Assembly (NCBI RefSeq): GCF_002979915.1
Contig: NZ_PCQA01000004.1
Coordinates: 248,001-312,000, forward strand
DNA from: Arthrobacter sp. MYb213
GTDB lineage: Bacteria; Actinomycetota; Actinomycetes; Actinomycetales; Micrococcaceae
Direction: 5' to 3'
Length of the DNA: 64,000 nucleotides
Below, piece after piece: positions 1 to 64,000 of the stretch (positions are counted from its first letter, which is position 1; the number at the start of each line of letters is the position of its first letter). A program made the translations under genes and the position numbers. The notes beneath the pieces were generated by a model, which had not been told where the DNA came from, did no database searches, and saw only the letters and a list, made by a program, of their open reading frames with translations.

Positions 1-199
1 CTCAACAAATGACGCGTACGTTGAAGTCATGAAATGGAAGGAATAGTTGGTTGAGTAACGAGTAGCCGTGTTAAGACTGCGATCGCCCTAAGGGAAAGAA
101 CAGAATATCTTTTGACACGAGTGTTCATTCCGCGCGCCATTATTGTCATTTAGGGTGAATTCCTAGAAAAATTGATTGTTCTTCGCTTAGGCTGGGAAT
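1..199. other. Upstream intergenic stretch, no gene seen
   Basis: I see no convincing coding frame or RNA gene here. A TTGACA hexamer at 112-117 on the plus strand could be a -35 element for the regulator gene starting at 200, but no good -10 sits at the usual distance; TATTGT at 141-146 is too far away. The stretch therefore probably carries the promoter of the next gene, without my being able to fix it. Confidence 0.3.
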
Positions 200-1687
200 G
201 TGACTGCACCCACATGGAATCGTAATTTCTCCGTTGACGCCGAATCCGAGTCTGTTCTGGACCCGGAGCTCGATACGCTTGCGCTTGGCCGGCGAATTCG
301 CCACCTGCGCAAAGCAAAGTCGTTAACTTTAGACGATGTCTCGGCGTTAGTAGGAACGGCTCCCAGCCAGCTTTCACTGATAGAAAATGGCAAGCGGGAA
401 CCAAAACTTTCGTTGCTCAAGTCATTGGCACGCGCCTTGCAAGTAGGAGTGGACGATCTGTTGGGATCCGAGCCACCTACACGACGTGCAGCATTGGAAA
501 TTGACTTGGAACGTGCCCAACGAGGCCCGCTCTATGAGGCATTGGGATTGCCCAAGGTGCGCGTAGGTACGCGTTTACCCATGGACGTGCTCGAATCACT
601 CGTAGGATTGCAAAACGAGCTAGAACGCCGTCTCGAAGAGCAGGCTGCAACTCCGGAAGAAGCGCGACGTGCGAATACCGCGCTACGTCAAGAGATGCGT
701 CAACGTAATAACTACTACAAAGAAATTGAGCAAGAGGCCTCTAAGGTGCTTGCAGCAGTCGGCCATGACGCTGGACCACTATCGCATCATCGTGCAGCTG
801 ATATCGCTGAACACCTTGGATTCAGCCTCAGATTTGTTGGCAATCTTCCGCATTCCACCCGCTCTGTGACTGACTTGAAGAACAAGAGAATTTATCTAAC
901 ACAGGCCAGCCGCTCGGAACATGACCCACGTTCGGTCCTGCTTCAAGCGTTGGGACATTACATTCTGGGCCACGAAGCCCCCACCAGCTATGCGAATTTT
1001 TTGGACCAACGCGTCGCGACCAACTACTTTGCCGCGGCCCTGATGATGCCTGAGAAATCAACCACCGAATTTTTGCGGCAGGCGAAGGCCAAACGAGAAA
1101 TCGCGATTGAGGATTTACGCGACGCTTTTGCGGTCTCCTATGAAACCGCAGCTCACCGGTTTACCAACTTGGCCACAGAACATCTGGGAGTAACCTGCCA
1201 TTTTCAGAAGGTCCATGAATCGGGGATATTGCATAAGGCCTACGAAAATGACCGAGTTAATTTCCCAGCGGATCACACCGGCGCTATCGAAGGGCAGAGT
1301 ATTTGCCGCTATTGGACCAGTCGCGTGGTTTTTGAACAGATGGATAAATTCCGTTCCTTCGAGCAGTACACCGACACGGTAAATGGCACCTACTGGTGCA
1401 CTGCGCGCACCGAACGGCACTCTTCGGGGCTGTATTCGCTGTCCATCGGGGTTCCCTTTGAGCATGTTAAATGGTTTCGTGGCCGGGACACCAAGGAACG
1501 TTGCCAGTCAACGTGTCCAGATGAAAACTGTTGCAGACGCCCACCGGCAGAGTTATCCAGCGAATGGTTTGGAAACGCTTGGCCGTCTACTCGCGCAAAT
1601 ACGCACCTATTGGCAGCGATGCCCACCGGAGCGTTCCCTGGCGTAGATGAAACTGAGGTTTACCGATTCTTGCAACAACAGCGCTAG
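200..1687 (+). CDS. ramB: RamB/ScfR-type XRE transcriptional regulator
   Basis: Probable regulator of acetate, propionate or short-chain fatty acyl-CoA metabolism. An XRE helix-turn-helix covers about residues 30-88 (the LSLIENGKREP stretch is typical). A coiled region follows at 130-185, then an ImmA/IrrE-like domain at about 190-300, and a C-terminal ScfR-type region with a cysteine cluster (CQSTC, CC) near residue 435. In the IrrE-like part the usual HExxH reads QALGH (249-253), so the first His and the Glu are missing and peptidase activity is unlikely. This is a known trend in RamB-like proteins, which act as acyl-CoA-responsive regulators rather than proteases. The start is a GTG. Length (495 aa) fits the family. 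Target genes (aceA/aceB, prpD in Corynebacterium for RamB) are not in the window; the symbol is a family-level assignment. Confidence 0.8.
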   Translation: MTAPTWNRNFSVDAESESVLDPELDTLALGRRIRHLRKAKSLTLDDVSALVGTAPSQLSLIENGKREPKLSLLKSLARALQVGVDDLLGSEPPTRRAALEIDLERAQRGPLYEALGLPKVRVGTRLPMDVLESLVGLQNELERRLEEQAATPEEARRANTALRQEMRQRNNYYKEIEQEASKVLAAVGHDAGPLSHHRAADIAEHLGFSLRFVGNLPHSTRSVTDLKNKRIYLTQASRSEHDPRSVLLQALGHYILGHEAPTSYANFLDQRVATNYFAAALMMPEKSTTEFLRQAKAKREIAIEDLRDAFAVSYETAAHRFTNLATEHLGVTCHFQKVHESGILHKAYENDRVNFPADHTGAIEGQSICRYWTSRVVFEQMDKFRSFEQYTDTVNGTYWCTARTERHSSGLYSLSIGVPFEHVKWFRGRDTKERCQSTCPDENCCRRPPAELSSEWFGNAWPSTRANTHLLAAMPTGAFPGVDETEVYRFLQQQR

Positions 1688-1700
1688 ACATCCTGTGGCA

Positions 1701-2411
1701 ATGAATCAAAGCGACCTGTTCTTGCCCGTGCGTCGTGTGGAGTCGGTGGATCCCGGGGCACCCCTTGCCGCGCAATGGCCTCTGGTATTGCCACCGGTGC
1801 GACAACTGCTCCTCGAAGGTCTGGATTTGGGTAGAGTCACCGTGATCGTGGGAGAAAATGGCGTTGGTAAATCTACCTTGCTTGAAGCGGTGGCGATCGC
1901 CTACGGGATGAACCCGGAAGGTGGTTCTACCGGCGCGATGCACGTGACTCGAGCATCGGAATCTTCCCTCGCGCAAATGCTTAAACTCCACCGTGGTGCG
2001 GCTGCCTCACGGAAGGGGTTCTTTCTTCGTGCAGAAACCATGCACTCCTTCTACACGTACTTGGAACAATCGGCGTTGGGCTCGGCCTTGCACGAGCGCA
2101 GTCATGGCGAATCCTTCTTGGATCTCGTCGATGAGCGAGTAAATCTCAAGGGACTGTGGCTTCTGGACGAACCTGAGTCTGCTTTGTCTTTAGCGGGATG
2201 CAGTGCCTTGGTGCGGAAGTTGCGTGAAATAGTAGAGCGAGGCTCACAGCTGATCATTTCCACTCATTCGCCAGTTCTGGCAGCGTTCCCGGGCGCGAAG
2301 ATCTTAGAAATCGGTTCTTGGGGTATGCGCGAAAGTGAATACGATCAGCTTGAACTCATTAGGCAGTGGCGTGAATTTCTGTCCGACCCACATGACTTTT
2401 TGAAGTCTTAG
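1701..2411 (+). CDS. AAA/ABC-type ATPase (RecF/OLD-like, COG3910 type)
   Basis: Single-domain ATPase of about 236 residues. Walker A is GENGVGKST near residue 50, the Walker B region is LWLLDEPES, and a downstream switch histidine occurs in ISTHSPVLAAFPGAKI; this order matches small ABC-like ATPases that lack membrane partners. I start it at ATG 1701, 13 bases after the stop of the regulator gene, because an upstream ATG at 1647 would overlap that gene by 41 bases. The close spacing suggests co-transcription with the RamB-like gene. The biological role of this family is unknown. The gene meets the next, convergent gene with a 4-base overlap. Confidence 0.75.
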   Translation: MNQSDLFLPVRRVESVDPGAPLAAQWPLVLPPVRQLLLEGLDLGRVTVIVGENGVGKSTLLEAVAIAYGMNPEGGSTGAMHVTRASESSLAQMLKLHRGAAASRKGFFLRAETMHSFYTYLEQSALGSALHERSHGESFLDLVDERVNLKGLWLLDEPESALSLAGCSALVRKLREIVERGSQLIISTHSPVLAAFPGAKILEIGSWGMRESEYDQLELIRQWREFLSDPHDFLKS

Positions 2412-3070
2412 CTAAGCCGGCTACGAATAAACGTGGCGGTGGGCTCGGCTAATGCGGCGCCATCCTGGGTTACCGAACGGCCCGAGTAGGCAACTTTAAA
2501 TGAATGGTCCCCGCCTTCAAACCAGACAATTTGGCCCTCTTCATTCAAGTCCGAGACCACACGGTTGATAATCGCTGGGTTGGCGAATGGATCGCGGGTT
2601 CCCTCAAGAAAAAGCATGGGAATGGTGAGCGGGTACAGGTGCTCGTCGCGGAGCTTGTCTTCCTTCTGCGGGGCGTGCAGTGGGTAGCCTAAGAAAATCA
2701 GTGCTTCGGAGGGCATCCCTTCGCTGACAGCAAGGGAAGCCATGCGTCCACCGAAGGATTTTCCTGCGGTAAAAATGGGAAGGCCGGCGGCAAGATTATC
2801 TGCGGCCCACTGGTGGACTCGTTTCCACGCGGCAACGGCAACCGGAGCCTTGTCGGGGAACTTTTTACCGGCGTCCATGTAGGGAAAATTGAAGCGCAAT
2901 ACGGAGACCTGGTGTTGCACTATGGCCGAAGCAAACCCCGCCATGAAGGCATGATCTTTTCCGGCACCTGACCCGTGAGCCAAGATAAGAAACGCGTATG
3001 CATCATCCGCAACATCTAGAGATGCGCTCAAATGGCCGTCTTCCCATGGGATAAGTATTTCTTGGCTCAT
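2408..3070 (-). CDS. Alpha/beta hydrolase, KANL3/Tex30-like
   Basis: About 220 residues, cytosolic. The N-terminal part carries LILAHGSGAGKDHAFM (oxyanion-hole HGSG type), and the nucleophile elbow is GKSFGGR, so Ser is the likely nucleophile. The Asp is in FLEGTRDPF and the His in FEGGDHSFK, so the catalytic triad is complete. This arrangement matches the dienelactone-hydrolase-like KANL3/Tex30 group, whose substrates are mostly unknown. I choose ATG at 3070; a longer reading to 3172 would run into the preceding lipoprotein gene and adds a non-conserved tail. It lies 61 bases downstream of that gene on the same strand and may be read with it. Confidence 0.75.
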   Translation of the reverse strand: MSQEILIPWEDGHLSASLDVADDAYAFLILAHGSGAGKDHAFMAGFASAIVQHQVSVLRFNFPYMDAGKKFPDKAPVAVAAWKRVHQWAADNLAAGLPIFTAGKSFGGRMASLAVSEGMPSEALIFLGYPLHAPQKEDKLRDEHLYPLTIPMLFLEGTRDPFANPAIINRVVSDLNEEGQIVWFEGGDHSFKVAYSGRSVTQDGAALAEPTATFIRSRLS

Positions 3071-3131
3071 AGAATCAAGCGTAGTTCTTTCTGGGGTGTT
3101 CAAAGAGTCTGGACTGGTGCCCGTGGCGAGA

Positions 3132-4040
3132 CTACTCCATGGGAGGATTCTTGAACTCGGTGCTCGTTTCATCTGATCCCTCGACTACGACGGTCAGCTT
3201 TTCCACCTGTTCATTTCCATGGGCCTTGGCATTGATCTTGAGCATCATATTTCCGGATACAAAATTAACGCCAGGCAGTGATTTCGTGTCGTAGGTGTTG
3301 TCTTGCCAAATGCCGGGAGCCAAAGTCACTACTAGTTCGCCGAACTTAGGGGATTCTACGGAATCTATGTACGCGTGTGGATCGGTGGGGATACAGCTAC
3401 GGTAAGTTTCGAGTTTTTTGATGGTCGCACCGCAAAACGACTCATAGGTGTCATTCATTGAGTCGAGCCACTGCACGTACTTCTCTTCAGCCCAAGCATC
3501 ACGATCATTAGGGTCGGCACCAGTTCGGGATCGGGAGTAAGTGCCCGAGTATTTTCCATTCTTGGTAGCAAACGTTACCGATTCTAATTCCGGTGATTGT
3601 TCACCGATGCTTTCAAACATCACCAAGCCCATTATTCGAAGCTCGTCGGTGGGACCTTGGTAGTTTTGAAGCATTCCGTCTTGGTTGAATCGGTAGGAAT
3701 TATCAAGGACTATTTCGAGATGTCCCGATTTTGAACTGCTCCAACTGATCATCAGATTGTTTGGCGGATAGAACCCCTTCACCGACTTGATCCCAGAATT
3801 ATCCAACCATGCTTGGATTTTCGAGTCGGCCCAATCCTGTCCGCTTGCGTCTAGAGTGGGTGAAACAGCCGCCGCCTTAACAGTTGAGGTAGCCGAAACT
3901 GAAGGTGAAGTAGAAGCAACAGGAGCATGAGTTTCTTTGTCATTTGTCGGAGATTCCGTGGCAATCGCGTTGGGCTGGCTTGAACATCCTGCCAACACTA
4001 AAGACACAGCAGCAATGGTAAAAAGAAGACGCGAGCGCAT
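3132..4040 (-). CDS. Putative secreted lipoprotein, unknown function
   Basis: 302 residues. The N-terminus has a basic start (MRSR), a hydrophobic stretch and the lipobox LVLAGC, so the protein should be lipidated on Cys19 and held on the outer face of the membrane. A Ser/Thr/Pro/Ala-rich linker (about 22-65) separates the anchor from a globular part that has two Cys residues near 205 and 217 (FCGATIK, RSCIPT), possibly a disulphide. I do not recognise the domain. The start ATG at 4040 gives an intact signal peptide. Confidence 0.7.
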   Translation of the reverse strand: MRSRLLFTIAAVSLVLAGCSSQPNAIATESPTNDKETHAPVASTSPSVSATSTVKAAAVSPTLDASGQDWADSKIQAWLDNSGIKSVKGFYPPNNLMISWSSSKSGHLEIVLDNSYRFNQDGMLQNYQGPTDELRIMGLVMFESIGEQSPELESVTFATKNGKYSGTYSRSRTGADPNDRDAWAEEKYVQWLDSMNDTYESFCGATIKKLETYRSCIPTDPHAYIDSVESPKFGELVVTLAPGIWQDNTYDTKSLPGVNFVSGNMMLKINAKAHGNEQVEKLTVVVEGSDETSTEFKNPPME

Positions 4041-4157
4041 GGAACCTCCGGGGTATTGGCCAATCGTCAGTCTATCGAGGCTCTCCTACAGAACAAGATG
4101 CGAATTCATTGCTCCGTAACGACGTTGATCTTGGAATGGATAGTCACGATTAAACAC

Positions 4158-4198
4158 GAGAGGGGCTAACGGATCGAAATGATCCGTTAGCCCCTCTC
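4158..4198. terminator. Strong hairpin between clpC-like gene and lipoprotein gene
   Basis: An 18-base perfect inverted repeat: arms 4158-4175 and 4181-4198 around the loop GAAAT. It sits just after the stop of the clpC-like gene on the minus strand. U-tract evidence on the minus side is modest (GTGTTT), while TTTTT follows 7 bases after the stem on the plus side, so it may work in either direction. Confidence 0.75.
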
Positions 4199-4208
4199 AA
4201 GGGCATTT

Positions 4209-6761
4209 TTAGCTACCGAAGTAGTCCATGACCGATTCGCTTGATGCGATTTCCGCGGCTGGGACCTGCTTGGCAACCTTTAGCTGTCCTGCAGCGAAGT
4301 CGACCTCTACAGTGTCACCGGCGTTGAGTTCATCACCGATCAGCAGATCCGCGATAGCATCTTGGACCTTGCGCTGAACCAGACGACGCAGGGGACGAGC
4401 ACCGAACTCTGGGTCGTAGCCTTCCGTTGCCAACCATGAAACAGCAGCGTCGGTGACGTGCAGTTTCAGTTCCTGCTCCGCCAGGTGCTTGCCGGTCTCA
4501 TCGAGAACCAGTTTCACAATCTGCGCAATCTCAGACTCGCTGAGCTTGCCGAAGAGTAGTACCTCGTCCAGGCGGTTCAGGAACTCGGGACGCATGAACT
4601 CACGAACCTTACCCATGACCTTGGCCCGAATTTCAGCCTTCTCGCTACTTGCATTGACCGAGGTGAAACCAAAGTTACCGGCCTTGTTAGCGAGGTATTC
4701 GCCGCCGAGGTTACTGGTCATCAAGATCAGAGTATTGGAAAAATCGACGGTGCGTCCGGCCGTATCTGTCAGGCGTCCGTCATCCAAGACCTGCAAGAGC
4801 ACGTTGAATACATCGGGGTGAGCCTTCTCGATTTCATCGAGCAAAATCACCGAGTACGGGTTGCGACGTACCTTTTCGGTGAGCTGTCCTGGCTCGTCGT
4901 GCCCCACATAGCCTGGAGGGGCACCGATGAGCCGCGAGACGGTGTGCTTTTCTCCGTACTCGCTCATGTCGATCCGTACAAAGGCATCGGATGAACCGAA
5001 CAGGTTATTAGCCAGAGCCTTAGCCAGCTCGGTTTTACCCACGCCGGTCGGGCCGAGGAACAAGAAGGAACCAATTGGACGTTGTGCCGGAGCTAAACCG
5101 GTACGGCTGCGGCGCACGGCACGGGAGACAGCCGCAACTGCGTCGTGCTGGCCGATAACCGAGGCGTGCAGCTGTTCTTCCAAGGACGCCAACCGGTTCT
5201 TGTCATCCCCGTTGATCCGGGAGGTTGGGATTCCAGTGGAGCGAGAGATGACCTCGGAAATTTGGGCTTCATCAACGATACGAGTGATCCCAGAATCACC
5301 GGCCTTCTCGGCAGCGGTAATGCGTTCGGTGAGAGCAGCATTATGATCGCGCCATGCACTGGCATCTTCATAACGTTCCTCGCCGATTGCACGGGCCTTT
5401 TCGCGGTCTGCCTCGACCAGCTCGTTGCGTAGTGCCTGTACGTCCTCGGTGCCGCCAGCGGCGATTGACCTGCGGGCGCCAGCAATATCGAGCAGATCGA
5501 TTGCCTTATCCGGCAAACGACGGTCGGTCAGGTAGCGGGCCGACAGCGAGACTGCAGCTTTCAAGGCCTCAGGGGTGTATTGCACCTGGTGGTGATCTTC
5601 ATAAGATTCTTGCAAACCCTCAAGGATCGCCAGGGCGACTTCCTGAGAAGGTTCTCCCACGGTGACTTTGCCGAAGCGTCGTACCAGAGCCGAATCTTTT
5701 TCGACCTTACGGAATTCATCTAGCGTGGTAGCGCCGATCAGGTGCAATTCCCCGCGAGCTAGACGTGGTTTGAGGATATTAGCTGCATCCATATTTCCGG
5801 ATTCGCCGGAACCGGCGCCAACTAGCAGGTGCATTTCATCAATAAAGATGATGGTCTGCCCCTCCGCGTCAGCGACTTCCTCAAGCAGCCCGGTCAGGCG
5901 CTGTTCGAAGTCACCGCGGTAACGCGTTCCAGAGAGCATTCCAGGGAGGTCAATGGAGATCAGCTGAGTTCCGCGGATTTGCTCAGGGACTTCGCCGGCA
6001 ACGATGGCGCGAGCCAGTCCCTCGGCGATAGCGGTCTTACCTACGCCAGCTTCACCGATAAGTACCGGGTTGTTTTTGGTGCGGCGAGCCAAGATCTCAA
6101 CGACTTGAGCCAACTCGTCATCACGACCGATGACTGGATCGATTTGTCCGTCAGATGCCAAAGCGGTCAGATCGGTGCCGTAGCGTTCAAGCATTGAAAC
6201 ATCTTGTTCTTCGCCAGTCTCAGCTTCGCCGGACTGCGCGCGCTGGGCTTGCTCCATGGCTGCCTGTTGCAGGCTTTGTCCAGTGATGCCGTGTTGTGCG
6301 AGCAACATGCCCACGGGGGAGTCTGGTGAGAAGACAAAGGCTAGGAATAGGTGTTCAGGATCGATATAGGTCGAACCGTAGTTTCGAGCAACCTGATACG
6401 CGTCAAAGAGACTGCGCTGCGCAGCGGAGGAGAGACGAGAAGGCTTCTCGGTTGCCTCTTCGCGGCGTGGCAGGCGCTGAATTGCGTCCTTGGAGAGGGC
6501 TTCAAGATCCACACCCATTGCGCTCAGGTGTTGTCCGGCAGGCTCGGTGCGGAGCAGGGCGACAAGCAGGTGCAACGCATCAATCTCTGAATGCCCGTTT
6601 TCGTGGGCGAACCCGGCGGCGATAGATACCGCTTCGTGAGTGCGCTGTGAGAGCAGACGAGTGATGTCGATGGGGCGCGCGGCCTGAGCACGTGAGGAGA
6701 GGAACCGGGAGAGGAATTCCTCGAACGAGCCGTCTGACGGTGGTCCGAAAAAAGCTGGCAA
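4209..6761 (-). CDS. ClpC-like AAA+ unfoldase (HspR-type control)
   Basis: 850-residue double-AAA+ chaperone/unfoldase. Two Clp N repeats lie at about 35-170. The first ATPase has Walker A GEAGVGKT (236-243) and Walker B IIFIDE (304-309); the second has GPTGVGKT (570-577) and VILLDE. Between them is a short UVR-like segment (about 443-482) rather than the long ClpB coiled coil, which argues for ClpC/ClpE over ClpB. An FGF tripeptide (697-699) stands where ClpC/ClpA carry the VGF/IGL ClpP-docking loop, so it may deliver substrates to ClpP. The start is a TTG at 6759-6761, well supported by AGGAGG six bases upstream. A HAIR-like operator just before the gene suggests heat-shock control. A second, essential ClpC is probably elsewhere in the genome (inference). 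Confidence 0.85.
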
Positions 6762-6781
6762 GATGAGCCTCCTAGTAGAAA

Positions 6782-6802
6782 CTTGAGTGGTCTATGCTCA
6801 TG
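6782..6802. promoter_or_regulatory. HAIR-like HspR operator
   Basis: CTTGAGT at 6782-6788, exactly seven bases, then GCTCATG at 6796-6802. The actinobacterial HspR inverted repeat is CTTGAGT-N7-ACTCAAG; 12 of 14 positions match. It lies 20 bases before the clpC-like start. A possible -10 TATTAC reads on the minus strand at 6814-6809, so HspR would sit over the transcription start. Confidence 0.65.
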
Positions 6803-6875
6803 TTCAACGTAATACGACAGAATCTATTCCCGCAAAGTGGAGTTAGGCAACTAGAAGAGTGGTAGTTCACAGATT

Positions 6876-7550
6876 TTAGGCATCGCGGGGGATCTCGATG
6901 AGCCCCAGCCGTGTTGCTGCAATGAGCGCCTGTACCCGGTCGCGTACTTCCAGTTTCATAAAGATCTTCGCCATATGGGTCTTTACCGTAGCCTCGGAGA
7001 TATTCAAACGCCGACTCGTCTCCGTGTTGTTGAAACCTTCGGAGAGAAGTCCAAGGATTTGCATTTCACGATTGGTTAGACCCAGATCGTCGATAAGATC
7101 CGCAATATCTTGTGGCGTTCGGTGAACATTTCTAACCGCGGTGATTAAATCAGCCGAAACCGACGGTGAGATGGCCGCAGACCCATTATGAACGGAATGA
7201 ACAGCCTTAATTATTTCGCCTGGTTCAGTGTCTTTGACGAGGTAACCACTGGCGCCTGCAACAAGGACCGGGACCAGATAATCATCCGAGGAAAATGCGG
7301 TAATAGCAAGGATTTCCGGGCTGTCCTCTAGGGATTTAATATTCTTTGTAGCTTCAATGCCATTCATGATTGGCATTTGTAAATCCATGAGGACGACATC
7401 TACTTCGTGCGCTTCACAGTAGGTCACCGCTTCTTGCCCATTTTGTACCGAATTAACAGTTACAATTCCCTGATCCGTTGCTAGGATCGTGCTAAGCGCG
7501 TGCCGAATAAGAGGCTCATCATCTACGATGAGGACCTTAATCTGTTCCAT
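6876..7550 (-). CDS. NarL/LuxR-family response regulator
   Basis: 224 residues. The receiver domain (about 1-120) has the acidic pair D10/D11, phosphoacceptor Asp56 (VVLMDLQMP), a Thr in ITAFSSD and Lys in YLVKD. The C-terminal LuxR helix-turn-helix (about 155-215) contains LTNREMQILGLLSEGFNN and a recognition helix in SEATVKTHMAKIF. A Shine-Dalgarno AAAGGAA precedes ATG 7550. It is transcribed divergently from a peptide gene and a DesK-type kinase gene, the natural cognate partner. The 83 bases between 7550 and 7634 must hold both promoters, so direct control of the peptide gene by this regulator is likely (inference). Confidence 0.9.
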   Translation of the reverse strand: MEQIKVLIVDDEPLIRHALSTILATDQGIVTVNSVQNGQEAVTYCEAHEVDVVLMDLQMPIMNGIEATKNIKSLEDSPEILAITAFSSDDYLVPVLVAGASGYLVKDTEPGEIIKAVHSVHNGSAAISPSVSADLITAVRNVHRTPQDIADLIDDLGLTNREMQILGLLSEGFNNTETSRRLNISEATVKTHMAKIFMKLEVRDRVQALIAATRLGLIEIPRDA

Positions 7551-7633
7551 TGGTTTCCTTTAAATGGGAGGCAGCTCAGGAGTCAACCTGCCTTAAATCG
7601 AAGAATATAAGTTCAATAGTTTTGGGGTTTGAA
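7551..7633. promoter_or_regulatory. Shared divergent promoter region of the peptide/two-component locus
   Basis: 83 bases between the response regulator start and the peptide gene start. A TATAAG (7606-7611) could be the plus-strand -10, giving a leader of roughly 16 bases. GGCAG/CTGCC arms (13 bases apart, around 7570-7592) and two partly repeated TTTAAAT/TTAAAT blocks are the only symmetrical elements I see; either could be a response-regulator site, but neither is proven. Confidence 0.4.
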
Positions 7634-7819
7634 ATGAAAGCTTTAAAGATTTTGGCAGTAGCTGCCCTCGTAGCGGCTCCGTTTGCTGCAGCAGCACCTG
7701 CAACTGCGGCACCGGTGGCCGAGTCTACCTATTCGGGACTGGCCGTCGCGACTCCAGCGGGATGGGGTACTGACTTCTCTAATTGGGTGTGCAAGCATTA
7801 CGGCGTATCTTGCGGTTAA
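7634..7819 (+). CDS. Small secreted peptide precursor with C-terminal Cys-x6-Cys loop
   Basis: 61 residues. Residues 1-25 form a clear signal peptide: basic MKALK, a hydrophobic Ala/Val/Leu core and an Ala-x-Ala end (ATA before A26). The expected mature peptide is about 36 residues with a Gly/Trp-rich middle (AGWGTDFSNW) and a C-terminus WVCKHYGVSCG. Cys53 and Cys60 could close a small disulphide ring. I start at ATG 7634 because it begins the signal peptide directly; a start at 7550 would overlap the divergent gene. It lies 44 bases ahead of a membrane histidine kinase gene, so the two are probably co-transcribed. This layout resembles peptide-pheromone or peptide-sensing circuits, but I know no described family for it; a bacteriocin or a sensor accessory peptide is also possible. 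Confidence 0.65.
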   Translation: MKALKILAVAALVAAPFAAAAPATAAPVAESTYSGLAVATPAGWGTDFSNWVCKHYGVSCG

Positions 7820-7863
7820 AACCGTATTTGACTTTCCTGCTCGTCAGGTAAAGTATTCCGCAT

Positions 7864-9048
7864 ATGAGACTGCGTATGATGGCCACCCTAACTAAGCTTT
7901 TTGCTGGTCGGGGTGTTGTCATTTGGGTCGGTATTCTCACCTTTGTGGCAATCACAGCTACGGAAAGCTATACGCTACTCCAGGATGGTTTTGAAGACTC
8001 CCCTACCAGAGTGGTTCACGGGGCGATAGTTGGTTTGTTGTTGCTGGTCGCGCTGCTGGTAGGTACGCGTTGGGTTGCTGCGTCACTTGGAGCTTATCTG
8101 GCCACGCTCTTTTTCTTTTTTGGCGATGGAGACCTGCTTCTGTGGCTAGTGTTCTCACTCGTTATTTTTAGTGTCCTCGCCGCCACCGCAAATTCGTCTA
8201 TTGTGCGGATTTGGTACCTAGTGCTTTTGGCTATTTGGATGGGACAGTACGGGATCAGATCGGGCGAAGACGCGATCTTGCTGGTTATTTTTGTGCCGAT
8301 TGCAGCGGTGGCCTATGTTTTAGCGCGGAACATATTTAACCTCCGCGAGCGAAATCTCAACGCGGTTCTGCTCATGGAAGAGAGCCGGGAGCAAAACCGA
8401 GTCGCGATTGAGCGCGAACGTAAAAACATCGCTCGGGACCTGCACGATATTGTCGCCCACGACATCACCGTGGTGGCTATGCAGTCTAAAGCTGCAAAAT
8501 TTGCCAATAGTGGCCAGGCAGCCATTGACGCAATCGACATCATTGCAAAACTCAGTACAGAGACGCTCCACGACTTGAGGCTGATGCTCAATGTATTGCG
8601 AACCGACGGGACAATGAGTGATTCGTCGGGTGGAAGCGCCGATAAGCCGGCGGCAACCACTGTTTATGCAGTTCAAGGCCTGGAGATCTTTACGCAACGG
8701 TTAAAAGATTCCGGTTTTTCTGTGACCTCTCACACCGACGAAAAAATCTCTGAACTTCCGCGTTCTGCGCAGACTGCGTTGTATCGAGTGATGCAGGAAG
8801 CGACCACGAACATTATCAAACACGCTAAGCGCGAGAGTTCCTGTAATCTGCGTTTAGAGATCTCCGGGTCGAACGCAATCCTTGAAATGACTAATCAGAT
8901 GCCGAACTCGAAGCCTAAAAAGGGCGACCTGCCGGTCGGTGGAATTGGTCTTATTGGTATGCGAGACCGGATGAATGCTTTCGGCGGCCGGTTCAATGCG
9001 GACGTTGTGGATGGCCACTGGGTGCTCACCGCCAGCATCCCGTTCTAG
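7864..9048 (+). CDS. DesK/NarX-type sensor histidine kinase with multispan membrane sensor
   Basis: 394 residues. The N-terminal half (about 17-157) has five to six hydrophobic segments and almost no extracytoplasmic domain. A short linker helix leads to the HisKA_3 dimerisation box (RERKNIARDLHD) with phosphoacceptor His194, then an HATPase domain with N-box LYRVMQEATTNIIKHAK and a glycine box GIGLIGMRDRM. This class pairs with NarL regulators, and one is divergently encoded 0.3 kb upstream. Kinases with a membrane-only sensor often read membrane state or small peptides; the preceding peptide gene makes the latter attractive (inference). ATG 7864 follows AGGTAAAG. Confidence 0.9.
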   Translation: MRLRMMATLTKLFAGRGVVIWVGILTFVAITATESYTLLQDGFEDSPTRVVHGAIVGLLLLVALLVGTRWVAASLGAYLATLFFFFGDGDLLLWLVFSLVIFSVLAATANSSIVRIWYLVLLAIWMGQYGIRSGEDAILLVIFVPIAAVAYVLARNIFNLRERNLNAVLLMEESREQNRVAIERERKNIARDLHDIVAHDITVVAMQSKAAKFANSGQAAIDAIDIIAKLSTETLHDLRLMLNVLRTDGTMSDSSGGSADKPAATTVYAVQGLEIFTQRLKDSGFSVTSHTDEKISELPRSAQTALYRVMQEATTNIIKHAKRESSCNLRLEISGSNAILEMTNQMPNSKPKKGDLPVGGIGLIGMRDRMNAFGGRFNADVVDGHWVLTASIPF

Positions 9049-9185
9049 GCCCTACCCTCCTACTTAAGTATGATTTCGCTTTTCTTGGAATCGCGATAAG
9101 TTATAGATGTATCGGTGAAGACCGATCACCGCAGGGAAATTGGTGATGTTTTGCGAGTGGCATCATCAAAAGTTCCGCAGTGATT

Positions 9186-9283
9186 AAAAGGTACGTTGCG
9201 TCATGGACGAACTGATCTTTCTTCGGCGTTGTGCCCCCATCGCACGCCTGAGTTTGTTAGTGGCGCGACGTACCTTTTATAAC
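9186..9283. promoter_or_regulatory. Long inverted repeat around the nitroreductase promoter
   Basis: AAAAGGTACGT at 9186-9196 is repeated in inverted form, ACGTACCTTTT at 9268-9278; outside this core the match continues (GCG on both sides), giving about 15 of 17 positions. The right arm overlaps TATAAC (9278-9283), which with TTGTTA (9254-9259) at 18 bases makes a plausible sigma-70 promoter for the downstream gene. The arrangement suits a repressor that loops two half sites. The region 9049-9392 holds no other convincing gene. Confidence 0.5.
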
Positions 9284-9392
9284 CTCACCGATACCTGTTG
9301 TGTTACAGCTCACATGGCTGATGTGGAATGTCCTAGGCCGAGTTTTCCGTTATACCTCTTGGATACAATCAACTTTCGAGAGTGAGCATCAC

Positions 9393-10013
9393 ATGTCGGT
9401 TCAGACTGAAACCCAACCATACGAAATGCTAAGCATTAACTCGGACGCGGCGGATCAGCTGTTCTTCGAAGCCCGTAGCGCAAACTCCTTTAGCGATGAG
9501 CCGGTCTCGGATGACGTTCTGGATGCAATCTACGACACCATGAAAATGGGTCCAACTCTCATGAATAACCAGCCAATGCGCATCACGTGGGTGAAAAGCG
9601 CTGAGGCTCGTCAAAAGGTCTCAGAGACCATGGCTGGCACTAACGCACAGAAAGCGCTAACTGCACCGGCACTAGCCATTCTTTCGTTCGATACCGAATG
9701 GCACGAAGAATTCCCATCTTTCTTCCCACATGCTCCAGAACGCAAGGCAATGTTTGAAGATCAGGGTGCGCGCACTGCGATCGGAAATAACAACGCATGG
9801 TTGCAGGCCGGATACTTCATCATGGCAGTACGTGCCGTTGGTTTAGCTGCTGGCCCAATGGGTGGCTTTGATGCAGCTGCGGTTGACGCCGTGGTGAACG
9901 TCGATGGTCGCAACAAGTCGTTCTTGATAGTGAATGTTGGCAAACCAGGCGCTGACGCATGGTTTGATCGACTTCCACGCCATGATGCGCAGTTCGCTAC
10001 TCGCAGCATCTAA
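9393..10013 (+). CDS. Nitroreductase-family protein, RutE/HadB-like
   Basis: 206 residues. The order FFEARSANSFSDEPVSDD, PTLMNNQPMRITWV and NNNAWLQAGYFIMAVRAVGLAAGPMGGFD matches the small FMN-dependent malonic semialdehyde reductase/nitroreductase group (E. coli RutE is 196 aa). Family members use NAD(P)H and FMN to reduce 3-oxopropanoate, quinones or nitro compounds; the natural substrate here cannot be told. ATG 9393 begins the conserved part; an earlier ATG at 9300 would add a non-conserved tail running back into the promoter. It stands alone between a promoter with an inverted repeat and a terminator, so it is probably a single inducible gene. Confidence 0.85.
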   Translation: MSVQTETQPYEMLSINSDAADQLFFEARSANSFSDEPVSDDVLDAIYDTMKMGPTLMNNQPMRITWVKSAEARQKVSETMAGTNAQKALTAPALAILSFDTEWHEEFPSFFPHAPERKAMFEDQGARTAIGNNNAWLQAGYFIMAVRAVGLAAGPMGGFDAAAVDAVVNVDGRNKSFLIVNVGKPGADAWFDRLPRHDAQFATRSI

Positions 10014-10029
10014 TCACTTCAAAAGCATA

Positions 10030-10075
10030 AAAGGGGTCCTCCGCAACAAATTTAATTGTTGCAGAGGACCCCTTT
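10030..10075. terminator. Bidirectional hairpin terminator
   Basis: Arms 10030-10049 and 10057-10075 pair almost perfectly (AAAGGGGTCCTC...GCAACAA with one mismatch) around TTTAAT. A-rich on the left and T-rich on the right, so it can end both the nitroreductase gene and the convergent unknown gene. Confidence 0.8.
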
Positions 10076-10092
10076 GGCCTTTAGCGCGAGGG

Positions 10093-11289
10093 TTACTCTC
10101 CGGCTCCCGACGGGTCATTTTCAAGAACGTGGTCCGACACCTTGGAAAGCGCGCGCTCAAGTGCTGCCCGAAGGATCACCGGTACGGTGATTTCCTCTTC
10201 CAAGGTCAGTAGGCCTTCGCGTTCAAAGGTGCGCAAGATGGTTTCAACCTGTGGGACCGCGACCTCGAGGCTTGAGATGAGGTGGTGTTGCTCAACCGGC
10301 AGGTCATCTTCGGATGGGATGTGCAATGCAAATTCGGTGCGTGGTGGCTTCGAAGAAGCAGCATGGGTGAGAAGTCCGGCGACCATCTCAGCAACCTGGG
10401 CCTGTCCGGGAGTCTGCAAGGTATTGATCAGCACGTGCGAATAGATGACCTCGGCGAGTAGTTCCTTGATCAGGCGTGCGCCAGCTCCGGTGGATGCGAG
10501 CAGAGCTTCGCGAAGTGAATCTGTGGGTACAGCCTGCGGTGAGCTGTAGCGAAGCATGGCAGTGCCGATAAAGGCATCCCAGTAGGCGGCCAGGCGGGGA
10601 ATCGATGCCAGGTCCGCTACCACGGTTCCGTCTTCGGGCTCCCAGCGATTAGCTTCTGGGGTACTGGTCTCATCAACGGTCACCATGAGGCCCAGAGCTT
10701 CGGCTGCTTCTTGTAGCGTCTGTCCGCTGATCATTCCTGTTGGATCACTTGGCTTGCCTTCGCCGACCCATTCAATCAATTCACGTGCCGCATAAACGAA
10801 TGGCATGGATTCTAGGACCGAGTTGGCTTCCTCGTCATCCATGAATGGGACAACGATGGGGGAATCGCCAGCCATGCGAGAGAGGAACTCAAAAACTTCC
10901 TTGAATTCCTCAACGTTGCCGCCAAAATTCGCGGTGGTACCCAAGAAAGTTAGGTAGTGCTTGAGGATGGCCGCGCTAGCCTCGGAGACTTCCTCGCCTA
11001 TGGAAGCTAGGTGCCCCAGCTGTTCGCCAAGAATGGTGGGGTCCAATGTGGTGACATCCACGCGCTTGCGTAGTTGTGCATGAGCGACCAGCAAAGTGGT
11101 GAGACCTTCCAAGCCGGCGCGAGTTTCACTTGCTGGTTGGCCATCGGCTTGGAAGTGGCGGAATAGCTGGGATTTGAACGGCTGTAAGGCCTGTCGAACT
11201 TCAGATTCAAACGGTGCGCTACTAGCCCCAGCTTGGCGTGCTGGATGGCCCGAGGAAGCCTTTTTCTTGGCGGGCTTGCGTGATGCCAT
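10093..11289 (-). CDS. Conserved protein of unknown function
   Basis: 398 residues. The N-terminus is basic (SRKPAKKKASS) and likely disordered; the rest is largely helical and acidic, with no signal peptide or membrane segment and no catalytic motif I can name. Phrases such as ILKHYLTFLGTTANFGGN and FVYAARELIEWVGEGKPSDPTG look like an all-helical fold. I start at ATG 11289 because an upstream reading to 11355 has no ribosome binding site; a weak AAAGGAA lies 12 bases before 11289. It is flanked by a shared terminator and by a divergent oxidoreductase gene. I do not recognise the family and give no function. Confidence 0.6.
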   Translation of the reverse strand: MASRKPAKKKASSGHPARQAGASSAPFESEVRQALQPFKSQLFRHFQADGQPASETRAGLEGLTTLLVAHAQLRKRVDVTTLDPTILGEQLGHLASIGEEVSEASAAILKHYLTFLGTTANFGGNVEEFKEVFEFLSRMAGDSPIVVPFMDDEEANSVLESMPFVYAARELIEWVGEGKPSDPTGMISGQTLQEAAEALGLMVTVDETSTPEANRWEPEDGTVVADLASIPRLAAYWDAFIGTAMLRYSSPQAVPTDSLREALLASTGAGARLIKELLAEVIYSHVLINTLQTPGQAQVAEMVAGLLTHAASSKPPRTEFALHIPSEDDLPVEQHHLISSLEVAVPQVETILRTFEREGLLTLEEEITVPVILRAALERALSKVSDHVLENDPSGAGE

Positions 11290-11473
11290 GATCTGTTGTT
11301 GTTCCTTTGCTAAACGGGAATTGGTCGTCCGTTCCAGTCTACGCAGGGAGCTCACGTCAGCGTTGTTCAGCGCAAGCCATCGTAATCGCGAGCCGGGGAT
11401 AGCGAGGGGATACTTTCAAAGCTCCGTATTTTCTACGGTATAAAGTTGGAATTACAGTCAAAAATACAGGTCA

Positions 11474-11485
11474 CACATATATGTG
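11474..11485. promoter_or_regulatory. 12-base palindrome before the DadA-like gene
   Basis: CACATATATGTG is a perfect palindrome 115 bases before the oxidoreductase start at 11600 and 185 bases before the divergent unknown gene. Such sites suit GntR- or IclR-type dimers; no regulator gene is adjacent, so the binding protein is unknown. Confidence 0.35.
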
Positions 11486-11599
11486 GTTGCCATCACCGTT
11501 GAATCCTCAGTGCCCGTTGATTTTCCCTTCAGTTCGCGCGACAGTGAAGACATAAGGCTCTTTCATTGAGCTATAAAAGTCTTTTGAGGAGAGTAGCCC

Positions 11600-12877
11600 A
11601 TGGCGGTAACACCAGCACCGGATCATGTTGTAATTGTTGGCGCCGGATTCGTCGGATTATCGACGGCTTGGTACCTGCAAGAAGCCGGCGTCAAAGTTAC
11701 CGTAGTGGACCGCGGTGGCGTGGCTTCGGGTTCGTCATGGGGAAATGCGGGCTGGCTGACTCCGGCATTGACCTTGCCTATCGCAGAGCCATCAATCTTC
11801 TCCAATGGTTTGAAGATGATGTTTGACCCGGCCTCACCGCTATATATTCCTCTGAAGGCTGATGGAAAGCTTCTGCGCTTCCTTCTTGGATTCACCTGGC
11901 ACTCCACTCCTAAAAAGTGGGAAGAAGCCATGCGTATTTACTCCGAAATTGGCACCCACGGGTTGGATGCTTTTGACGAGATTTCTGAGGGTACCTCGGC
12001 TGGTCCTGGGGTGGCAGAAAAAACCAAGCCAGCAGATCCTTTCCTTACCGGTTTCACCTCGTTCAAGGACCGCGATGCGCTCTTGCATGAATTTGAGATG
12101 ATTCAGAAGACCGGCGGTTCCGTGGACTATGAGCTGCTCAGTGGTGACGAGCTGCGCGCTATCGAGCCGACCCTCTCCAATAGCGTTGCAGCTGGCGTGG
12201 CGATCAAAAACCAGCGCTACCTCAACCCGCCAAAGTTCATGGAGTCATTGGCCGAATCCGTTGTTGCCCGAGGTGGAGACATTATCGGTTCGTTCAACGT
12301 CACCGATGTACGCGATAACGGTGGATCGGCGACCGTCATTGGGTCCGAAGGCCGTGCGATTACCGCAGATCATGTGGTGATGGCTACCGGTGCATGGATG
12401 ACTGATCTGGCTAAAAAATTTGGTGTTAACGTGGTGGTCCAAGCGGGCCGCGGCTACTCGTTCACGGTTGAGCCAGAAAGCATGCCAACGCACCCGATTT
12501 ACTTCCCTTCCCAGCGCGTTGCTTGTACGCCATTGGGGGATCGCTTCCGCATTGCCGGAACTATGGAATTCCGCGACGTGAACCACAAGCTGGAGCCAAA
12601 GCGTATCGAAGCAATTGTCGCCGCTGCAGCACCGGTATACCAGGGAATCAATTGGGAAAACCGCAAAGAAGAGTGGGTGGGAGGTCGCCCATGCACCGCC
12701 GACGGCATGCCGTTGGTTGGGCAGACTTCTTCGCCACGCGTCTCGGTGGGCGGTGGCCATGGCATGTGGGGCGTTGCGCTGGGCCCATTGACCGGCAAGA
12801 TTCTCGCCGAGCAGATTACCGGGCAGACCGTTTCCACCTTGGCACGTCACTTCAACCCATTGCGTAAGGGTTTCTAA
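11600..12877 (+). CDS. FAD-dependent D-amino acid dehydrogenase-like oxidoreductase
   Basis: 425 residues of the DadA/DAO superfamily. The N-terminal dinucleotide-binding motif is VVIVGAGFVGLSTAWYL with the acidic end VVDRG, followed by SGSSWGNAGWLTPA (FAD-contacting loop). The C-terminal FAD segment GGRPCTADGMPLVG and GHGMWGVALGP is typical. Family members oxidise D-amino acids or related amines, usually passing electrons to the membrane chain. The start ATG 11600 follows GAGGAGAG. It stands alone, ended by the hairpin at 12902-12946. A D-proline or sarcosine oxidase-like role is possible; the substrate is not readable from sequence. Confidence 0.8.
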   Translation: MAVTPAPDHVVIVGAGFVGLSTAWYLQEAGVKVTVVDRGGVASGSSWGNAGWLTPALTLPIAEPSIFSNGLKMMFDPASPLYIPLKADGKLLRFLLGFTWHSTPKKWEEAMRIYSEIGTHGLDAFDEISEGTSAGPGVAEKTKPADPFLTGFTSFKDRDALLHEFEMIQKTGGSVDYELLSGDELRAIEPTLSNSVAAGVAIKNQRYLNPPKFMESLAESVVARGGDIIGSFNVTDVRDNGGSATVIGSEGRAITADHVVMATGAWMTDLAKKFGVNVVVQAGRGYSFTVEPESMPTHPIYFPSQRVACTPLGDRFRIAGTMEFRDVNHKLEPKRIEAIVAAAAPVYQGINWENRKEEWVGGRPCTADGMPLVGQTSSPRVSVGGGHGMWGVALGPLTGKILAEQITGQTVSTLARHFNPLRKGF

Positions 12878-12901
12878 CCCCGCGCAAACGTCTGAACGCT
12901 T

Positions 12902-12946
12902 AAAGGCTCGGTTTCTCATTGGTGATCGATGATAAACCGAGCCTTT
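12902..12946. terminator. Bidirectional hairpin terminator
   Basis: Thirteen-base arms AAAGGCTCGGTTT (12902-12914) and its complement (12934-12946), followed by TTG on the plus strand. It lies between two convergent genes and probably ends both. Confidence 0.75.
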
Positions 12947-12958
12947 TGTCTTGCGACT

Positions 12959-13903
12959 CTAGGCCGCTGGTTGCCAGCGTTCACGAAGCCAACCGATGGC
13001 CGCTTCACCCTGTGCTTGTTGAAAACTGCGCAGGGTGGGCAGGCCAGGCGGGGCGGGTTGCCGAGCGCCATCGATGAAATAACCAGACATCCCGGCAAGG
13101 AACCCATCAATACTGTCTGTCGGTAAACCTTCGAAAACTGGATGGGTGCTCAGGACGGACGCTACATCGAACTCGGCGTCGTGCAAGCGGACATTTATGA
13201 GAACCGATAACGCATCAAACCACGGAACCCCGATACAGGCCCAAGGCCAATCGACGATATAGGCGCTTTGCCCGGTCAGTAAAAGATTGTCAGAACGAAT
13301 ATCTGAGTGCACCAACGACTGCCCCTCCAGGCAAGATAACCCGACTCGCGCACTGTCCTGGAGCCGCGGGAGACGATCAGCAATCCACGGATCTAAGTGC
13401 GTCGGCGGATCGGTGCCAACGCGGTCCCACCCGGTGAATTCAGCTGCCACCTCGGTGTGCAGAGCAGGTAAATGAGCCAAAGTGCTCGGTACCGGATTGC
13501 TACCTAGTGCATGCAACGAATCAAGTACTCGTTCAAGTTCGACATGAGTCCACGGCGTCTTGGGATGGGAGCCCGGAATATCTTCAAGGACCAAGGCCAC
13601 CCAACCCTGTTTTTCATATGACCCTAGGTACCTTGGAACTGGCAAAGTATCGGGCAGTAAGGCAGAGATCTTCGCTTCGGCTCGATGCAACCGCGGCGCG
13701 ACGGCATTGAGCGAGGTGCCGACGGCTTTAACAAATGCCCTACGTCCGTCCGCGGTACGCACCCGGTCCGCCGTGCCAGGAGAAAACCCGCCTTGCTGGC
13801 CGTGCGCTTCAACTACCGGTGAGCCGAGTATGTCTTCAACCGCAGTACGGACATGTTCAGGAAGCTGCGCCCAACTGATTCGCGGGGTCCACGGTGTACT
13901 CAC
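12959..13903 (-). CDS. Aminoglycoside phosphotransferase-family kinase
   Basis: About 314 residues with the APH/choline kinase fold. The Brenner-type catalytic loop is LVHSDIRSDNLLL (Asp as base, Asn as metal ligand) and the metal-binding Asp follows in YIVDWPWA. The N-lobe lysine is probably in RRAFVKAVG. The family phosphorylates small molecules such as aminoglycosides, choline, homoserine or macrolides; most chromosomal copies have unknown substrates, so resistance should not be assumed. I choose GTG 13903, preceded by AGAAGGA, over the GTG at 13948, which adds a short charged tail. Confidence 0.75.
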   Translation of the reverse strand: MSTPWTPRISWAQLPEHVRTAVEDILGSPVVEAHGQQGGFSPGTADRVRTADGRRAFVKAVGTSLNAVAPRLHRAEAKISALLPDTLPVPRYLGSYEKQGWVALVLEDIPGSHPKTPWTHVELERVLDSLHALGSNPVPSTLAHLPALHTEVAAEFTGWDRVGTDPPTHLDPWIADRLPRLQDSARVGLSCLEGQSLVHSDIRSDNLLLTGQSAYIVDWPWACIGVPWFDALSVLINVRLHDAEFDVASVLSTHPVFEGLPTDSIDGFLAGMSGYFIDGARQPAPPGLPTLRSFQQAQGEAAIGWLRERWQPAA

Positions 13904-13971
13904 TCGGTGATCCTTCTTTCTTCGACGCTCCGAATTTAGCGGGCTCACTTGTTTCCACAGGTCCTGCTCAA

Positions 13972-14829
13972 CTAAGCATGACGTGAGGATTCATTGGCAA
14001 GAATTGACTTGTAACCTTCGCGGTAACTTGGGAAACGCGGAATGAAACCCGAGGCTAGTAGTCGCGCATTATTTAGTCGGCGGTCCGAGGCGTTTCGCGA
14101 CGTTGGAGGTTCGGTTGAGGTCTCGGGGATTTTCGAGCCAAGTTCCTTAGCGAGGAAGAGATAAACGTCGGCAAGCTGGGCTGGTTCGCTGTCGGTAGCC
14201 AAATACAGTGCTTCGGCCTTTTGCCCTAGCGAAGCCACATGGACGATGGCTTGGGCAAGATCATCGCGGTGAATCCGGTTAGTCCAGTGAGACTGGGTTG
14301 GTAATTGCGCCGAACCTGAACGCATCTGATCGATCAGTCTGGTGCGCCCCGGTCCATAAATTCCTGAAGCGCGCAAAATTGTCAGCGGTAGACCGCTTGT
14401 GGCTAGCAATGTTTCGGTATCGGCGAGTACCTTCGCGGTAGGCCGGGCCGGTTCAAGAGGCGCGGTCTCATTGACCAGTTGCCCCTCGGAACCGCCAAGG
14501 ACCGCCGAAGAAGACACATAAATGATTCGCTTGAGGCGTGGGCAGGACGCTTTTAAAGTCTCAATTAACTGTTGCGCTGTCTGCAAATAGCCGCGCTCAT
14601 ATCCGGTCACGTCACGGGTGGCCGGTACCGGGGTAAAGAGAACAAGGTCGGTTTCCGGATCAATCTGAGGCCAAGAATCTGCTTCGAGTAGGTCGACGTT
14701 ATATCCGGTGAAAACCGAGGGAAGTTTCGAGCTATCACGACGCCACGCAGTGATTTGATGTCCGGCGGCGTGAAAGCGCAGCCCTGCCTCGGTCGCGACA
14801 TCTCCGCAACTGATCAAGAGTATTTTCAT
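13972..14829 (-). CDS. NAD(P)-dependent epimerase/dehydratase-like protein (YeeZ type)
   Basis: 285 residues, Rossmann fold. The N-terminus is KILLISCGDVATEAGLRF, where the usual GxGxxG is degenerate (CGDVAT). The central part has RIIYVSSSAVLGG and a later IYGPGRTRLID, which fits extended SDRs of the YeeZ/NAD-dependent epimerase type; the active-site Tyr-x3-Lys is not evident, so it may not be a true epimerase. The start ATG 14829 has GGAGG six bases upstream. It ends 24 bases before the phosphotransferase gene and may share its transcript. Function unknown. Confidence 0.7.
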   Translation of the reverse strand: MKILLISCGDVATEAGLRFHAAGHQITAWRRDSSKLPSVFTGYNVDLLEADSWPQIDPETDLVLFTPVPATRDVTGYERGYLQTAQQLIETLKASCPRLKRIIYVSSSAVLGGSEGQLVNETAPLEPARPTAKVLADTETLLATSGLPLTILRASGIYGPGRTRLIDQMRSGSAQLPTQSHWTNRIHRDDLAQAIVHVASLGQKAEALYLATDSEPAQLADVYLFLAKELGSKIPETSTEPPTSRNASDRRLNNARLLASGFIPRFPSYREGYKSILANESSRHA

Positions 14830-15119
14830 CTGGCACCTCCAACGTAGCGATGCACCCACAACGGTGCCCTCGTTCTAACCATAAAGCGTGACGTGGCGCG
14901 CGCTAAACGTGAAGAAGTCGAAGGTGCAACACAAAGCTTGATAAATCGATAAAATAGGGTGGTTGTATGCCTTTGGTCGCCGGTCGAATGATCGCGGGGT
15001 GCGGGTAAAAGCCGAACCGGGCGGATTGGCTCAAAACGATCACCATAAAGGGGTGCAAGAAGATTCGTTCTTCAATTTTTCGTAAGGTCCATCCAGGTGC
15101 GGCAGTCCTTGAAATCCTG

Positions 15120-16277
15120 ATGGTTGCGGCACTAGTTGTGGTGCTGGTTGCCATTGAACCGACCGGGTGGGATCTATCGGTATATCGCGAAGGCGCCTTG
15201 ACGCTATTGCGTGAACCAGAAGCACTTTATGGGCCGTTCGTGGGGCCGGTGAATTCGCCGGGGCTACCGTTTACGTACCCAACGTTTGCGGCAATATTGT
15301 TCTTACCGATGGCATTTTTCCCCTACTGGGTGTCGGTTACGCTCACCATGGCTGCCTCGATCATCCTGACTTTTTTTGTTGCCAAAGACGTGGCTACACG
15401 AGTGGCGGACAAATGGCCTGCACTGAATTCGGTGATCACGCCGCTGACCTTGACGAGCTTAATGCTGATGTCGGCTCCCTTCCGCGACACCGTATGGTTT
15501 GGGCAGATCAACATCTTGATTCTCGGCGCCTGTTACCTCACCTTCGTGCGTTACAAGTCGCTGATGCCGTTTGTGATTGCCGTAGGAATCTGTGCCGGGA
15601 TCAAGCTGACGCCGATCGCATTTTTGATTCTGCCTTTTGCTATGCGTAAATGGCGTGCGATGTTCGTTGGAATCGCCACTTTTATCGGCACCCAGCTTGT
15701 AGGCCTAATTTTCCAAACACAGAACACCTTGGACTATTGGCTGGACGTCGTGCAGGATCCTTCGCGGGTAGGAAACGTAGGGTATATCGACAACGTATCC
15801 CTGCAAGGATTACTTGAACGACTGAACGCACCCTCCTTGGTATGGCTCATCTTGGCACTGGGCGTGGGGCTTTCTTTTGTTGCTTTGCTTTGGAAGCTCT
15901 ATGGGCACGTAAAGCCTATGGTGTTGCTCGGCATTGCTTCCGCCTGCCCCTTGCTTGTCTCTCCGGTGAGCTGGTCCCATCACTGGGTTTGGTTGCCGGT
16001 CATCACGTTTGCATGGGTTGTCGTAGCACTGGAGCTCAAGCCGGTACTGCGCGGCACGATATTCGGTGCGTTGGCTCTGACTTACCTGATTCTGTCGATT
16101 GGGTCTAAACAAATCGTGGCTTTTGCCGGTTATTTCCCGGATGGCGACCTGCCCGCTTGGTGCTATGTATTACCCGCGGTGCCGGTGCTCACTCAACTGT
16201 TGTGTCTTGTGATTGCTTTGACGAACACCAAAAAAATCGTGAACAGTAAGCCTGTTTCGGTGCCCTCTCTCAGCTGA
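15120..16277 (+). CDS. GT87-family membrane glycosyltransferase (DUF2029), start uncertain
   Basis: 385 residues or more with about ten membrane spans. The motif TGWDLSVYREGA after the first span and the following PFTYPTFAAILFLPMAFFP are typical of GT87 polyprenyl-phosphate-mannose mannosyltransferases, which build the cell-envelope glycolipids lipomannan and PIM in Actinobacteria. The Asp in WDLSVY is the expected catalytic residue. ATG 15120 lies inside the first membrane span and has no Shine-Dalgarno. The same frame stays open upstream to 15009 and encodes a basic stretch (KKIRSSIFRKVH), the normal lead-in to the first span, but has no ATG, GTG or TTG. The real start is therefore unclear. 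Confidence 0.75.
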   Translation: MVAALVVVLVAIEPTGWDLSVYREGALTLLREPEALYGPFVGPVNSPGLPFTYPTFAAILFLPMAFFPYWVSVTLTMAASIILTFFVAKDVATRVADKWPALNSVITPLTLTSLMLMSAPFRDTVWFGQINILILGACYLTFVRYKSLMPFVIAVGICAGIKLTPIAFLILPFAMRKWRAMFVGIATFIGTQLVGLIFQTQNTLDYWLDVVQDPSRVGNVGYIDNVSLQGLLERLNAPSLVWLILALGVGLSFVALLWKLYGHVKPMVLLGIASACPLLVSPVSWSHHWVWLPVITFAWVVVALELKPVLRGTIFGALALTYLILSIGSKQIVAFAGYFPDGDLPAWCYVLPAVPVLTQLLCLVIALTNTKKIVNSKPVSVPSLS

Positions 16278-16315
16278 GTTTGTTTGTCACCCACGCACTG
16301 TACAATTCTTAGTAT

Positions 16316-16331
16316 TCGAATGTTTGTTCTA
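16316..16331 (+). promoter_or_regulatory. SOS box (LexA operator) before umuDC
   Basis: TCGAATGTTTGTTCTA fits the actinobacterial LexA site TCGAAC-N4-GTTCGA at 10 of 12 defined positions. It lies 10 bases downstream of a TACAAT -10-like hexamer (16301-16306) and 18 bases before the umuD start, so LexA would block transcription. Confidence 0.75.
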
Positions 16332-16349
16332 GCTAAGGGTGGTGTCTCG

Positions 16350-16766
16350 ATGCGCGATGCCGAATCAGTGATGCCTCCAGGAACAACCCAAGGACCGGTG
16401 CAAGCCGTTTCCGCTATGGGGTTCCCGTCCCCGGCGCGTGATTATTTTGATGGCGGGCTGGATCTGAATAGGTTGCTCGTTCATGATCGGGTTGCCACGT
16501 TCATCATGCGGGTATCGGGACACTCGATGCACTCTGCCGGAATTTATGACGGCGACGAGATTATCGTGGACCGCTCCCTGCCGGTTAAACACGGCACCAT
16601 GGTTGTGGTGAGCTTGAACGGCCAGATGCTGGTACGCCGGTGGCAGACAGAGGGATCACACGTGGGGCTACTTAGCGATGAGTCACCACTACCGGTGCTC
16701 CTCACCGAAGGAGACGAAGTTGAGGTCTTCGGCGTGATCACTAGGTGTCTGCACTATGTCCGCTGA
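16350..16766 (+). CDS. umuD: UmuD-like S24 peptidase-fold protein, catalytic Lys replaced
   Basis: 138 residues, the length of E. coli UmuD (139). The cleavage region [22 protein letters not shown] aligns with CGFPSPAADYVEQRIDLNQLL, with Met in place of Cys24. Ser59 in SGHSM is the nucleophile position. The second dyad residue, Lys97 in UmuD (TVKKLQ), reads Arg96 here (LVRRWQ), so RecA-driven self-cleavage may be lost or altered. ATG 16350 with AAGGGTGG upstream is preferred over a TTG at 16284 that would place coding sequence across the LexA site. It overlaps umuC by 11 bases, showing translational coupling. Confidence 0.85.
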
Positions 16767-18075
16767 ACCTCGAACATCCGGGCACAGCGACCATGTTGCC
16801 TTAGTAGACGTGAATAACTTTTATGTCTCTTGCGAACGCATCTTTGACTATTCCTTGCGCAACCGGCCGGTTGTGGTGCTCTCCAATAATGATGGTTGCG
16901 TCGTCGCCAGATCGCAGGAAGCCAAAGACCTAGGGATTGCCACAGGCGAGCCATTCTTCAAGGTGCGCCGCCTGATGGACAGCCATAATCTTGCGGTGCG
17001 TTCGAGTAACTATGAGCTATATGGAGATATATCGGCTCGGGTGATGGAACTCCTAGGTCGCTTCGGTACCTGGCAGGAAGTGTATTCCATCGACGAATCA
17101 TTTATCGGCCTCAACGGAACACTGGAACAAGTCCGTGACACTGCCGTGCAGATCCGCGCCGCGATTACTCAGTCCATCGGGGTGCCGGTCTGTGTAGGGG
17201 TATCTGCGACTAAAACCCTTGCTAAATTCTCTAACCACATCGCCAAGCACAATCCGTCTATGGACGGAGTATGCATTGAACAGTTGATGGAGCCTGCACT
17301 GGTATCCAGAATTATGTCTCAGGTTCCCGCCACAGATGTGTGGGGTGTGGGTAAAAAGACCGGTCAAAAATTGACTGGGATGGGCGTTCAAAGCATCGCC
17401 CAACTCAAGGCCACCGACCCTCAGCTCATTCGCAAGAAGTTCTCTGTCGTATTGCAACGCACGGTGATGGAGCTCAACGGGCAGCGCTGTATCGGGCCGG
17501 TGGAAGAGCGCTCGGATAAAGGCCAAGTAATGTTCACCCGTTCCTTCTCCACCCCTGTGCGAACACGTGAAGCGATGGATCAGGTGATGTCCATCTACGC
17601 ACAGAAAGCAGCAAGCCGTCTGGCCAGCGAAGGTCGTTACGCTAGCTTGCTCACGGTGACAGCCGGAACCAGCCGCTTTGCTACCTCGGCCGCATCATTC
17701 CCTAGCGCCCAAATACGTCTAGTCAGGCCCACCCGAGATCCCATTGTGCTGACGAAGATTGCGGTAGCAGCGATGAACGAGTTGATGGAGCCAGGTATCG
17801 ACTACGTCCGTGGGGGAGTGATCCTCTCCGGACTGAGCGAACACCCCGGAGCCGATGAGCTAGACCTAGGACTACTCGGCTCAACATCCGCTGAAGACAA
17901 CGAAAAAGTCAACGTCAGTGATGTCGTGCAACAGGTCTCCCAACGGTTTGGCGCAAAAGCTATTGGCCTGGGCAGCGCCGGCCTGGCCAAAGCGCCGGAA
18001 TGGTCCATGAAGCGCGAACATATGTCTCCGCGCTACACCAGTGACTGGGACGAGCTCTTTACCGTGCAAGCATGA
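16756..18075 (+). CDS. umuC: Y-family DNA polymerase UmuC, error-prone lesion bypass
   Basis: 439 residues, usual UmuC length. The palm carries Asp18 ([14 protein letters not shown]) and the catalytic pair in YSIDESF (Asp113, Glu114). The C-terminal half holds the helix-hairpin-helix, the little finger and the UmuC-specific tail. UmuC with processed UmuD makes DNA polymerase V, which copies past lesions during SOS; here the UmuD partner lacks its catalytic Lys, which affects activation. The start overlaps umuD by 11 bases and the pair is under one LexA site. No imuB-type variation is seen. Confidence 0.9.
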
Positions 18076-18100
18076 AGGTTTTGGTGACACAATAACTCTC

Positions 18101-19363
18101 ATGTCTACTGTGCTGCGTCGAACGGTGGGGCTGAGCTTGCTCGGCACACTTTTACTAAGCGGTTGTACGGCCCCCGCAGAAAATGCGAACCAGCCTGCGC
18201 CGAGTACAACTGGGCCAACTCAGCCCAGCTCACCAAACCCCTCAACCTCCGGATCAGCTACCGAGCCTTCGGCTACAGCCAGTTCGGCCAGCCCCACGAA
18301 GGTTGACCCGGAAGCACAACTGCAACAGCAAGCGGTGGCGCTCGCCGACTCGATGAGCCTATCTGAGCAGGCTCGGAGCTTGGTTATGGCCGGCGTCTCG
18401 GCAGACGGCGCCTCAGCGGCACAAATCGCTTCGCTGAAGAAGTCTGGAATCTCAAATGTTTTCCTTCGCGGCAGGTCGCAGCTCTCGCACACCAAGATTT
18501 CTAGCAGTGTGCGCAAACTCCATGAAGGGTTGGAAACCAATGTTCCCAACGGACTACCGGTCTGGGTAGCCACCGACCAAGAAGGTGGCTTTGTCCGGGT
18601 GCTGCAGGGGACCGGATTTACCAAGCTACCCACCGCATTAGAACAGGGCACGTGGACCCAGAAAAAACTACGGTCAAATATTTCCACGCTCGGTACTGAG
18701 CTATCCGAGGCCGGGATCAACGTCAACCTTGCGCCGGTAGCCGACGTGGTACCAAAGAGTTTGGGCACGGGCAATGCGCCCATCGGAAAATTCGGACGGC
18801 AGTATGCCGATAATTCCGCGGATGTTTCCTCCTCGATTCTGCTGGTGAATCAAGAACTCAGTGATGCCGGAGTGCACCCGGTGGTCAAACACTTCCCCGG
18901 ATTGGGCAGAGTAAGCCTGAACACCGATACCCATGCCCAGGTTACCGACACAAAAATCGGGGCAGATAGCACCGATCTGGAACCTTTTAAGGCAGCCATT
19001 GAGCAGGATCTCGCGTGGGTTATGATTTCAAACGCCAAATATACGCAGCTGGATAAGGACAATGATGCTCCTTTTTCAAAGAAAATCATCACCGGCCTGC
19101 TGCGGGAAGACTTAGGTTATGAACGCTTGATCATCTCCGATGATCTATGCGATGCGAAACAGGTTTCCGCGGTGCCGGTAGGTCAACGTGCAATCAAATT
19201 TGTTCAAGCCGGCGGCACGATGCCTTTATGCGTGGATGAGAATAAGTCGTTGACCATGGCCAGCGCTCTAGCAAAGCAGGCAGCAAAAGATGACAAGCTG
19301 GCGGCGCAGGTCCGCGAGGCGGCAACACTGATTCTGGCCGAAAAGCTTCGCGAAAACTCATAA
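18101..19363 (+). CDS. Glycoside hydrolase family 3 lipoprotein, NagZ-like
   Basis: 420 residues. The lipobox is LLLSGC with Cys22, followed by a Pro/Ser/Thr-rich linker to about residue 70, so the enzyme should be anchored outside the membrane. The GH3 domain has DQEGGFVRVL, the NagZ signature KHFPGLGRVSLNTDTH (the Asp-His pair acts as the acid/base) and nucleophile Asp in LIISDDLC. Family enzymes remove terminal N-acetylglucosamine from peptidoglycan fragments or glycoconjugates; an external lipoprotein form is usual in Gram-positive bacteria. I chose ATG 18101, which starts the signal peptide; an in-frame ATG at 18055 lies inside umuC. It follows umuC by 25 bases and may be partly co-transcribed. 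Confidence 0.85.
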   Translation: MSTVLRRTVGLSLLGTLLLSGCTAPAENANQPAPSTTGPTQPSSPNPSTSGSATEPSATASSASPTKVDPEAQLQQQAVALADSMSLSEQARSLVMAGVSADGASAAQIASLKKSGISNVFLRGRSQLSHTKISSSVRKLHEGLETNVPNGLPVWVATDQEGGFVRVLQGTGFTKLPTALEQGTWTQKKLRSNISTLGTELSEAGINVNLAPVADVVPKSLGTGNAPIGKFGRQYADNSADVSSSILLVNQELSDAGVHPVVKHFPGLGRVSLNTDTHAQVTDTKIGADSTDLEPFKAAIEQDLAWVMISNAKYTQLDKDNDAPFSKKIITGLLREDLGYERLIISDDLCDAKQVSAVPVGQRAIKFVQAGGTMPLCVDENKSLTMASALAKQAAKDDKLAAQVREAATLILAEKLRENS

Positions 19364-19409
19364 TGTTCGGCGGCCTCGTTGCCGGATGAAGCTATTTTGG
19401 ACAAAGAGA

Positions 19410-19451
19410 AGACCCGGGCGGATCCCTACTCGCTAGGGAACGCCCGGGTCT
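19410..19451. terminator. Hairpin terminator between nagZ-like and protease genes
   Basis: Eleven-base arms AGACCCGGGCG (19410-19420) and its complement (19441-19451) with an inner TCCCT/AGGGA stem, followed on the plus strand by AGCTTTTTG. Convergent genes on both sides make two-way use likely. Confidence 0.85.
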
Positions 19452-19499
19452 AGCTTTTTGGTCTGCACACTTAGATGCAGACGCTTAGCTCAGGAAAGA

Positions 19500-22400
19500 T
19501 TAGCCTTTTCCGTTGCCTTTCTTATCACCCTTGGTGATGTCCAAGACCTGTGCGCGGTCGCCGGTCTCGTTCTTCTTCGCTCCGAGCTTTCCGGTGCTGT
19601 TGTGCAGGTGCAGCAACAGTGCCTTGGAGGCAACGGATGGATCTGCAACGGTCACCGGAATGTTGGTGCCCTTCAGATCGGTGAAGACGGTGCCCTGAGC
19701 CCCAAAATCAACCTGAGGTTCGGCAACGTTGAACTTGACCCAGTCGGTCTCATCCACTGGGATCATCGCGCCCTGGTCATTGGTGTGGTACCAGGAGTAG
19801 CTTGAAACACTGTAAGAGATTTCGGCTGAATCCTCATCCAGTCCCAGCGCGGCAAGTGATACCGGCAGGATCGCTACGTTGGTGTCGAAGCTGTTGGTAT
19901 CAACATCTCCAAGCACACCATTGACTGGCTGCAGGTCTACCTGTGCACCGGTAGCCAGATCGAAGGTGGCCGCTAGGTCAAGATCGATTCCGTCAAGTGC
20001 GGTAGTGAAGGTCACGAAGTCGGCCTTGCCATCACCATTGGTATCGATGTTGACGTCCAACTCGGTACCGCCAGCAAGGTGTGCCCAGTTATCCCAGGTG
20101 GAGATACCGATGTTCAGTAGTCCATCGGTCATACCGGTTACCGGTGCGGTGCTGGCTGCGCCAACGTGCTGCAAGTCCATCGCGCGGGCTGCTGGAACGC
20201 TGTCCATTGACTTAGGACCGCGCTCACTCGAAGCACCAAGTTCAAAGGCACCCAGCAGGGAAGTGACCGAGGTGGCCCCCTCGCCTACGCGGATATCCTT
20301 ACCCTTGAGATTCAGCTCGGTGGTGTTTGCACCCTTCTTCAGCTTCTTGACCGAAGCGGTCATATCGGCTGCAAGCTTAGGCGCTGCCTGCACTGGAACA
20401 CGCAAGGTGGGAGCCGTTGAGCTGGTCAGCTCAACGCGACCACTAGCATCTGATACCCAGGCGCGGGCTAGACCCTGCTGGACGGTCTCCATGGTTGGGT
20501 CCAAAGTCTTGACCCACTTCTGGGGATCTACCTGCAGAGTAACGTTGACCTGAGCCTTAGCTCCTGGTGCCAAGCTCACGCTGTTGCGATCTAGCGAGAA
20601 GCTGGTGCCAGGAATCTGCGTAGCAGGCACGTAGTTGACCTTGTAGGTCTGGGCCTTGTCGCTGGTGTTCTCTACGGTGATTGAACGTGTTTCGGAGAAT
20701 TTCTTCTTACCGTCAATTTCAAGGACACCGAAGACCACGCTGGTCAGATCCGCTGCCTTCGAATCGTAGGCAATGGCTGGGGTATCAAGTGCTGCCTTGG
20801 CCATGACGCGGCCCGAGCCAACACGGTTTGGACCGTAAGCCTTACCATTAGCCGCAAAAACATCCGCTGCTGCGGTGTTCATGATGGTGCTCTTAGCTTC
20901 GGCTGCGGTGAGGTTCTTATCCTGCATGACCAGTGCTGCCACGCCGGCAACCATTGGGGTAGCCATCGAGGTGCCCGACATGACCGCTGGTCCGTTACCG
21001 GTTCCAACGCCTACCGAGCCGATCTGCGTACCTGGTGCTGCAACGTCGGGCTTTACTACGCCGTTGGAGCCGTGCACGCCTCGTGAGGAGGACGAATTTA
21101 AGGTGTCCTTGACGCCTGATTCACCGGAAGCAGCGCCAACGAAGGAAGCATCTAGGGTGACCTTCAGGTCTCCTGCCTCAGCGGCTGGGCGCAGCTTATT
21201 CGAGTAGTCCAAGGTGAACTGTGCACCTGGGATATTAGCGTTGCCGGCGATGCCAGCATCAAAGAGATTGGTTTCAGCATCTAACAGGACACCGGTGGCA
21301 CCGGCGGCTTCGGCGTTGTTGAAGCGTATGCCGGATCCACAAGGGAACTCGCCGCCTTCGCTCCACTGCAGCCAAACCCACTTGCCTTCCAGCGAACCTG
21401 GTTCAAATTCTGTACAACCAAAAGCGTTGTTGGCCGGAGCCATTACTACGTCACCGCTCAAGTCGGCCGGGTCAGCAGAAGTGTAATTAAAGTTTGCCGA
21501 GTACTGGCCTGCGGCGGTTCCTGCAACATTGTCAGGCGCATCTACTTGGATTTTATCCAAGGTGACCTGGGAACCGACGGTGTTAGCAACCGTCAACGAG
21601 GAACGAGAGTTACCAGGTGAGCCGCCAACGTCGGTGACGTCTCCTGCGTTACCCGAAGCGATGACCGAAAGGATTCCAGCTTCAGAAAGAGCATCAACAA
21701 TGTCATTTTCTGGGTCCTGAACCGGTGAGTGATCCGAGCCGAGGGACATGTTGACCACATCGGCGCGGTCAGAGAAATCTCCGTCACCGTTTGGATCAAG
21801 CACGTAGTCCAGTGCCTGGCCCACGACCGAGGATGATCCGCCGCAACCGAAGACGCGGATGCCAATGAGCTGGGCTTCCGGAGCGGTGCCCGGGCCAACC
21901 TTCATTTTGGCGACTTCATCGGCGGTCAGCGAGGAGTAGTCACCTGTGAAGGTGGAACCGTCGGAATTCACGCCGTAGCCGGCCGCTGAGCCTGCAACGT
22001 GCGAGCCGTGACCTGCAGCTTCGCAGTCCAATGGGTTCGGATCCGGGTTAGGGACTGGCTGGTAATCCGGGGCGTCGGGGTCAGCGTTGTAGTCGTCGCC
22101 GACAAGATCCCAGCCACCAATGAACTTCTTGCTGTCAATCAATCCGGAATCTGCGGTAGGCAGTTCCTTGGAAGCCTGTGCTTTCTTGTAGTCTTCAATG
22201 GTGCCTGGTCCACCAAAGCCTGAGTGGGTGTAGTCAATGCCCGTATCGAGCACTGCAATCTTCACGCCTTCACCGGTAGTATCTAGCGCGGTCCACGCGT
22301 CTAACGCTTCGGTGTCGATGACCGCACCGCGGTTAGAAGGTGACTTGGGTACGATGGCGCTGATCTTTGCGACATCTGTACGTTCGGCTAGCGCACGAAG

Positions 22401-22817
22401 CTCTTTGGCGTCACCGGTGAGTGCAACGCCTCGCAATGCGTTCGAAGTTGTGTAGATAACCTCGGATTTTGCTTCCTTGGCCAGCTCTTTACCCTTGGAC
22501 TTAACCTGGGCACGGACAGATTTGACCTTGTCCTTGTCTTTCTTCTTACCGGACTTTTTGACCTCTTTGTATGCGCCGTCGCCCTCGAGCTGAACGAATA
22601 CCGAGACCTCACCGGTGGCCTTGGCTAGTTGCCCGCTGACTTTTAGTCCTGAAAGTGTCTGGCTTTTGATGATGGGCAGTGAGGCTGCGTTTTCACCGTC
22701 GGACGGTTGGGGGATGTTGGCAGCTGATGCCGGGCCTGTCATTGTGACAGCCAACGCTAAAGCGGTGGCTGAGCCCAAGATGAGCCGCGGCAATCGTGGA
22801 TTGCGCCGAGTGACCAT
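19500..22817 (-). CDS. Secreted subtilisin-like serine protease with PA insert
   Basis: 1105 residues. A signal peptide (1-33, ends ASA-AN) is followed by a pro-region of the Inhibitor I9 type that holds a lysine-rich run (about 87-120). The S8 domain has Asp191 (AVLDTGIDYTH), His270 (GHGSHVAG), oxyanion Asn390 (SGNAG) and Ser617 (SGTSMATP), so it is complete. A protease-associated insert lies between about 455 and 550, and a Fn3-like region (640-790) plus a long C-terminal domain follow. This matches large secreted subtilases (vpr/C5a-peptidase type) that degrade proteins outside the cell. No LPxTG motif or membrane anchor shows at the end, so release is likely. ATG 22817 follows AGGAG. Confidence 0.9.
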   Translation of the reverse strand: MVTRRNPRLPRLILGSATALALAVTMTGPASAANIPQPSDGENAASLPIIKSQTLSGLKVSGQLAKATGEVSVFVQLEGDGAYKEVKKSGKKKDKDKVKSVRAQVKSKGKELAKEAKSEVIYTTSNALRGVALTGDAKELRALAERTDVAKISAIVPKSPSNRGAVIDTEALDAWTALDTTGEGVKIAVLDTGIDYTHSGFGGPGTIEDYKKAQASKELPTADSGLIDSKKFIGGWDLVGDDYNADPDAPDYQPVPNPDPNPLDCEAAGHGSHVAGSAAGYGVNSDGSTFTGDYSSLTADEVAKMKVGPGTAPEAQLIGIRVFGCGGSSSVVGQALDYVLDPNGDGDFSDRADVVNMSLGSDHSPVQDPENDIVDALSEAGILSVIASGNAGDVTDVGGSPGNSRSSLTVANTVGSQVTLDKIQVDAPDNVAGTAAGQYSANFNYTSADPADLSGDVVMAPANNAFGCTEFEPGSLEGKWVWLQWSEGGEFPCGSGIRFNNAEAAGATGVLLDAETNLFDAGIAGNANIPGAQFTLDYSNKLRPAAEAGDLKVTLDASFVGAASGESGVKDTLNSSSSRGVHGSNGVVKPDVAAPGTQIGSVGVGTGNGPAVMSGTSMATPMVAGVAALVMQDKNLTAAEAKSTIMNTAAADVFAANGKAYGPNRVGSGRVMAKAALDTPAIAYDSKAADLTSVVFGVLEIDGKKKFSETRSITVENTSDKAQTYKVNYVPATQIPGTSFSLDRNSVSLAPGAKAQVNVTLQVDPQKWVKTLDPTMETVQQGLARAWVSDASGRVELTSSTAPTLRVPVQAAPKLAADMTASVKKLKKGANTTELNLKGKDIRVGEGATSVTSLLGAFELGASSERGPKSMDSVPAARAMDLQHVGAASTAPVTGMTDGLLNIGISTWDNWAHLAGGTELDVNIDTNGDGKADFVTFTTALDGIDLDLAATFDLATGAQVDLQPVNGVLGDVDTNSFDTNVAILPVSLAALGLDEDSAEISYSVSSYSWYHTNDQGAMIPVDETDWVKFNVAEPQVDFGAQGTVFTDLKGTNIPVTVADPSVASKALLLHLHNSTGKLGAKKNETGDRAQVLDITKGDKKGNGKG

Positions 22818-23198
22818 GATTCTCCTAGCTGAGCTGAAAGCGGGATGCTTTCATGTGAAGATGCAACGGTTTTCACTCGCAGCATGAAGGTGCGTATTGA
22901 GTGATGACCGGGGCCGACGTCCGCTAAAACGTCGAGTCTCCTACTGTGGAATCTTAGGTGACCCACGTCATATATCAAGGGGTTATTGAATAGTGATCTT
23001 TGGTGAAAGAAAGTATTTTGCACTTGCTTCATATTTAAAACCGCGAATCACCAAGCAAAACAGCGCCTACTTAGCACCTAGTGGCCGAGGACTTTTTAGA
23101 TATTTTTAACCGATTGTTACCAGTGGGTAATGGTTTCATTGCTTAGTCGCGTTCCAGTATGCACAGAGCTTGCGGGGCTTAGTCGTGAATTAAGCAAA
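22818..23198. other. Intergenic region upstream of the protease gene
   Basis: About 380 bases without a convincing gene. It must hold the protease promoter on the minus strand, but I cannot fix -35/-10 hexamers. A small inverted repeat TTACC-agtg-GGTAA at 23117-23130 could be a regulator half-site pair. The right end runs into the terminator of the neighbouring FBP gene. Confidence 0.4.
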
Positions 23199-23239
23199 AG
23201 CGGGCGCAGCATACTCCGCCAGAGTATGCTGCGCCCGCT
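23199..23239 (-). terminator. Long hairpin terminator after the FBP-domain gene
   Basis: Arms of 18 bases, 23199-23216 and 23222-23239, perfectly paired around CGCCA. On the minus strand the stem follows the FBP gene stop by about 35 bases and is followed by TTTGCTTAA. Confidence 0.8.
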
Positions 23240-23273
23240 AGTTGAACTTCAAATCAGCTAATTGAAGTGGCGA

Positions 23274-23762
23274 TTAAACGCGGCCGATAAAACTGTTCAC
23301 TCTTTCGTCGAGCAGTTCAATGCGTTCGGCAACAACTACCATCGGGTCAGGGTAAATCGCGTTCTTTGGAGGCGGAATACGCACGTTGGTTGAGCATTCA
23401 AAGTTGGAACAAATCATAGTGCCCAAGGTGTCACCGTCGCGTCCTGGTTGGCCTGCCCTCCGGGTGCTGAATACCCCGACGTAGCAAGGAATATTCACGT
23501 CTCGGCACATGTCGCACATGGCCAGGCTGCTGCGCTTTCGGGTTCCATCTGCTGAACGCAGCAAGAGCGCCCGCGTTTGGCCCGCGGCGTTGCTGTGAAC
23601 AAGGTAGCCACGCTGTGGCATTTTGGGATCGCGCCATCCAAGGTACTCAAGGTTTTCCCAGTCCAATGTTGCAAAATTTTCTGGCAACGTTAGCTTCTTC
23701 GTCTCACTGCGCGAGGCATTAATGAAGGCGGAGCGAATGGTTTTTTCTGTCAGTGGCTGCAA
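23274..23762 (-). CDS. FBP/FusB-type treble-clef zinc-finger protein
   Basis: 162 residues. The C-terminal half has a CDMC pair (about residues 83-86) and a later CSNFEC pair (about 118-123), the C-x2-C...C-x4-C spacing of the FBP C-terminal treble clef, as in elongation factor G-binding FusB. The N-terminal part (LTEKTIRSAFINASRSETKKLTLP) also fits. FusB-type proteins bind EF-G and help release stalled ribosomes, with fusidic acid protection as a side effect; in Actinobacteria the chromosomal versions are widespread and their role is little known. The gene stands alone with its own terminator. Confidence 0.75.
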   Translation of the reverse strand: MQPLTEKTIRSAFINASRSETKKLTLPENFATLDWENLEYLGWRDPKMPQRGYLVHSNAAGQTRALLLRSADGTRKRSSLAMCDMCRDVNIPCYVGVFSTRRAGQPGRDGDTLGTMICSNFECSTNVRIPPPKNAIYPDPMVVVAERIELLDERVNSFIGRV

Positions 23763-24049
23763 GGCAGGTCCTTAAAAATGTGCTGCGCGCATTTAGGGCG
23801 CAGGAAAGTTGTGTGGAAGAAGAATGTCCCATCAGCAACGAATTCACAGAAGGTAGCTCAAATAAGCACCAGCAACGCCGACGGCGTTGGGAGTGGAGTT
23901 TTGGAAGCTACCCGTCCGTCGAGGGGACGAACGGGGCAGGTGTCAAAGTGGCTTGCATAGCCGACCTCCCTACCGCGTGCCCGGGCACACAACGTCTTGA
24001 CAGTGTGAGCTCCAGAGTAAATCTGGAGTCGTGATCTTTCAATCCTAAC
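23763..24049. other. Intergenic region, possible small RNA or leader, unresolved
   Basis: About 290 bases between the start of the FBP gene and the terminator of the kinase gene. I find no gene. On the plus strand TTGACA (23997-24002) is followed by a hairpin of CTCCAGA/TCTGGAG (24010-24028) and then by the strong terminator at 24050-24080, which also works for plus-strand transcripts. This allows a short non-coding transcript, but a good -10 is lacking. Confidence 0.3.
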
Positions 24050-24080
24050 AAAGGCCACATCCAAAATGGATGTGGCCTTT
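24050..24080. terminator. Hairpin terminator of the pyridoxal/HMP kinase gene
   Basis: Fourteen-base perfect arms AAAGGCCACATCCA (24050-24063) and complement (24067-24080) around AAA. On the minus strand the stem lies 22 bases past the kinase stop and is followed by TGTTAGGATT; the plus strand gives CTTTG. Confidence 0.75.
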
Positions 24081-24102
24081 GTCGCGTACGGTGTCAGGCG
24101 TC

Positions 24103-24927
24103 TTAGCGCCGGCCGCCCTGCCAAAGTGCGTCAAAGGGGGTGTTTCCTGAGACGCGGTTCCGAATGCCTTCGGTGACAAAGGCTTTCGCAGTGCGTGCAG
24201 CCTCCAACGGGGTTGCACCCTTCGCTAGTTCGGCGGTAACCGCGGCGGCTAGTGAGCAGCCTGCTCCGGACACGGCAACTTCGCCGATCTTTTTCTCGCG
24301 GAGTACTTCGAGCGTGGTTCCGTCGTAGAAGACGTCAATAGCGTCTTCGCCGGCAATGCGTACGCCGCCCTTGGCGAGTACTGCTGCTCCCGAGATCTCA
24401 TGGATTTTCTTGGCAGCGGCAATGAGGTCTTCTTCATTGTCGATCGAAAGCCCTGAGAGCTGTTCGGCTTCGAAATGATTCGGAGTGACGAAGCTAGCCA
24501 GCGGCAGTAACGTCGACTTCAGCGCCTGGTCAGTATCTAACGCATGGCCTGGCTCCTGACCCTTGCAGATCAACACTGGGTCAAGGAGAACGTTGTTCCA
24601 TTTCTGGGACTGCAACGCGGTGGCGACGGTGTTGATCGTGGCAGGTGAGCCCATCATGCCGAGCTTGACGGTGCCAAGCTGACCCTCGTAGCAGGTCTGG
24701 ATGGCTTCGAGCTGATCTGCAATGACCTGCTGATCTACTGGAACGAAGCGGTGGTTCCAAGAGTCCTTTGGATCAAACGACACGATGCATGTCAGTGCAA
24801 CAATGCCGTAGGTGCCGAGCTCCTGAAAGGTTTTCAGATCTGCTTGGGCCCCGGCGCCTCCGGTTGCTTCCGAACCGGCAATAGTCAAGGTCAGGGCTGG
24901 GCCTGAGGTATTTGATGAAGTAGTCAT
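24103..24927 (-). CDS. Pyridoxal/HMP kinase, dual-cysteine PdxK/ThiD type
   Basis: 274 residues of the ThiD/PdxK branch of ribokinase-like enzymes. ATP and substrate motifs are LTIAGSEATGGAGAQADLKTFQE and the C-terminal anion hole SGAGCSLAAA. In most ThiD proteins the last motif is GTGD; a Cys here (GAGC) and a second Cys in DPVLICKGQE match the dual-cysteine pyridoxal kinases described in Staphylococcus aureus, which use a cysteine instead of the Asp base. The likely reaction is ATP-dependent phosphorylation of pyridoxal, with hydroxymethylpyrimidine as another possible substrate. It starts 36 bases after the GNAT-like gene and is probably co-transcribed with it. No TPP riboswitch is seen. 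Confidence 0.8.
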   Translation of the reverse strand: MTTSSNTSGPALTLTIAGSEATGGAGAQADLKTFQELGTYGIVALTCIVSFDPKDSWNHRFVPVDQQVIADQLEAIQTCYEGQLGTVKLGMMGSPATINTVATALQSQKWNNVLLDPVLICKGQEPGHALDTDQALKSTLLPLASFVTPNHFEAEQLSGLSIDNEEDLIAAAKKIHEISGAAVLAKGGVRIAGEDAIDVFYDGTTLEVLREKKIGEVAVSGAGCSLAAAVTAELAKGATPLEAARTAKAFVTEGIRNRVSGNTPFDALWQGGRR

Positions 24928-24963
24928 AGTCCCATTTGAAGGTAGTACGGAATGTATTGGTTT

Positions 24964-25578
24964 TTAGCTTTGCTGCCAAATGCTGATACTAGTAGCTTTT
25001 GACCAGCCCTCGGTCATCGAATCGAGATGATCGGAACTAGCAACAAGCAAGATCCACGGCAGGCCGTGACTGTAGGCAGCCCCGGCAAAGTTCGCCAGTA
25101 CCGCACGACGTACCAAGTCCGGGTTGGTTGGCGCCTGCAAATCGGGGTCCGAAAGAAGCCCATAAGTTGAGCCGTAATGCATGCGTCCACGGGCTACAGG
25201 GCGGTCGAATTCAGCAACTTCGACCACGTCGTAATTGTCCATAGGAGCCTCAAAAACACTTGAGGTTTCCGCGAGCTTGACTACCTGCTCAACATCATCT
25301 GGTTTTGCGGCCAGCAGATTCATTGAGGAAGTTTCATTCCAGCCTGCCGCTTTAAGCGATTCTGCAACCTCGGTATTTGGTGCCCCGAGCAAGATCAAGC
25401 GGCGGTACTCGCTACCTGGGCTCCAATCGCTGGTTGGCCAATAACGTAGTAGCTCTGGGTCATCACCATTGCTGTCAACGGAGCGTAACTGACCTGGACT
25501 CGGGAAAGTGGCAATGCGATCGCGGAGCAGAGCATAACTCTCGGTCCACTGCGGCAGGGGAGTCGCGTTTCCGCTCAT
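24964..25578 (-). CDS. GNAT-like acetyltransferase fold protein
   Basis: 204 residues. The C-terminal half (RRAVLANFAGAAYSHGLPWILLVAS, then TEGWSKATSISIW) has the rhythm of a GNAT domain: motif A helix, strand, and the GW/GF ending loop. The N-terminal 90 residues are less clear (RYWPTSDWSPGSEYRRLIL). The pyrophosphate-binding RxxGxG/A is not obvious, so acetyl-CoA binding is unproven. It precedes the pyridoxal kinase gene in the same direction with a 36-base gap. Function unknown. Confidence 0.55.
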   Translation of the reverse strand: MSGNATPLPQWTESYALLRDRIATFPSPGQLRSVDSNGDDPELLRYWPTSDWSPGSEYRRLILLGAPNTEVAESLKAAGWNETSSMNLLAAKPDDVEQVVKLAETSSVFEAPMDNYDVVEVAEFDRPVARGRMHYGSTYGLLSDPDLQAPTNPDLVRRAVLANFAGAAYSHGLPWILLVASSDHLDSMTEGWSKATSISIWQQS

Positions 25579-25764
25579 AGTGACATTAGCTCCTAAACAC
25601 CTTGAAAATAATGGATCAGTACCTTCGACTTTACGCCTTAAAGATAGCGAATATGCAACGGCGAAGCCCGTGCGCCGGTGGGTGCTTATTATGATCTGGC
25701 GCAGGGTCTCTTCCGCAAGGGTCGCGGAGCTGGAAAGACCCGTGTGTGCCTATAGAAGTGGGAA

Positions 25765-26511
25765 CTAAGAGGCTTTGGCTCTGCTGGACCGGTGTTCAGA
25801 GGCCGATTCAACGGTCGATGTCGTTCGTTCTTGTATGGAACCTGCTCTTGAATCCATGAGGGAGAGGACATCTTCAAAGAGTGAACGCACGACCGGCAGA
25901 CGGCAGAGGATGGCAAATTTGCCAATAACCGGGGCGATGTTGCGCATCAGTGCACGTGAACGGCGCTGATTGGGCGAACTGTCGTAGGCCCAAGTTGAGA
26001 AGATTTGCCGTGACAGCAACCAGAGAAAACGAGGCAAGTCACGCCGGATTGCCAGCGGAGGAAGTGGGCGTGCTCCGGCGACAACGCTCTCCCATAAAGA
26101 CATCTCGATCTGCGTGAGCTCGCTATTTTCGAGATCTCTTGAGAGTAAGACCTTGAGAAAGGATGGCCCGAAATCGTGGTATTTCTCCATCACCTGCACG
26201 CTGGCGTCGAAGACGATGCGGATATTCGCTTCTAAGGTGTTGCCTTCGTCGAGTTGTGCACTGCATATCTCAAATTGTTCTGCCCGTAGCGCGATGAGCA
26301 GTTCAAGAACTATGTCTTCTTTTGACCCGAAGTAGTAGTAGGCGTGCGAAAGGGACACCCCGGCACGCGACGCGATAGCGCGCATGCTGGCGGCCTGATA
26401 TCCGTCTTCGGCAAACGCGTCCAAAGCCGTGCGCAGTAGTTTGGCTTTGGTTTGTTGCCCTTTGCCGGTGCGTGGCTGATTCAGCGGAGTTGGCTGGCTA
26501 AGAGTTCCCAT
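25765..26511 (-). CDS. TetR-family transcriptional regulator
   Basis: About 248 residues. The N-terminal helix-turn-helix (KAKLLRTALDAFAEDGYQAASMRAIASRAGVSLSHAYYYFGSKEDIV) is a classic TetR DNA-binding region; the C-terminal ligand domain is divergent. I choose ATG 26511; a reading from 26559 would place coding sequence across a perfect palindrome that looks like the regulator's own operator. A TACACT hexamer ends 8 bases before 26511, with TTGAAC 16 bases further up inside the palindrome, so the message could be leaderless. No divergent target gene is directly adjacent, except a YhhQ-type transporter 340 bases away. Confidence 0.85.
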   Translation of the reverse strand: MGTLSQPTPLNQPRTGKGQQTKAKLLRTALDAFAEDGYQAASMRAIASRAGVSLSHAYYYFGSKEDIVLELLIALRAEQFEICSAQLDEGNTLEANIRIVFDASVQVMEKYHDFGPSFLKVLLSRDLENSELTQIEMSLWESVVAGARPLPPLAIRRDLPRFLWLLSRQIFSTWAYDSSPNQRRSRALMRNIAPVIGKFAILCRLPVVRSLFEDVLSLMDSRAGSIQERTTSTVESASEHRSSRAKAS

Positions 26512-26533
26512 ACTCTTTGAGTGTATCCAATTA

Positions 26534-26547
26534 TTGAACGCGTTCAA
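26534..26547. promoter_or_regulatory. Perfect 14-base palindrome, probable TetR operator
   Basis: TTGAACGCGTTCAA reads the same on both strands, 22 bases before the TetR start and overlapping a TTGAAC -35-like hexamer. This placement fits autorepression by the TetR protein. Confidence 0.6.
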
Positions 26548-26667
26548 AAAGCTCATCAAATTGCTGCAAATGATGCGGGTCGAGTCACGACCGTTTTTCT
26601 TTCCTCGAATTCATATTCTGAAGAACACAAGGTGAGATGGAAGATTAAGTATTTTGGGCTTCAATAA

Positions 26668-26730
26668 ACCTAGTTACCGTGAAGTAGGTCACGGCAATGA
26701 GCTGAGGTCTTCATGGGATACTAACTAGGT
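26668..26730 (+). promoter_or_regulatory. Possible structured leader before the queuosine-precursor transporter
   Basis: Nine-base perfect outer arms ACCTAGTTA (26668-26676) and TAACTAGGT (26722-26730) enclose a six-base stem CCGTGA/TCACGG (26677-26694) and a weaker ATGA/TCAT stem, giving a three-way junction in RNA. It lies about 120 bases before the transporter start. It does not match the preQ1-I, II or III consensus that I remember. An operator pair is an alternative reading. Confidence 0.35.
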
Positions 26731-26851
26731 AAGTGCTAATACAGCGGGACAGCGCTCCGGCACATCATGACAGGTCAGCAAACCATTGTTGATTAACCAG
26801 GTGTCGGTCCATGCGGAGTCTTGGCGAACCACTTTTAACGAGGAAATTTTC

Positions 26852-27562
26852 ATGGGCGAACCGAACGCCAAACCAATAAATACCCGAGCCTCCAAAGCAA
26901 TATTTGCTACTGCCGGATCTCCATATTTTTCTGCAGTGCTCGCGCTCATGGGCGCCATAGTCATACTCTCCAATATCGGAGCGTCAAAGGGCGTGATCAT
27001 CGGGCCATTTATCACCGATGGCGGCTTCTTCCTTTTCCCTCTGGCCTACATTCTTGGCGATGTGATTTCGGAAGTTTATGGACTCAAAGCTGCTAGATGG
27101 TCCATCCTGGTCACGTTTGCACTCGCGTTCTTTGCGGTGTTCGCCTTTTGGATCATGATTCAGCTGCCGTCGGCCGAATTTTACGACGGACAAGAAGCTC
27201 TCGAACGTACGCTAGGACCTATCTGGCAGATCGTTCTGGCATCGGGGCTGGGATTTCTCGTCGGGCAGTTAGCCAACTCGTGGGTCTTGGTCCGGATGAA
27301 GCAACGTTTTGGTGAACGTGGGCTGGTAGGCAGACTTATCGGGTCAAGTGGTGTCGGAGAATTCCTCGATACCTTGATTTTTTGTGCCGTGGCGGCACCG
27401 GTCATCGGAATCACTGATTCTTCTAACTTCATCAACTATGTAGCTGTCGGATTCGTCTACAAGACGGCAGTGGAAATCATCTTTGTACCGGTTACTTCAC
27501 TAGTCATTCGTTGGTTCAAGAAACGTGAACCAAGTTATGCAGCACCCGCGCCAGGTGTCTAA
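26852..27562 (+). CDS. YhhQ/VUT-family queuosine precursor transporter
   Basis: 236 residues with about six hydrophobic segments. The stretch GPFITDGGFFLFPLAYILGDVISEVYGLKAARW is the hallmark of the YhhQ (COG1738) family, and EFLDTLIFCAVAA is the second conserved block. E. coli YhhQ imports preQ0 and preQ1 for queuosine synthesis. A tgt gene lies 2.4 kb downstream, which supports a link to queuosine salvage, since no queuosine biosynthetic gene is seen here. ATG 26852 with GAGGAAA upstream was chosen; the longer start at 26786 adds a polar tail. Confidence 0.85.
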   Translation: MGEPNAKPINTRASKAIFATAGSPYFSAVLALMGAIVILSNIGASKGVIIGPFITDGGFFLFPLAYILGDVISEVYGLKAARWSILVTFALAFFAVFAFWIMIQLPSAEFYDGQEALERTLGPIWQIVLASGLGFLVGQLANSWVLVRMKQRFGERGLVGRLIGSSGVGEFLDTLIFCAVAAPVIGITDSSNFINYVAVGFVYKTAVEIIFVPVTSLVIRWFKKREPSYAAPAPGV

Positions 27563-27626
27563 AGTCGATTTTCAATCAGCAGTAAGGATGACAGGCAAGT
27601 TACCCCGCGCTCGCTAAGCTAATTAA

Positions 27627-28313
27627 ATGAGCTCAGGCGACAGGCAAATCGAAACCCACGAACTGCTGATTGGCTATGCCGGGCAGGCTCTTTGCGAACC
27701 AATTAGTTTCTCCGTGCAGACCGGAGCCGGATTAGGGATTATCGGCGCAAACGGGAGTGGCAAATCGAGCCTCATTCGAACCGTGTTAGGACTGCAACCA
27801 GCCGTTTCCGGGACTGTCAGTTATTGTGGTTCCCCCTTAGACGAAGGTTCGGCGCGGTTTCGTCAGGAGGTCGCCGTCCAGGTCACCGACGGTGTGTTTT
27901 TTGAAGAGTTGACGGTGGCTGAACATCTTGAAATGGTGGCCCGTGGTCATCGGCTCAAAGAGTGGCAGACAGCGGTCGACGCCGAGCTAGAATTTTTTGA
28001 ACTCACCCAGGTGATGCAACGACTACCCCAGGAATTATCTTCTGGCCAGCGGCGCAAACTACTGTTGGCGTCCGCCTTGATCCGCCCGGCGAGCTTACTC
28101 ATTTTGGATGAACCGGAGCAACGGCTAGATCAGCGCATTCGAACCAAGCTCTATCGAAGGCTTCGGCAAATGCGCACCAATCAGGTAACCCTGCTCGTGG
28201 TTACCCACGACCCCCAGCTAATTCGTGAATGTCTTGACGAAGTGGTCCTGTTGGATGGCGATCGGGTGCAAACAATTGGCGCGCAGGCAGGGGCGTTGTG
28301 GCTTGAACGCTAA
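27627..28313 (+). CDS. ABC transporter ATP-binding protein
   Basis: 228 residues. Walker A is GANGSGKSS (about 37-45), the signature motif is LSSGQRRKL, Walker B is LLILDEPEQ and the switch His is VVTHD. The Q-loop region is VAVQVTDG. The next gene overlaps or abuts its end and encodes a multispan membrane protein, so the two likely form one ABC exporter. Substrate unknown; location between a queuosine-precursor carrier and tgt is suggestive but not evidence. Confidence 0.85.
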   Translation: MSSGDRQIETHELLIGYAGQALCEPISFSVQTGAGLGIIGANGSGKSSLIRTVLGLQPAVSGTVSYCGSPLDEGSARFRQEVAVQVTDGVFFEELTVAEHLEMVARGHRLKEWQTAVDAELEFFELTQVMQRLPQELSSGQRRKLLLASALIRPASLLILDEPEQRLDQRIRTKLYRRLRQMRTNQVTLLVVTHDPQLIRECLDEVVLLDGDRVQTIGAQAGALWLER

Positions 28314-29913
28314 ACGAGCCCACGTGGTAGAACAAACAGCTTATGACCCTAGAGAGCTGATCCGCTCGGTCAAGAAACTTCGGGATCGCTCAGCCCGCAT
28401 CGACGCATTCTCCGATGGGTATATCTGGGTGCTGCTGGCGGTTGTTGCGCTGGTCTATTTGTTTAGCGCACTATCCGGGGTGATCTTCGCGCTGCAAGGT
28501 GCAGGTGAGACTACAGCGCAACTGCCCAGCGCCGTCTGGGACTTGCAAGATCTTACGGTGGCCCTACTCCCAGTCATACTGCTGAGTTGTTTTAGGGGGT
28601 TGCTTTACCTCGGTCCCTGTGGTCTTCGGCCCGATAAAGCCGCCTGGTGGTTACCACTAGCCGTGGATCTGAGAGGGATACGGAAACGCTCGTTTTATAA
28701 TGCGCTCATCCTCGGTGCGCTGTTCAACAGCTTTATCGGAATCTTGTGGCTGGCAGGCCTCTTTACCCTTTCTGGTCGATTTGAAGTTCAGGTGTTCCTC
28801 TGTGGTTTAGTTTTCTTCGCTGTGACGGGAACATTACTCAGCGCGATTGCAACGCTGGTGCAAATAGCCGAGCGTGCGCGGTTAGTGCGCAGAATCTGTC
28901 ATCAGCTCTTGATGCTCTTCATTTTGGGACTGAGCATTTCGTGGAGCCTGTTACTAACCGAGAATACCTGGGCTCAGGGCGCTTATGAACTACTTGGAAA
29001 ACTGGCCTTTGCCCCACTCTTCTGGGCCGCAGGCTGCGCAGGTGCACTGCTGCTGGCAACCATAGTTATTTGGCAGGCAACGCGCAAAATAGATCAGATG
29101 AAGGCCAATAGCCTGCGACTGGCAGGGCAGATACAGCATGAGCTTGTAGGTTCTTTGGCTCAAATGGAATTGAGCGGGATGCTGCCGGCTACAGAATCGG
29201 CAGGTCCCCGATCAAGAAATTCTTGGTATCGGCCATTGCGCAACCTGCCAGTGGTACTCCAGATCCTTTTGTTGCGATACCTTCGCGGAAGATATTGGCG
29301 TGCACCGGGAAACTTGGTCTTGCTGACTGTCACACTGGTTTTAGCGGTACGTTCCATCGCTAACCCACTAGCAGTGACCGGATTCTTTGTGTTGCTTTTA
29401 TGGGTGCTTACGGAGAGCTTCGGCCGCTTGAATCGCCCATTGGCCAGTGCGCCAGGGCTGGCTCAGCTGTTGGGCCTGCCACGCACAGCCCTAGTCCGAC
29501 CTGCCATTGGATTCACGCTTTGCGTGATTCTCGTAATTTTGAGCATCTGCTCATTGCTTCCGTTAGCACTAGGCATGATCTCCATGGCGAACCTTGGATT
29601 TTGGGTTCTCGGCGTATTGGTGGCCGGCAGTGGCACGAGCGCCGCTGCCTGGGGCCGGGCTACGCGTGGAGAACGTGACTGGGAAGCACTGATTCTTGGT
29701 GCCAGCAACGAGATACACACCGGTTCGCTGATGCTTATCGAACTTCGGTATTTCCTTCAAGCGCTAGCCTCGGGGCTGCCCCTGATCCTACTTTTGCTTA
29801 CACCAATCTCGCCCGTGCCATGGGGAATCTGGGCGTTTGGATTGCTGTGCGCTTACCCGGGGTACGCGGCACTACGACGAGCCGGCGAGTCAGCAATCGC
29901 TCACGTCCGGTAA
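28303..29913 (+). CDS. Multispan membrane partner of the ABC ATPase, unknown substrate
   Basis: About 536 residues with about ten to twelve hydrophobic segments in two blocks separated by a polar middle (about 270-330) carrying a charged helical stretch. I do not recognise the family. The N-terminal soluble part (DPRELIRSVKKLRDRSARID) is basic and cytoplasmic. TTG 28303 has AGGGG nine bases upstream and overlaps the ATPase gene by 11 bases; GTG 28324 is the alternative. The overlap shows translational coupling, so it is the probable permease of the ABC system. A 22-base hairpin ends the unit. Confidence 0.65.
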   Translation: MNAKRAHVVEQTAYDPRELIRSVKKLRDRSARIDAFSDGYIWVLLAVVALVYLFSALSGVIFALQGAGETTAQLPSAVWDLQDLTVALLPVILLSCFRGLLYLGPCGLRPDKAAWWLPLAVDLRGIRKRSFYNALILGALFNSFIGILWLAGLFTLSGRFEVQVFLCGLVFFAVTGTLLSAIATLVQIAERARLVRRICHQLLMLFILGLSISWSLLLTENTWAQGAYELLGKLAFAPLFWAAGCAGALLLATIVIWQATRKIDQMKANSLRLAGQIQHELVGSLAQMELSGMLPATESAGPRSRNSWYRPLRNLPVVLQILLLRYLRGRYWRAPGNLVLLTVTLVLAVRSIANPLAVTGFFVLLLWVLTESFGRLNRPLASAPGLAQLLGLPRTALVRPAIGFTLCVILVILSICSLLPLALGMISMANLGFWVLGVLVAGSGTSAAAWGRATRGERDWEALILGASNEIHTGSLMLIELRYFLQALASGLPLILLLLTPISPVPWGIWAFGLLCAYPGYAALRRAGESAIAHVR

Positions 29914-29930
29914 CTCACGGCCAACAAAAC

Positions 29931-29980
29931 GCAACGGCGGGTATCGATGATTATTAAAAATCATCGATACCCGCCGTTGC
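29931..29980. terminator. Very strong hairpin between convergent genes
   Basis: A perfect 22-base stem (29931-29952 and 29959-29980) with loop ATTAAA lies between the convergent ABC membrane gene and tgt. It can end both transcripts. Confidence 0.85.
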
Positions 29981-29999
29981 CAGAAAATACGGTTAGGAG

Positions 30000-31355
<1,356 letters not shown>

Positions 31356-31426
31356 CTAGCGTTCGACTTGGTCAAAGGCGAATAATACAGTTAACAGCAC
31401 TGTGTCGTAAACGACGGAAGGATCTA

Positions 31427-32518
31427 GTGAATTTCCAAAATTTTAAGGAATCCGCACGTTCCTTGGTGACCTTGGGTCCAGCTCGGAAAGATCACTGGAT
31501 CGGACTACGCACAGGTATCGGCGTCTTCGCGCCGTTGATCTTCTTGTTACTGATAAACCGATTAGACCTGATGGTCTTTGTCGTCTTTGGTGCGTTCACC
31601 GGAGTATACGGTCGTGTTGATGGGTACTGGAATCGGTTGCGCATGCAGAGCCGTTCAGGCCTGTTGTTCTTTATCGTGATCGGTTTGGCGTTGTGCGCCT
31701 CAAACTTCTGGATTGACCACGATAATCCCGAGCTCAAGGCCTGGCAGATTGTCGGAGCTACAACCTTGATAGCCGGCATTTGTTCGGTGGTCACCGGATT
31801 CCTGCGTTTGCGGCCAGGCGGCTCGCTGTTTCACATCTTCGCATTCGCCGCCATTGCCTCGATTGCTAAGCCGGCGCCATTTGCTGAAGCCATGTTTGCT
31901 GCGGCTGCGACTATTCTGCTGGCGCTGATCATCGGTGCGAGTGGCGCCTTAGGCCAGTGGTCAAGCCTGTGGAAACGCACTCCCTTGCCACCTTTGTCAG
32001 ATAACGTACGCAAAGCGATCTGGTGGGAGGGCTTGTTCTACGTGCTCACCGCCGGCGTAGCTGGCGCATTAGCGAATATCATCGGCAGTCAGCTTGAAGC
32101 CGGCCACAATTATTGGGCAATGGTCGCCGCTGTGGTGCCGCTGGCAGGTCACACGACGGCTCTGCGTGTACGTCGTGGCGTGCACCGTGTGCTCGGCACG
32201 CTGGCCGGCATGTTGCTCATTGCGTTACTTATTGTGCTGAACCCAGCGATGTGGATCCTCGTGGTCTTCATTGGGCTATTTCAGTTCTTGGCCGAAATGC
32301 TGGTAATGCGCAACTACTTCCTTGCTCAGGTATTTATTACCCCGCTAGCGCTGGTAGGCACCAGCCTGATCACCGGGCTGTCCACCGCGGTGATGTATGA
32401 CCGTGTCGTTGAAACGGTCATCGGTTCCGCGGTGGGCATCCTCGGCGTGCTCGTTGGTAGCTGGTTCGGCACGCGCATGCGCCGACGCCTAGGTATTCCC
32501 GAGCAAGATCAAAAATAA
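31427..32518 (+). CDS. FUSC-family (aromatic acid exporter-like) membrane protein
   Basis: 363 residues with two groups of membrane spans; the second has AGHNYWAMVAAVVPLAGHTTALRVRRGVHRVLGTLAG, the signature of FUSC/YccS/AaeB proteins. These are implicated in aromatic acid export or efflux of toxic anions. The start is GTG 31427 with AAGGA upstream. It stands between tgt (divergent) and a NUDIX gene (convergent, 6 bases away). Substrate unknown. Confidence 0.75.
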   Translation: MNFQNFKESARSLVTLGPARKDHWIGLRTGIGVFAPLIFLLLINRLDLMVFVVFGAFTGVYGRVDGYWNRLRMQSRSGLLFFIVIGLALCASNFWIDHDNPELKAWQIVGATTLIAGICSVVTGFLRLRPGGSLFHIFAFAAIASIAKPAPFAEAMFAAAATILLALIIGASGALGQWSSLWKRTPLPPLSDNVRKAIWWEGLFYVLTAGVAGALANIIGSQLEAGHNYWAMVAAVVPLAGHTTALRVRRGVHRVLGTLAGMLLIALLIVLNPAMWILVVFIGLFQFLAEMLVMRNYFLAQVFITPLALVGTSLITGLSTAVMYDRVVETVIGSAVGILGVLVGSWFGTRMRRRLGIPEQDQK

Positions 32519-32523
32519 TCTAC

Positions 32524-33081
32524 TTAAATATTGATTCCGACATGGGCTAATGCCTGTCGGAGAATATTTTCTCGCCCCCCGGCGAACTCACCTTGGATGT
32601 CTTCGCTCAGGGCTTCTGCAGGGGAGAGCCAGGTCAGCTCGAGAGCGTCCTGACGCGGAGTTGATTCGCCACGCACCGGGACGATATAGCACATCGCTAC
32701 GGCATGCTGACGGTCGTCGGTCAGCCCAGTTTCACTGGGCGAGGGGAAATACTCAGCAACGGTGAATGGTACCGGTGAGGCTGGGAGTTGGGGGAGCACC
32801 ATGGTGCCCAGATCCTTTTCGATGTGGCGGATCAACGCCGCCCGAATCGTTTCTCGGTACATCACACGGCCGGAAACGAAGGTGCGTAGCATCTGCCCCG
32901 ACTCATCGCCGGTGAGGAGCAAACCTACCTCGTTGACATAGCCCAGCGGATCGAGGCGCACGGGGATAGCTTCAACATAGAGCATCGGAAGACGTTGGCG
33001 GGCTTCGTAGAGATCTTCTTCGTTGAGCCAGCCTGGATAAGGGTCGGGCGTACGCACATTCATAGAACCATCTTCATACAT
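32524..33081 (-). CDS. NUDIX-family protein (DUF4916)
   Basis: 185 residues. It lacks a canonical Nudix box (GX5EX7REUXEEXGU) but the order MLYVEAIPVRLDPLGYVNEVGLLLTG, TVAEYFP and AVAMCYIVPVRGE...ELTWLSPAEAL is typical of the DUF4916/NUDIX-fold proteins common in Actinobacteria. Hydrolase activity is doubtful without the metal-binding glutamates. I start at ATG 33081; the divergent MFS gene begins nearby, so promoters and 5' ends overlap here. Confidence 0.65.
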   Translation of the reverse strand: MYEDGSMNVRTPDPYPGWLNEEDLYEARQRLPMLYVEAIPVRLDPLGYVNEVGLLLTGDESGQMLRTFVSGRVMYRETIRAALIRHIEKDLGTMVLPQLPASPVPFTVAEYFPSPSETGLTDDRQHAVAMCYIVPVRGESTPRQDALELTWLSPAEALSEDIQGEFAGGRENILRQALAHVGINI

Positions 33082-33131
33082 ATTTGCTTCGCTGTGGTGC
33101 ACTTCCCGCTGTGTTGCGTAATTCACTGACA

Positions 33132-34694
33132 ATGGGCCCCACCGGCTCTGGTGCGTTAAAAGGACGAACTGTAGGATTAGTTGAGCCGTTTCATCCTATT
33201 TTGGCGGCTTCTCTCCCCGACTTCTCTCGGAAGCAGTGTCCTGCCTTGACGAACGCCCCAGAGCGCTTGAGCAAAAAGAATTTCACCACGATTGCGGTAC
33301 TGATCGTATCTAGCTTCGTGGTCATCCTTAACGAAACCATCATGAATGTGGCATTGCCTGTGCTGATGGTTGAATTTGACGTCACCGCTGACGCGATCCA
33401 GTGGCTGGCAACTATCTTCATGCTCACCATGGCCGTAGTCATTCCAATGACAGGCTTCCTCTTGCAGGTGCTGAGCACCCGCAAGGTATTCCTATTGGCC
33501 ATGGGCCTGTTCGCCTTGGGCACCACGCTGGCTGCCCTAGCCCCAGGTTTCGGCGTACTGCTGGTAGCCCGCGTCATCCAAGCCTGCGGTACCGCAGTAA
33601 TGATGCCCTTGCTGATGACCACAATTCTTGACCTAGTTCCTCCGGCACGCCGCGGCGTACTGATGGGCAACGTGTCTATCGTCATTTCCGTCGCACCAGC
33701 CATTGGCCCGACGCTGTCCGGTTTGATTCTGCAGTACCTGTCCTGGCGTTTCATGTTCATCGTGATCATCCCAATTGCTATCCTGGCGCTGGTCATTGGC
33801 ACCCCACGATTGGGTAATGAATCCGGGCAGGCAAAGACCCCACTTTCCGGGCTTTCAATCTTGTTGGCCGTTCCGGGCTTCGGTGGCCTAGTCTTCGGAC
33901 TGAGCCGGTTGTCTGCCGGTGGCGCCTCGGTACTAAACGTGGGAATCCTTATTCTTGCGGTGTTGTGCTTGGCCGCATTCGCCTTCTTACAGAGCCGATT
34001 GCAGCGCGAAGATAAAGCGCTTTTGGACCTGCGCCCACTGACCTACCGCGATTTCACGCTCTCCTTGGTGCTGATGATGTTCGCTATGGTGGCGTTATTC
34101 GGCGTGATCATTCTGCTTCCAATGTTCTTCACCAATGTGCTTGGAATGGAGACGCTAACTACCGGATTGATCATGCTCCCCGGAGGCTTATTGATGGGTG
34201 TTTTGGCCCCATTTGTCGGCAGAATGTACGACAAGGTTGGGCCTCGACCGCTGGTAGTTCCCGGTGCGCTGGTGCTCACCGCGGTGTTGTTTGCCTACGC
34301 GTTGATTCTGGATTCCACCACGCCAATCTGGCTCTTGGTACTCCTGCACCTGGCAATGAGCCTCGGGATGGCACTGATCTTCACCCCGGCCTTCACCACG
34401 GCACTGAACCCACTGCCACACCACTTGCACTCCCATGGTTCGGCCCTGCTCTCAACCCTGCAACAGCTTGGTGGCGCGATGGGCACCGCGTTGGTAGTCG
34501 GCGTCGTGGCTGCGACCACCGCTTCGAAGCTTGCTGCCGGAAGTGACAAGCTTGTCGCAACGGTGGAGGGCTTCGCCCCAGGCTTCCTCGTGGGAGCTGC
34601 CTGCAGCGTGGGTATCTTGGTCATTGGATTCCTGCTGGGTGGCAAAAAAGAGCTTGCGACTCAAGAGTCTGAAAATGCTCCGGCGATGCACTAA
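33132..34694 (+). CDS. MFS drug transporter, DHA2/LmrB-like
   Basis: About 500-520 residues with 14 predicted membrane spans. The first conserved motif is VVILNETIMNVALP, with Asn in place of the usual Asp of LDxTIVNVALP, which is typical of the LmrB subgroup. It probably exports drugs or toxic compounds by proton antiport. The start is uncertain: ATG 33132 has no ribosome binding site, and TTG 33246 immediately before the first span (SKKNFTTIAVL) gives a normal N-terminus with GGAAG about 15 bases upstream. It is divergent from the NUDIX gene. Confidence 0.8.
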   Translation: MGPTGSGALKGRTVGLVEPFHPILAASLPDFSRKQCPALTNAPERLSKKNFTTIAVLIVSSFVVILNETIMNVALPVLMVEFDVTADAIQWLATIFMLTMAVVIPMTGFLLQVLSTRKVFLLAMGLFALGTTLAALAPGFGVLLVARVIQACGTAVMMPLLMTTILDLVPPARRGVLMGNVSIVISVAPAIGPTLSGLILQYLSWRFMFIVIIPIAILALVIGTPRLGNESGQAKTPLSGLSILLAVPGFGGLVFGLSRLSAGGASVLNVGILILAVLCLAAFAFLQSRLQREDKALLDLRPLTYRDFTLSLVLMMFAMVALFGVIILLPMFFTNVLGMETLTTGLIMLPGGLLMGVLAPFVGRMYDKVGPRPLVVPGALVLTAVLFAYALILDSTTPIWLLVLLHLAMSLGMALIFTPAFTTALNPLPHHLHSHGSALLSTLQQLGGAMGTALVVGVVAATTASKLAAGSDKLVATVEGFAPGFLVGAACSVGILVIGFLLGGKKELATQESENAPAMH

Positions 34695-34973
34695 TCCATT
34701 TTTATGGCGGTTCCAATGGCCATCGGTTTGCGGGTTTCCCGGAAGCTGGTGGCCATTTCCGTCTGAGTAAAAGCTAGGTATCCATGACGCCACTGAGACA
34801 GCTTGGCTTGGTGGAAAAGCTGCTTGGCTCATGCAAATGAGCGGTTTAGGTGTTTACGGCTGAAGCGCGCTCTTACGCATGTACGAGTTTTAATGGCAGT
34901 ACCTAAATACCTGACGAACAGGAATAGTGTTGACGTATACACCAGCGTCTCACTCCGAGGAATAGGAAAGAAA

Positions 34974-35432
34974 ATGTCACTCAAAGAGCAGCTTCGAACA
35001 GACAGCATCATGCAGCTGAAGGCAGGTAACAAGATGGAACTAACCACCTTGCGCAATGTCTTGGGCGAAATTGAAACTCGTGAAAAGTCTGGCAAAACTC
35101 CTACGGAACTAAACGACGCCGAGGTGGAAGCGCTCATCCGCAAACAGGTTGCTAACCGTCATGAAACCGCGAAGACCTACACCGAAAAGGGAATCTCCGA
35201 TCGAGCTGCGGCTGAAATCGCCGAGGCAACATTCCTCGAAGGATATTTACCTCAGGCACTGAGTGATGATGAGGCTCGTTCGATCGTTGATTCGGTAATG
35301 GCTGAGTTATCTGCCGAGCGTGAGCTGACCATGAAAGATATGGGCTCCGCAATGAAGCTAATCAATGCTCAGGTCGCTGGTCGTTACGACGGTAAGACTC
35401 TCTCGACGCTTGTTCGCGCAAAGCTAGCCTAA
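34974..35432 (+). CDS. GatB/YqeY domain protein
   Basis: 152 residues. The pattern MELTTLRNVLGEIETREKSGKTPTELNDAEVEALIRKQVANRHETAK and LEGYLPQALSDDE is diagnostic for YqeY, a small relative of the GatB tail domain that binds tRNA in the amidotransferase. YqeY proteins are thought to influence amidotransferase or tRNA-related steps, but the exact role is unknown. ATG 34974 has AGGAAAG upstream; an earlier ATG at 34803 would extend through intergenic DNA. It stands alone with a strong terminator. Confidence 0.9.
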   Translation: MSLKEQLRTDSIMQLKAGNKMELTTLRNVLGEIETREKSGKTPTELNDAEVEALIRKQVANRHETAKTYTEKGISDRAAAEIAEATFLEGYLPQALSDDEARSIVDSVMAELSAERELTMKDMGSAMKLINAQVAGRYDGKTLSTLVRAKLA

Positions 35433-35439
35433 CCATGTG

Positions 35440-35480
35440 ATTGGTGGTCGGAAGCTAAACTTCTGACCGCCAATTTTTTT
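35440..35480 (+). terminator. Rho-independent terminator of the yqeY gene
   Basis: A 15-base stem with two G-U pairs (35440-35454 and 35460-35474) and loop CTAAA is followed by seven T residues, a classic intrinsic terminator. Confidence 0.9.
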
Positions 35481-35652
35481 GGTTAACCTGCCTGGCAGGG
35501 GTCTGCGCCGGTATTCATTGAGGATCTTGCGCAACGGGTAAGGAACCAACAACGTCCTCGGCGTTTGGCCATCTCAACTAACGGATACTTCTCAAATCTT
35601 CCAGCGGCAGTTAGGCTAAATTTCACGTCAACAACGCTCAAAAGGGGATTTG

Positions 35653-36429
35653 ATGGAACTGCGAGATACCGTCGCGCTCGTCACCGGAGGACTATCCGGT
35701 CTGGGACGAGCCACAGCACAAAAGCTTGCCGAGAGTGCCACGCACGTGGTGGTGCTGGATCTTCCTCGTGAAGATGGTGATGAAATTGCGGCCCAGATTG
35801 CTGCAAACGTTCGCTATGTTCCGGCTGATGTGACCCAAGCAGAAGATGTGGCTGCTGCGGTGCAACGAGCCACCGAACTAGGACACCTGAGAACCGTGGT
35901 GAACTGCGCAGGAGTCGCCACTCCAGGTAAGGTGCTCGGACGCGAGGGCGTTATACCACTGCAGAAGTTCGCTAAGGTCTTGGAAATTAACGTCACCGGT
36001 ACCTTCAACGTGGTACGTCTGGCAGCCGAAGCTATGGCACATAGTGAAGCGGTAGTCGACGCCAACGGCACTAGCGAACGCGGAGTGATCATCAATACTG
36101 CATCGGTGGCCGCCTTTGATGGTCAGATTGGTCAGCCCGCCTATGCAGCTTCTAAAGGTGCGGTAGCCGCAATGACGCTTCCACTGGCCCGCGAACTGGC
36201 AACTCACCAAATTCGAGTGATGACGATAGCACCGGGAATCTTCCACACGCCCATGATGGATGGATTGCCGCAAGCAGCTCAGGATTCGTTAGGTGCACAG
36301 GTGCCCCATCCGTCCAGGCTGGGACGTCCCGAAGAGTACGCGGACCTAGTGGCGCACATTGTTGCTAACCCAATGCTCAACGGTGAAACGATCCGCCTTG
36401 ATGGGGCCATCAGGATGGCACCGCGTTAA
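35653..36429 (+). CDS. SDR dehydrogenase, type-2 3-hydroxyacyl-CoA dehydrogenase-like
   Basis: 258 residues. It has the NAD motif [15 protein letters not shown] as NCAG, the catalytic Ser in TASVAAFDG and YAASKGAV. The order [36 protein letters not shown] matches HSD17B10-type 2-methyl-3-hydroxybutyryl-CoA dehydrogenases that work in branched-chain or fatty-acid breakdown. It may use 3-hydroxyacyl-CoA substrates in the cytosol. The start ATG 35653 follows AAGGGG. Its end overlaps the convergent membrane gene by 4 bases. Confidence 0.8.
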
Positions 36430-37325
36430 GCTTCCGCGCTAAGCCCGCGCTGGATTCGATGTTCTGCGTGAGCTATATGGAAGCGTCGGCTTTCGGCACA
36501 GATAAAGACGATCATCGTCATGAAGACCAGTAACGCGGCAAACCACAAGGGTGCGCTGTCTTGGCGCCAAGCACTGAACGCGGCCGATAACATGCCGAGG
36601 CCGAAACCCGCGGCGAAGGCGTGACGGCCGCGTTCTGTCTGCGCGAAAGCTACTGCCAATAGTGTCACAGCAACACTTACGATACTGATCAGCAGTAAGT
36701 GTCCTGGACTGTTCCAGCCGGCGGCAGAGAGCCACAGCTGCACGGTGAATACCAACGAAAAGCCACTGAATAAGCTCACGGGTAGATCGGTGGCAATGCG
36801 CTCTAAATGATTGCGTGCGGTCTGTCGATTCATTTGGAGCATTCCATACAACCCGAAGCCGGTAGCCAAGGTTGCAAGTATCGCTCCTGGCCAAAGCAAA
36901 AAACCGGCGGTAAAGGTCAGCGCGCAGGCCATCAACGCTGTGGCAGAGAGGCCATAGACGGTGATGGCTCGTTGCCTCCGCGAGGAAAGCTGATGAGGCA
37001 ACGCCGAATAAATGGCGCTGGCGATCATCAGCACCGCAATAGCTGGCCAGATGAATGCCAAAATTTGCGAGGTGTTCAAAATATCTGTTGAGGAATCAAA
37101 ACTGGTATCCAGCGCAGCGTTTAAGGAAGTGAGCAGCAACAGGACTGCGGCTAGTCCAAAAAGTCCGGAACGAACCTTGTCAAAGGTCTCTACTGCAGGA
37201 TTAGGGCGACGGTCAGGAGCAGCGTAGGGCAATTGCAGGCTCTGCTTTTGTGAGGCCGCGGCAATAGCCTGTTGGGCTGAGTCCACAAGCGAACGTAAAT
37301 TCTCGGTGGGCTGCGGCTCTGCCAT
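36426..37325 (-). CDS. Conserved multispan membrane protein, unknown function
   Basis: 299 residues with about eight hydrophobic segments after a soluble, Gln- and Ala-rich N-terminus of about 50 residues. I do not recognise a family. It has no signal peptide and no known motif; the C-terminal tail is charged. It stands alone, divergent from nothing close, and its 5' side faces the pseudouridine synthase terminator region. Confidence 0.6.
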
Positions 37326-37428
37326 CGGTTACCGTCCTTAGCTGTGTGCTTCAAAAACCCAGACGCTACTCGTCAGGTGTGTGCAACAGCCTAGGATAAT
37401 CCACTGGCTTTTAGAAGAGGGGCTTGGT

Positions 37429-38442
37429 CTAGGGCGCTTCTATTAGACGTTGTTGCGAGCTGAAACTACGCGGTTTTCCGGTGAGTGGGTCGGTAAAAGA
37501 AATTGTGTGGGCCAGCAGCTGCAATGGGCGCGAGTAGTCATCTGGAGCCAAATCCCACAGCCGCGGGTAGAACGCATCATTGATGATGCCCAGCCCCAGA
37601 GATGCTAGATGGACACGTAACTGGTGGGTTTTGCCCGAAAGCGGGTCTAGCTCCATCATGGCAACTTTCAAGCCAGCATGATGACCTTTGCTAGTACCGA
37701 TGGCGCCCACAGAAATTTTAGTTTGTGCGTTGGGTACGCCCTCTTCAACTGAGGAACGAAGCTGGCCCTTGAGCTTGGCCATCCGGTTTTCAAAGACCAG
37801 AGGCATTGACTGCAATAGCGCATGTAATTCTTGGGCAGTGCGCACGTTGGGGTGCTCTCCATTAGCTTCCAGCACCCGACCGGTCTCTAGATCTGCCCCA
37901 GGCTCTAGGGCAACGACCGCCTGATATTTTTTGGAGATTTTTCGATTCTCAAAAAGCATTTGATATGCACCGCGAGTTTGCGGGTTTGCCGCGAACAAGA
38001 TCACCCCGGCGGTGGCTCGGTCTAATCGGTGCATGGGAACCAGATCGGGGTTCCCTACTTGGTTGCGCAGACGGACCAACGCGGATTCCTGGATGAACCG
38101 ACCGCCCGGAGTGGAAGGCAAGAAATGGGGTTTGTCCAAGGCAATGAGGTGCTCATCTTGATGCAAGATTTTTGCTTCAAAGGGAATCGGAGTTTCCGCC
38201 GGCAACGAGCGGTAATACCAAATGAACTCGTGCTCGCCCAGTGTGGTGTTGATATTTAATGGAACCCCACCGAGGCCAACGATCTCCTGCTTATCAAAAC
38301 GACGCATGAGACCTTCCGGATCTACATGGCCGAAGCGTTCTAACAGGTAGTCTGCGACGGTATCCCACGGCCCGTCCTTGGGCACACGCAAACGTGTTGC
38401 GTTGACGCCGTTACGTACCGGGAGTGGGGAGAGCATAGCCAT
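37429..38442 (-). CDS. RluA-family pseudouridine synthase
   Basis: About 337 residues. The catalytic motif is MHRLDRATAGVILFA, with the Asp of HRLDR as the nucleophile, preceded by the binding motif LIALDKPHFLPSTPGG and followed by GKTHQLRVHLASLG. The protein converts uridine to pseudouridine in rRNA or tRNA; the N-terminal part lacks an obvious S4 domain. Target uridine unknown. The start is not certain: ATG 38442 or 38436 follows a weak site, while GTG 38469 would overlap the glycosylase gene by 22 bases. It follows that gene on the same strand. Confidence 0.8.
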   Translation of the reverse strand: MAMLSPLPVRNGVNATRLRVPKDGPWDTVADYLLERFGHVDPEGLMRRFDKQEIVGLGGVPLNINTTLGEHEFIWYYRSLPAETPIPFEAKILHQDEHLIALDKPHFLPSTPGGRFIQESALVRLRNQVGNPDLVPMHRLDRATAGVILFAANPQTRGAYQMLFENRKISKKYQAVVALEPGADLETGRVLEANGEHPNVRTAQELHALLQSMPLVFENRMAKLKGQLRSSVEEGVPNAQTKISVGAIGTSKGHHAGLKVAMMELDPLSGKTHQLRVHLASLGLGIINDAFYPRLWDLAPDDYSRPLQLLAHTISFTDPLTGKPRSFSSQQRLIEAP

Positions 38443-38447
38443 AAGGG

Positions 38448-39263
38448 CTATTCTTTCATTTCCTGGCACGCGGGGCAGTAATAGCAGTCTCGTTCTTGCC
38501 CAGTATTCTGCGCGGCGAGTTTAAACAGTTGAATTTTAGTTCCGCAACGCAGACACGGTTTTGCTGCACGCCCGTAAACCCAGAGTGGCTCTCTACTGTG
38601 TGGATCTCCAGTAGTAACTCTTCTACCTCGATCTTTGTTCACCTGCAGCAGCCGGTGGGAGAGCTCAATGATCCGCGCTAAATCCTTGAGTCTGCCTACC
38701 GGCGTCAAAGGGTGGGTCCTGGCCAGAAACAGCACTTCGCACCGGTATACGTTACCGATTCCAGCTAACAACCGTTGGTCCAACAAGGCGTCGCCAATGC
38801 TTCGCTCGGGGTCAGCCAACAGATTCTTTCTCGCCTGCTCTGGATCCCAATCAGCGCCTAAGAGATCTGGTCCAAGGTGGCCGACTAGGTCTTGCTCGTG
38901 GTCGGTGGGAATCAAATCCACCTGAGCAATATCAAAACCGACGGCAGTGGCAGATTCGGTATAGAGCACGACTCGGGCTGTGTGCGCTGGACGTTTCCAC
39001 CGTTCGGCAGGGGAATATACATCCCAGCGGCCCTCCATCAGCAAATGAGAATGCAGGGTCACCGGTTCAAAATCGCTATCGGAAGGTGGCACTAGGCGCA
39101 TCAGCAGGTGTTTGCCTCGCGGGCGGACCGCGTCAACCGTATAGTCGCTGAGATCTGTCGTGGCTAATTGAGGAACTCGAAAGTCACTGCGTAGTAGCTT
39201 GTGGCCGGCCAAGGCTAGATGCAACCGAGCAGTGGCTCGATAGACGGAATCACCTTCGGGCAT
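38448..39263 (-). CDS. Fpg/Nei-family DNA glycosylase (Nei2-like)
   Basis: 271 residues. The mature N-terminus is PEGDSVYRATA, where Pro is the catalytic nucleophile and Glu the second catalytic residue, as in endonuclease VIII. The H2TH region is ALLDQRLLAGIGNVYRCEVLFLARTHP, and a C-terminal zinc finger CLRCGT...CYYCPAC follows. It removes oxidised bases and nicks the strand in base excision repair. It lies 23 bases after lhr on the same strand, a pairing often seen in Actinobacteria, and likely shares its transcript. Confidence 0.9.
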   Translation of the reverse strand: MPEGDSVYRATARLHLALAGHKLLRSDFRVPQLATTDLSDYTVDAVRPRGKHLLMRLVPPSDSDFEPVTLHSHLLMEGRWDVYSPAERWKRPAHTARVVLYTESATAVGFDIAQVDLIPTDHEQDLVGHLGPDLLGADWDPEQARKNLLADPERSIGDALLDQRLLAGIGNVYRCEVLFLARTHPLTPVGRLKDLARIIELSHRLLQVNKDRGRRVTTGDPHSREPLWVYGRAAKPCLRCGTKIQLFKLAAQNTGQERDCYYCPACQEMKE

Positions 39264-39286
39264 GAGGACTCCTGAAATTGTGGTGG

Positions 39287-42200
39287 CTACCGGCGGAACC
39301 GGATGCCTTGCGGGGTGGAATAAAATCCGGCGGCAAGTAGCGGCGCGGCCAACGGATGCGAACTGACCGATTCGCCGTTGACCGTGGCAATGGCAATCTT
39401 GTCTACCTTTGCGGTGCGCAACGTCGTCACCAGTTCAGAGGCAAGTAGCTGCCACGCATCTTCTGAATGCTCACCAAAGGTTAGTACGGTTCGGCCTCCA
39501 CGTTCCAAATAGAAGCAGAGCGAACCATCGAGAAATCCGACTAAAGCACCAGCTTTACGCCCCGGCCGGTGCCCGGTATCGCCCACCGGCCAAGGTAATG
39601 CTCCACCATAGGGGTTTGCCGGGTCAGTGGAAGCTAAAACAGTGGCAGTGGATTTGCGGCGTGGATCATCTGGCAACACAAAACCGCGCAACCGGTCGAT
39701 GGTGTTAGAAGTGGAGAACTGGGCGGCGCCGAGCTTCTCGATGAAGTATCCGCGGCGGGCATGGCCCGCTTCTTCGAGTTTGGACAGCACCCGGTAGAGC
39801 TGGCCAAATCCTCCGGGCACCGCTTCGGCAGCAACCGAACCCCGGGTGAGTACCCCATAGCGCTCTAAGAGCACCTCGGCGGTGGCATGGGCGGCGATGG
39901 TCGGGTCTGTGACAGGAGACGGGAGTAAAGCCCACCTTGCACCACCACGCAGCGAACGAGCGGACTGCCCTGCTTGTTCGCGAGCCAAACGGTTTAACCC
40001 TGACAGCCTGTTAAGTCTTGCCGCGCGTGCACGTGGGGCCGGCTTAGCGATTTTATGCGCGGTGCTGCCACCGGCAAGATAACCACGCACCGGGGTGAGC
40101 GTGTCCGGGGAGATAAAACCGGCCCAGAACAAGTTCCAACAGGACTCGGTAATTTCTTGATTGCTTGGTGGAGCCTCTTCGCTGTGCTGTAGTAGCGCCG
40201 CAATTTCTTCGGTGAAATATGCACCGGTACTTTGAAATGAATTCAGCACCTTTAAGTCCAGCGCGCTCAACTCGCTGGTATTTCCTCCGGGAAGGGTGAG
40301 CGCTGCATGCTCGGCGGTGTGTAGGGATAGCCATCCGTCCTTGCCTCCGGCGGCTCCGGCACCACAAATCAGCACATCACCAGAGCTGGTTAATTCATCT
40401 AACCAAGCACTCTGATAATTGCGTAGTCGAGCTGGAAGAATGAATGACTCAAGTGCCGAGGCAGGAAGATCTGCGCCAGCTAATTGAGCAATCACTTCGT
40501 AGACCCCATCGCTTCCGGTCAGCTGGGAGCCGACCTGCTGCCAGGCGGGCAAGAACCGGGCATAGGTGGCTTGGTCTACCGGTTCCACCTCGGCACGTAA
40601 AGCCGCTAACGAGCGGGTGCGGATAGTGCGCAAAACCTGAATATCGGTATATTCATCCCCGGAAACACCTTCCGGGACTAGCTCTAAGGGACGGAAAGCT
40701 CCTAGCGATAATCGTCCGGCGGCCACGAGTTGGTCCATCACCGGACGCAACATCGCCACACCGAGCCCCAATGCTGCTGCTAATTCGCCGGCCGTGAAAG
40801 GCGTGTGCGTGCGCGCATACCGAGAGACCAAATCCTGAACCGGCTGTGTTGCGGGTTCCAAGAATGAGGCGGGAATGCCAGTAGGTAGTGGGGTGCCTAA
40901 AGCATCACGAAGATTAGCGGCATCTTCGATGGCCGCGTAAGAGTGCTGGCCTCCCAAACGTAGGGTGAATGCGCGGCGGGTGGCGACCAAAGCTTCGGCG
41001 TGGATTCGCGCGCTCTGCTCATCAAGTGCTTCATCCTCGAGTTCCGGATGGCGTAAGCGCAGTGCAAGCTGGGCTGCGCTCATCGGTCCGAGCAGACGCA
41101 ACAGATCCGCCACTCCTTCGACCCCACTGAAGCGACGGGTTGGTGCTAGATGTTGCAGCTGGTCGCCAAGCTGCGCGATCACCTGTGCGTCGAGTACCTC
41201 GCGAACGTCGTTGCGGCCCAGCAATTCACCAAGCAGCACCGGGTCAAGGCTAAGTGCCGCGGCACGGCGCTCAGCCAAAGGCGCATCAGACTCATAGAGG
41301 AACTGCGCCACGTAGCCAAAGAGCAAGGATTGTGCGAATGGGGACGGGAGTTCTGTTTGTACCTCCACCAGCCGGATGGCGCGGGAAGACACTTGGGAGA
41401 GGATTTCACGCAGCGCTGGTAGGTCATAGACGTCGTTCAGGCATTCGCGCACGGTTTCCAAGATGATTGGGAAGTCCGGGTAGTTACGCGCTACGTCTAG
41501 CAGCTGACTGGCGCGTTGGCGTTGCTGCCATAAGGGAGTGCGTTTGGTGGGATTGATTCGTGGAAGTAGTAAAGCACGCGCGGCACACTCACGGAAGCGG
41601 GCGGCAAACAATGCCGAGTTCGCTACCTGGGAGGTGACCACGTCAACGATTTCATCTGCTTCGAACGCGAAGAGTTCAGCCCCTGGCGGTTCGTCATCCA
41701 TCGCGGGGATGCGCAAAACAATCCCGTCATCGGCGGCCATCGCTGAGGCGTCTAGCCCCCAGCGTTCACGTACTCGGGCCCCAATCGCTAAGGCCCACGG
41801 TGCGTGGACGGCCAGTCCGAAGGGGGAGTGCAACATGACGCGCCAGTCGCCCAGCTCGTCGTGGAAGCGTTCGATGACAAAGTTTTGATGGTTCGGCACC
41901 TGACCGGTGGCGCGTTGTTGTTCGGCTAGATAATTCAGCAGGTTATTAGCGGCGTACGAGTCCAGCCCGTTATGTTCCAGCCGTGAGGCGGCCTCCCCGC
42001 GTTCTTCGGCGAGCAGCCCGGCGGTAAATTTACCTAGCTCGGCGCCCAGCTCTACCGGGCGGCCCAGCCCATCACCGTGCCAGAACGGTAGTTTGCCTGG
42101 CTGGCCGAAGGCCGGGGTGACAAGCACCCTGTCGTGGGTGATGTTCTCAATACGCCAGCTGGTAGCTCCGAGCGCGAAGACGTCTCCCACCCGAGATTCA

Positions 42201-43951
42201 TAGACCATTTCTTCGTCGAGTTCGCCCACTCGTTTAGGGGCTTTGTCATCTTCCGAGCCGGCGAGAAATACACCGAATAGTCCGCGGTCCGGGATGGTGC
42301 CACCGGAAATCACCGCAAGGCGTTGGGCTCCGGGGCGTGCGGTGAGAGTTCCAGCGTCACGGTCCCAGACAAGTCGTGGCTTCAACGTGGCAAACTCATC
42401 AGAAGGGTACTTACCCGAGAGCATATCTAAGGTGGCGAGGTAGACGCTGCGTGGCAGCTGCTGGTAGGGGGCGGCCCGGCGAACCGTATCAAACCAGGCC
42501 TCGACGTTTAGTTCATCCATGGCGACCGCTGCGAGCGTTTGTTGGGCCAGCACATCTAACGGGTTGGCTGGGATCACCATTTTTTCAATGGCGCCATCTC
42601 GCATGCGGGTGACTACAAGCGCGGTGGAGAGCAGATCTGCGCGGTGTTTAGGGAAGAAAATACCCTTGGACACGGAACCCACCTGGTGTCCGGCACGTCC
42701 GACACGTTGTAATCCGGAGGAGACGGAGTTGGGGGATTCGACCTGAATGACCAGATCAACTAGTCCCATATCGATACCCAGTTCCAGTGAACTGGTGGCA
42801 ACTACCGCGCGTAGCCTACCGAGTTTGAGGTCTTCCTCGATTTGGGCTCGAGAATCTTTAGATACCGAACCGTGGTGCGCTCGCGCGAGCAGTGGGGCTT
42901 GCGGGTCGCTGGGCGCGGAGGATCCGGCTTGCGCCATCATTACCGCGGGAGTTGTACCGGAAGTATTCTCGGCTGAAAACCCCTCACGTTCGGCGTAGAT
43001 CTCGTTGAGCCTACCGGTGAGCCTTTCGGCTAACCGGCGCGAATTCGCGAAGATAATTGTCGAGTGGTTGGCCAGAACCAGATCAACGAGTTGATTCTCC
43101 ACATGCGGCCAGATGCTTGCCCCCGCGGTGGGAGAGGAACCAGGACCGAGGTCGTGGGCACCTGCCGCAGCCGGCAGGTCTGTCATATCTTCTACCGGAA
43201 CGCGGACCGCTAGTTCCCATTTTTTGGTGGATTTTGGGCGCACAATATTTGCTGGCGCAGAACCTGCAAGGAATCGAGCTACTTCTTCGGGCGGCTCGAC
43301 GGTGGCCGAAAGCCCAATGCGTTGGGCAGGCACCGACAATAATGAATCGAGGCGTTCTAAAGATAAAGCTAAGTGGGTGCCGCGTTTGGAACTAGCGATT
43401 GCATGCACCTCATCGATGATGATGGTGTGCACATTCGTCAAGGTCTGCCGTGCCTGGCTGGTCAACATCAGATACAAAGATTCGGGTGTGGTGATCAGAA
43501 TGTCCGGCGGGTTTTTTAGCAACTGTCTGCGCACGTTCGGGGGAGTGTCCCCGGAGCGTACACCCACCGAAACCGAGGGTTGAGAGATTCCCAAGTCATG
43601 CGCTGTGGCGCGGATTCCGGCCAGTGGGGAACGCAGGTTGCGTTCAACGTCCACCCCCAGAGCCTTCAGCGGTGAAATGTAAAGTACCTTAGTGCCGGCG
43701 CCGGAGCCTTGGGTGGTTTCGGGTTCCAGCCCTGGCAGCGCTGGTTTGGGAACTTCGGCTTGGTGAAGCCGGTCCAATGCCCAGAGGAACGCCGCCAGGG
43801 TTTTACCCGAACCAGTGGGCGCAATGACCAGGGTGTGGTGGCCGCTGGAGATTGATTCCCAGGCGCCTACTTGGGCCGCCGTTGGTTCGGAGAAAACGTC
43901 AGTGAACCATTGACGGGTCGCTGCGCCAAACCTGGAAAGAATCTCGTTCAT
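39287..43951 (-). CDS. lhr: Large DEAD/DEAH helicase Lhr
   Basis: About 1554 residues. The N-terminal helicase core has Walker A APTGSGKT, the DEVH box IIIDEVHA and motif VI QRVGRAGHQ. A winged-helix/beta-barrel (Lhr core) and a very large C-terminal extension follow, as in the actinobacterial Lhr (1500 or more residues). Mycobacterial Lhr is a 3'-5' ssDNA-dependent ATPase and helicase that prefers RNA:DNA hybrids and is induced by mitomycin C. ATG 43951 was chosen because the conserved part begins directly; an upstream start at 44029 overlaps the regulator gene. It is followed by the Nei2-type glycosylase gene, so both are likely DNA repair partners. Confidence 0.9.
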   Translation of the reverse strand: MNEILSRFGAATRQWFTDVFSEPTAAQVGAWESISSGHHTLVIAPTGSGKTLAAFLWALDRLHQAEVPKPALPGLEPETTQGSGAGTKVLYISPLKALGVDVERNLRSPLAGIRATAHDLGISQPSVSVGVRSGDTPPNVRRQLLKNPPDILITTPESLYLMLTSQARQTLTNVHTIIIDEVHAIASSKRGTHLALSLERLDSLLSVPAQRIGLSATVEPPEEVARFLAGSAPANIVRPKSTKKWELAVRVPVEDMTDLPAAAGAHDLGPGSSPTAGASIWPHVENQLVDLVLANHSTIIFANSRRLAERLTGRLNEIYAEREGFSAENTSGTTPAVMMAQAGSSAPSDPQAPLLARAHHGSVSKDSRAQIEEDLKLGRLRAVVATSSLELGIDMGLVDLVIQVESPNSVSSGLQRVGRAGHQVGSVSKGIFFPKHRADLLSTALVVTRMRDGAIEKMVIPANPLDVLAQQTLAAVAMDELNVEAWFDTVRRAAPYQQLPRSVYLATLDMLSGKYPSDEFATLKPRLVWDRDAGTLTARPGAQRLAVISGGTIPDRGLFGVFLAGSEDDKAPKRVGELDEEMVYESRVGDVFALGATSWRIENITHDRVLVTPAFGQPGKLPFWHGDGLGRPVELGAELGKFTAGLLAEERGEAASRLEHNGLDSYAANNLLNYLAEQQRATGQVPNHQNFVIERFHDELGDWRVMLHSPFGLAVHAPWALAIGARVRERWGLDASAMAADDGIVLRIPAMDDEPPGAELFAFEADEIVDVVTSQVANSALFAARFRECAARALLLPRINPTKRTPLWQQRQRASQLLDVARNYPDFPIILETVRECLNDVYDLPALREILSQVSSRAIRLVEVQTELPSPFAQSLLFGYVAQFLYESDAPLAERRAAALSLDPVLLGELLGRNDVREVLDAQVIAQLGDQLQHLAPTRRFSGVEGVADLLRLLGPMSAAQLALRLRHPELEDEALDEQSARIHAEALVATRRAFTLRLGGQHSYAAIEDAANLRDALGTPLPTGIPASFLEPATQPVQDLVSRYARTHTPFTAGELAAALGLGVAMLRPVMDQLVAAGRLSLGAFRPLELVPEGVSGDEYTDIQVLRTIRTRSLAALRAEVEPVDQATYARFLPAWQQVGSQLTGSDGVYEVIAQLAGADLPASALESFILPARLRNYQSAWLDELTSSGDVLICGAGAAGGKDGWLSLHTAEHAALTLPGGNTSELSALDLKVLNSFQSTGAYFTEEIAALLQHSEEAPPSNQEITESCWNLFWAGFISPDTLTPVRGYLAGGSTAHKIAKPAPRARAARLNRLSGLNRLAREQAGQSARSLRGGARWALLPSPVTDPTIAAHATAEVLLERYGVLTRGSVAAEAVPGGFGQLYRVLSKLEEAGHARRGYFIEKLGAAQFSTSNTIDRLRGFVLPDDPRRKSTATVLASTDPANPYGGALPWPVGDTGHRPGRKAGALVGFLDGSLCFYLERGGRTVLTFGEHSEDAWQLLASELVTTLRTAKVDKIAIATVNGESVSSHPLAAPLLAAGFYSTPQGIRFRR

Positions 43952-43991
43952 GGAATTGATACTACGTTGTGGGGACCGACAAGAAGTGGCA

Positions 43992-44294
43992 TTATTCGCC
44001 AGCCGTAATTTCACGTAAGGCTGCCACATGTCCGACGTAGGCGTCCCGACCGGGCCTGGTTAAGGAGACTCGCATATGGCTGCGGCCTAGCTTGGTGAAT
44101 CGTTCGATTTGGATATAACCGGTGTCGGTAAGTTGCTTCAGATGTTTGCTGAGTACGGAGTCTGCAACGTTCAAAGCATCACGGAGGTACGCGAACTCTG
44201 CCCATTGCACGGGCGCAAGGCTGGCGCAGATGCGCAGCCTAATCGGTGCATGGATCAGCTCGTCGAAGCGTGCCTCATTAGCTTGCTTGTTCAT
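43992..44294 (-). CDS. Winged-helix transcriptional regulator (HTH_34-like)
   Basis: 100 residues. The sequence RLRICASLAPVQWAEFAYLRDALNVADSVLSKHLKQLTDTGYIQIERF is a winged helix of the ArsR/MarR-like HTH_34 family. Its start overlaps the end of the membrane protein gene by 17 bases, with AGGA six bases upstream, so the two are translationally coupled. Twin palindromes before the first gene of this unit are its likely operators (inference). Such units often pair a regulator with membrane proteins sensing envelope stress. Confidence 0.8.
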   Translation of the reverse strand: MNKQANEARFDELIHAPIRLRICASLAPVQWAEFAYLRDALNVADSVLSKHLKQLTDTGYIQIERFTKLGRSHMRVSLTRPGRDAYVGHVAALREITAGE

Positions 44295-44742
44295 TTCCGT
44301 CCTTGATGCGCGAAGTGATCGTTTCCCGGCGCATGACCCACAATGCGGTGCTAAGCACAGCGAATACTGTCATGAACTTGAGTGCGACAAACAACCAGGT
44401 CTGCGGAATCCAGAAATTACTGAATTGCATCCCGGCCATCATGAGACAAACGCCAAGCATGTATTTGCCGGAGTGATTGAGCGCTGGCCGGGATTTTGCG
44501 CGCTTGCGAGACCAATAGATGTACCAAACCAACGGGGCCAAGAAAAGTAACAAAGACCAGTACCACAGTGCTGAGTTGATGACTCCGTGAAGTGAGAAGA
44601 TGGCTGCACAGATCAATGCCAAGCTAAGTAATAAACCGCGTGGTGGCTCTGTAGCACTTACGCTGGCAGTGGATGCTTCCTCGGCTTGAGCGAGAAGTGC
44701 TTTAGCGTCATGAGCTGGCTGATTCTGTGCTGCCGGGTTCAT
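44278..44742 (-). CDS. Small membrane protein, paralogue of the next upstream gene product
   Basis: 154 residues. A soluble N-terminus with an acidic/alanine-rich stretch (AKALLAQAEEASTAS) leads into four hydrophobic segments (about 37-140). It resembles the product of the upstream gene (44801-45265): both have a similar N-terminal ALL.QA/ELLTTA-like piece, and both a middle RKRAKSRPALNHSGKYM / RNRVKARPVLDGSATYS block. GAGGAG lies six bases before the start. Function unknown. Confidence 0.65.
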   Translation of the reverse strand: MNPAAQNQPAHDAKALLAQAEEASTASVSATEPPRGLLLSLALICAAIFSLHGVINSALWYWSLLLFLAPLVWYIYWSRKRAKSRPALNHSGKYMLGVCLMMAGMQFSNFWIPQTWLFVALKFMTVFAVLSTALWVMRRETITSRIKDGNEQAS

Positions 44743-44800
44743 GGTGGGCTCCTCTTTGTGGATTGATGCGGAAGCTTTGAATGTGAGGGAACTTAGCTAG

Positions 44801-45265
44801 TCACACGGATCGCTCCAGAGCGTCCTGCACTCGATCCTTATCCAACGCTCGTTGCGCGGAGGAGAGCAGCTGCCACAGAATAAAGCAGGAGATGATCCAT
44901 TTGGCTCCGATAGCGCCAAGGTCCACGGCGGTCCACATGCGTAAGCAGGCTACGGCGATTAATCCCAGAAAGAAATACCAGCTGTAGGTAGCTGAACCAT
45001 CGAGTACAGGGCGAGCCTTGACTCGATTTCGTGTCGAAAAAAATTGCACCAGCAGTACCGGGAGGATTAAAGCTGCCAGCCACAGGAGGGCGGTTCCTGA
45101 GATAACGTCCGCAAGGCTCAGCACTGTGCTGGCGATGAAGGCATATACGAGCAGGAAGACACGGGTCGAACCGTCAGTCGAAACCACCGTGTGAGTAGCT
45201 CGATCAGCGGTTGTCAAAAGTTCAGCTGCAGTCAGCTTATCGATCTGTTCCTGCTCATTAGTCAT
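44801..45265 (-). CDS. Small membrane protein, first gene of the regulator unit
   Basis: 154 residues with four hydrophobic segments and a soluble N-terminus (TNEQEQIDKLTAAELLTTADRATHTV). I start at ATG 45265 with GAGAAAG upstream, because an earlier ATG at 45283 would lie inside the first palindrome. It is the first gene of a three-gene unit with a paralogous membrane protein and a winged-helix regulator. The twin operators before it suggest tight control. Function unknown; an antimicrobial-peptide, membrane-stress or osmotic sensing role is possible. Confidence 0.65.
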   Translation of the reverse strand: MTNEQEQIDKLTAAELLTTADRATHTVVSTDGSTRVFLLVYAFIASTVLSLADVISGTALLWLAALILPVLLVQFFSTRNRVKARPVLDGSATYSWYFFLGLIAVACLRMWTAVDLGAIGAKWIISCFILWQLLSSAQRALDKDRVQDALERSV

Positions 45266-45274
45266 GACTTTCTC

Positions 45275-45316
45275 ACTTTCCATTACGGAAAGTCTTGTCT
45301 TTCCTTAATGGAAAGT
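45275..45316. promoter_or_regulatory. Twin palindromic operators before the membrane/regulator unit
   Basis: Site 1 is ACTTTCC-N5-GGAAAGT (45275-45293, perfect 7-base arms). Site 2 is CTTTCC-N5-GGAAAG (45299-45315, perfect 6-base arms). Their centres are 23 bases apart, about two helical turns. On the minus strand TTGACT near 45318 overlaps site 2, so the regulator would sit on the promoter. Confidence 0.65.
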
Positions 45317-45328
45317 CAAGAGTAGTGT

Positions 45329-45787
45329 CTAAACGTGGTGGTACTTGCCGCCGGCGAGAATGTCTTGGGCCCGATAGAGCTGCTCGGTGAGGATAAGTCG
45401 CACCAGCTGGTGCGGGAAGACCAGCTTGGACAAGGACCACTCAAAGTTCGCTCGCTGATGAACCGAAGCGTCCACCCCGTAGGCCCCGCCAATGATGATG
45501 ACGACATTGCGTGAAGAATCTATTGGAGCTCGAAGTGTATTCGCCAACGCGGGGGAGTCCACGTTTTTGCCACGTTCGTCGAGCAACACCACAAAATCGC
45601 GGTCATCGATCTTCGCGAGGATTCGTGCCGATTCTTCGATACGTGCCGCATCATTTTCACGCGAAGAATGGTTAAGCAACTGCCATGACAGGTCAAAAGG
45701 CTTCTTCAGGCGCTTTTCGTAGCGAGTAATTCCCTCATCTACCCAGGACTCATGCTTTTTGCCGATGGCCAATATCTTGATCGTCAT
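45329..45787 (-). CDS. rlmH: 23S rRNA (pseudouridine-1915-N3)-methyltransferase
   Basis: 152 residues. It has the SPOUT-class knot signature: VVIIIGGAYGVD (SAM-binding GG loop) and the C-terminal RLILTEQLYRAQDILAGGKYHHV, close to the typical E-Q-x-Y-R-A-x-x-I-x-x-x-x-P/K-Y-H-H/x end. The enzyme methylates pseudouridine 1915 in helix 69 of 23S rRNA on the assembled ribosome. ATG 45787 starts the conserved TIKILAIGKKHE; a longer start would run into the PAP2 gene. Its gene overlaps nothing else on the minus strand. Confidence 0.9.
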   Translation of the reverse strand: MTIKILAIGKKHESWVDEGITRYEKRLKKPFDLSWQLLNHSSRENDAARIEESARILAKIDDRDFVVLLDERGKNVDSPALANTLRAPIDSSRNVVIIIGGAYGVDASVHQRANFEWSLSKLVFPHQLVRLILTEQLYRAQDILAGGKYHHV

Positions 45788-45844
45788 GGTTCTATTGTTC
45801 CGTATAGCTCGTGGCGGAAGTTGCGTACCAACGTGCCCACTACG

Positions 45845-46570
45845 ATGGAAGTTATGAGATCGTCGTGGAACTTCCGTCAGGGACACAAGCCTCGTGGCAC
45901 ACAAATATTATGGATCATTTTTGGTCTTGTGGTTGCGATGTTCTTTTTCACTCGACGAGTGCTAGTTTCCTTGCACGTCGGTGGCTGGGCTAAAGATATG
46001 GACCAACCCACATACCAGTGGGTTTTAGATCATCAAATTCCAGCACTACAAGGTACTTCGGACTTCCTATATTTCTGGGGTTCTACCCCCGGGATGACGA
46101 TGATCATGCTTGTGCTGACTGGATTACTTTGTTGGTGGACGCGCGGTGTATGGCCCTTGGCGACTGTTGCATTCACCGCGCTGGTCTCGGTGTTGCTTAC
46201 GGTCATTCTCAAAGCAAGCCTTCAAGTCATCCGTCCGCAGGGGATCCCCGGTGGACCAGCACCCCCAGAATCCTATTCATTTCCCAGCGGGCATACACTC
46301 AACGCGGCCGCGCTAATTGGCATTGCCAGCTATCTAGCCATTGTTTATGGTCTGCAAAGATACGCATACCTGATCAGCATCATCGCGGCCCTCTTTATAC
46401 TCGCCATGGGCGCATCGCGCATCTACATTGGGCACCACTGGGTATCAGACGTAGTGGTAGGACTGCTGATCGGTGCCGCTTGGGCCGCGGTAGTTGCAAT
46501 CTTGCACTTCTACTTCGTGCCTCGTAAACCCGTGCTTAGAGACCCATCACGCGGATCGGTGAACCCTTAG
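45845..46570 (+). CDS. PAP2-family membrane phosphatase
   Basis: 241 residues with about six spans. The three PAP2 motifs are KASLQVIRP, FPSGHTLNA and SRIYIGHHWVSDV. It likely dephosphorylates undecaprenyl pyrophosphate or another lipid phosphate outside the membrane, supporting cell-wall lipid recycling. Start ATG 45845 or 45854; no good Shine-Dalgarno. Its last 35 bases overlap the 3' end of the convergent dehydrogenase gene. Confidence 0.85.
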   Translation: MEVMRSSWNFRQGHKPRGTQILWIIFGLVVAMFFFTRRVLVSLHVGGWAKDMDQPTYQWVLDHQIPALQGTSDFLYFWGSTPGMTMIMLVLTGLLCWWTRGVWPLATVAFTALVSVLLTVILKASLQVIRPQGIPGGPAPPESYSFPSGHTLNAAALIGIASYLAIVYGLQRYAYLISIIAALFILAMGASRIYIGHHWVSDVVVGLLIGAAWAAVVAILHFYFVPRKPVLRDPSRGSVNP

Positions 46571-47510
46571 CCCACGCACGAATATTCTCAGCCGAATCCT
46601 GATAGAACATTTCAAACTGTTCGGCGGTCACATAACCAATATGCGGTGTAGCGATCAGCCCTCGGGTACGGGAAAGCTGATCGGCTTCCGGTAGTGGCTC
46701 CACATCAAAGACATCCAGCGCAGCAAGACGAAGTAACTGATTTTCTAATGCAGATATCAAGGCCTGAGTGTCAACAATGCGGCTACGCGAGGTGTTCACC
46801 AAAATCGCCTCGGGTTTCATCCAAGACAGTTGCTTGGCACCGACTACTCCAGTGCTTCGCTCGGAAAGCTTCAGATGGATGGTCAGTACATCGCTAGTTG
46901 CGAAGAACTCAGCTTCCGAGACCTGCTCAACACCCACCTCGGTGGCCCGAGCTTTAGTCAGATTCTGACTGTACGCAATAACGCGCATACCGAAGGCAAG
47001 ACCGACCTTGGCCACGCGCGAACCAAGATTACCTAGGCCGTAGACGCCAAGGGTTTTGCCTGCCAATCCCATTCCATAGGTGGACTGCCAAGGCTTTGCC
47101 TTATCGTGCGGATTCTGCGCAGAGAACAGCTCCACGTCGAGTCTGCGGGCGGCGGCAAGGATCAAGGCCCAGGTATGTTCCACCGCATCGGTTGGTGAAT
47201 ACCCGGTGTGGGACACGAGCACGTTGTGTAGTCCTGCAGCAGCCAAATCAATCGAGCCGTTACGTCGCCCGGTAGAAACTAGCATTTTAAGGTTGGGTAA
47301 TTTTTCGAAGCGTGCCCGAGTGAATGGGGTGCGCTCGCGCATCGCTATGATGACGTCGAATGGTAATAACGCGGCACAGACCGCGTCGTCTTCATGGCCA
47401 AGGTGCTCGGTGAACACCGTGAGCTCGGCATTAAGTTCGGCAGCCAGTCCGTCAAAATCCACGAAGTCACGAGCCGCGTTCTGATAGTCATCCAAGATAG
47501 CAATACGCAT
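46536..47510 (-). CDS. D-2-hydroxyacid dehydrogenase (NAD-binding)
   Basis: 324 residues. The Rossmann motif is GVYGLGNLGSRVAKVG; the catalytic Arg lies in NTSRSRIVD, Glu in DVFDVEPLP and His in ATPHIGYVT, so the Arg-Glu-His set is complete. The enzyme reduces a 2-keto acid or oxidises a D-hydroxy acid; subgroup (phosphoglycerate, glyoxylate, lactate) is not clear. It overlaps the convergent PAP2 gene by 35 bases at the 3' end. It is read alone. Confidence 0.85.
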   Translation of the reverse strand: MRIAILDDYQNAARDFVDFDGLAAELNAELTVFTEHLGHEDDAVCAALLPFDVIIAMRERTPFTRARFEKLPNLKMLVSTGRRNGSIDLAAAGLHNVLVSHTGYSPTDAVEHTWALILAAARRLDVELFSAQNPHDKAKPWQSTYGMGLAGKTLGVYGLGNLGSRVAKVGLAFGMRVIAYSQNLTKARATEVGVEQVSEAEFFATSDVLTIHLKLSERSTGVVGAKQLSWMKPEAILVNTSRSRIVDTQALISALENQLLRLAALDVFDVEPLPEADQLSRTRGLIATPHIGYVTAEQFEMFYQDSAENIRAWAKGSPIRVMGL

Positions 47511-47573
47511 GGTTTCATCCTATGCGTGCCAAGGGTCTAAGGTCTCGATAGGGAGCCTATGAGTCATAAATAT

Positions 47574-47606
47574 GGCGGTGCCCAGCTGGGTAAAGCGGGC
47601 ACCGCC
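47574..47606 (-). terminator. Hairpin terminator after the phosphoesterase gene
   Basis: Ten-base perfect arms GGCGGTGCCC (47574-47583) and complement (47597-47606). On the minus strand it lies 16 bases after the phosphoesterase stop and is followed by ATATTTATG. Confidence 0.7.
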
Positions 47607-47621
47607 AAGAACTGCGGTCGC

Positions 47622-49469
47622 TTACGAAGTGACTTCGAAGGTCAGCTGGTCGGTGAAGCTACGTCCATGGACATCGGTGGCCTTCACCGTTGCCGTGTGC
47701 GAACCCACCGCTAGGTCCGAAGGTACTTCAAACCGCCATAGGTGGGTGGTTTTCTCGGCCAATCCGCCACCGTGTACGAACTGTTCGGCAATAGCTACCG
47801 GGTCGGAGAATTCGGCGCCTACGCGGGGACGTTCACCATTCAATTGCTGGGTACGTTGAGCAGTGGCTGATGCTGCGCCATCAAGGCTTACCTCGACCTT
47901 TGAACCGGTACTTCCCATCCAGAAGTTTGTGGTGAGCCAGGTGTCCTTGGACAGATCTACTTGGCTGACCGACAGTGGATCTTCCAATGCGTTCACGGTG
48001 CCGCGTGGCTTGGTGACGTTTTGCTCGTACCACGTGCGGTAGAGCGGGGTGTTAAGTCCCAGGGACATCTGCTTTGAAGTATCACCGCCGGTCACCGTGA
48101 AGCGCTCGGTGATCTTGGTGTTTTTGATATCTAGGGTCAAGACTCCGGGTGGGGTACCGTCACGCTGGATGGACGTTGGATAACCATTGTCGGTAACCCG
48201 GCCGTCATACCATTGCCCGGAAACCGCGGGGACCGTCAGATGGGTGAACGGCAACCCAGCGTCGCCCACTTCATCCTGCCATCCGGCCATCAAATCACCG
48301 GCACGTAAATTCTCCGACATGTGAGTGTGTCCACCGAGGGAAACAACTTCGCGGCCTTCGAGGATCTTATAGATTTCTTTGATCTGTTTGGTGGTGTGCT
48401 CATCGCTGTAGAAGAATTCTAATAAGGGGCTGTGCCCGGCTAAGACAATGGCCTTATTCTTTGGAACCTTTGCAATGTCGGCGCGCAACCAGTCCAGTTG
48501 TTGTTCACCAAGGTCATAGGTGTAGTCACCCTTTTTGGCTGGAACCTTGGTGGGGTAGGCAATGGTGCTCAGCGCAACGACATGTGTTTTTCCAGTGTCG
48601 TAGGAGTAATATTCTGGCCCAAACTGGGCGCGGAAGCTATCAAATTCGTGCTCCCCGTCGAGGGCGTCGTAGTCGATGTCGTGGTTCCCGGGAAGGAATC
48701 GTGCCGGTCCGTTGAGCATGGAGGTTAGCTCGCGAGTCTGGGAAAATATGGATAGGTCATCACCCACCAGATCCCCGATGAATAGTGCCCCGCATCCGGT
48801 GTAATCCGTGCGCTGTGCCAAATCGGTGAAGACACCGTTGCGGGCGAACTCAACTTCTTTGTGATTGTAGGTCTGTACGTCCGCGCCGATCAGGCAGCTT
48901 TGCTCGGGAGATTGGGTGTCAGAGCTTTGGGTGAGCGGGAAATTGACGGCTTCAGGTAACGGACCGGTTGGCGCGATCCCGCCGTATTTGAGCTCCTGTG
49001 ACCCTTGGGGAAGGTGAGTATAGAAGAACTGTGCGACGTTATGTTCATCGACCGGAACTTGATAGCCACGCGGTTGGGTGACGAACATGGTCATGTTCTC
49101 AAATGCTGGCAGTTCATAGCGTCCTTGAGCATCGGTGGTTCTCACCTCGCGTCCATTGGACACGGTAACTCCGGGTCTTCCGGGTTCGTTAGCGTCCCGC
49201 TGAGAGTTGCGATTTTGATCATCGAAGACTATGCCGTCGATGGTTCGTGGTGTTTTATTTGGCTGTTCGGTGTCAGCAGGAATGACTTCGACGTGGCCAC
49301 GGTAAGCGCTGCTTTCCCAGCTGGCGGCTGCGGTGTTGGCTTGTTCTGGAACGGGTGCTGAATTCGCTGCGGTGAGCGCTGCGGAGGTTGCGAGAATGAC
49401 AAGCGAACCTGCGGTGATCCGTAGCGGGGTGAAACGATTGGTCTTGCCGGGTTGAGCGAGTGATTTCAC
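47622..49469 (-). CDS. Secreted calcineurin-like phosphoesterase with SdrD-like N-terminal domain
   Basis: 615 residues. A signal peptide (about 1-38) is followed by an SdrD/prealbumin-like domain with a Ca-binding-like VFDDQNRNSQRDANEPG. The metallophosphoesterase core has ADVQTY, FIGDLVGDD, PGNHDIDYD, VLAGHSPLL and LGGHTHMS, supplying the usual Asp, Asn and His metal ligands. A C-terminal domain follows (about 480-615). This matches the MetallophosN-Metallophos-MetallophosC architecture of secreted bacterial phosphoesterases. The substrate is not known; a nucleotide or phospholipid is likely. No anchor is seen. Confidence 0.8.
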   Translation of the reverse strand: MKSLAQPGKTNRFTPLRITAGSLVILATSAALTAANSAPVPEQANTAAASWESSAYRGHVEVIPADTEQPNKTPRTIDGIVFDDQNRNSQRDANEPGRPGVTVSNGREVRTTDAQGRYELPAFENMTMFVTQPRGYQVPVDEHNVAQFFYTHLPQGSQELKYGGIAPTGPLPEAVNFPLTQSSDTQSPEQSCLIGADVQTYNHKEVEFARNGVFTDLAQRTDYTGCGALFIGDLVGDDLSIFSQTRELTSMLNGPARFLPGNHDIDYDALDGEHEFDSFRAQFGPEYYSYDTGKTHVVALSTIAYPTKVPAKKGDYTYDLGEQQLDWLRADIAKVPKNKAIVLAGHSPLLEFFYSDEHTTKQIKEIYKILEGREVVSLGGHTHMSENLRAGDLMAGWQDEVGDAGLPFTHLTVPAVSGQWYDGRVTDNGYPTSIQRDGTPPGVLTLDIKNTKITERFTVTGGDTSKQMSLGLNTPLYRTWYEQNVTKPRGTVNALEDPLSVSQVDLSKDTWLTTNFWMGSTGSKVEVSLDGAASATAQRTQQLNGERPRVGAEFSDPVAIAEQFVHGGGLAEKTTHLWRFEVPSDLAVGSHTATVKATDVHGRSFTDQLTFEVTS

Positions 49470-49648
49470 GAACGTTCCTCCGGGGTAGTGACAATCGACC
49501 GGTCTGTTGGCCAGCCAGTGCCAACATTGTCAGCCGGAGGTAAATAGCAATGAGCACTGGGGTAATCTCAAATAATCAATCGCGTTAAAACTAACTAGAT
49601 GTCTTGGGAAGATTTATCGTTTTGATTCGTCGAACGTAGGGGTCAGCT

Positions 49649-50764
49649 ATGGATTTAGTAGAACTATTGCTCAGTGGCCGGCGGGGACGGCGTTTGCTTT
49701 GGCAATTTACCTTGGACAGCGAAGACCAGACGCTGTCCAGTGTCGAAGAGCATCCATTAGTTTCGGCAATGTTCCATGCGTCTTATCAAGTGGAGGTAAC
49801 TCGTGGTGATTCGGTGGTCATGTTTGGCCCGGGCGCGGAAGTAGGACGAACCGTTCGCGTGAGTGTGGAGGAGCTTGGCAGGCTGATTAGTATCACGAAG
49901 CTGCTGCCGGTGACCGAAGGACTCCTACAAAAAGCGTTAGAGGACTCAGTTGGCCATGCCAGATACTGGCAAGAACCAGATGGGGAGGACACCCTCTTGG
50001 TTGCACCCGCGCTGCGCAACGCCTTGCATCGGGTTGCCGAGCATATTGTGGCCTCTGGTTTCACGCAGCAGTGGCTAGCCCCAGTTGATCTGCGCACACA
50101 GTTTCATGTGGAATTTGACCAGCCTGATCCTGCTGGCTCGGTGACGAGCATCGAGCCAAATGTTTTTGACGAACTCCGTCGGTGGAAAGAGAACCTGATC
50201 CTCACCGAGGCACGTGCGCGCGCAGAAAAGCCAACACCGGTCACCGCCATGATTTCAGGCGAATGGTGGTCCAAGCCTAGCTGGGACTTGCGGGCAACCA
50301 CAGGGGTGTTCACTAACCACCAACCAATAGGGGTGAGCTGCGTGGAAGATGCCTTCAACTGGGAGCAAGCAGTCGCACGGAAAGCTAGCGTTCTTCCTTC
50401 TGTCAAAGTTTTAGAAATCTTGACAGCCAACGATTGGGTCCAACTATGCCGCAGCTACGGTGTCGAGGTCACCGCCCACAAACGCCACGATTGGTATCGG
50501 ACCACCGGACGCGACGGAGCATGGATGATGCCGGACTGGCTTGCGGTGGCCCAAGACTATGACGGCGTACATCTAAGCATCGCCGGCTATTTGGCGCTCG
50601 CCGGGGAATGTTTGGAGGTCGACGAAAAGTTTGCCACCGTGATTGCCGGTTGGGATCCCGATAAGACCTACTGGTTCACCGATGAGCTGAGATTCTATGC
50701 GGAGCCTGACATTTGGAACTTACTCGACGCGAACAACGAAGATCGTCGTTGGGTTCGTTCTTAA
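49649..50764 (+). CDS. Conserved protein of unknown function
   Basis: 371 residues, cytosolic, acidic, rich in Trp (for example GEWWSKPSWDLR, HDWYRTTGRDGAWMMPDWLAVAQDY, DKTYWFTDELRF). The text pattern resembles hypothetical proteins frequent in Arthrobacter. No signal peptide, membrane span or catalytic motif is seen. It is followed by a thioesterase gene 68 bases later, likely one transcript. I do not name a function. Confidence 0.55.
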   Translation: MDLVELLLSGRRGRRLLWQFTLDSEDQTLSSVEEHPLVSAMFHASYQVEVTRGDSVVMFGPGAEVGRTVRVSVEELGRLISITKLLPVTEGLLQKALEDSVGHARYWQEPDGEDTLLVAPALRNALHRVAEHIVASGFTQQWLAPVDLRTQFHVEFDQPDPAGSVTSIEPNVFDELRRWKENLILTEARARAEKPTPVTAMISGEWWSKPSWDLRATTGVFTNHQPIGVSCVEDAFNWEQAVARKASVLPSVKVLEILTANDWVQLCRSYGVEVTAHKRHDWYRTTGRDGAWMMPDWLAVAQDYDGVHLSIAGYLALAGECLEVDEKFATVIAGWDPDKTYWFTDELRFYAEPDIWNLLDANNEDRRWVRS

Positions 50765-50832
50765 GGAAACTGTCGCAAAGCAACACGTCACCCAACTAGG
50801 TGCGATGGCCAAATTTTGATGAAATGGATGAT

Positions 50833-51264
50833 ATGAGTGAACCAAGCCAGCAGGATTTAGCCGCAGCAACCGAAGTACTATTGCAACTTCGCTGGTCTGA
50901 TCAGGACGCCCTTGGGCATGTTAACAACGCCCGTATCGTCACGCTGATGGAAGAGGCACGAATCCGGTGGACGCGCGAAGACGGCAACACCGGACGTTTT
51001 GAATATGGCACGGTCGTGGCCTCGATCAATATCGAATATCTGCGTCCGCTGTATTACCAACCAGAAATGCTGATCCGTATGGGGATTAGCCGCGTGGGAA
51101 ACAAATCCTTTACCGTGCGCGGAATCGGTTACCAAGAAGGTCAGCCGGTCTTCGACTCAACGACGGTGATGGTTCCGTTGGCGCAAGATGGTAAATCCTC
51201 ACGTGCGCTCAACGAGGTCGAACGCGACTGGCTCGGGAAGTCGCTGATTTCAGCACGTGGCTGA
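50833..51264 (+). CDS. Hotdog-fold acyl-CoA thioesterase
   Basis: 143 residues. The motif LRWSDQDALGHVNNARIVTLMEEAR is the YbgC/4-hydroxybenzoyl-CoA thioesterase signature, with Asp in WSDQDALGHVN as the catalytic residue. It hydrolyses acyl-CoA to acid and CoA, perhaps as a housekeeping or detoxifying enzyme. ATG 50833 is used; GTG 50800 would add an 11-residue tail. It ends before a strong bidirectional terminator. Confidence 0.85.
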   Translation: MSEPSQQDLAAATEVLLQLRWSDQDALGHVNNARIVTLMEEARIRWTREDGNTGRFEYGTVVASINIEYLRPLYYQPEMLIRMGISRVGNKSFTVRGIGYQEGQPVFDSTTVMVPLAQDGKSSRALNEVERDWLGKSLISARG

Positions 51265-51283
51265 GCCTTACTAGGTGAAATAT

Positions 51284-51325
51284 CGGTGCCCCCGAAGGAA
51301 TCCTCTGATTCATTCGGGGGCACCG
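51284..51325. terminator. Bidirectional hairpin terminator
   Basis: Thirteen-base arms (51284-51296 and 51313-51325) enclose an inner GAATC/GATTC stem; TTTT follows on the plus strand. It separates the thioesterase gene from the convergent pca operon. Confidence 0.85.
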
Positions 51326-51349
51326 GTTTTGGATGTTTAGGAAACGTTG

Positions 51350-51757
51350 TTACTTGGCTTCTTGCTCGGCGTACTCGTCCAAGACCTTTTTGCCGATCTT
51401 AAACGCCACATTCGCGGCAGGCACCGAGCAGTAAATTGCACACTGCAAAAAGACTTCCTTGATTTCATCGGCGATCATGCCGTTGCGCAGAGCAGCGTGT
51501 ACGTGCATTTCCAGCTCTTCCCAGTAGCCGCCGGCAATCATGGCGGTTAGCGTGATGGCGCTGCGGGTGGTGCGCGGCAATCCGTCACGGGTCCAGATGG
51601 TGCCCCATGCATAGCGGGTGATCATTTCCTGGAATTCGTCGGTGAATTCATTCGAGTTATTGGTGGAGCGATCTACGTGTTCGCTGCCGAGTACCTCGCG
51701 GCGCACGACCATGCCCGCATCATAAGTGTCGCCAGGCTGGCGCTGAGAATCTGACAT
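51350..51757 (-). CDS. pcaC: 4-carboxymuconolactone decarboxylase
   Basis: 135 residues, the usual size. The CMD motifs are RYAWGTIWTRDGLPRTTRSAITLTAMIAG, HVHAALRNGMIADEIKEVFLQCAIYCSVPAANVAF. It removes CO2 from 4-carboxymuconolactone to give 3-oxoadipate enol-lactone in the protocatechuate branch. I start at ATG 51757 (AGAAGG about 10 bases upstream); longer readings run out of the family. It is 16 bases after pcaD, last gene of the pob/pca operon. Confidence 0.9.
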   Translation of the reverse strand: MSDSQRQPGDTYDAGMVVRREVLGSEHVDRSTNNSNEFTDEFQEMITRYAWGTIWTRDGLPRTTRSAITLTAMIAGGYWEELEMHVHAALRNGMIADEIKEVFLQCAIYCSVPAANVAFKIGKKVLDEYAEQEAK

Positions 51758-51773
51758 CAGACTTAGACCTTCT

Positions 51774-52571
51774 CTAGTTGGAGGTGAAGAAATCGACCAG
51801 CAAAGCCGCCGTTTCTTCGGGGGCTTCAGCAGGTGCAAGGTGAGCCGCGGAATCAATGACCGCCGCAGTACCCTTGGGGGCGTGCTCGGCAATGAATTGT
51901 GCATCAGCCGGTGGGCAGACCTGATCCTGAGCACCATTGATCGCAATGATCGGATCGGTGGTCGAGGCCAATTGCTCACGCACATCAAATCCGGCCAAAG
52001 CACCGCAGGCATGGGCGTATGCGAAACGATCCGCATCCTGCAGACTGTGAAGCAGGTCGGTGGAGACCACCGGGTTCTTCTCGATGAATCCTGGAGCGAA
52101 CCAGCGCTGGGCGGACCCAGCAACCATGGTGGGGGTTCCTGCCTTTGCTACCAGTTCAGCGCGTTCGGTCCACCCTTCGGGGGTGCCAATCTTCGCTGCA
52201 GAGCAGATGGATGAAATGCCATCAAAGACGCCCGGGTAGTCCACTGCCAGTTGCAGTGCGGTAGCGCCACCTACCGAAACGCCGGCGTAGTACAGTTTGG
52301 AGCCTTCGGTGATGACATCATCTGCGCGTAGCGCATCAATCATGGCAATTACGCCGGAGGCCAGCTCACCCAAGGAGAACGCTTCGGTGGAAGGCTTGCT
52401 TTCACCGTGGCCAGGCAGATCCCAAGCGACGACCTGGAAGTGCTCTTTCAGATACGGTACGGCTGGCCCCCAAAGCGGCAAGGCCGCGGTGCCCAATGAA
52501 GGACCTGCGATGAGCGTTGGGAGCTCCTTGTTGGTGTGTAGCAATGAGGGGGTTAGCTGTGGGACTGCCAT
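51774..52571 (-). CDS. pcaD: 3-oxoadipate enol-lactonase
   Basis: 265 residues, alpha/beta hydrolase. The nucleophile motif is AGVSVGG, Asp is in NGAQDQVCPP and His in DSAAHLAPAEAP. It opens the enol-lactone to 3-oxoadipate, the last step before CoA transfer. It overlaps pcaB by 19 bases and precedes pcaC, so it is tightly coupled. No pcaCD fusion, unlike some Actinobacteria. Confidence 0.9.
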   Translation of the reverse strand: MAVPQLTPSLLHTNKELPTLIAGPSLGTAALPLWGPAVPYLKEHFQVVAWDLPGHGESKPSTEAFSLGELASGVIAMIDALRADDVITEGSKLYYAGVSVGGATALQLAVDYPGVFDGISSICSAAKIGTPEGWTERAELVAKAGTPTMVAGSAQRWFAPGFIEKNPVVSTDLLHSLQDADRFAYAHACGALAGFDVREQLASTTDPIIAINGAQDQVCPPADAQFIAEHAPKGTAAVIDSAAHLAPAEAPEETAALLVDFFTSN

Positions 52572-53959
52572 AATTCCTTCCGTGCCGAATAATCGGCGAG
52601 AACGGTTGTAGTGAAACGATCCGCGGCACCGAGGTACCCGGCAGGATCAAGTAATTCGGAGAGTTCTTTGTCTGAAAGCACGGTGCTGGGGATTTCTAGA
52701 CGCAATAGTTCACCGAGGCTGACTTGGTCGGTCAGCGAACGTCGAACTAATGCTTGAATGGCGGCTTTGCCTCCGCTGACTAATCCTGCGGCCACCGAGG
52801 AAACGCGTTCGGACATGATCGCATCGCCACTCAGACGGAGATTGCGTTGCATGGAAGATGCATTGACCTGGAGCCCAAGGGCCAGTACCGCACCGTGATG
52901 AGCGGCCCCGGATGCTAAACGCAGCAGTTCGCGTAGCGCCTGCCATTCGGAGTGCCAGCCTCCGTCGGGACGTTCATCAACCGCGGTACCCGCGGCGCTG
53001 AACAAGGTTGCGACTAATCCCGGGGCGCTGATCGCAGCGTTGCGCAACAACAGCGAACGTACCGGGTTTTGTTTATGCGGCATAGCCGATGAGCCGCCCT
53101 TACCGGCCTCGCGTGGTTCGGAAAGCTCAGCAATTTCCGGGCGTGAGGCGGTGAGCACATCGGCGCCAAAGGTACCTAAAGCTGCCACGGTACTTGCCAA
53201 CGCCGAACCAATCTGGAGGATTGGCATGCGGTTGGTATGCCAAGGGGTGCCGACATCTTTTAGGCCCAGAGCGCCTGCGAGCTTGCTGCTCAACTCTGCG
53301 GAGCTGGTCTTAACTTCCGGATGTTTGGCAAGTAGCTGCTCTAGCGAAGCGAGCGTACCTACCGCGCCACCCCACTGTAGGGCAAGATGTTGCTCCGCCT
53401 GCTGCAATCCAGCTTCGGCGCTGAGCACTGCCGACAGCCAGCTGGCTGCCTTCCAGCCGAAGGTGGTCGGCAGTGCATGCTGGGTCAGTGAGCGAGCAAT
53501 GCACACTGTCTCGCGGTGCTCCTCGGCCAAAGTAGCTAGGCCGCGAGTTATCTGGCGAAGATCTGTCAGCGTGGTCTGTAAGGTTCGTGAGACCACGAGC
53601 ATCAGTGCTGAATCGATAATGTCTTGGCTGGTGGCACCGCGGTGTAGCGCAGTACCGGCTGTATGGGAGGCTCCGTCTTCCACTAGCAGTGCGCGCATCA
53701 TGGACAACAGGGGGATTAGCGCGTTGGCGCCATCCGGGGTTTTAGCAGCCAAGGACACCAGATCGTAGCGGGAGACCTTGGCGACTTCGGCAACGAACCG
53801 TGCTTCTTCAGTGGTGCACAACCCCACCTCGGCTTGCACTTTCACCCAGGCCGCTTCAACATCTAGCATGGCTTGAACAAAAGCCACATCGCTAGCGGTG
53901 GTTGCAGCATTTGTACCGGCCCAAGCTGGAGCGAGTACACCGTAATCCACGCTGTTCAT
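52553..53959 (-). CDS. pcaB: 3-carboxy-cis,cis-muconate cycloisomerase
   Basis: 468 residues of the fumarase/aspartase superfamily. The signature loop is GGSSAMPHKQNPVRS with the catalytic Ser, and the earlier TGTALHRGATSQDIIDSALML block is typical. It cyclises 3-carboxymuconate to 4-carboxymuconolactone. ATG 53959 has GAGAGATGG just ahead; a longer start at 53992 lacks a site. It follows pcaG across a 127-base gap that carries a hairpin, so its expression may be tuned separately. Confidence 0.9.
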   Translation of the reverse strand: MNSVDYGVLAPAWAGTNAATTASDVAFVQAMLDVEAAWVKVQAEVGLCTTEEARFVAEVAKVSRYDLVSLAAKTPDGANALIPLLSMMRALLVEDGASHTAGTALHRGATSQDIIDSALMLVVSRTLQTTLTDLRQITRGLATLAEEHRETVCIARSLTQHALPTTFGWKAASWLSAVLSAEAGLQQAEQHLALQWGGAVGTLASLEQLLAKHPEVKTSSAELSSKLAGALGLKDVGTPWHTNRMPILQIGSALASTVAALGTFGADVLTASRPEIAELSEPREAGKGGSSAMPHKQNPVRSLLLRNAAISAPGLVATLFSAAGTAVDERPDGGWHSEWQALRELLRLASGAAHHGAVLALGLQVNASSMQRNLRLSGDAIMSERVSSVAAGLVSGGKAAIQALVRRSLTDQVSLGELLRLEIPSTVLSDKELSELLDPAGYLGAADRFTTTVLADYSARKELWQSHS

Positions 53960-54000
53960 CCATCTCTCAATTCTTTGCTGGCTGTACTTCAAACTTTAGT

Positions 54001-54073
54001 GCCCGACAACGGGCAAAACCCCGTGGGCGCTCCCGCACCGATTTTTTCGGGTGCGACAGCGCTGACACGGGGT
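54001..54073 (-). terminator. Long attenuator-like hairpin between pcaG and pcaB
   Basis: On the minus strand ACCCCGTG (54073-54066) pairs with its complement (54025-54018), enclosing GCGCT and CGCACC stems around a CGAAAAAATC loop; CACGGGGT runs directly into TTTTG. A second small stem GCCCG/CGGGC lies at 54001-54014. This looks like a partial terminator or RNA-processing element that could lower pcaBDC transcription relative to pcaHG. Confidence 0.6.
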
Positions 54074-54086
54074 CTGTAATTGGTGC

Positions 54087-54665
54087 TTAACTCTCGCGTG
54101 GGTAGGAGAGGAACACTGTTTCGTGCTCACCTTGCAGGCGAATATCAAAACGTAATGAGCCGTCTTCTTCGCGAGTCGCGATCAAGGTCTTGCGCTGCTC
54201 TTCGGTCAAGGAAGACAACAACGGATCCGCGGCCAGGGCTGCGGTGTCCTCCGGCAGATAGATGCGGGTGAACAGTCGGTTGAGTAGTCCACGAGCAAAG
54301 ACGGTGAGCATGATGAACGGGGCTTTGCCTTCTTCGGTAGCGCCAGGATTGACCGTAGTGAAGGTGTAATGCCCAACGTTATCCACCGCGGTGCGGCCCC
54401 AACCGGTGAAGGTGTACCCGTCACGAACTAGCGAACCATCGCGGGAAATCACGTTTCCGTTCTCGTCTGCCTGCCAAATTTCAAGCAATGAATCGGGGAT
54501 GACTTCGCCCTTGCCATCGGTAATGACGCCGTGGAGTCGTACCGAGTTCGGGTTCGCTTGGTTAACTAGCTCGTTGTCTTTTTCAAACGGCAGAGCGTAA
54601 CCATAGAACGGACCAATTGTCTGTCCCGGAGTGGGAGCGAGTTTGAGTTTTGGTGCCTGAGACAT
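54087..54665 (-). CDS. pcaG: Protocatechuate 3,4-dioxygenase alpha subunit
   Basis: 192 residues. It has the alpha-subunit features TPGQTIGPFYGYALPF, LEIWQADENG and FTGWGRTAVDNVGHYTFTTVNPG; the iron ligands are absent, as expected for the alpha chain. With PcaH it forms the Fe(III) intradiol dioxygenase that opens protocatechuate to 3-carboxy-cis,cis-muconate. Its start abuts the pcaH stop exactly, a sign of coupled synthesis. Confidence 0.92.
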   Translation of the reverse strand: MSQAPKLKLAPTPGQTIGPFYGYALPFEKDNELVNQANPNSVRLHGVITDGKGEVIPDSLLEIWQADENGNVISRDGSLVRDGYTFTGWGRTAVDNVGHYTFTTVNPGATEEGKAPFIMLTVFARGLLNRLFTRIYLPEDTAALAADPLLSSLTEEQRKTLIATREEDGSLRFDIRLQGEHETVFLSYPRES

Positions 54666-55499
54666 TTAGTGATCTCCCTCTTCGTCTTCCATCCAGGTGC
54701 GGTTTGAGCCGGTCAGGACGATGTCCCAGTTGTATCCGGTGGCCCATTCGTGGGTGGTGATCGAATGATCATAAGTGGCGACCAAACGGTCGCGTGCATC
54801 TTGGTCGGTGATGGCCTGATAGATCGGGTCCAACGAGAACAATGGATCGCCAGGGAAGTACATCTGGGTGATCATGCGCTGGGTGAAATCGGTGCCGAAC
54901 AATGAAAAGTGAATATGCGCCGGACGCCAAGCGTTGTGGTGGTTTTTCCACGGGTACGGTGCCGGCTTGATGGTGGTGAATGAATATTCGCCGTTTGGAC
55001 CGGTGATCGCACGGCCCACCCCGGTGAAGTTCGGATCGATCGGGGCTGGGTGCTGGTCACGCTTGTGGATGTAGCGGCCGGCGGCGTTGGCCTGCCAGAT
55101 TTCTACCAGCTGACCGGCCACCGGACGACCGTCGCCGTCCAGCACTCGTCCGGCCACAACGATGCGCTCACCAATGGGCTCACCGTTATGCTGAATGGTC
55201 AGATCCGATTCCAAAGCATGAACGTCGCGCTGGCCGAAGGCAGGGGAGCACAGCTCAATGGTTTCCGGGTCCACATGGTGCAGGTTCTTCGTCGGATAAC
55301 GTAGCAGCGAGGAACGGTACGGGGCGAAGTTGATGCGTGGCTGAGTTTCAGCTTTCTTCCCGGCAATCACTTCTTGGCGGTATGCCTCGTGAACGCTGGT
55401 GATCTCTTTGCTGATTGTCTCCTGCGAGTCGGCGGTGGCCGCAGGATCTAGGACGTGGGAATTCTCGAAAGATTCGTCCTTGGTGGTTTCGGTGCTCAC
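54666..55499 (-). CDS. pcaH: Protocatechuate 3,4-dioxygenase beta subunit (iron-binding)
   Basis: 277 residues. The iron ligands are visible: Tyr143 (GRYIHKRD), Tyr182 (PAPYPWKN) and His195 and His197 (PAHIHFS). The first 50 residues are an extension beyond the well-known Pseudomonas chain. With PcaG it carries out the oxygen-dependent ring cleavage between the two hydroxyl groups. It lies 44 bases after pobA. Confidence 0.92.
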   Translation of the reverse strand: MSTETTKDESFENSHVLDPAATADSQETISKEITSVHEAYRQEVIAGKKAETQPRINFAPYRSSLLRYPTKNLHHVDPETIELCSPAFGQRDVHALESDLTIQHNGEPIGERIVVAGRVLDGDGRPVAGQLVEIWQANAAGRYIHKRDQHPAPIDPNFTGVGRAITGPNGEYSFTTIKPAPYPWKNHHNAWRPAHIHFSLFGTDFTQRMITQMYFPGDPLFSLDPIYQAITDQDARDRLVATYDHSITTHEWATGYNWDIVLTGSNRTWMEDEEGDH

Positions 55500-55543
55500 T
55501 ACGTGCTCCCTTCGGGATGGATGAATGTTGAGATGACTGTGAT

Positions 55544-56740
55544 TTAGGAGTGTGGCCAGCCGGTGTACGACTCGGCCAAGTATTGCTGGCCATACCGGGA
55601 AGAGGTGACTGTTTCCAGTTCGCCCAGTGCTCGCTTAGCCATGAACGGGTCGGCGTTGACGGGGGTGTGGAGCATGGACGTCATCCAGTAGGAGAAATTC
55701 TGTGCTTTCCACACGCGCTTCAACGCCAGGTCAGAATAGCCGCCTAACAGCTTGTCACTGCCGGTGGAGAAGAAGGAATCGAGCGCTTCGAAGAGCACTT
55801 TTACATCAGCGAAGGCAAGGTTTAGTCCCTTGGCTCCGGTCGGTGGCACGGTATGCCCGGCATCGCCAATCAGGAACATGCGCCCATGTGAGAGCGGCTC
55901 GCGGACGAAGGAGCGGAAGCCTAAGACGGTCTTGTCAAAGATCTTGCCGGTCTTGAGTTGGAAGTTATCTGGACCATCAACGCGCTTTTGCAGTTCTGAC
56001 CAGATCTGATCATCACTCCAGGCGTTGACGTCTTCATTTGGGTCGCATTGGAAATACATGCGCTGCACGGTTTCACTGCGTTGGGAGATGAGGGCAAACC
56101 CATGAGGCGAGTTTGCGTAGATCAATTCCGGTGAAGACTTTGGCGCTTCGGTGAGAATGCCGAACCAAGCGAAGGGGTACGCGACCTTGAAGTCCTTGCG
56201 CACCGTGTCTGGCATCTGCCGGCGAGCGAATGAACGTGAGCCGTCGGCGCCTACGATGACGTCTGCATGGACCTCAAAGAGAGTGCCTTCGGCGTCGGTG
56301 AAACGGAACTTCGGGGTGGATGTTTCCATATCCATGATCTCGGTGACTTCGCAGTTGTAGCGAACATCGCCACCGTCACGCTGGCGGGCGGCGGCCAAGT
56401 CAACAAAGACCTCGTTCTGCGCATAAAGTGTCACGGTCGCGTCGACCAGGTCGCGGAAGTCCAGGGGATGCGATTCCCCGTTAAATCGGAGATCGATACC
56501 GGCATGTTCATCACCATCGGTGAGTACACGTCCGTCAACGCCGGACTCGGTGAGCATCTTTACTGCCTGAGCTTCAAGAATTCCCGCGCGGTGGGTGTTG
56601 CGAATGGTTTCATGGTCTCGCATTTCAACGACAAGATTGTCGATACCTGACTTGGAGAGCAGGTGCGAGAGCATGAGGCCGGCAGGACCGCCTCCGATGA
56701 TGCCGACCTTGGTCTTAATGATCCGTGGGGTCTGAGCCAT
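55544..56740 (-). CDS. pobA: 4-hydroxybenzoate 3-monooxygenase
   Basis: 398 residues, the classic PobA size. FAD binding is GIIGGGPAGLMLSHLLSKSGID, with DG-type motif VIVGADGSRSFARRQ and GD motif MFLIGDAGHTVPPTGAKGLNLAF. It uses NAD(P)H and O2 to convert 4-hydroxybenzoate to protocatechuate. It is first gene of pobA-pcaHGBDC. Its promoter region (56741-56897) faces the marR gene's 3' end; I see no obvious PobR/PcaR regulator gene in the window. Confidence 0.93.
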   Translation of the reverse strand: MAQTPRIIKTKVGIIGGGPAGLMLSHLLSKSGIDNLVVEMRDHETIRNTHRAGILEAQAVKMLTESGVDGRVLTDGDEHAGIDLRFNGESHPLDFRDLVDATVTLYAQNEVFVDLAAARQRDGGDVRYNCEVTEIMDMETSTPKFRFTDAEGTLFEVHADVIVGADGSRSFARRQMPDTVRKDFKVAYPFAWFGILTEAPKSSPELIYANSPHGFALISQRSETVQRMYFQCDPNEDVNAWSDDQIWSELQKRVDGPDNFQLKTGKIFDKTVLGFRSFVREPLSHGRMFLIGDAGHTVPPTGAKGLNLAFADVKVLFEALDSFFSTGSDKLLGGYSDLALKRVWKAQNFSYWMTSMLHTPVNADPFMAKRALGELETVTSSRYGQQYLAESYTGWPHS

Positions 56741-56897
56741 GGTGCCTGCCGATCTGTGCGGGACCAGTCTCAGTGGAATCCGGCGGCATTGCCGAATCCC
56801 CGGACATGGTCGAGGATGTTGAACTTCCTCAAGAATGCGGTGTTATTCGGACAAGCAATACTCAGCGTCTCATTGAATGAGAAAAGTTGCTCAATAG

Positions 56898-57377
56898 TTA
56901 CGCACTATCACCCAGCACTACCCGCGAGAGCAGGTCGCGAAGTTGGGTACGCTCCTCGGGGGTGAGTGCATTGAGTGTTTCCTGCTCACTCTGCTCGGTA
57001 GCCTTGCGAGCCTTACCGTAGAGTTTTTTGCCGGCGTCGGTAGCGACAACCACCTTAGAGCGGCGGTCATTCGGATCAGCCAGTCGGGTGACGAGACCCT
57101 TAGTTTCCAGGCCGTCAACCAGGGGGACGATTTGGCTTGGATCGAGAGCGAGAAGCTCGGCGAGGTCTCGTTGAGTTGGCATTACTTCGCTACATGCCAA
57201 TGAAAGGACCGAGTATGAGCGCACCTTCAGGTCGAAAGGTTTGAGCGCCAGGTTGGCTCGACCGGACCCGAGTGAGCGCATGCGCGCGACAAGGAAATCC
57301 AACTCCTGCATGAGGTCGCATTTCATGAACTGTTCCACCTTGGTCTTGGTCGATTTTTTCGCGTTACTCGCGTTCAT
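56898..57377 (-). CDS. MarR-family regulator, CouR-like candidate
   Basis: 159 residues. The winged helix is in YSVLSLACSEVMPTQRDLAELLALDPSQIVPLVDGLETKGLVTRLADPNDRRSKVVVATDAGKKL, with the wing motif DPNDRR typical for MarR. I choose ATG 57377 with GAGGA seven bases before; earlier ATGs lie in the promoter. It is divergent from the catabolic operon at 57512. A similar palindrome-bearing promoter sits before both the operon and the downstream binding-protein gene. By analogy with CouR of Rhodococcus, a hydroxycinnamoyl-CoA could be the inducer (inference). Confidence 0.8.
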   Translation of the reverse strand: MNASNAKKSTKTKVEQFMKCDLMQELDFLVARMRSLGSGRANLALKPFDLKVRSYSVLSLACSEVMPTQRDLAELLALDPSQIVPLVDGLETKGLVTRLADPNDRRSKVVVATDAGKKLYGKARKATEQSEQETLNALTPEERTQLRDLLSRVVLGDSA

Positions 57378-57407
57378 CCCATTGTCCTCGCTTTTCATGA
57401 AAAAATA

Positions 57408-57441
57408 AACCATTGACTTTTTCAAGGATTAAAGATTTTAT
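57408..57441 (+). promoter_or_regulatory. MarR operator and promoter of the catabolic operon
   Basis: AACCATTGA (57408-57416), five bases, then TCAAGGATT, an imperfect version of the perfect palindrome at 62775-62799. TTGACT (57413-57418) and TTTTAT (57436-57441), 17 bases apart, make a good sigma-70 promoter overlapped by the operator; it also lies before the regulator gene on the other strand. Confidence 0.65.
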
Positions 57442-57511
57442 GTATATAGCTAAGGTTCCCACTTTTCGCCCCTGCGGAACAATCGGGACATCACACTAAA
57501 TTGGAGATCTC

Positions 57512-58441
57512 ATGTCGTTAGCAGGAAAAGTTGCAATCGTTACCGGTAGTGGTCGCGGCCTCGGACTGAGCTATGCCCAAGAACTTGCCCGCCAGGGAGC
57601 TTCGGTGATTATCAATGATGTCGACATGGCGGCCGTAGAAGCAGCCGTTAGTGCAATCACTGAATCCGGCGGCAAGGCCGCTGGTGTCGTCGCCGCGGTC
57701 GGCTCGACCGAAGCAGCCAAAGCACTAGTTGCCGGGGCCATCGAGAATTTTGGACGATTGGACATTTTAGTAACCAACGCGGGTGTACTGCGCGATAAAT
57801 CCCTGCTGAAAATGACAGACGAAGACTTTGATCTGGTGATCAACGTGCACTTGCGCGGCACCTTCACCTGTGTGCGGGAAGCCTACGGCTACTTCAAGGA
57901 AAATAAGGTTGCCGGACGCATCATTGCCATCGGCTCGCCTACAGGTCAGCGCGGCAACTTCGGCCAGACCAACTACGCAGCGGCCAAGGCCGGCATCGTG
58001 GGCATGGTGCGTACTTGGGCGCTAGAAATGAAGCGCGCAGGAGTTACTGCCAACGTCGTCATCCCGGTAGCTGCAACCGAAATGACTAAGACCGTACCGT
58101 TCTTCTCCGCCGCGGTGCAGGCCGATGAACGTGGCGAAGCCATGCCAGACTTCTTCCGCAAGGAACTAGGCTTCGGCACCGCCGATGACGTGGCCGGACT
58201 GATCGCATTCCTTGCCTCAGATGCTGCTGCGGATGTGAACGGGCAGGCCATTGGAGTGGGTGGAGACCGCATCCAGATCTGGAGCCATCCAGAAGCAGTG
58301 AACACCGAATTCCATGATGGTGGCTGGGATTACGAGACGTTGACCAGCGAATTCTCTACTCGTTTTGGTGAGTACCAGCAGAGCGTTGGAGAGAAGTTCC
58401 CAGAACTTCCCGAAGAACTTCGCCCAGAACCAGCCAAATAA
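57512..58441 (+). CDS. SDR dehydrogenase, 3-hydroxyacyl-CoA type
   Basis: 309 residues. TGSGRGLGLSYAQELA (NAD motif), NAG, IGSPTGQRGNFGQTNYAAAKAGI (Ser, Tyr, Lys catalytic set). The sequence is close to multifunctional-enzyme-type SDRs that oxidise 3-hydroxyacyl-CoAs. In the deduced pathway it would oxidise 3-hydroxy-3-(4-hydroxyphenyl)propanoyl-CoA to the 3-oxo compound. ATG 57512 has TTGGAG upstream. First gene of the operon. Confidence 0.8.
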   Translation: MSLAGKVAIVTGSGRGLGLSYAQELARQGASVIINDVDMAAVEAAVSAITESGGKAAGVVAAVGSTEAAKALVAGAIENFGRLDILVTNAGVLRDKSLLKMTDEDFDLVINVHLRGTFTCVREAYGYFKENKVAGRIIAIGSPTGQRGNFGQTNYAAAKAGIVGMVRTWALEMKRAGVTANVVIPVAATEMTKTVPFFSAAVQADERGEAMPDFFRKELGFGTADDVAGLIAFLASDAAADVNGQAIGVGGDRIQIWSHPEAVNTEFHDGGWDYETLTSEFSTRFGEYQQSVGEKFPELPEELRPEPAK

Positions 58442-58458
58442 GGTTCGAGGAAAAACAA

Positions 58459-59349
58459 ATGACAGTTCGCTATGAACTAGGCATCAACTTCGGAGCCATT
58501 AATGCCATCGACATGCATGTGCATCTTGAAGTGGACGAATGTGGTCACAAGGCTATGCCCGAGGACCTCTTTGAAGCTTCCGCAGCATATTTCAAATCTG
58601 AAGAACGCACCCCGTCGATAGATCGCATCGCCCAGGTGTATCGCGAACAACAGATGGCTGCGGTGGTCTTCACCGTTGATGCGCGAACCGCACTGGGCCA
58701 TGAACCTAATTCCATCGAGGACTTGGTTGCCGGGTGTTCGCGTAACAACGATGTCCTCATTCCTTTTGGTTCGGTGGACCCTCGTCGCGGAGAAGCAGCA
58801 TTGGGAGACGCCACTTACCAGGCACAAAAGCTTGGCGTCCGTGGGTTTAAATTCCATCCTTCGCTCCAGGGCTTTGACCCAAGCGACGTAGCCTTTTATC
58901 CGTTGTGGGAAACCCTGCAGGAATTGGGATTGCCGTGTATTTTCCATACCGGGCAAAACGGTATGGGTGCGGGGTTGCCCGGTGGGCGAGGAATCAAGCT
59001 TCGATACTCAAACCCGTTATTGCTCGATGACGTGGCAGCCGACTTCCCGAACTTGACCATCATCATGGCGCACCCGTCGGTGCCTTGGCAGGATGAAGCA
59101 AATTCAATTGCCACGCATAAAGCGAACGTATACATCGACCTGTCCGGCTGGAGCCCGAAATATTTCCCAGCCTCGCTGGTGAAAATGGGAAATAACGTCT
59201 TGGCTGGCAAGCTCTTGTTCGGTACCGATTATCCGCTGATCACCCCACAGAAATGGATGGGTGCCTTCGCGGAGCTAGAACTTAAAGATTCGGTACGCCC
59301 AGGAATTTTGAAAGGAAACGCAATGCGAGTCCTGGGAGTTGATGGTTAA
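58459..59349 (+). CDS. Amidohydrolase-2 family hydrolase (CouO-like candidate)
   Basis: 296 residues, metal-dependent. Motifs are DMHVHLE (HxH), FKFHPSLQGF, CIFHTG, IMAHPSVPW and LFGTDYPL, which supply His and Asp ligands. The ACMSD/gamma-resorcylate decarboxylase family includes hydrolases for beta-ketoacyl-CoA in the Rhodococcus coumarate pathway (CouO). Here no thiolase is present, so this enzyme could split the 3-oxo-CoA by water to 4-hydroxybenzoate and acetyl-CoA (inference). It is 17 bases after the SDR gene. Confidence 0.75.
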   Translation: MTVRYELGINFGAINAIDMHVHLEVDECGHKAMPEDLFEASAAYFKSEERTPSIDRIAQVYREQQMAAVVFTVDARTALGHEPNSIEDLVAGCSRNNDVLIPFGSVDPRRGEAALGDATYQAQKLGVRGFKFHPSLQGFDPSDVAFYPLWETLQELGLPCIFHTGQNGMGAGLPGGRGIKLRYSNPLLLDDVAADFPNLTIIMAHPSVPWQDEANSIATHKANVYIDLSGWSPKYFPASLVKMGNNVLAGKLLFGTDYPLITPQKWMGAFAELELKDSVRPGILKGNAMRVLGVDG

Positions 59350-60536
59350 TGGAACCAGTCACCGGTAGCGACCTCTACGGATTCAAAGATCTGTTGAGCG
59401 AGCCAGAACGCGCCGCTTTGGCACGGTTGGGTACGGTCCTTGATAGGCACGTTCGCCCGATAGTTAATGACTATTGGGAACGCGGGGAATTTCCCGAACA
59501 GATCGTTGCGCCACTGATCGAGGCGGACCTGATGGACCCGCTGGAACTTAGAGAAGCAGGGCAGAAACCCTCGGGGTTGTACGGAGGATTTCGAAACTTT
59601 GAAATCGGCCGTGTCGATGCTTCGGTGGTGACCTTTTACAACGCGCAGGCAGGTTTATTTCGCACCACGGTGAACCTCGGCGGTAGCGCTGAACAAGTGG
59701 CTGAACTTGATCCGCTGATTACTTCCTATCAATACAAGGGAGTTTTCGCCTTGACCGAACCGGACCACGGTTCGGATATCGCCGGCGGCTTGGCCACCTC
59801 GGCCGTCGCCGAAAAGCGCGAGGGCACCGACGGATGGCGCATCGATGGCGCAAAACGCTGGATTGGCGGGGCTTCCCAAGCCGATGTGCTGGCAATCTTT
59901 GCTCGTGATGCGGCCGATTCACAGGTCAAATGCTTCTTGGTACCCACCGATAATTCGGGGGTGAAAATTCGGAAGATCGCCGGGAAGGCAAGCCTGCGGA
60001 TCATGCAAAATGCCGATATCGAGCTGGATGACGTGTGGGTTCCAGATTCAGCAAGACTCAAGGAAATCAATTCCTTTGCTGACGTTGCGGCTTGTCTGCG
60101 TAATATGCGTTCGGACGTCGCCTGGATTGCCACGGGAGTCGCCGCAGGAGCCTACGAGGCTGCGCGTCAGTACGTCACCGAACGTACCCAATTCGGTAAA
60201 CCACTGGCGTCATTTCAGCTCATTCAAGAGAAGCTGGCGCACATGCTTTCCAATGTCACCGCTAGTTTGGCAATGGTGGTGCGCCTAACTCAGCAACAAG
60301 ACGCTGGGGTATACCGCGATGAGAACTCGGCTATGGCCAAGATGTTCACCGCCCGGATGTTGCGAGAAACTGTGGCGCTTGCCAGAGAGGTCTGTGGCGG
60401 CAACGGAATTCTGTTGGAGCACAATGTCGCTCGCCATCATGCCGATGCCGAGGCGATTTATTCCTACGAGGGCACTCACGAGATCAACTCGTTGATTATC
60501 GGACGCGCTATTACCGGTATTAGCGCCTTCCGCTAG
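59349..60536 (+). CDS. Acyl-CoA dehydrogenase
   Basis: 395 residues. FAD and substrate motifs are ALTEPDHGSDIAGG, RWIGGAS, and the C-terminal RQYVTERTQFGKPLASFQLIQEKLAHM, CGGNGILLEHNVARHHADAEAIYSYEGTHEINSLIIGRAITG, where the Glu in EGTHE is the catalytic base position. It resembles glutaryl-CoA dehydrogenase-type enzymes. It could oxidise the saturated side chain of 4-hydroxyphenylpropanoyl-CoA to the cinnamoyl-CoA. It starts at the stop of the previous gene (TAATG), so it is coupled. Confidence 0.85.
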   Translation: MEPVTGSDLYGFKDLLSEPERAALARLGTVLDRHVRPIVNDYWERGEFPEQIVAPLIEADLMDPLELREAGQKPSGLYGGFRNFEIGRVDASVVTFYNAQAGLFRTTVNLGGSAEQVAELDPLITSYQYKGVFALTEPDHGSDIAGGLATSAVAEKREGTDGWRIDGAKRWIGGASQADVLAIFARDAADSQVKCFLVPTDNSGVKIRKIAGKASLRIMQNADIELDDVWVPDSARLKEINSFADVAACLRNMRSDVAWIATGVAAGAYEAARQYVTERTQFGKPLASFQLIQEKLAHMLSNVTASLAMVVRLTQQQDAGVYRDENSAMAKMFTARMLRETVALAREVCGGNGILLEHNVARHHADAEAIYSYEGTHEINSLIIGRAITGISAFR

Positions 60537-60592
60537 AACTACTGATTCAACAAAAGCCCACCAAACTGACACTAATTAACAGGAGACACACC

Positions 60593-61048
60593 ATGGCACA
60601 GACCATCTTGAGCTACGAAGATATTGCAACCGCTGCCGGCAAAGAGCTGGGCTACAGCGACTACCGAGTAGTGACCCAGGAGCAGGTAAATACCTTCGCG
60701 GACGCTACCGATGACCACCAGTGGATCCACACCGATCCGGAAAAGGCGAAGGAGGGTCCTTTCGGTGGCCCCATCGCCCACGGGTACCTGACGCTGAGCC
60801 TGCAGATCGCTTTCTGGTCAGAACTTTTCGACGTAACCGGGGTAAAGACCCGGGTGAACTACGGTTTGGAAAAGGTTCGCTTCCCCTCCCCAGTTCCGGT
60901 GGGTTCGAAGATACGAATGAAGGCCACTATCGCCGAGGTGGATGAGGTTAAGGGCGGCTACCAGATTGCCGTAGACCAAGTGATCGAGGTTGAAGGAGCG
61001 AGCAAGCCTGCCGTAGTTTCCCGTGGCCTCTACCGTTTCTACGCCTAA
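60593..61048 (+). CDS. MaoC-family enoyl-CoA hydratase
   Basis: 151 residues. The hot-dog R-hydratase motif is FADATDDHQWIHTDPEKAKEGPFGGPIAHG, with Asp and His as the catalytic pair. It would add water to a trans-2-enoyl-CoA such as coumaroyl-CoA. It follows the dehydrogenase gene by 56 bases; AGGAG lies at 60581. Fits the hydratase step of the deduced operon. Confidence 0.85.
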   Translation: MAQTILSYEDIATAAGKELGYSDYRVVTQEQVNTFADATDDHQWIHTDPEKAKEGPFGGPIAHGYLTLSLQIAFWSELFDVTGVKTRVNYGLEKVRFPSPVPVGSKIRMKATIAEVDEVKGGYQIAVDQVIEVEGASKPAVVSRGLYRFYA

Positions 61049-61105
61049 CTAAACCCGGCAGCCACAGCGGTAGCACCGCGACAGAATTAGCGAAATGAGC
61101 GACAG

Positions 61106-62623
61106 ATGTTAAATAAAGGGTTTGGCAAATGGATTCACCGCCGCAGGGTGAAATCAGCGCAACATACAGCGGTGATCCATGCCGGGGTGAGCTTCAACTA
61201 TGCGCAGCTGGCCGAGCGCATCGATCGGCTAAGTGACGCGTTGCGCGCCAGAGGAATCTCCCACGGCAGTCGGGTGGCATTCTTAGGCGCCAACCACGCA
61301 GCGTTTTTAGAAACGATGTTTGCGGTCACCCAGCTTGGTGCTCTTTTTGTTCCGCTAAATATCCGGTTAACCCCGCGCGAGCTGAATTTTGCTTTACGGG
61401 ATTCTGGTAGCGAGATATTTATTTATGTCGAGAATTTTGCTGCAGAGGCTCAGAGCGCAATTATCGATAGTCCGGTGCGTGAAAGCTTGGAAGTCGCGAC
61501 GGTGCCTGGTACTGATTCGAGTTATGAACGGGCACTAAATTCTGGCGAGAACCGGCACGTCGATGTTCAAGTGCGCTTAGAGAATCCGGCGATTATCCTT
61601 TACACCTCGGGCACCACGGGGACTCCTAAGGGGGCGGTGCTGACCCATGAGAATATGACGTGGAATTCCTACAATGTCATCGTCGACTATGACGTGACGA
61701 GTAAATCGGTCGGGTTGTTGATCTCTCCGCTATTCCACGTGGCTGCGATGGGGATGGGAGCACTTCCGGTCCTCTTGAAGGGCGGCACTCTGGTGCTTCA
61801 AGAGCGGTTTGACCCGGCTGCAGTGCTACAGGCAGTAGAGCAGTACCGAGTCACCCAACTGTCCGGAGTTCCCACGACCTTCCAGATGTTAGCCGAACAC
61901 GACACCTGGGCAGACACCGATTTGTCCTCGTTGCAGATGCTGACCTGTGGAGGCTCCGCAGTGCCGTTGCGGGTACTTGAATCCTATGAATCTCGCGGAT
62001 TAGGATTCAGCGGGGGCTATGGGCTGACCGAAACCGCGCCGGGGACCACCCTGTTGCAGGCCTCGCATTCGCGATCCAAGATGGGATCAGCCGGGCTGCC
62101 CCATTTCTTTACCGACATTCGAATCGCCGATGCGCAAGGCAATGAACTTCCTACCGGCGAGGTAGGTGAAATTTTGATCAGTGGGCCCAACGTCATTAGC
62201 GAATACTGGGAACGGGCAGACGCTACCGCGGGTGCGTTCTATGAAGGGGGCTGGTTCCGTTCGGGAGATATCGGTTATGTAGATGACGAAGGCTTCCTCT
62301 ATATCTCGGATCGGCTCAAGGACATGATCATTTCGGGTGGGGAGAATATCTACCCAGCCGAAGTTGAGCAAGCAATTATGGAACTGGCAGATGTTGAGTC
62401 GGTAGCGGTGATTGGTATCCCAGATGAAAAATGGGGCGAAGTGCCGCGTGCGGTGCTTGTTTTGAAGCCGGGTAGTGCCTTAAGCGAGAGCGACATCGTG
62501 GCACATTTGAGCGGTCGTCTGGCGAGATATAAGATTCCTCGAACCGCAGTATTTCTCGACGAACTGCCGCGCACCGCGAGCGGAAAGATCCGCAAGGCAG
62601 AATTGCGGAAGCAATACAGCTAA
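61106..62623 (+). CDS. Acyl-CoA/aryl-CoA ligase (AMP-forming)
   Basis: 505 residues. P-loop YTSGTTGTPKGAVLTHEN, A5 motif YGLTETAPGTT, A8 motif WFRSGDIGYVDDEGFLYISDRLKDMI and the C-terminal Lys in PRTASGKIRK. It would activate a hydroxycinnamate or hydroxyphenylpropionate to its CoA ester, the entry step of the pathway; a fatty acid substrate is also possible. It is the last gene of the operon, before a hairpin. Confidence 0.85.
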   Translation: MLNKGFGKWIHRRRVKSAQHTAVIHAGVSFNYAQLAERIDRLSDALRARGISHGSRVAFLGANHAAFLETMFAVTQLGALFVPLNIRLTPRELNFALRDSGSEIFIYVENFAAEAQSAIIDSPVRESLEVATVPGTDSSYERALNSGENRHVDVQVRLENPAIILYTSGTTGTPKGAVLTHENMTWNSYNVIVDYDVTSKSVGLLISPLFHVAAMGMGALPVLLKGGTLVLQERFDPAAVLQAVEQYRVTQLSGVPTTFQMLAEHDTWADTDLSSLQMLTCGGSAVPLRVLESYESRGLGFSGGYGLTETAPGTTLLQASHSRSKMGSAGLPHFFTDIRIADAQGNELPTGEVGEILISGPNVISEYWERADATAGAFYEGGWFRSGDIGYVDDEGFLYISDRLKDMIISGGENIYPAEVEQAIMELADVESVAVIGIPDEKWGEVPRAVLVLKPGSALSESDIVAHLSGRLARYKIPRTAVFLDELPRTASGKIRKAELRKQYS

Positions 62624-62658
62624 GCCGCGTGGTGTCGCAACTGAATTATTCGACTTGA

Positions 62659-62699
62659 ACACCCGAGCCATCCAAGTACTTTCTGGATGGCTCGGGTGT
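62659..62699 (+). terminator. Hairpin terminator after the acyl-CoA ligase gene
   Basis: Sixteen-base perfect arms (62659-62674 and 62684-62699) with a 9-base loop. The T run is short (GTATTG), so it may be partly read through. Confidence 0.7.
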
Positions 62700-62774
62700 A
62701 TTGCGTCAATGTGTGACGCTGCGTTAAAACAGCATGTGCCTTGGAAACCATTGGAATTCAAATAGTTATAAAGT

Positions 62775-62809
62775 CAACCATTGACTTTTTCAATGGTTGC
62801 ATTAGTCTT
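62775..62809 (+). promoter_or_regulatory. MarR operator and promoter of the binding-protein gene
   Basis: CAACCATTGA (62775-62784), five bases, TCAATGGTTG (62790-62799): a perfect 10-base inverted repeat. The TTGACTTTTTCAA core is shared with the MarR/operon promoter at 57413. TTGACT here would be the -35; a weak -10 lies about 17 bases later (AGTCTT). Confidence 0.7.
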
Positions 62810-62882
62810 GAGTTGTGGCTCAAGTCACAATAATTTTGGCTCACCACTCGGAGCCGAATCAACGGGTTTCAAGGGGAAAAAC

Positions 62883-63881
62883 ATGAATAAGCGTTGGTCT
62901 ACATTGCTCGCCGGAGCCTCGGTCCTTTCACTCGCGCTTGTCGGTTGCGGTTCCGGATCGCCGTCCGGCTCCGGCTCCGCCGACGAGGCAAACACCTCAG
63001 GCTCATCCGATAGCTCGCTGACCAAGCTCGTCGTAGGTATCTTGCCCATCGCACCATCAGTTGCCGTGCAGCAGGGCATTGACTCAGGCGTCTTCGAAAA
63101 GCACGGCCTTGACGTTGAACTAAGTACTTCAAACGCTGGAGCAGCCATGCTGCCGGCGGTTTCCACCGGTGAACTGGCTATCGCGGTGGGCAACCCACTG
63201 TCGGTGATGACGGCCGTGGATAAAGGTCTAGACATGAAAATTGTCTCCGGCTACTCCAATTCAGTTTCCGAAGGCGAAGATGCCAACGGCGTGATCGTCC
63301 GCAAGGATTCGGGCATTGACAGCTGGGATGACCTCGTCGGCAAGATCACTTCGGTCAACGCATTGCGTACCCAGGGCGACCTGACCATCATGGAATCAGC
63401 TGAAATGGCTGGCGCGAATCCGAAGGATCTCAAGTTCAGTGAAATGCCTTTCCCAGACATGGAAGCGCAACTGGACCGCGGCAACGTTGACGCGATATGG
63501 ACGCCGGAGCCATTCCTGTCGCGCGCCTTGGCAAACAAGGACAATGTCTTGCTCGGCTACCCAAATCAGGAAGCTATCGTGGGCATGCCAACGATGGTGA
63601 CCTTCACCAGTGGCAAGTTCGCTCAAGAGAACCCTGAAGTCATCAGCAACTGGAAGAGCGCGATGGACGAAATTCTTCCGGTTTCGCAAAATGACCCTGA
63701 TGCCGCTCGTGCTATGTTGCCCGACTTCATCAACATGGACGCCGAAGTCGCCAAGGGATTGACGATGGAGACCTGGGAAGCCGACACTCCCGTCGATGAA
63801 CTCACCAAGCTAGGCGACCTTGCGGCGAAGTTTGGATTCCTCGACAAGGCCCCAGACCTCAACTCAATGATCATTCAGTAA
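62883..63881 (+). CDS. ABC transporter substrate-binding lipoprotein (NMT1/SsuA-like)
   Basis: 332 residues. Lipobox LALVGC (Cys20) after a short signal, then a Ser/Gly-rich linker. The mature part KLVVGILPIAPSVAVQQGIDSGVFEKHGLDVELSTSNAG is the SsuA/TauA/NMT1 periplasmic-binding type, which holds sulfonates, nitrate, thiamine precursors or aromatic acids. The shared operator suggests uptake of the aromatic substrate of the operon upstream (inference). ATG 62883 with AAGGGG upstream was chosen. Permease and ATPase genes would follow beyond 64000. Confidence 0.85.
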   Translation: MNKRWSTLLAGASVLSLALVGCGSGSPSGSGSADEANTSGSSDSSLTKLVVGILPIAPSVAVQQGIDSGVFEKHGLDVELSTSNAGAAMLPAVSTGELAIAVGNPLSVMTAVDKGLDMKIVSGYSNSVSEGEDANGVIVRKDSGIDSWDDLVGKITSVNALRTQGDLTIMESAEMAGANPKDLKFSEMPFPDMEAQLDRGNVDAIWTPEPFLSRALANKDNVLLGYPNQEAIVGMPTMVTFTSGKFAQENPEVISNWKSAMDEILPVSQNDPDAARAMLPDFINMDAEVAKGLTMETWEADTPVDELTKLGDLAAKFGFLDKAPDLNSMIIQ

Positions 63882-63901
63882 TCTTCATCGCGCCGAGTTC
63901 G

Positions 63902-63941
63902 ACTTGCTGCGGATCGGGTCTTCAACGGATCCGCAGCAAGT
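63902..63941 (+). promoter_or_regulatory. Hairpin between the binding-protein gene and the next gene
   Basis: Fourteen-base perfect arms ACTTGCTGCGGATC (63902-63915) and complement (63928-63941) with a 12-base loop. Such stems often raise binding-protein mRNA over the following transporter genes by slowing decay or ending some transcripts. Confidence 0.6.
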
Positions 63942-63967
63942 AATTGCACCATATGGGAGAAATAGTC

Positions 63968-64000
63968 ATGAAACACTCGATTAAGCTAGCCGTTGCATCC
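63968..64000 (+). CDS. Start of the next gene, partial (11 codons)
   Basis: ATG 63968 with GGGAGAAA upstream; the first residues are MKHSIKLAVAS. The frame runs off the window. A transporter component or another secreted protein is possible; the sequence is too short for a call. Confidence 0.5.
   Translation, partial: MKHSIKLAVAS

Follow-up and report, generated by a model that had tools for sequence, protein, structure and literature searches.

In the window, the stretch of 64,000 nucleotides from the soil-type bacterium Arthrobacter sp. MYb213 that was analysed here, we identified a small precursor gene between a divergent response regulator gene and a sensor histidine kinase gene (regulator <- -> peptide -> kinase; Table 1), and the three genes probably form a self-contained peptide-ligand two-component cassette, in which the adjacent kinase would sense the peptide through its membrane part and the regulator would act downstream. 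Because this trio is kept across several families and peptide and sensor change together, the cassette appears to be a bacterial peptide-signalling system that has not been described before; in the open-licence PMC literature, no paper on such a peptide-kinase-regulator system was found among the matches listed. The precursor would undergo Sec-dependent export and cleavage at A-x-A, a Cys53-Cys60 disulphide would close its C-terminal 11-24 residues, the kinase would recognise these with its membrane-only sensor (a step backed by co-divergence), and the kinase, to judge from the gene pairing, would then control the divergent NarL-type regulator, which may act on further targets and perhaps on its own locus. 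The likely use would be cell-to-cell or self-sensing, as in ComX-ComP-ComA. The initial annotation had placed a 61-residue precursor ending WVCKHYGVSCG between a divergent NarL regulator and a HisKA_3 kinase; all of its coordinates hold, and both gap lengths that it gave, 83 and 44 bases, are right.

Table 1. Features of the peptide-kinase-regulator locus in the window
Feature	Position	Strand	Remarks
NarL/LuxR-type response regulator, 224 aa	6876-7550	-	Response_reg 1.1e-30 and GerE 3.4e-18 (Pfam)
Divergent intergenic region, 83 bases	7551-7633		Between regulator and peptide gene
GAAGAATATAAG	7600-7611		Within 7551-7633; promoter-like by conservation, putative function
GGGG run	7624-7627		Within 7551-7633; ribosome-site-like, putative function
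Precursor, 61 aa	7634-7819	+	ATG 7634, stop 7819; between regulator and kinase
Signal peptide, residues 1-26	7634-7711	+	By eye, with conserved A-x-A
Variable spacer, residues 27-37		+	
Conserved VATPAG, residues 38-43		+	
Cys-loop core, W51-G61	7784-7816	+	
Peptide-to-kinase gap, 44 bases	7820-7863	+	Carries TTGACTT box, 7828-7834
Sensor histidine kinase, 394 aa	7864-9048	+	HisKA_3 6.1e-14 (Pfam); HATPase_c below cut-off

The precursor had no match in Pfam or PHROGs, and its best NCBIfam score was only 12.5 bits (cut-off 25); its signal peptide was called by eye and from the A-x-A conserved in the window's genus. The precursor is encoded in all 18 genomes of this genus, always between the same regulator and kinase genes, with the regulator adjoining the peptide gene in each, and Trp51 and both Cys are invariant throughout. 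For pN/pS we obtained 0.22 across the signal part and 0.375 across the 11 C-terminal residues, as opposed to 0.86 across the spacer. Taken together, the conservation in 18/18 genomes, the constant flanking genes, the retained Trp51 and Cys and the low pN/pS place the frame beyond chance, and it is under purifying selection. The proposal that homologues keep the Cys pair and adjoin a NarL/HisKA_3 pair was thus borne out in 18 of 18 genomes, in a search that did not require Cys.

We consider it highly improbable that the frame serves as a regulatory uORF on the kinase mRNA, working by translation coupling or attenuation without its amino acids acting in trans. The short gap to the kinase gene and a weak terminator-like stem at 7811-7826 would fit such a role, but the pN/pS is 0.22-0.44 in constrained parts, a Trp and a Gly are invariant in 19 aligned 15-mers, a signal peptide would be purposeless, and 16 of the 18 genomes of the genus have a TTGACTT box in the gap before the kinase gene. 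Given this box, the two genes may have separate transcripts, which qualifies the earlier description of the locus as one control unit. The gap measures 41-49 bases in 17 of the 18 genomes and 101 in the remaining one, and the consensus scan found no promoter on the + strand of the region that includes the box. In the divergent region, a TATAAG-type box and a G-rich run are kept across the genus. The consensus promoter scan of 7551-7633 gave a match on the - strand only, no inverted repeat was found there, and no clear operator was apparent although conserved sequence is present.

Beyond the genus, we recognised 77 loci with the layout regulator <- -> peptide -> kinase in 77 genomes, which belong to a single order and represent 14 genera in 4 families; the cassette is not confined to one family, and the suggestion of the initial annotation to look in other Micrococcaceae was too narrow. 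Outside the window's genus, frame recognition required the Cys pair, so that the conservation of Cys there is partly by construction. Among 88 distinct loci chosen by their regulators, an automatic scan detected a Cys loop at 12 of the 18 divergent loci vs. 3 of the 52 operon-type loci, and the three operon-type matches were all Arg-rich, unlike the peptide family. As controls, the scan matched none of the 15 loci in which no kinase had been detected, and 42 of 720 shuffled slots. A functionless small frame arising by chance has nothing in its favour but its small size, and these controls and the 18/18 conservation, which already refutes it, leave it a negligible probability. Reading of the divergent loci gave a candidate peptide at 17 of 18 (13 Cys-loop peptides and 4 Cys-less 15-mers), where the 15-mers were picked out visually and the operon-type loci had the automatic Cys-loop scan only; one locus with the divergent layout (L148) had no peptide that we could find. 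Mapped on a phylogeny of 68 chosen regulators, linkage to a peptide required 4 changes, vs. 22.7 for shuffled labels.

An order-level profile search of 396 genomes yielded 28 new loci that were fetched (L084-L111), of which two, L085 (family f1) and L091 (family f13), had regulator and kinase; the other 26 had no such pair and were dropped, as were the weak family-level matches L081, L082 and L135, with neither regulator nor kinase. Weak matches among the 68 and 79 matching genomes were read at the fetched places only, and many of the weak profile matches among those listed end before the Cys core. At the class level, the 29 loci besides the window among the best 30 comprised 17 operon-type loci, 10 without a detected kinase and 2 without a placed regulator, and none was seen to be divergent. 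A second regulator in genome G031 was not of this kind. In the window's own genome, 7 of the 12 other HisKA_3 loci were scanned (L001-L007) and gave some chance two-Cys frames, none of them family-like by eye.

The peptides take two forms: some are Sec-type precursors whose C-terminus bears a Cys-x(5-6)-Cys loop, others leaderless peptides of 13-35 residues, many without Cys. In one genus of family f19, the regulator led to 23 loci, each of which has a very small frame of the same conserved type, and in one genus Cys-less peptides of 13-15 residues occupy the same slot at 17 of 23 loci, with a single Cys at 3; the disulphide loop emphasised in the initial annotation is thus not essential to the wider family. 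Since the slot in related lineages encodes a ready-short leaderless peptide, the precursor part would be replaceable and the short C-terminal core would be the working part, a core to which the naturally occurring range of forms, from the Sec-type precursor down to the leaderless 15-mer, points. Leaderless members without an obvious export route fit poorly with a simple secreted pheromone. In a crude look at ten loci (crude gene finder, names by eye), no shared neighbour with an export or maturation role was found. It seems fairly likely that the loci make up an undescribed, order-wide peptide-kinase-regulator family of Micrococcales-type actinobacteria, with a Sec-exported Cys-loop precursor or a leaderless 13-35-mer and a locus without modifying enzyme or dedicated exporter.

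Short, amphipathic and sometimes Cys-closed peptides resemble small bacteriocins, and we take the Tyr-Gly-Val-x-Cys of the window's peptide to recall the pediocin box. That the product is a small secreted antimicrobial or envelope-active peptide, which the two-component pair controls or against which it guards the producer, is nevertheless quite improbable: in the same crude look at ten loci, we saw no gene for immunity, transport or modification that the loci share, the YGV is not kept elsewhere (LGALC, LGLFC, FGIWC), and co-divergence with the kinase sensor would be unexpected for a mere target gene. Class IIa (pediocin-like) bacteriocins have a YGNGV box and a double-glycine leader, whereas the window's precursor has neither, and its leader carries A-x-A.

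The kinase comprises a hydrophobic sensor (about residues 15-165), a HisKA_3 domain (185-248) and an ATPase domain (303-377), which agrees with its earlier designation as a DesK-type/HisKA_3 kinase with a membrane-only sensor; the sensor had no sensor domain match in Pfam. It is the least conserved part of the kinase, with a mean identity in the window's genus of 0.54 vs. 0.90 for the DHp. An AlphaFold model of the kinase (two sequences; mean pLDDT 46.7) was too poor to use. We compared the divergence of the peptide to that of the kinase membrane domain by partial Mantel tests, given kinase core and regulator, in three groups, with permutation p-values uncorrected for shared ancestry (r = 0.32, p = 0.002, n = 18; r = 0.63, p = 0.0002, n = 23; r = 0.56, p = 0.0005, n = 14). 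With rate-matched control columns, the values were 0.295 (p = 0.02), 0.65 (p = 0.0002) and 0.575 (p = 0.0005), and the control columns given the sensor were not significant in any of the three groups. Plain, non-partial correlations between the peptide and both kinase core and regulator were also high (0.38-0.84; 0.52-0.58 for n = 18), and the signal part showed a weak partial correlation with the sensor as well (r = 0.22, p = 0.048). Peptide divergence tracks the membrane sensor beyond kinase core and regulator in all three groups, shared ancestry being uncorrected. Of the general marks of a peptide-ligand two-component system, a peptide gene linked to the kinase gene and co-divergence of peptide and sensor were found.

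Co-divergence would also be compatible with a peptide that stays in or on the producer's membrane and tunes the kinase from within, as self-monitoring without an intercellular message, a reading that we regard as unlikely. The leaderless hydrophobic peptides of 13-20 residues that fill the slot in family f19 and the hydrophobic sensor without a domain match favour it, and there is a likeness to ScrA-SaeS, although SaeS presumably belongs to a kinase class different from the present one. ScrA is a small own-genome protein proposed to act on a membrane-only sensor, with an interaction reported between the transmembrane parts of ScrA and SaeS (PMC12239555); the present loci share such a product and sensor, but often have a signal peptide and Cys loop, and the peptide gene is linked to the kinase gene. 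Against modulation from within the membrane stand the signal-peptide-like starts in families f1 and f3 and at one locus of f13, with the A-x-A conserved in the window's genus, which suggest that the peptide is released from the membrane to the outside.

We infer that the cassette would work like ComX-ComP-ComA without ComQ, its membrane sensor detecting a peptide ligand. The initial annotation had set the locus apart from Com by its HisKA_3 kinase, a contrast that fails because ComP itself carries PF07730 (HisKA_3) and ComA PF00196, according to the 2014 census (PMC4008528). There, ComX precursors are 52-73 residues long and have a Trp close to the C-terminus; their gene precedes that of a PF07730 kinase whose multi-pass membrane part is variable, the peptide is most variable and the regulator least, and no comQXPA locus was found outside Firmicutes (PMC4008528). 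The present cassette shares the HisKA_3 kinase with a multi-pass membrane sensor, the GerE/NarL-type regulator (PF00196), the small precursor encoded before the kinase gene, and a sensor that varies more than the rest of the kinase and diverges together with the peptide. The Trp of ComX lies within 5-10 residues of the C-terminus; in the window, W51 is followed by 10 residues, and the Trp is kept in 18/18 genomes of the genus but not in every genus. In contrast to ComQXPA, the regulator is divergent rather than one of four genes in line on one strand, and the peptide is Sec-type or leaderless, with a Cys-x(5-6)-Cys loop. No ComQ-like gene was found at the locus, the PF00348 matches of the window's genome being three polyprenyl synthases, all on contigs other than that of the locus (C7, C7 and C1, none on C9), and neither the window's precursor nor seven relatives matched ComX (PF05952) in Pfam.

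Agr likewise combines a small precursor that has a ring-forming part at or near its C-terminus with a multi-pass kinase and an adjacent regulator, features shared by the present cassette; the latter differs in its GerE rather than LytTR regulator, its HisKA_3 rather than HATPase_c_5 kinase, its Sec-type leader and its two Cys instead of a thiolactone. An AgrB profile gave 0 matches in the window's genome, at a sensitivity left unproved by 14 control genomes, of which one gave a signal and none passed the cut-off. With DesK/DesR-type HisKA_3-NarL pairs the cassette shares a membrane-only sensor and the match to solved DesK structures, which covers kinase residues 303-393 only and stops short of the sensor; it differs in its dedicated peptide gene between divergent genes.

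For 14 genera, the cassette supplies defined peptides, receptors and regulators that are testable with synthetic peptides of 11-24 residues, and the co-diverging peptide and sensor sets are ready material for specificity swaps. Around the locus, Rfam gave no match at 6000-10500, and of five window neighbours scanned, two matched nothing and three matched ClpB-like, nitroreductase and DAO families.

The three genes of the cassette, namely a NarL-type response regulator, a small peptide gene and a HisKA_3 kinase in divergent layout, lie with their two gaps where the initial annotation had placed them, and re-reading of the window agrees. The precursor had no match in Pfam or PHROGs, and its best NCBIfam match scored 12.5 bits vs. 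a cut-off of 25. The genome (3.79 Mb, 14 contigs) holds 13 HisKA_3 matches; a relative, Arthrobacter sp. MYb229 (Micrococcaceae), is among the genomes compared.

Features of the cassette and its surroundings in the window
Feature	Position	Strand	Description
ClpB/ClpC-like ATPase gene	4209-6761	-	next after regulator
Response regulator	6876-7550	-	Response_reg + GerE (Pfam)
Regulator/peptide divergent gap			83 bases
Small frame	7634-7819	+	61-aa precursor
Terminator-like stem	7811-7826		over peptide stop codon
Peptide-kinase gap	7820-7863		44 bases
Sensor kinase	7864-9048	+	HisKA_3 + sub-threshold ATPase-domain match
Inverted repeat	9185-9279		3' of kinase
420-aa protein	10093-11355		no Pfam match

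All 18 genomes of the window's genus (g1) encode the precursor, each time with the regulator on one side and the kinase on the other, so that within this genus the check proposed in the initial annotation, whether homologues adjoin such a pair, comes out positive. When 16 of these precursors were aligned, Trp51, Cys53, Tyr56, Gly57 and Cys60 proved invariant, and so did PAG (41-43) and the signal part's A-x-A; L010, one of the two precursors outside this alignment, has Asn at the Gly57 position. Mean identities across the 18 genomes were 0.79 for the signal, 0.24 for the spacer, 0.88 for VATPAG and 0.60 for the last 11 residues (the core) of the precursor, 0.54 for the membrane part, 0.90 for the DHp and 0.67 for the ATPase part of the kinase, and 0.80 for the receiver and 0.77 for the HTH of the regulator. 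The precursor pN/pS was 0.22 in the signal, 0.86 in the spacer, 0.32 in residues 38-61 and 0.375 in the core. Judged by sequence conservation, the window frame is a translated precursor whose spacer is almost neutral and whose C-terminal part is constrained, and the appearance of its N-terminal start suggests that it would be exported.

Searching 395 genomes of f1, the family that includes g1, with peptide profiles gave strong and many weak matches; the trio was present in 18 of the 20 places fetched first and in 7 of 8 further candidates. An order-level peptide search (396 genomes) gave 28 new loci that were checked, with the trio outside f1 in one, L091 (family f13), whose peptide ends GRWACKRLGLFC. 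Profiles built from peptide-linked regulators were searched against 376 genomes of the order, 110 of family f19 and 158 of the class, and the best 30 loci per search, minus two duplicates, gave 88 loci, of which three fell outside the subsequent scan (regulator not placed). An automatic scan of these regulator-chosen loci for a frame ending Cys-x(5-6)-Cys (<=450 bases) gave a match at 12 of the 18 divergent ones, at 3 of the 52 of operon type (each rich in Arg and unlike the peptide family) and at none of the 15 where no kinase was detected; shuffled versions of the divergent slots gave 42/720. Reading recognised an extra Cys-loop frame with a longer leader at L146 and Cys-less 15-residue frames at L149, L150, L155 and L158, the reading for Cys-less frames being confined to the divergent loci; it found no peptide frame at L148. 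Four of the 18 divergent loci were already known from the peptide search, and 13 of the 14 new ones hold a candidate peptide. The class-level loci besides the window included no divergent case (17 operon-type, 12 unresolved).

A single-pass tally, with patterns fitted to forms already known, gave 77 trio loci in 77 genomes, 14 genera and 4 families, all divergent, plus L148 without a peptide. By genus, f1 contributes 18 (g1), 15 (g23), 6 (g15), 2 (g27), 2 (g4) and 1 (g9), and the other families 2 (f13), 2 (f3) and 29 (f19). In f1 the trio occurs in at least 44 of 395 sampled genomes and at least 6 of 32 genera; both are lower bounds, the initial screen having scored just 15-16 candidates per genome and follow-up having been confined to the stronger matches. 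A tree was built from 68 hand-picked regulators (32 peptide-linked, 35 operon-type and L148). Of the 32 peptide-linked rows, 31 fell on the same side of it, along with L148 and the operon-type L151; the peptide-linked L159 lies outside this group on a long branch, and the split between the two sides is weakly supported (68/30). The peptide-linked label requires 4 changes on this tree vs. 22.7 under label shuffling. A single origin of the cassette, followed by loss, appears likely from the regulator sequences.

In genus g59 (f19), 23 of 99 genomes carry a regulator of the cassette type (E <= 1e-68; three of the 23 known beforehand), and 23/23 of these have the divergent layout and a tiny frame, in a scan that required a ribosome-site-like stretch before the frame. 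The tiny frames lack Cys in 17 of the 23 (e.g., MTFWQQVGKFFGLVR), have one Cys in three (MTFWQQLCILLGILR type) and two in three (MPFGIWDSLCRLLGLCS, MIRSGIWTALCRLLGLCS). Trp4 and Gly12 were constant across 19 aligned 15-mers, with a pN/pS of 0.435. Further short peptides of f19/f13 are MFSGTKIIAPLQLSFFEWLCQMFGICS (ribosome site not clear), MSPLNPFGIGPLISTMVASNADLGDWLCKMLGICA, MLEILLLNMPDVVPTFAWLCQVLGICKP and MFGVVPMGFWTWLCEASGFCK; start codons of the short frames were chosen by hand and 'leaderless' was assigned by eye. These leaderless forms, and the precedent of ScrA-SaeS (PMC12239555), lend plausibility to the main rival explanation, that the peptide is a membrane modulator at work in the cell that produces it.

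Partial Mantel correlation served to compare pairwise peptide divergence with divergence in the regulator and in the membrane part and core of the kinase; its permutation p values ignore shared ancestry. Peptide and membrane part gave r = 0.32 (p = 0.002, n = 18) in g1 (residues 38-61), r = 0.63 (p = 0.0002, n = 23) in g59, r = 0.65 (n = 18) in g59 without Cys-pair forms, and r = 0.56 (p = 0.0005, n = 14) in g23. With membrane part and regulator controlled for, the kinase core gave -0.20, 0.04 and 0.04 in the three groups (none significant), and the regulator's partial correlation with the peptide was not significant in g59 and g23, the groups tested. The membrane part also changes fastest, so we repeated the comparison with kinase-core and regulator columns matched one to one for variability: the membrane part then gave 0.295 (p = 0.02), 0.65 (p = 0.0002) and 0.575 (p = 0.0005) for g1, g59 and g23, and with the membrane part controlled for the matched columns gave 0.05, 0.13 and -0.23 (none significant). 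Our reading of this co-divergence is that ligand and sensor co-evolve, both in Sec-type members and in leaderless ones, although the g1 signal part also shows a partial correlation with the membrane part (r = 0.22, p = 0.048) and the peptide's plain correlations with the regulator and the kinase core are high as well.

Frame conservation, linkage, layout, two peptide forms and co-divergence are established here; in the mechanism that we infer, the precursor would be exported by Sec and then cleaved, a disulphide would close the peptide, the peptide would bind the kinase sensor, the kinase would pass phosphate to the divergent regulator, and the peptide would serve as a density or self signal. 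By analogy, the cassette would work most like ComX-ComP-ComA: ComP and ComA have the same domains as the cassette kinase and regulator (PMC4008528), which removes the contrast with Com that the initial annotation drew from HisKA_3. It is nevertheless not a member, because the cassette is without ComQ, has no ComX family match and differs in gene order. Searches of the window's genome found no polyprenyl synthase on the cassette contig and no AgrB match in the genome. No description of the cassette turned up among the papers listed in full-text searches of the open-licence literature, with PMC4748050, PMC12849477, PMC8895600 and PMC4008528 among those consulted.

Upstream of the peptide gene, a TATAAG-type box and a G-rich run are conserved in g1, and CTGTTGACTT and GCAAGAAT in g23 (11 of 14 loci aligned). 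A TTGACTT box lies in the peptide-kinase gap in 16 of 18 g1 genomes, and L010 and L011 have a perfect 8-nt inverted repeat immediately 5' of the kinase start (ACTTCACC/GGTGAAGT, ACTTTACC/GGTAAAGT); from their sequences, box and repeat are a possible kinase promoter and operator. A consensus promoter scan of 7400-7950 gave no + strand promoter, and the divergent region yielded no recognisable operator, which leaves feedback of the regulator on its own locus only a guess. The weak terminator-like stem (two such sites in 7400-7950 vs. 0.9 expected) could favour the peptide over the kinase transcript. The 29-nt inverted repeat 3' of the kinase (79% complementary, 37 nt apart, predicted fold very stable) was found in one copy in the genome and had no Rfam match.

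Which genes flank the trio depends on the genus, in a look at ten loci with gene names given by eye and Pfam matches for five genes of the window. In g1 the neighbours include ClpB-like and nitroreductase genes, and in g23 one gene resembling a nitroreductase; g15 and g4 have glycine-cleavage genes, and g27 has ABC-transporter-like ones. The peptide-less divergent pair at L148 / L246 (G029:C8:32000-42000) resembles g15 and g4 in adjoining a glycine-cleavage-like gene; it may be a natural case of loss, or its peptide may be of another kind. In all 18 g1 genomes the ClpB/ClpC-like gene comes directly after the regulator, on its strand, and a Clp query of the stretches retrieved around the cassettes of other f1 genera gave no match; the gene may be a target specific to g1 or a mere neighbour. 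A gene similar by eye to that of the 420-aa protein lies beside a g23 cassette (L137), together with a nitroreductase-like gene, and from these shared genes the window and L137 loci look syntenic.
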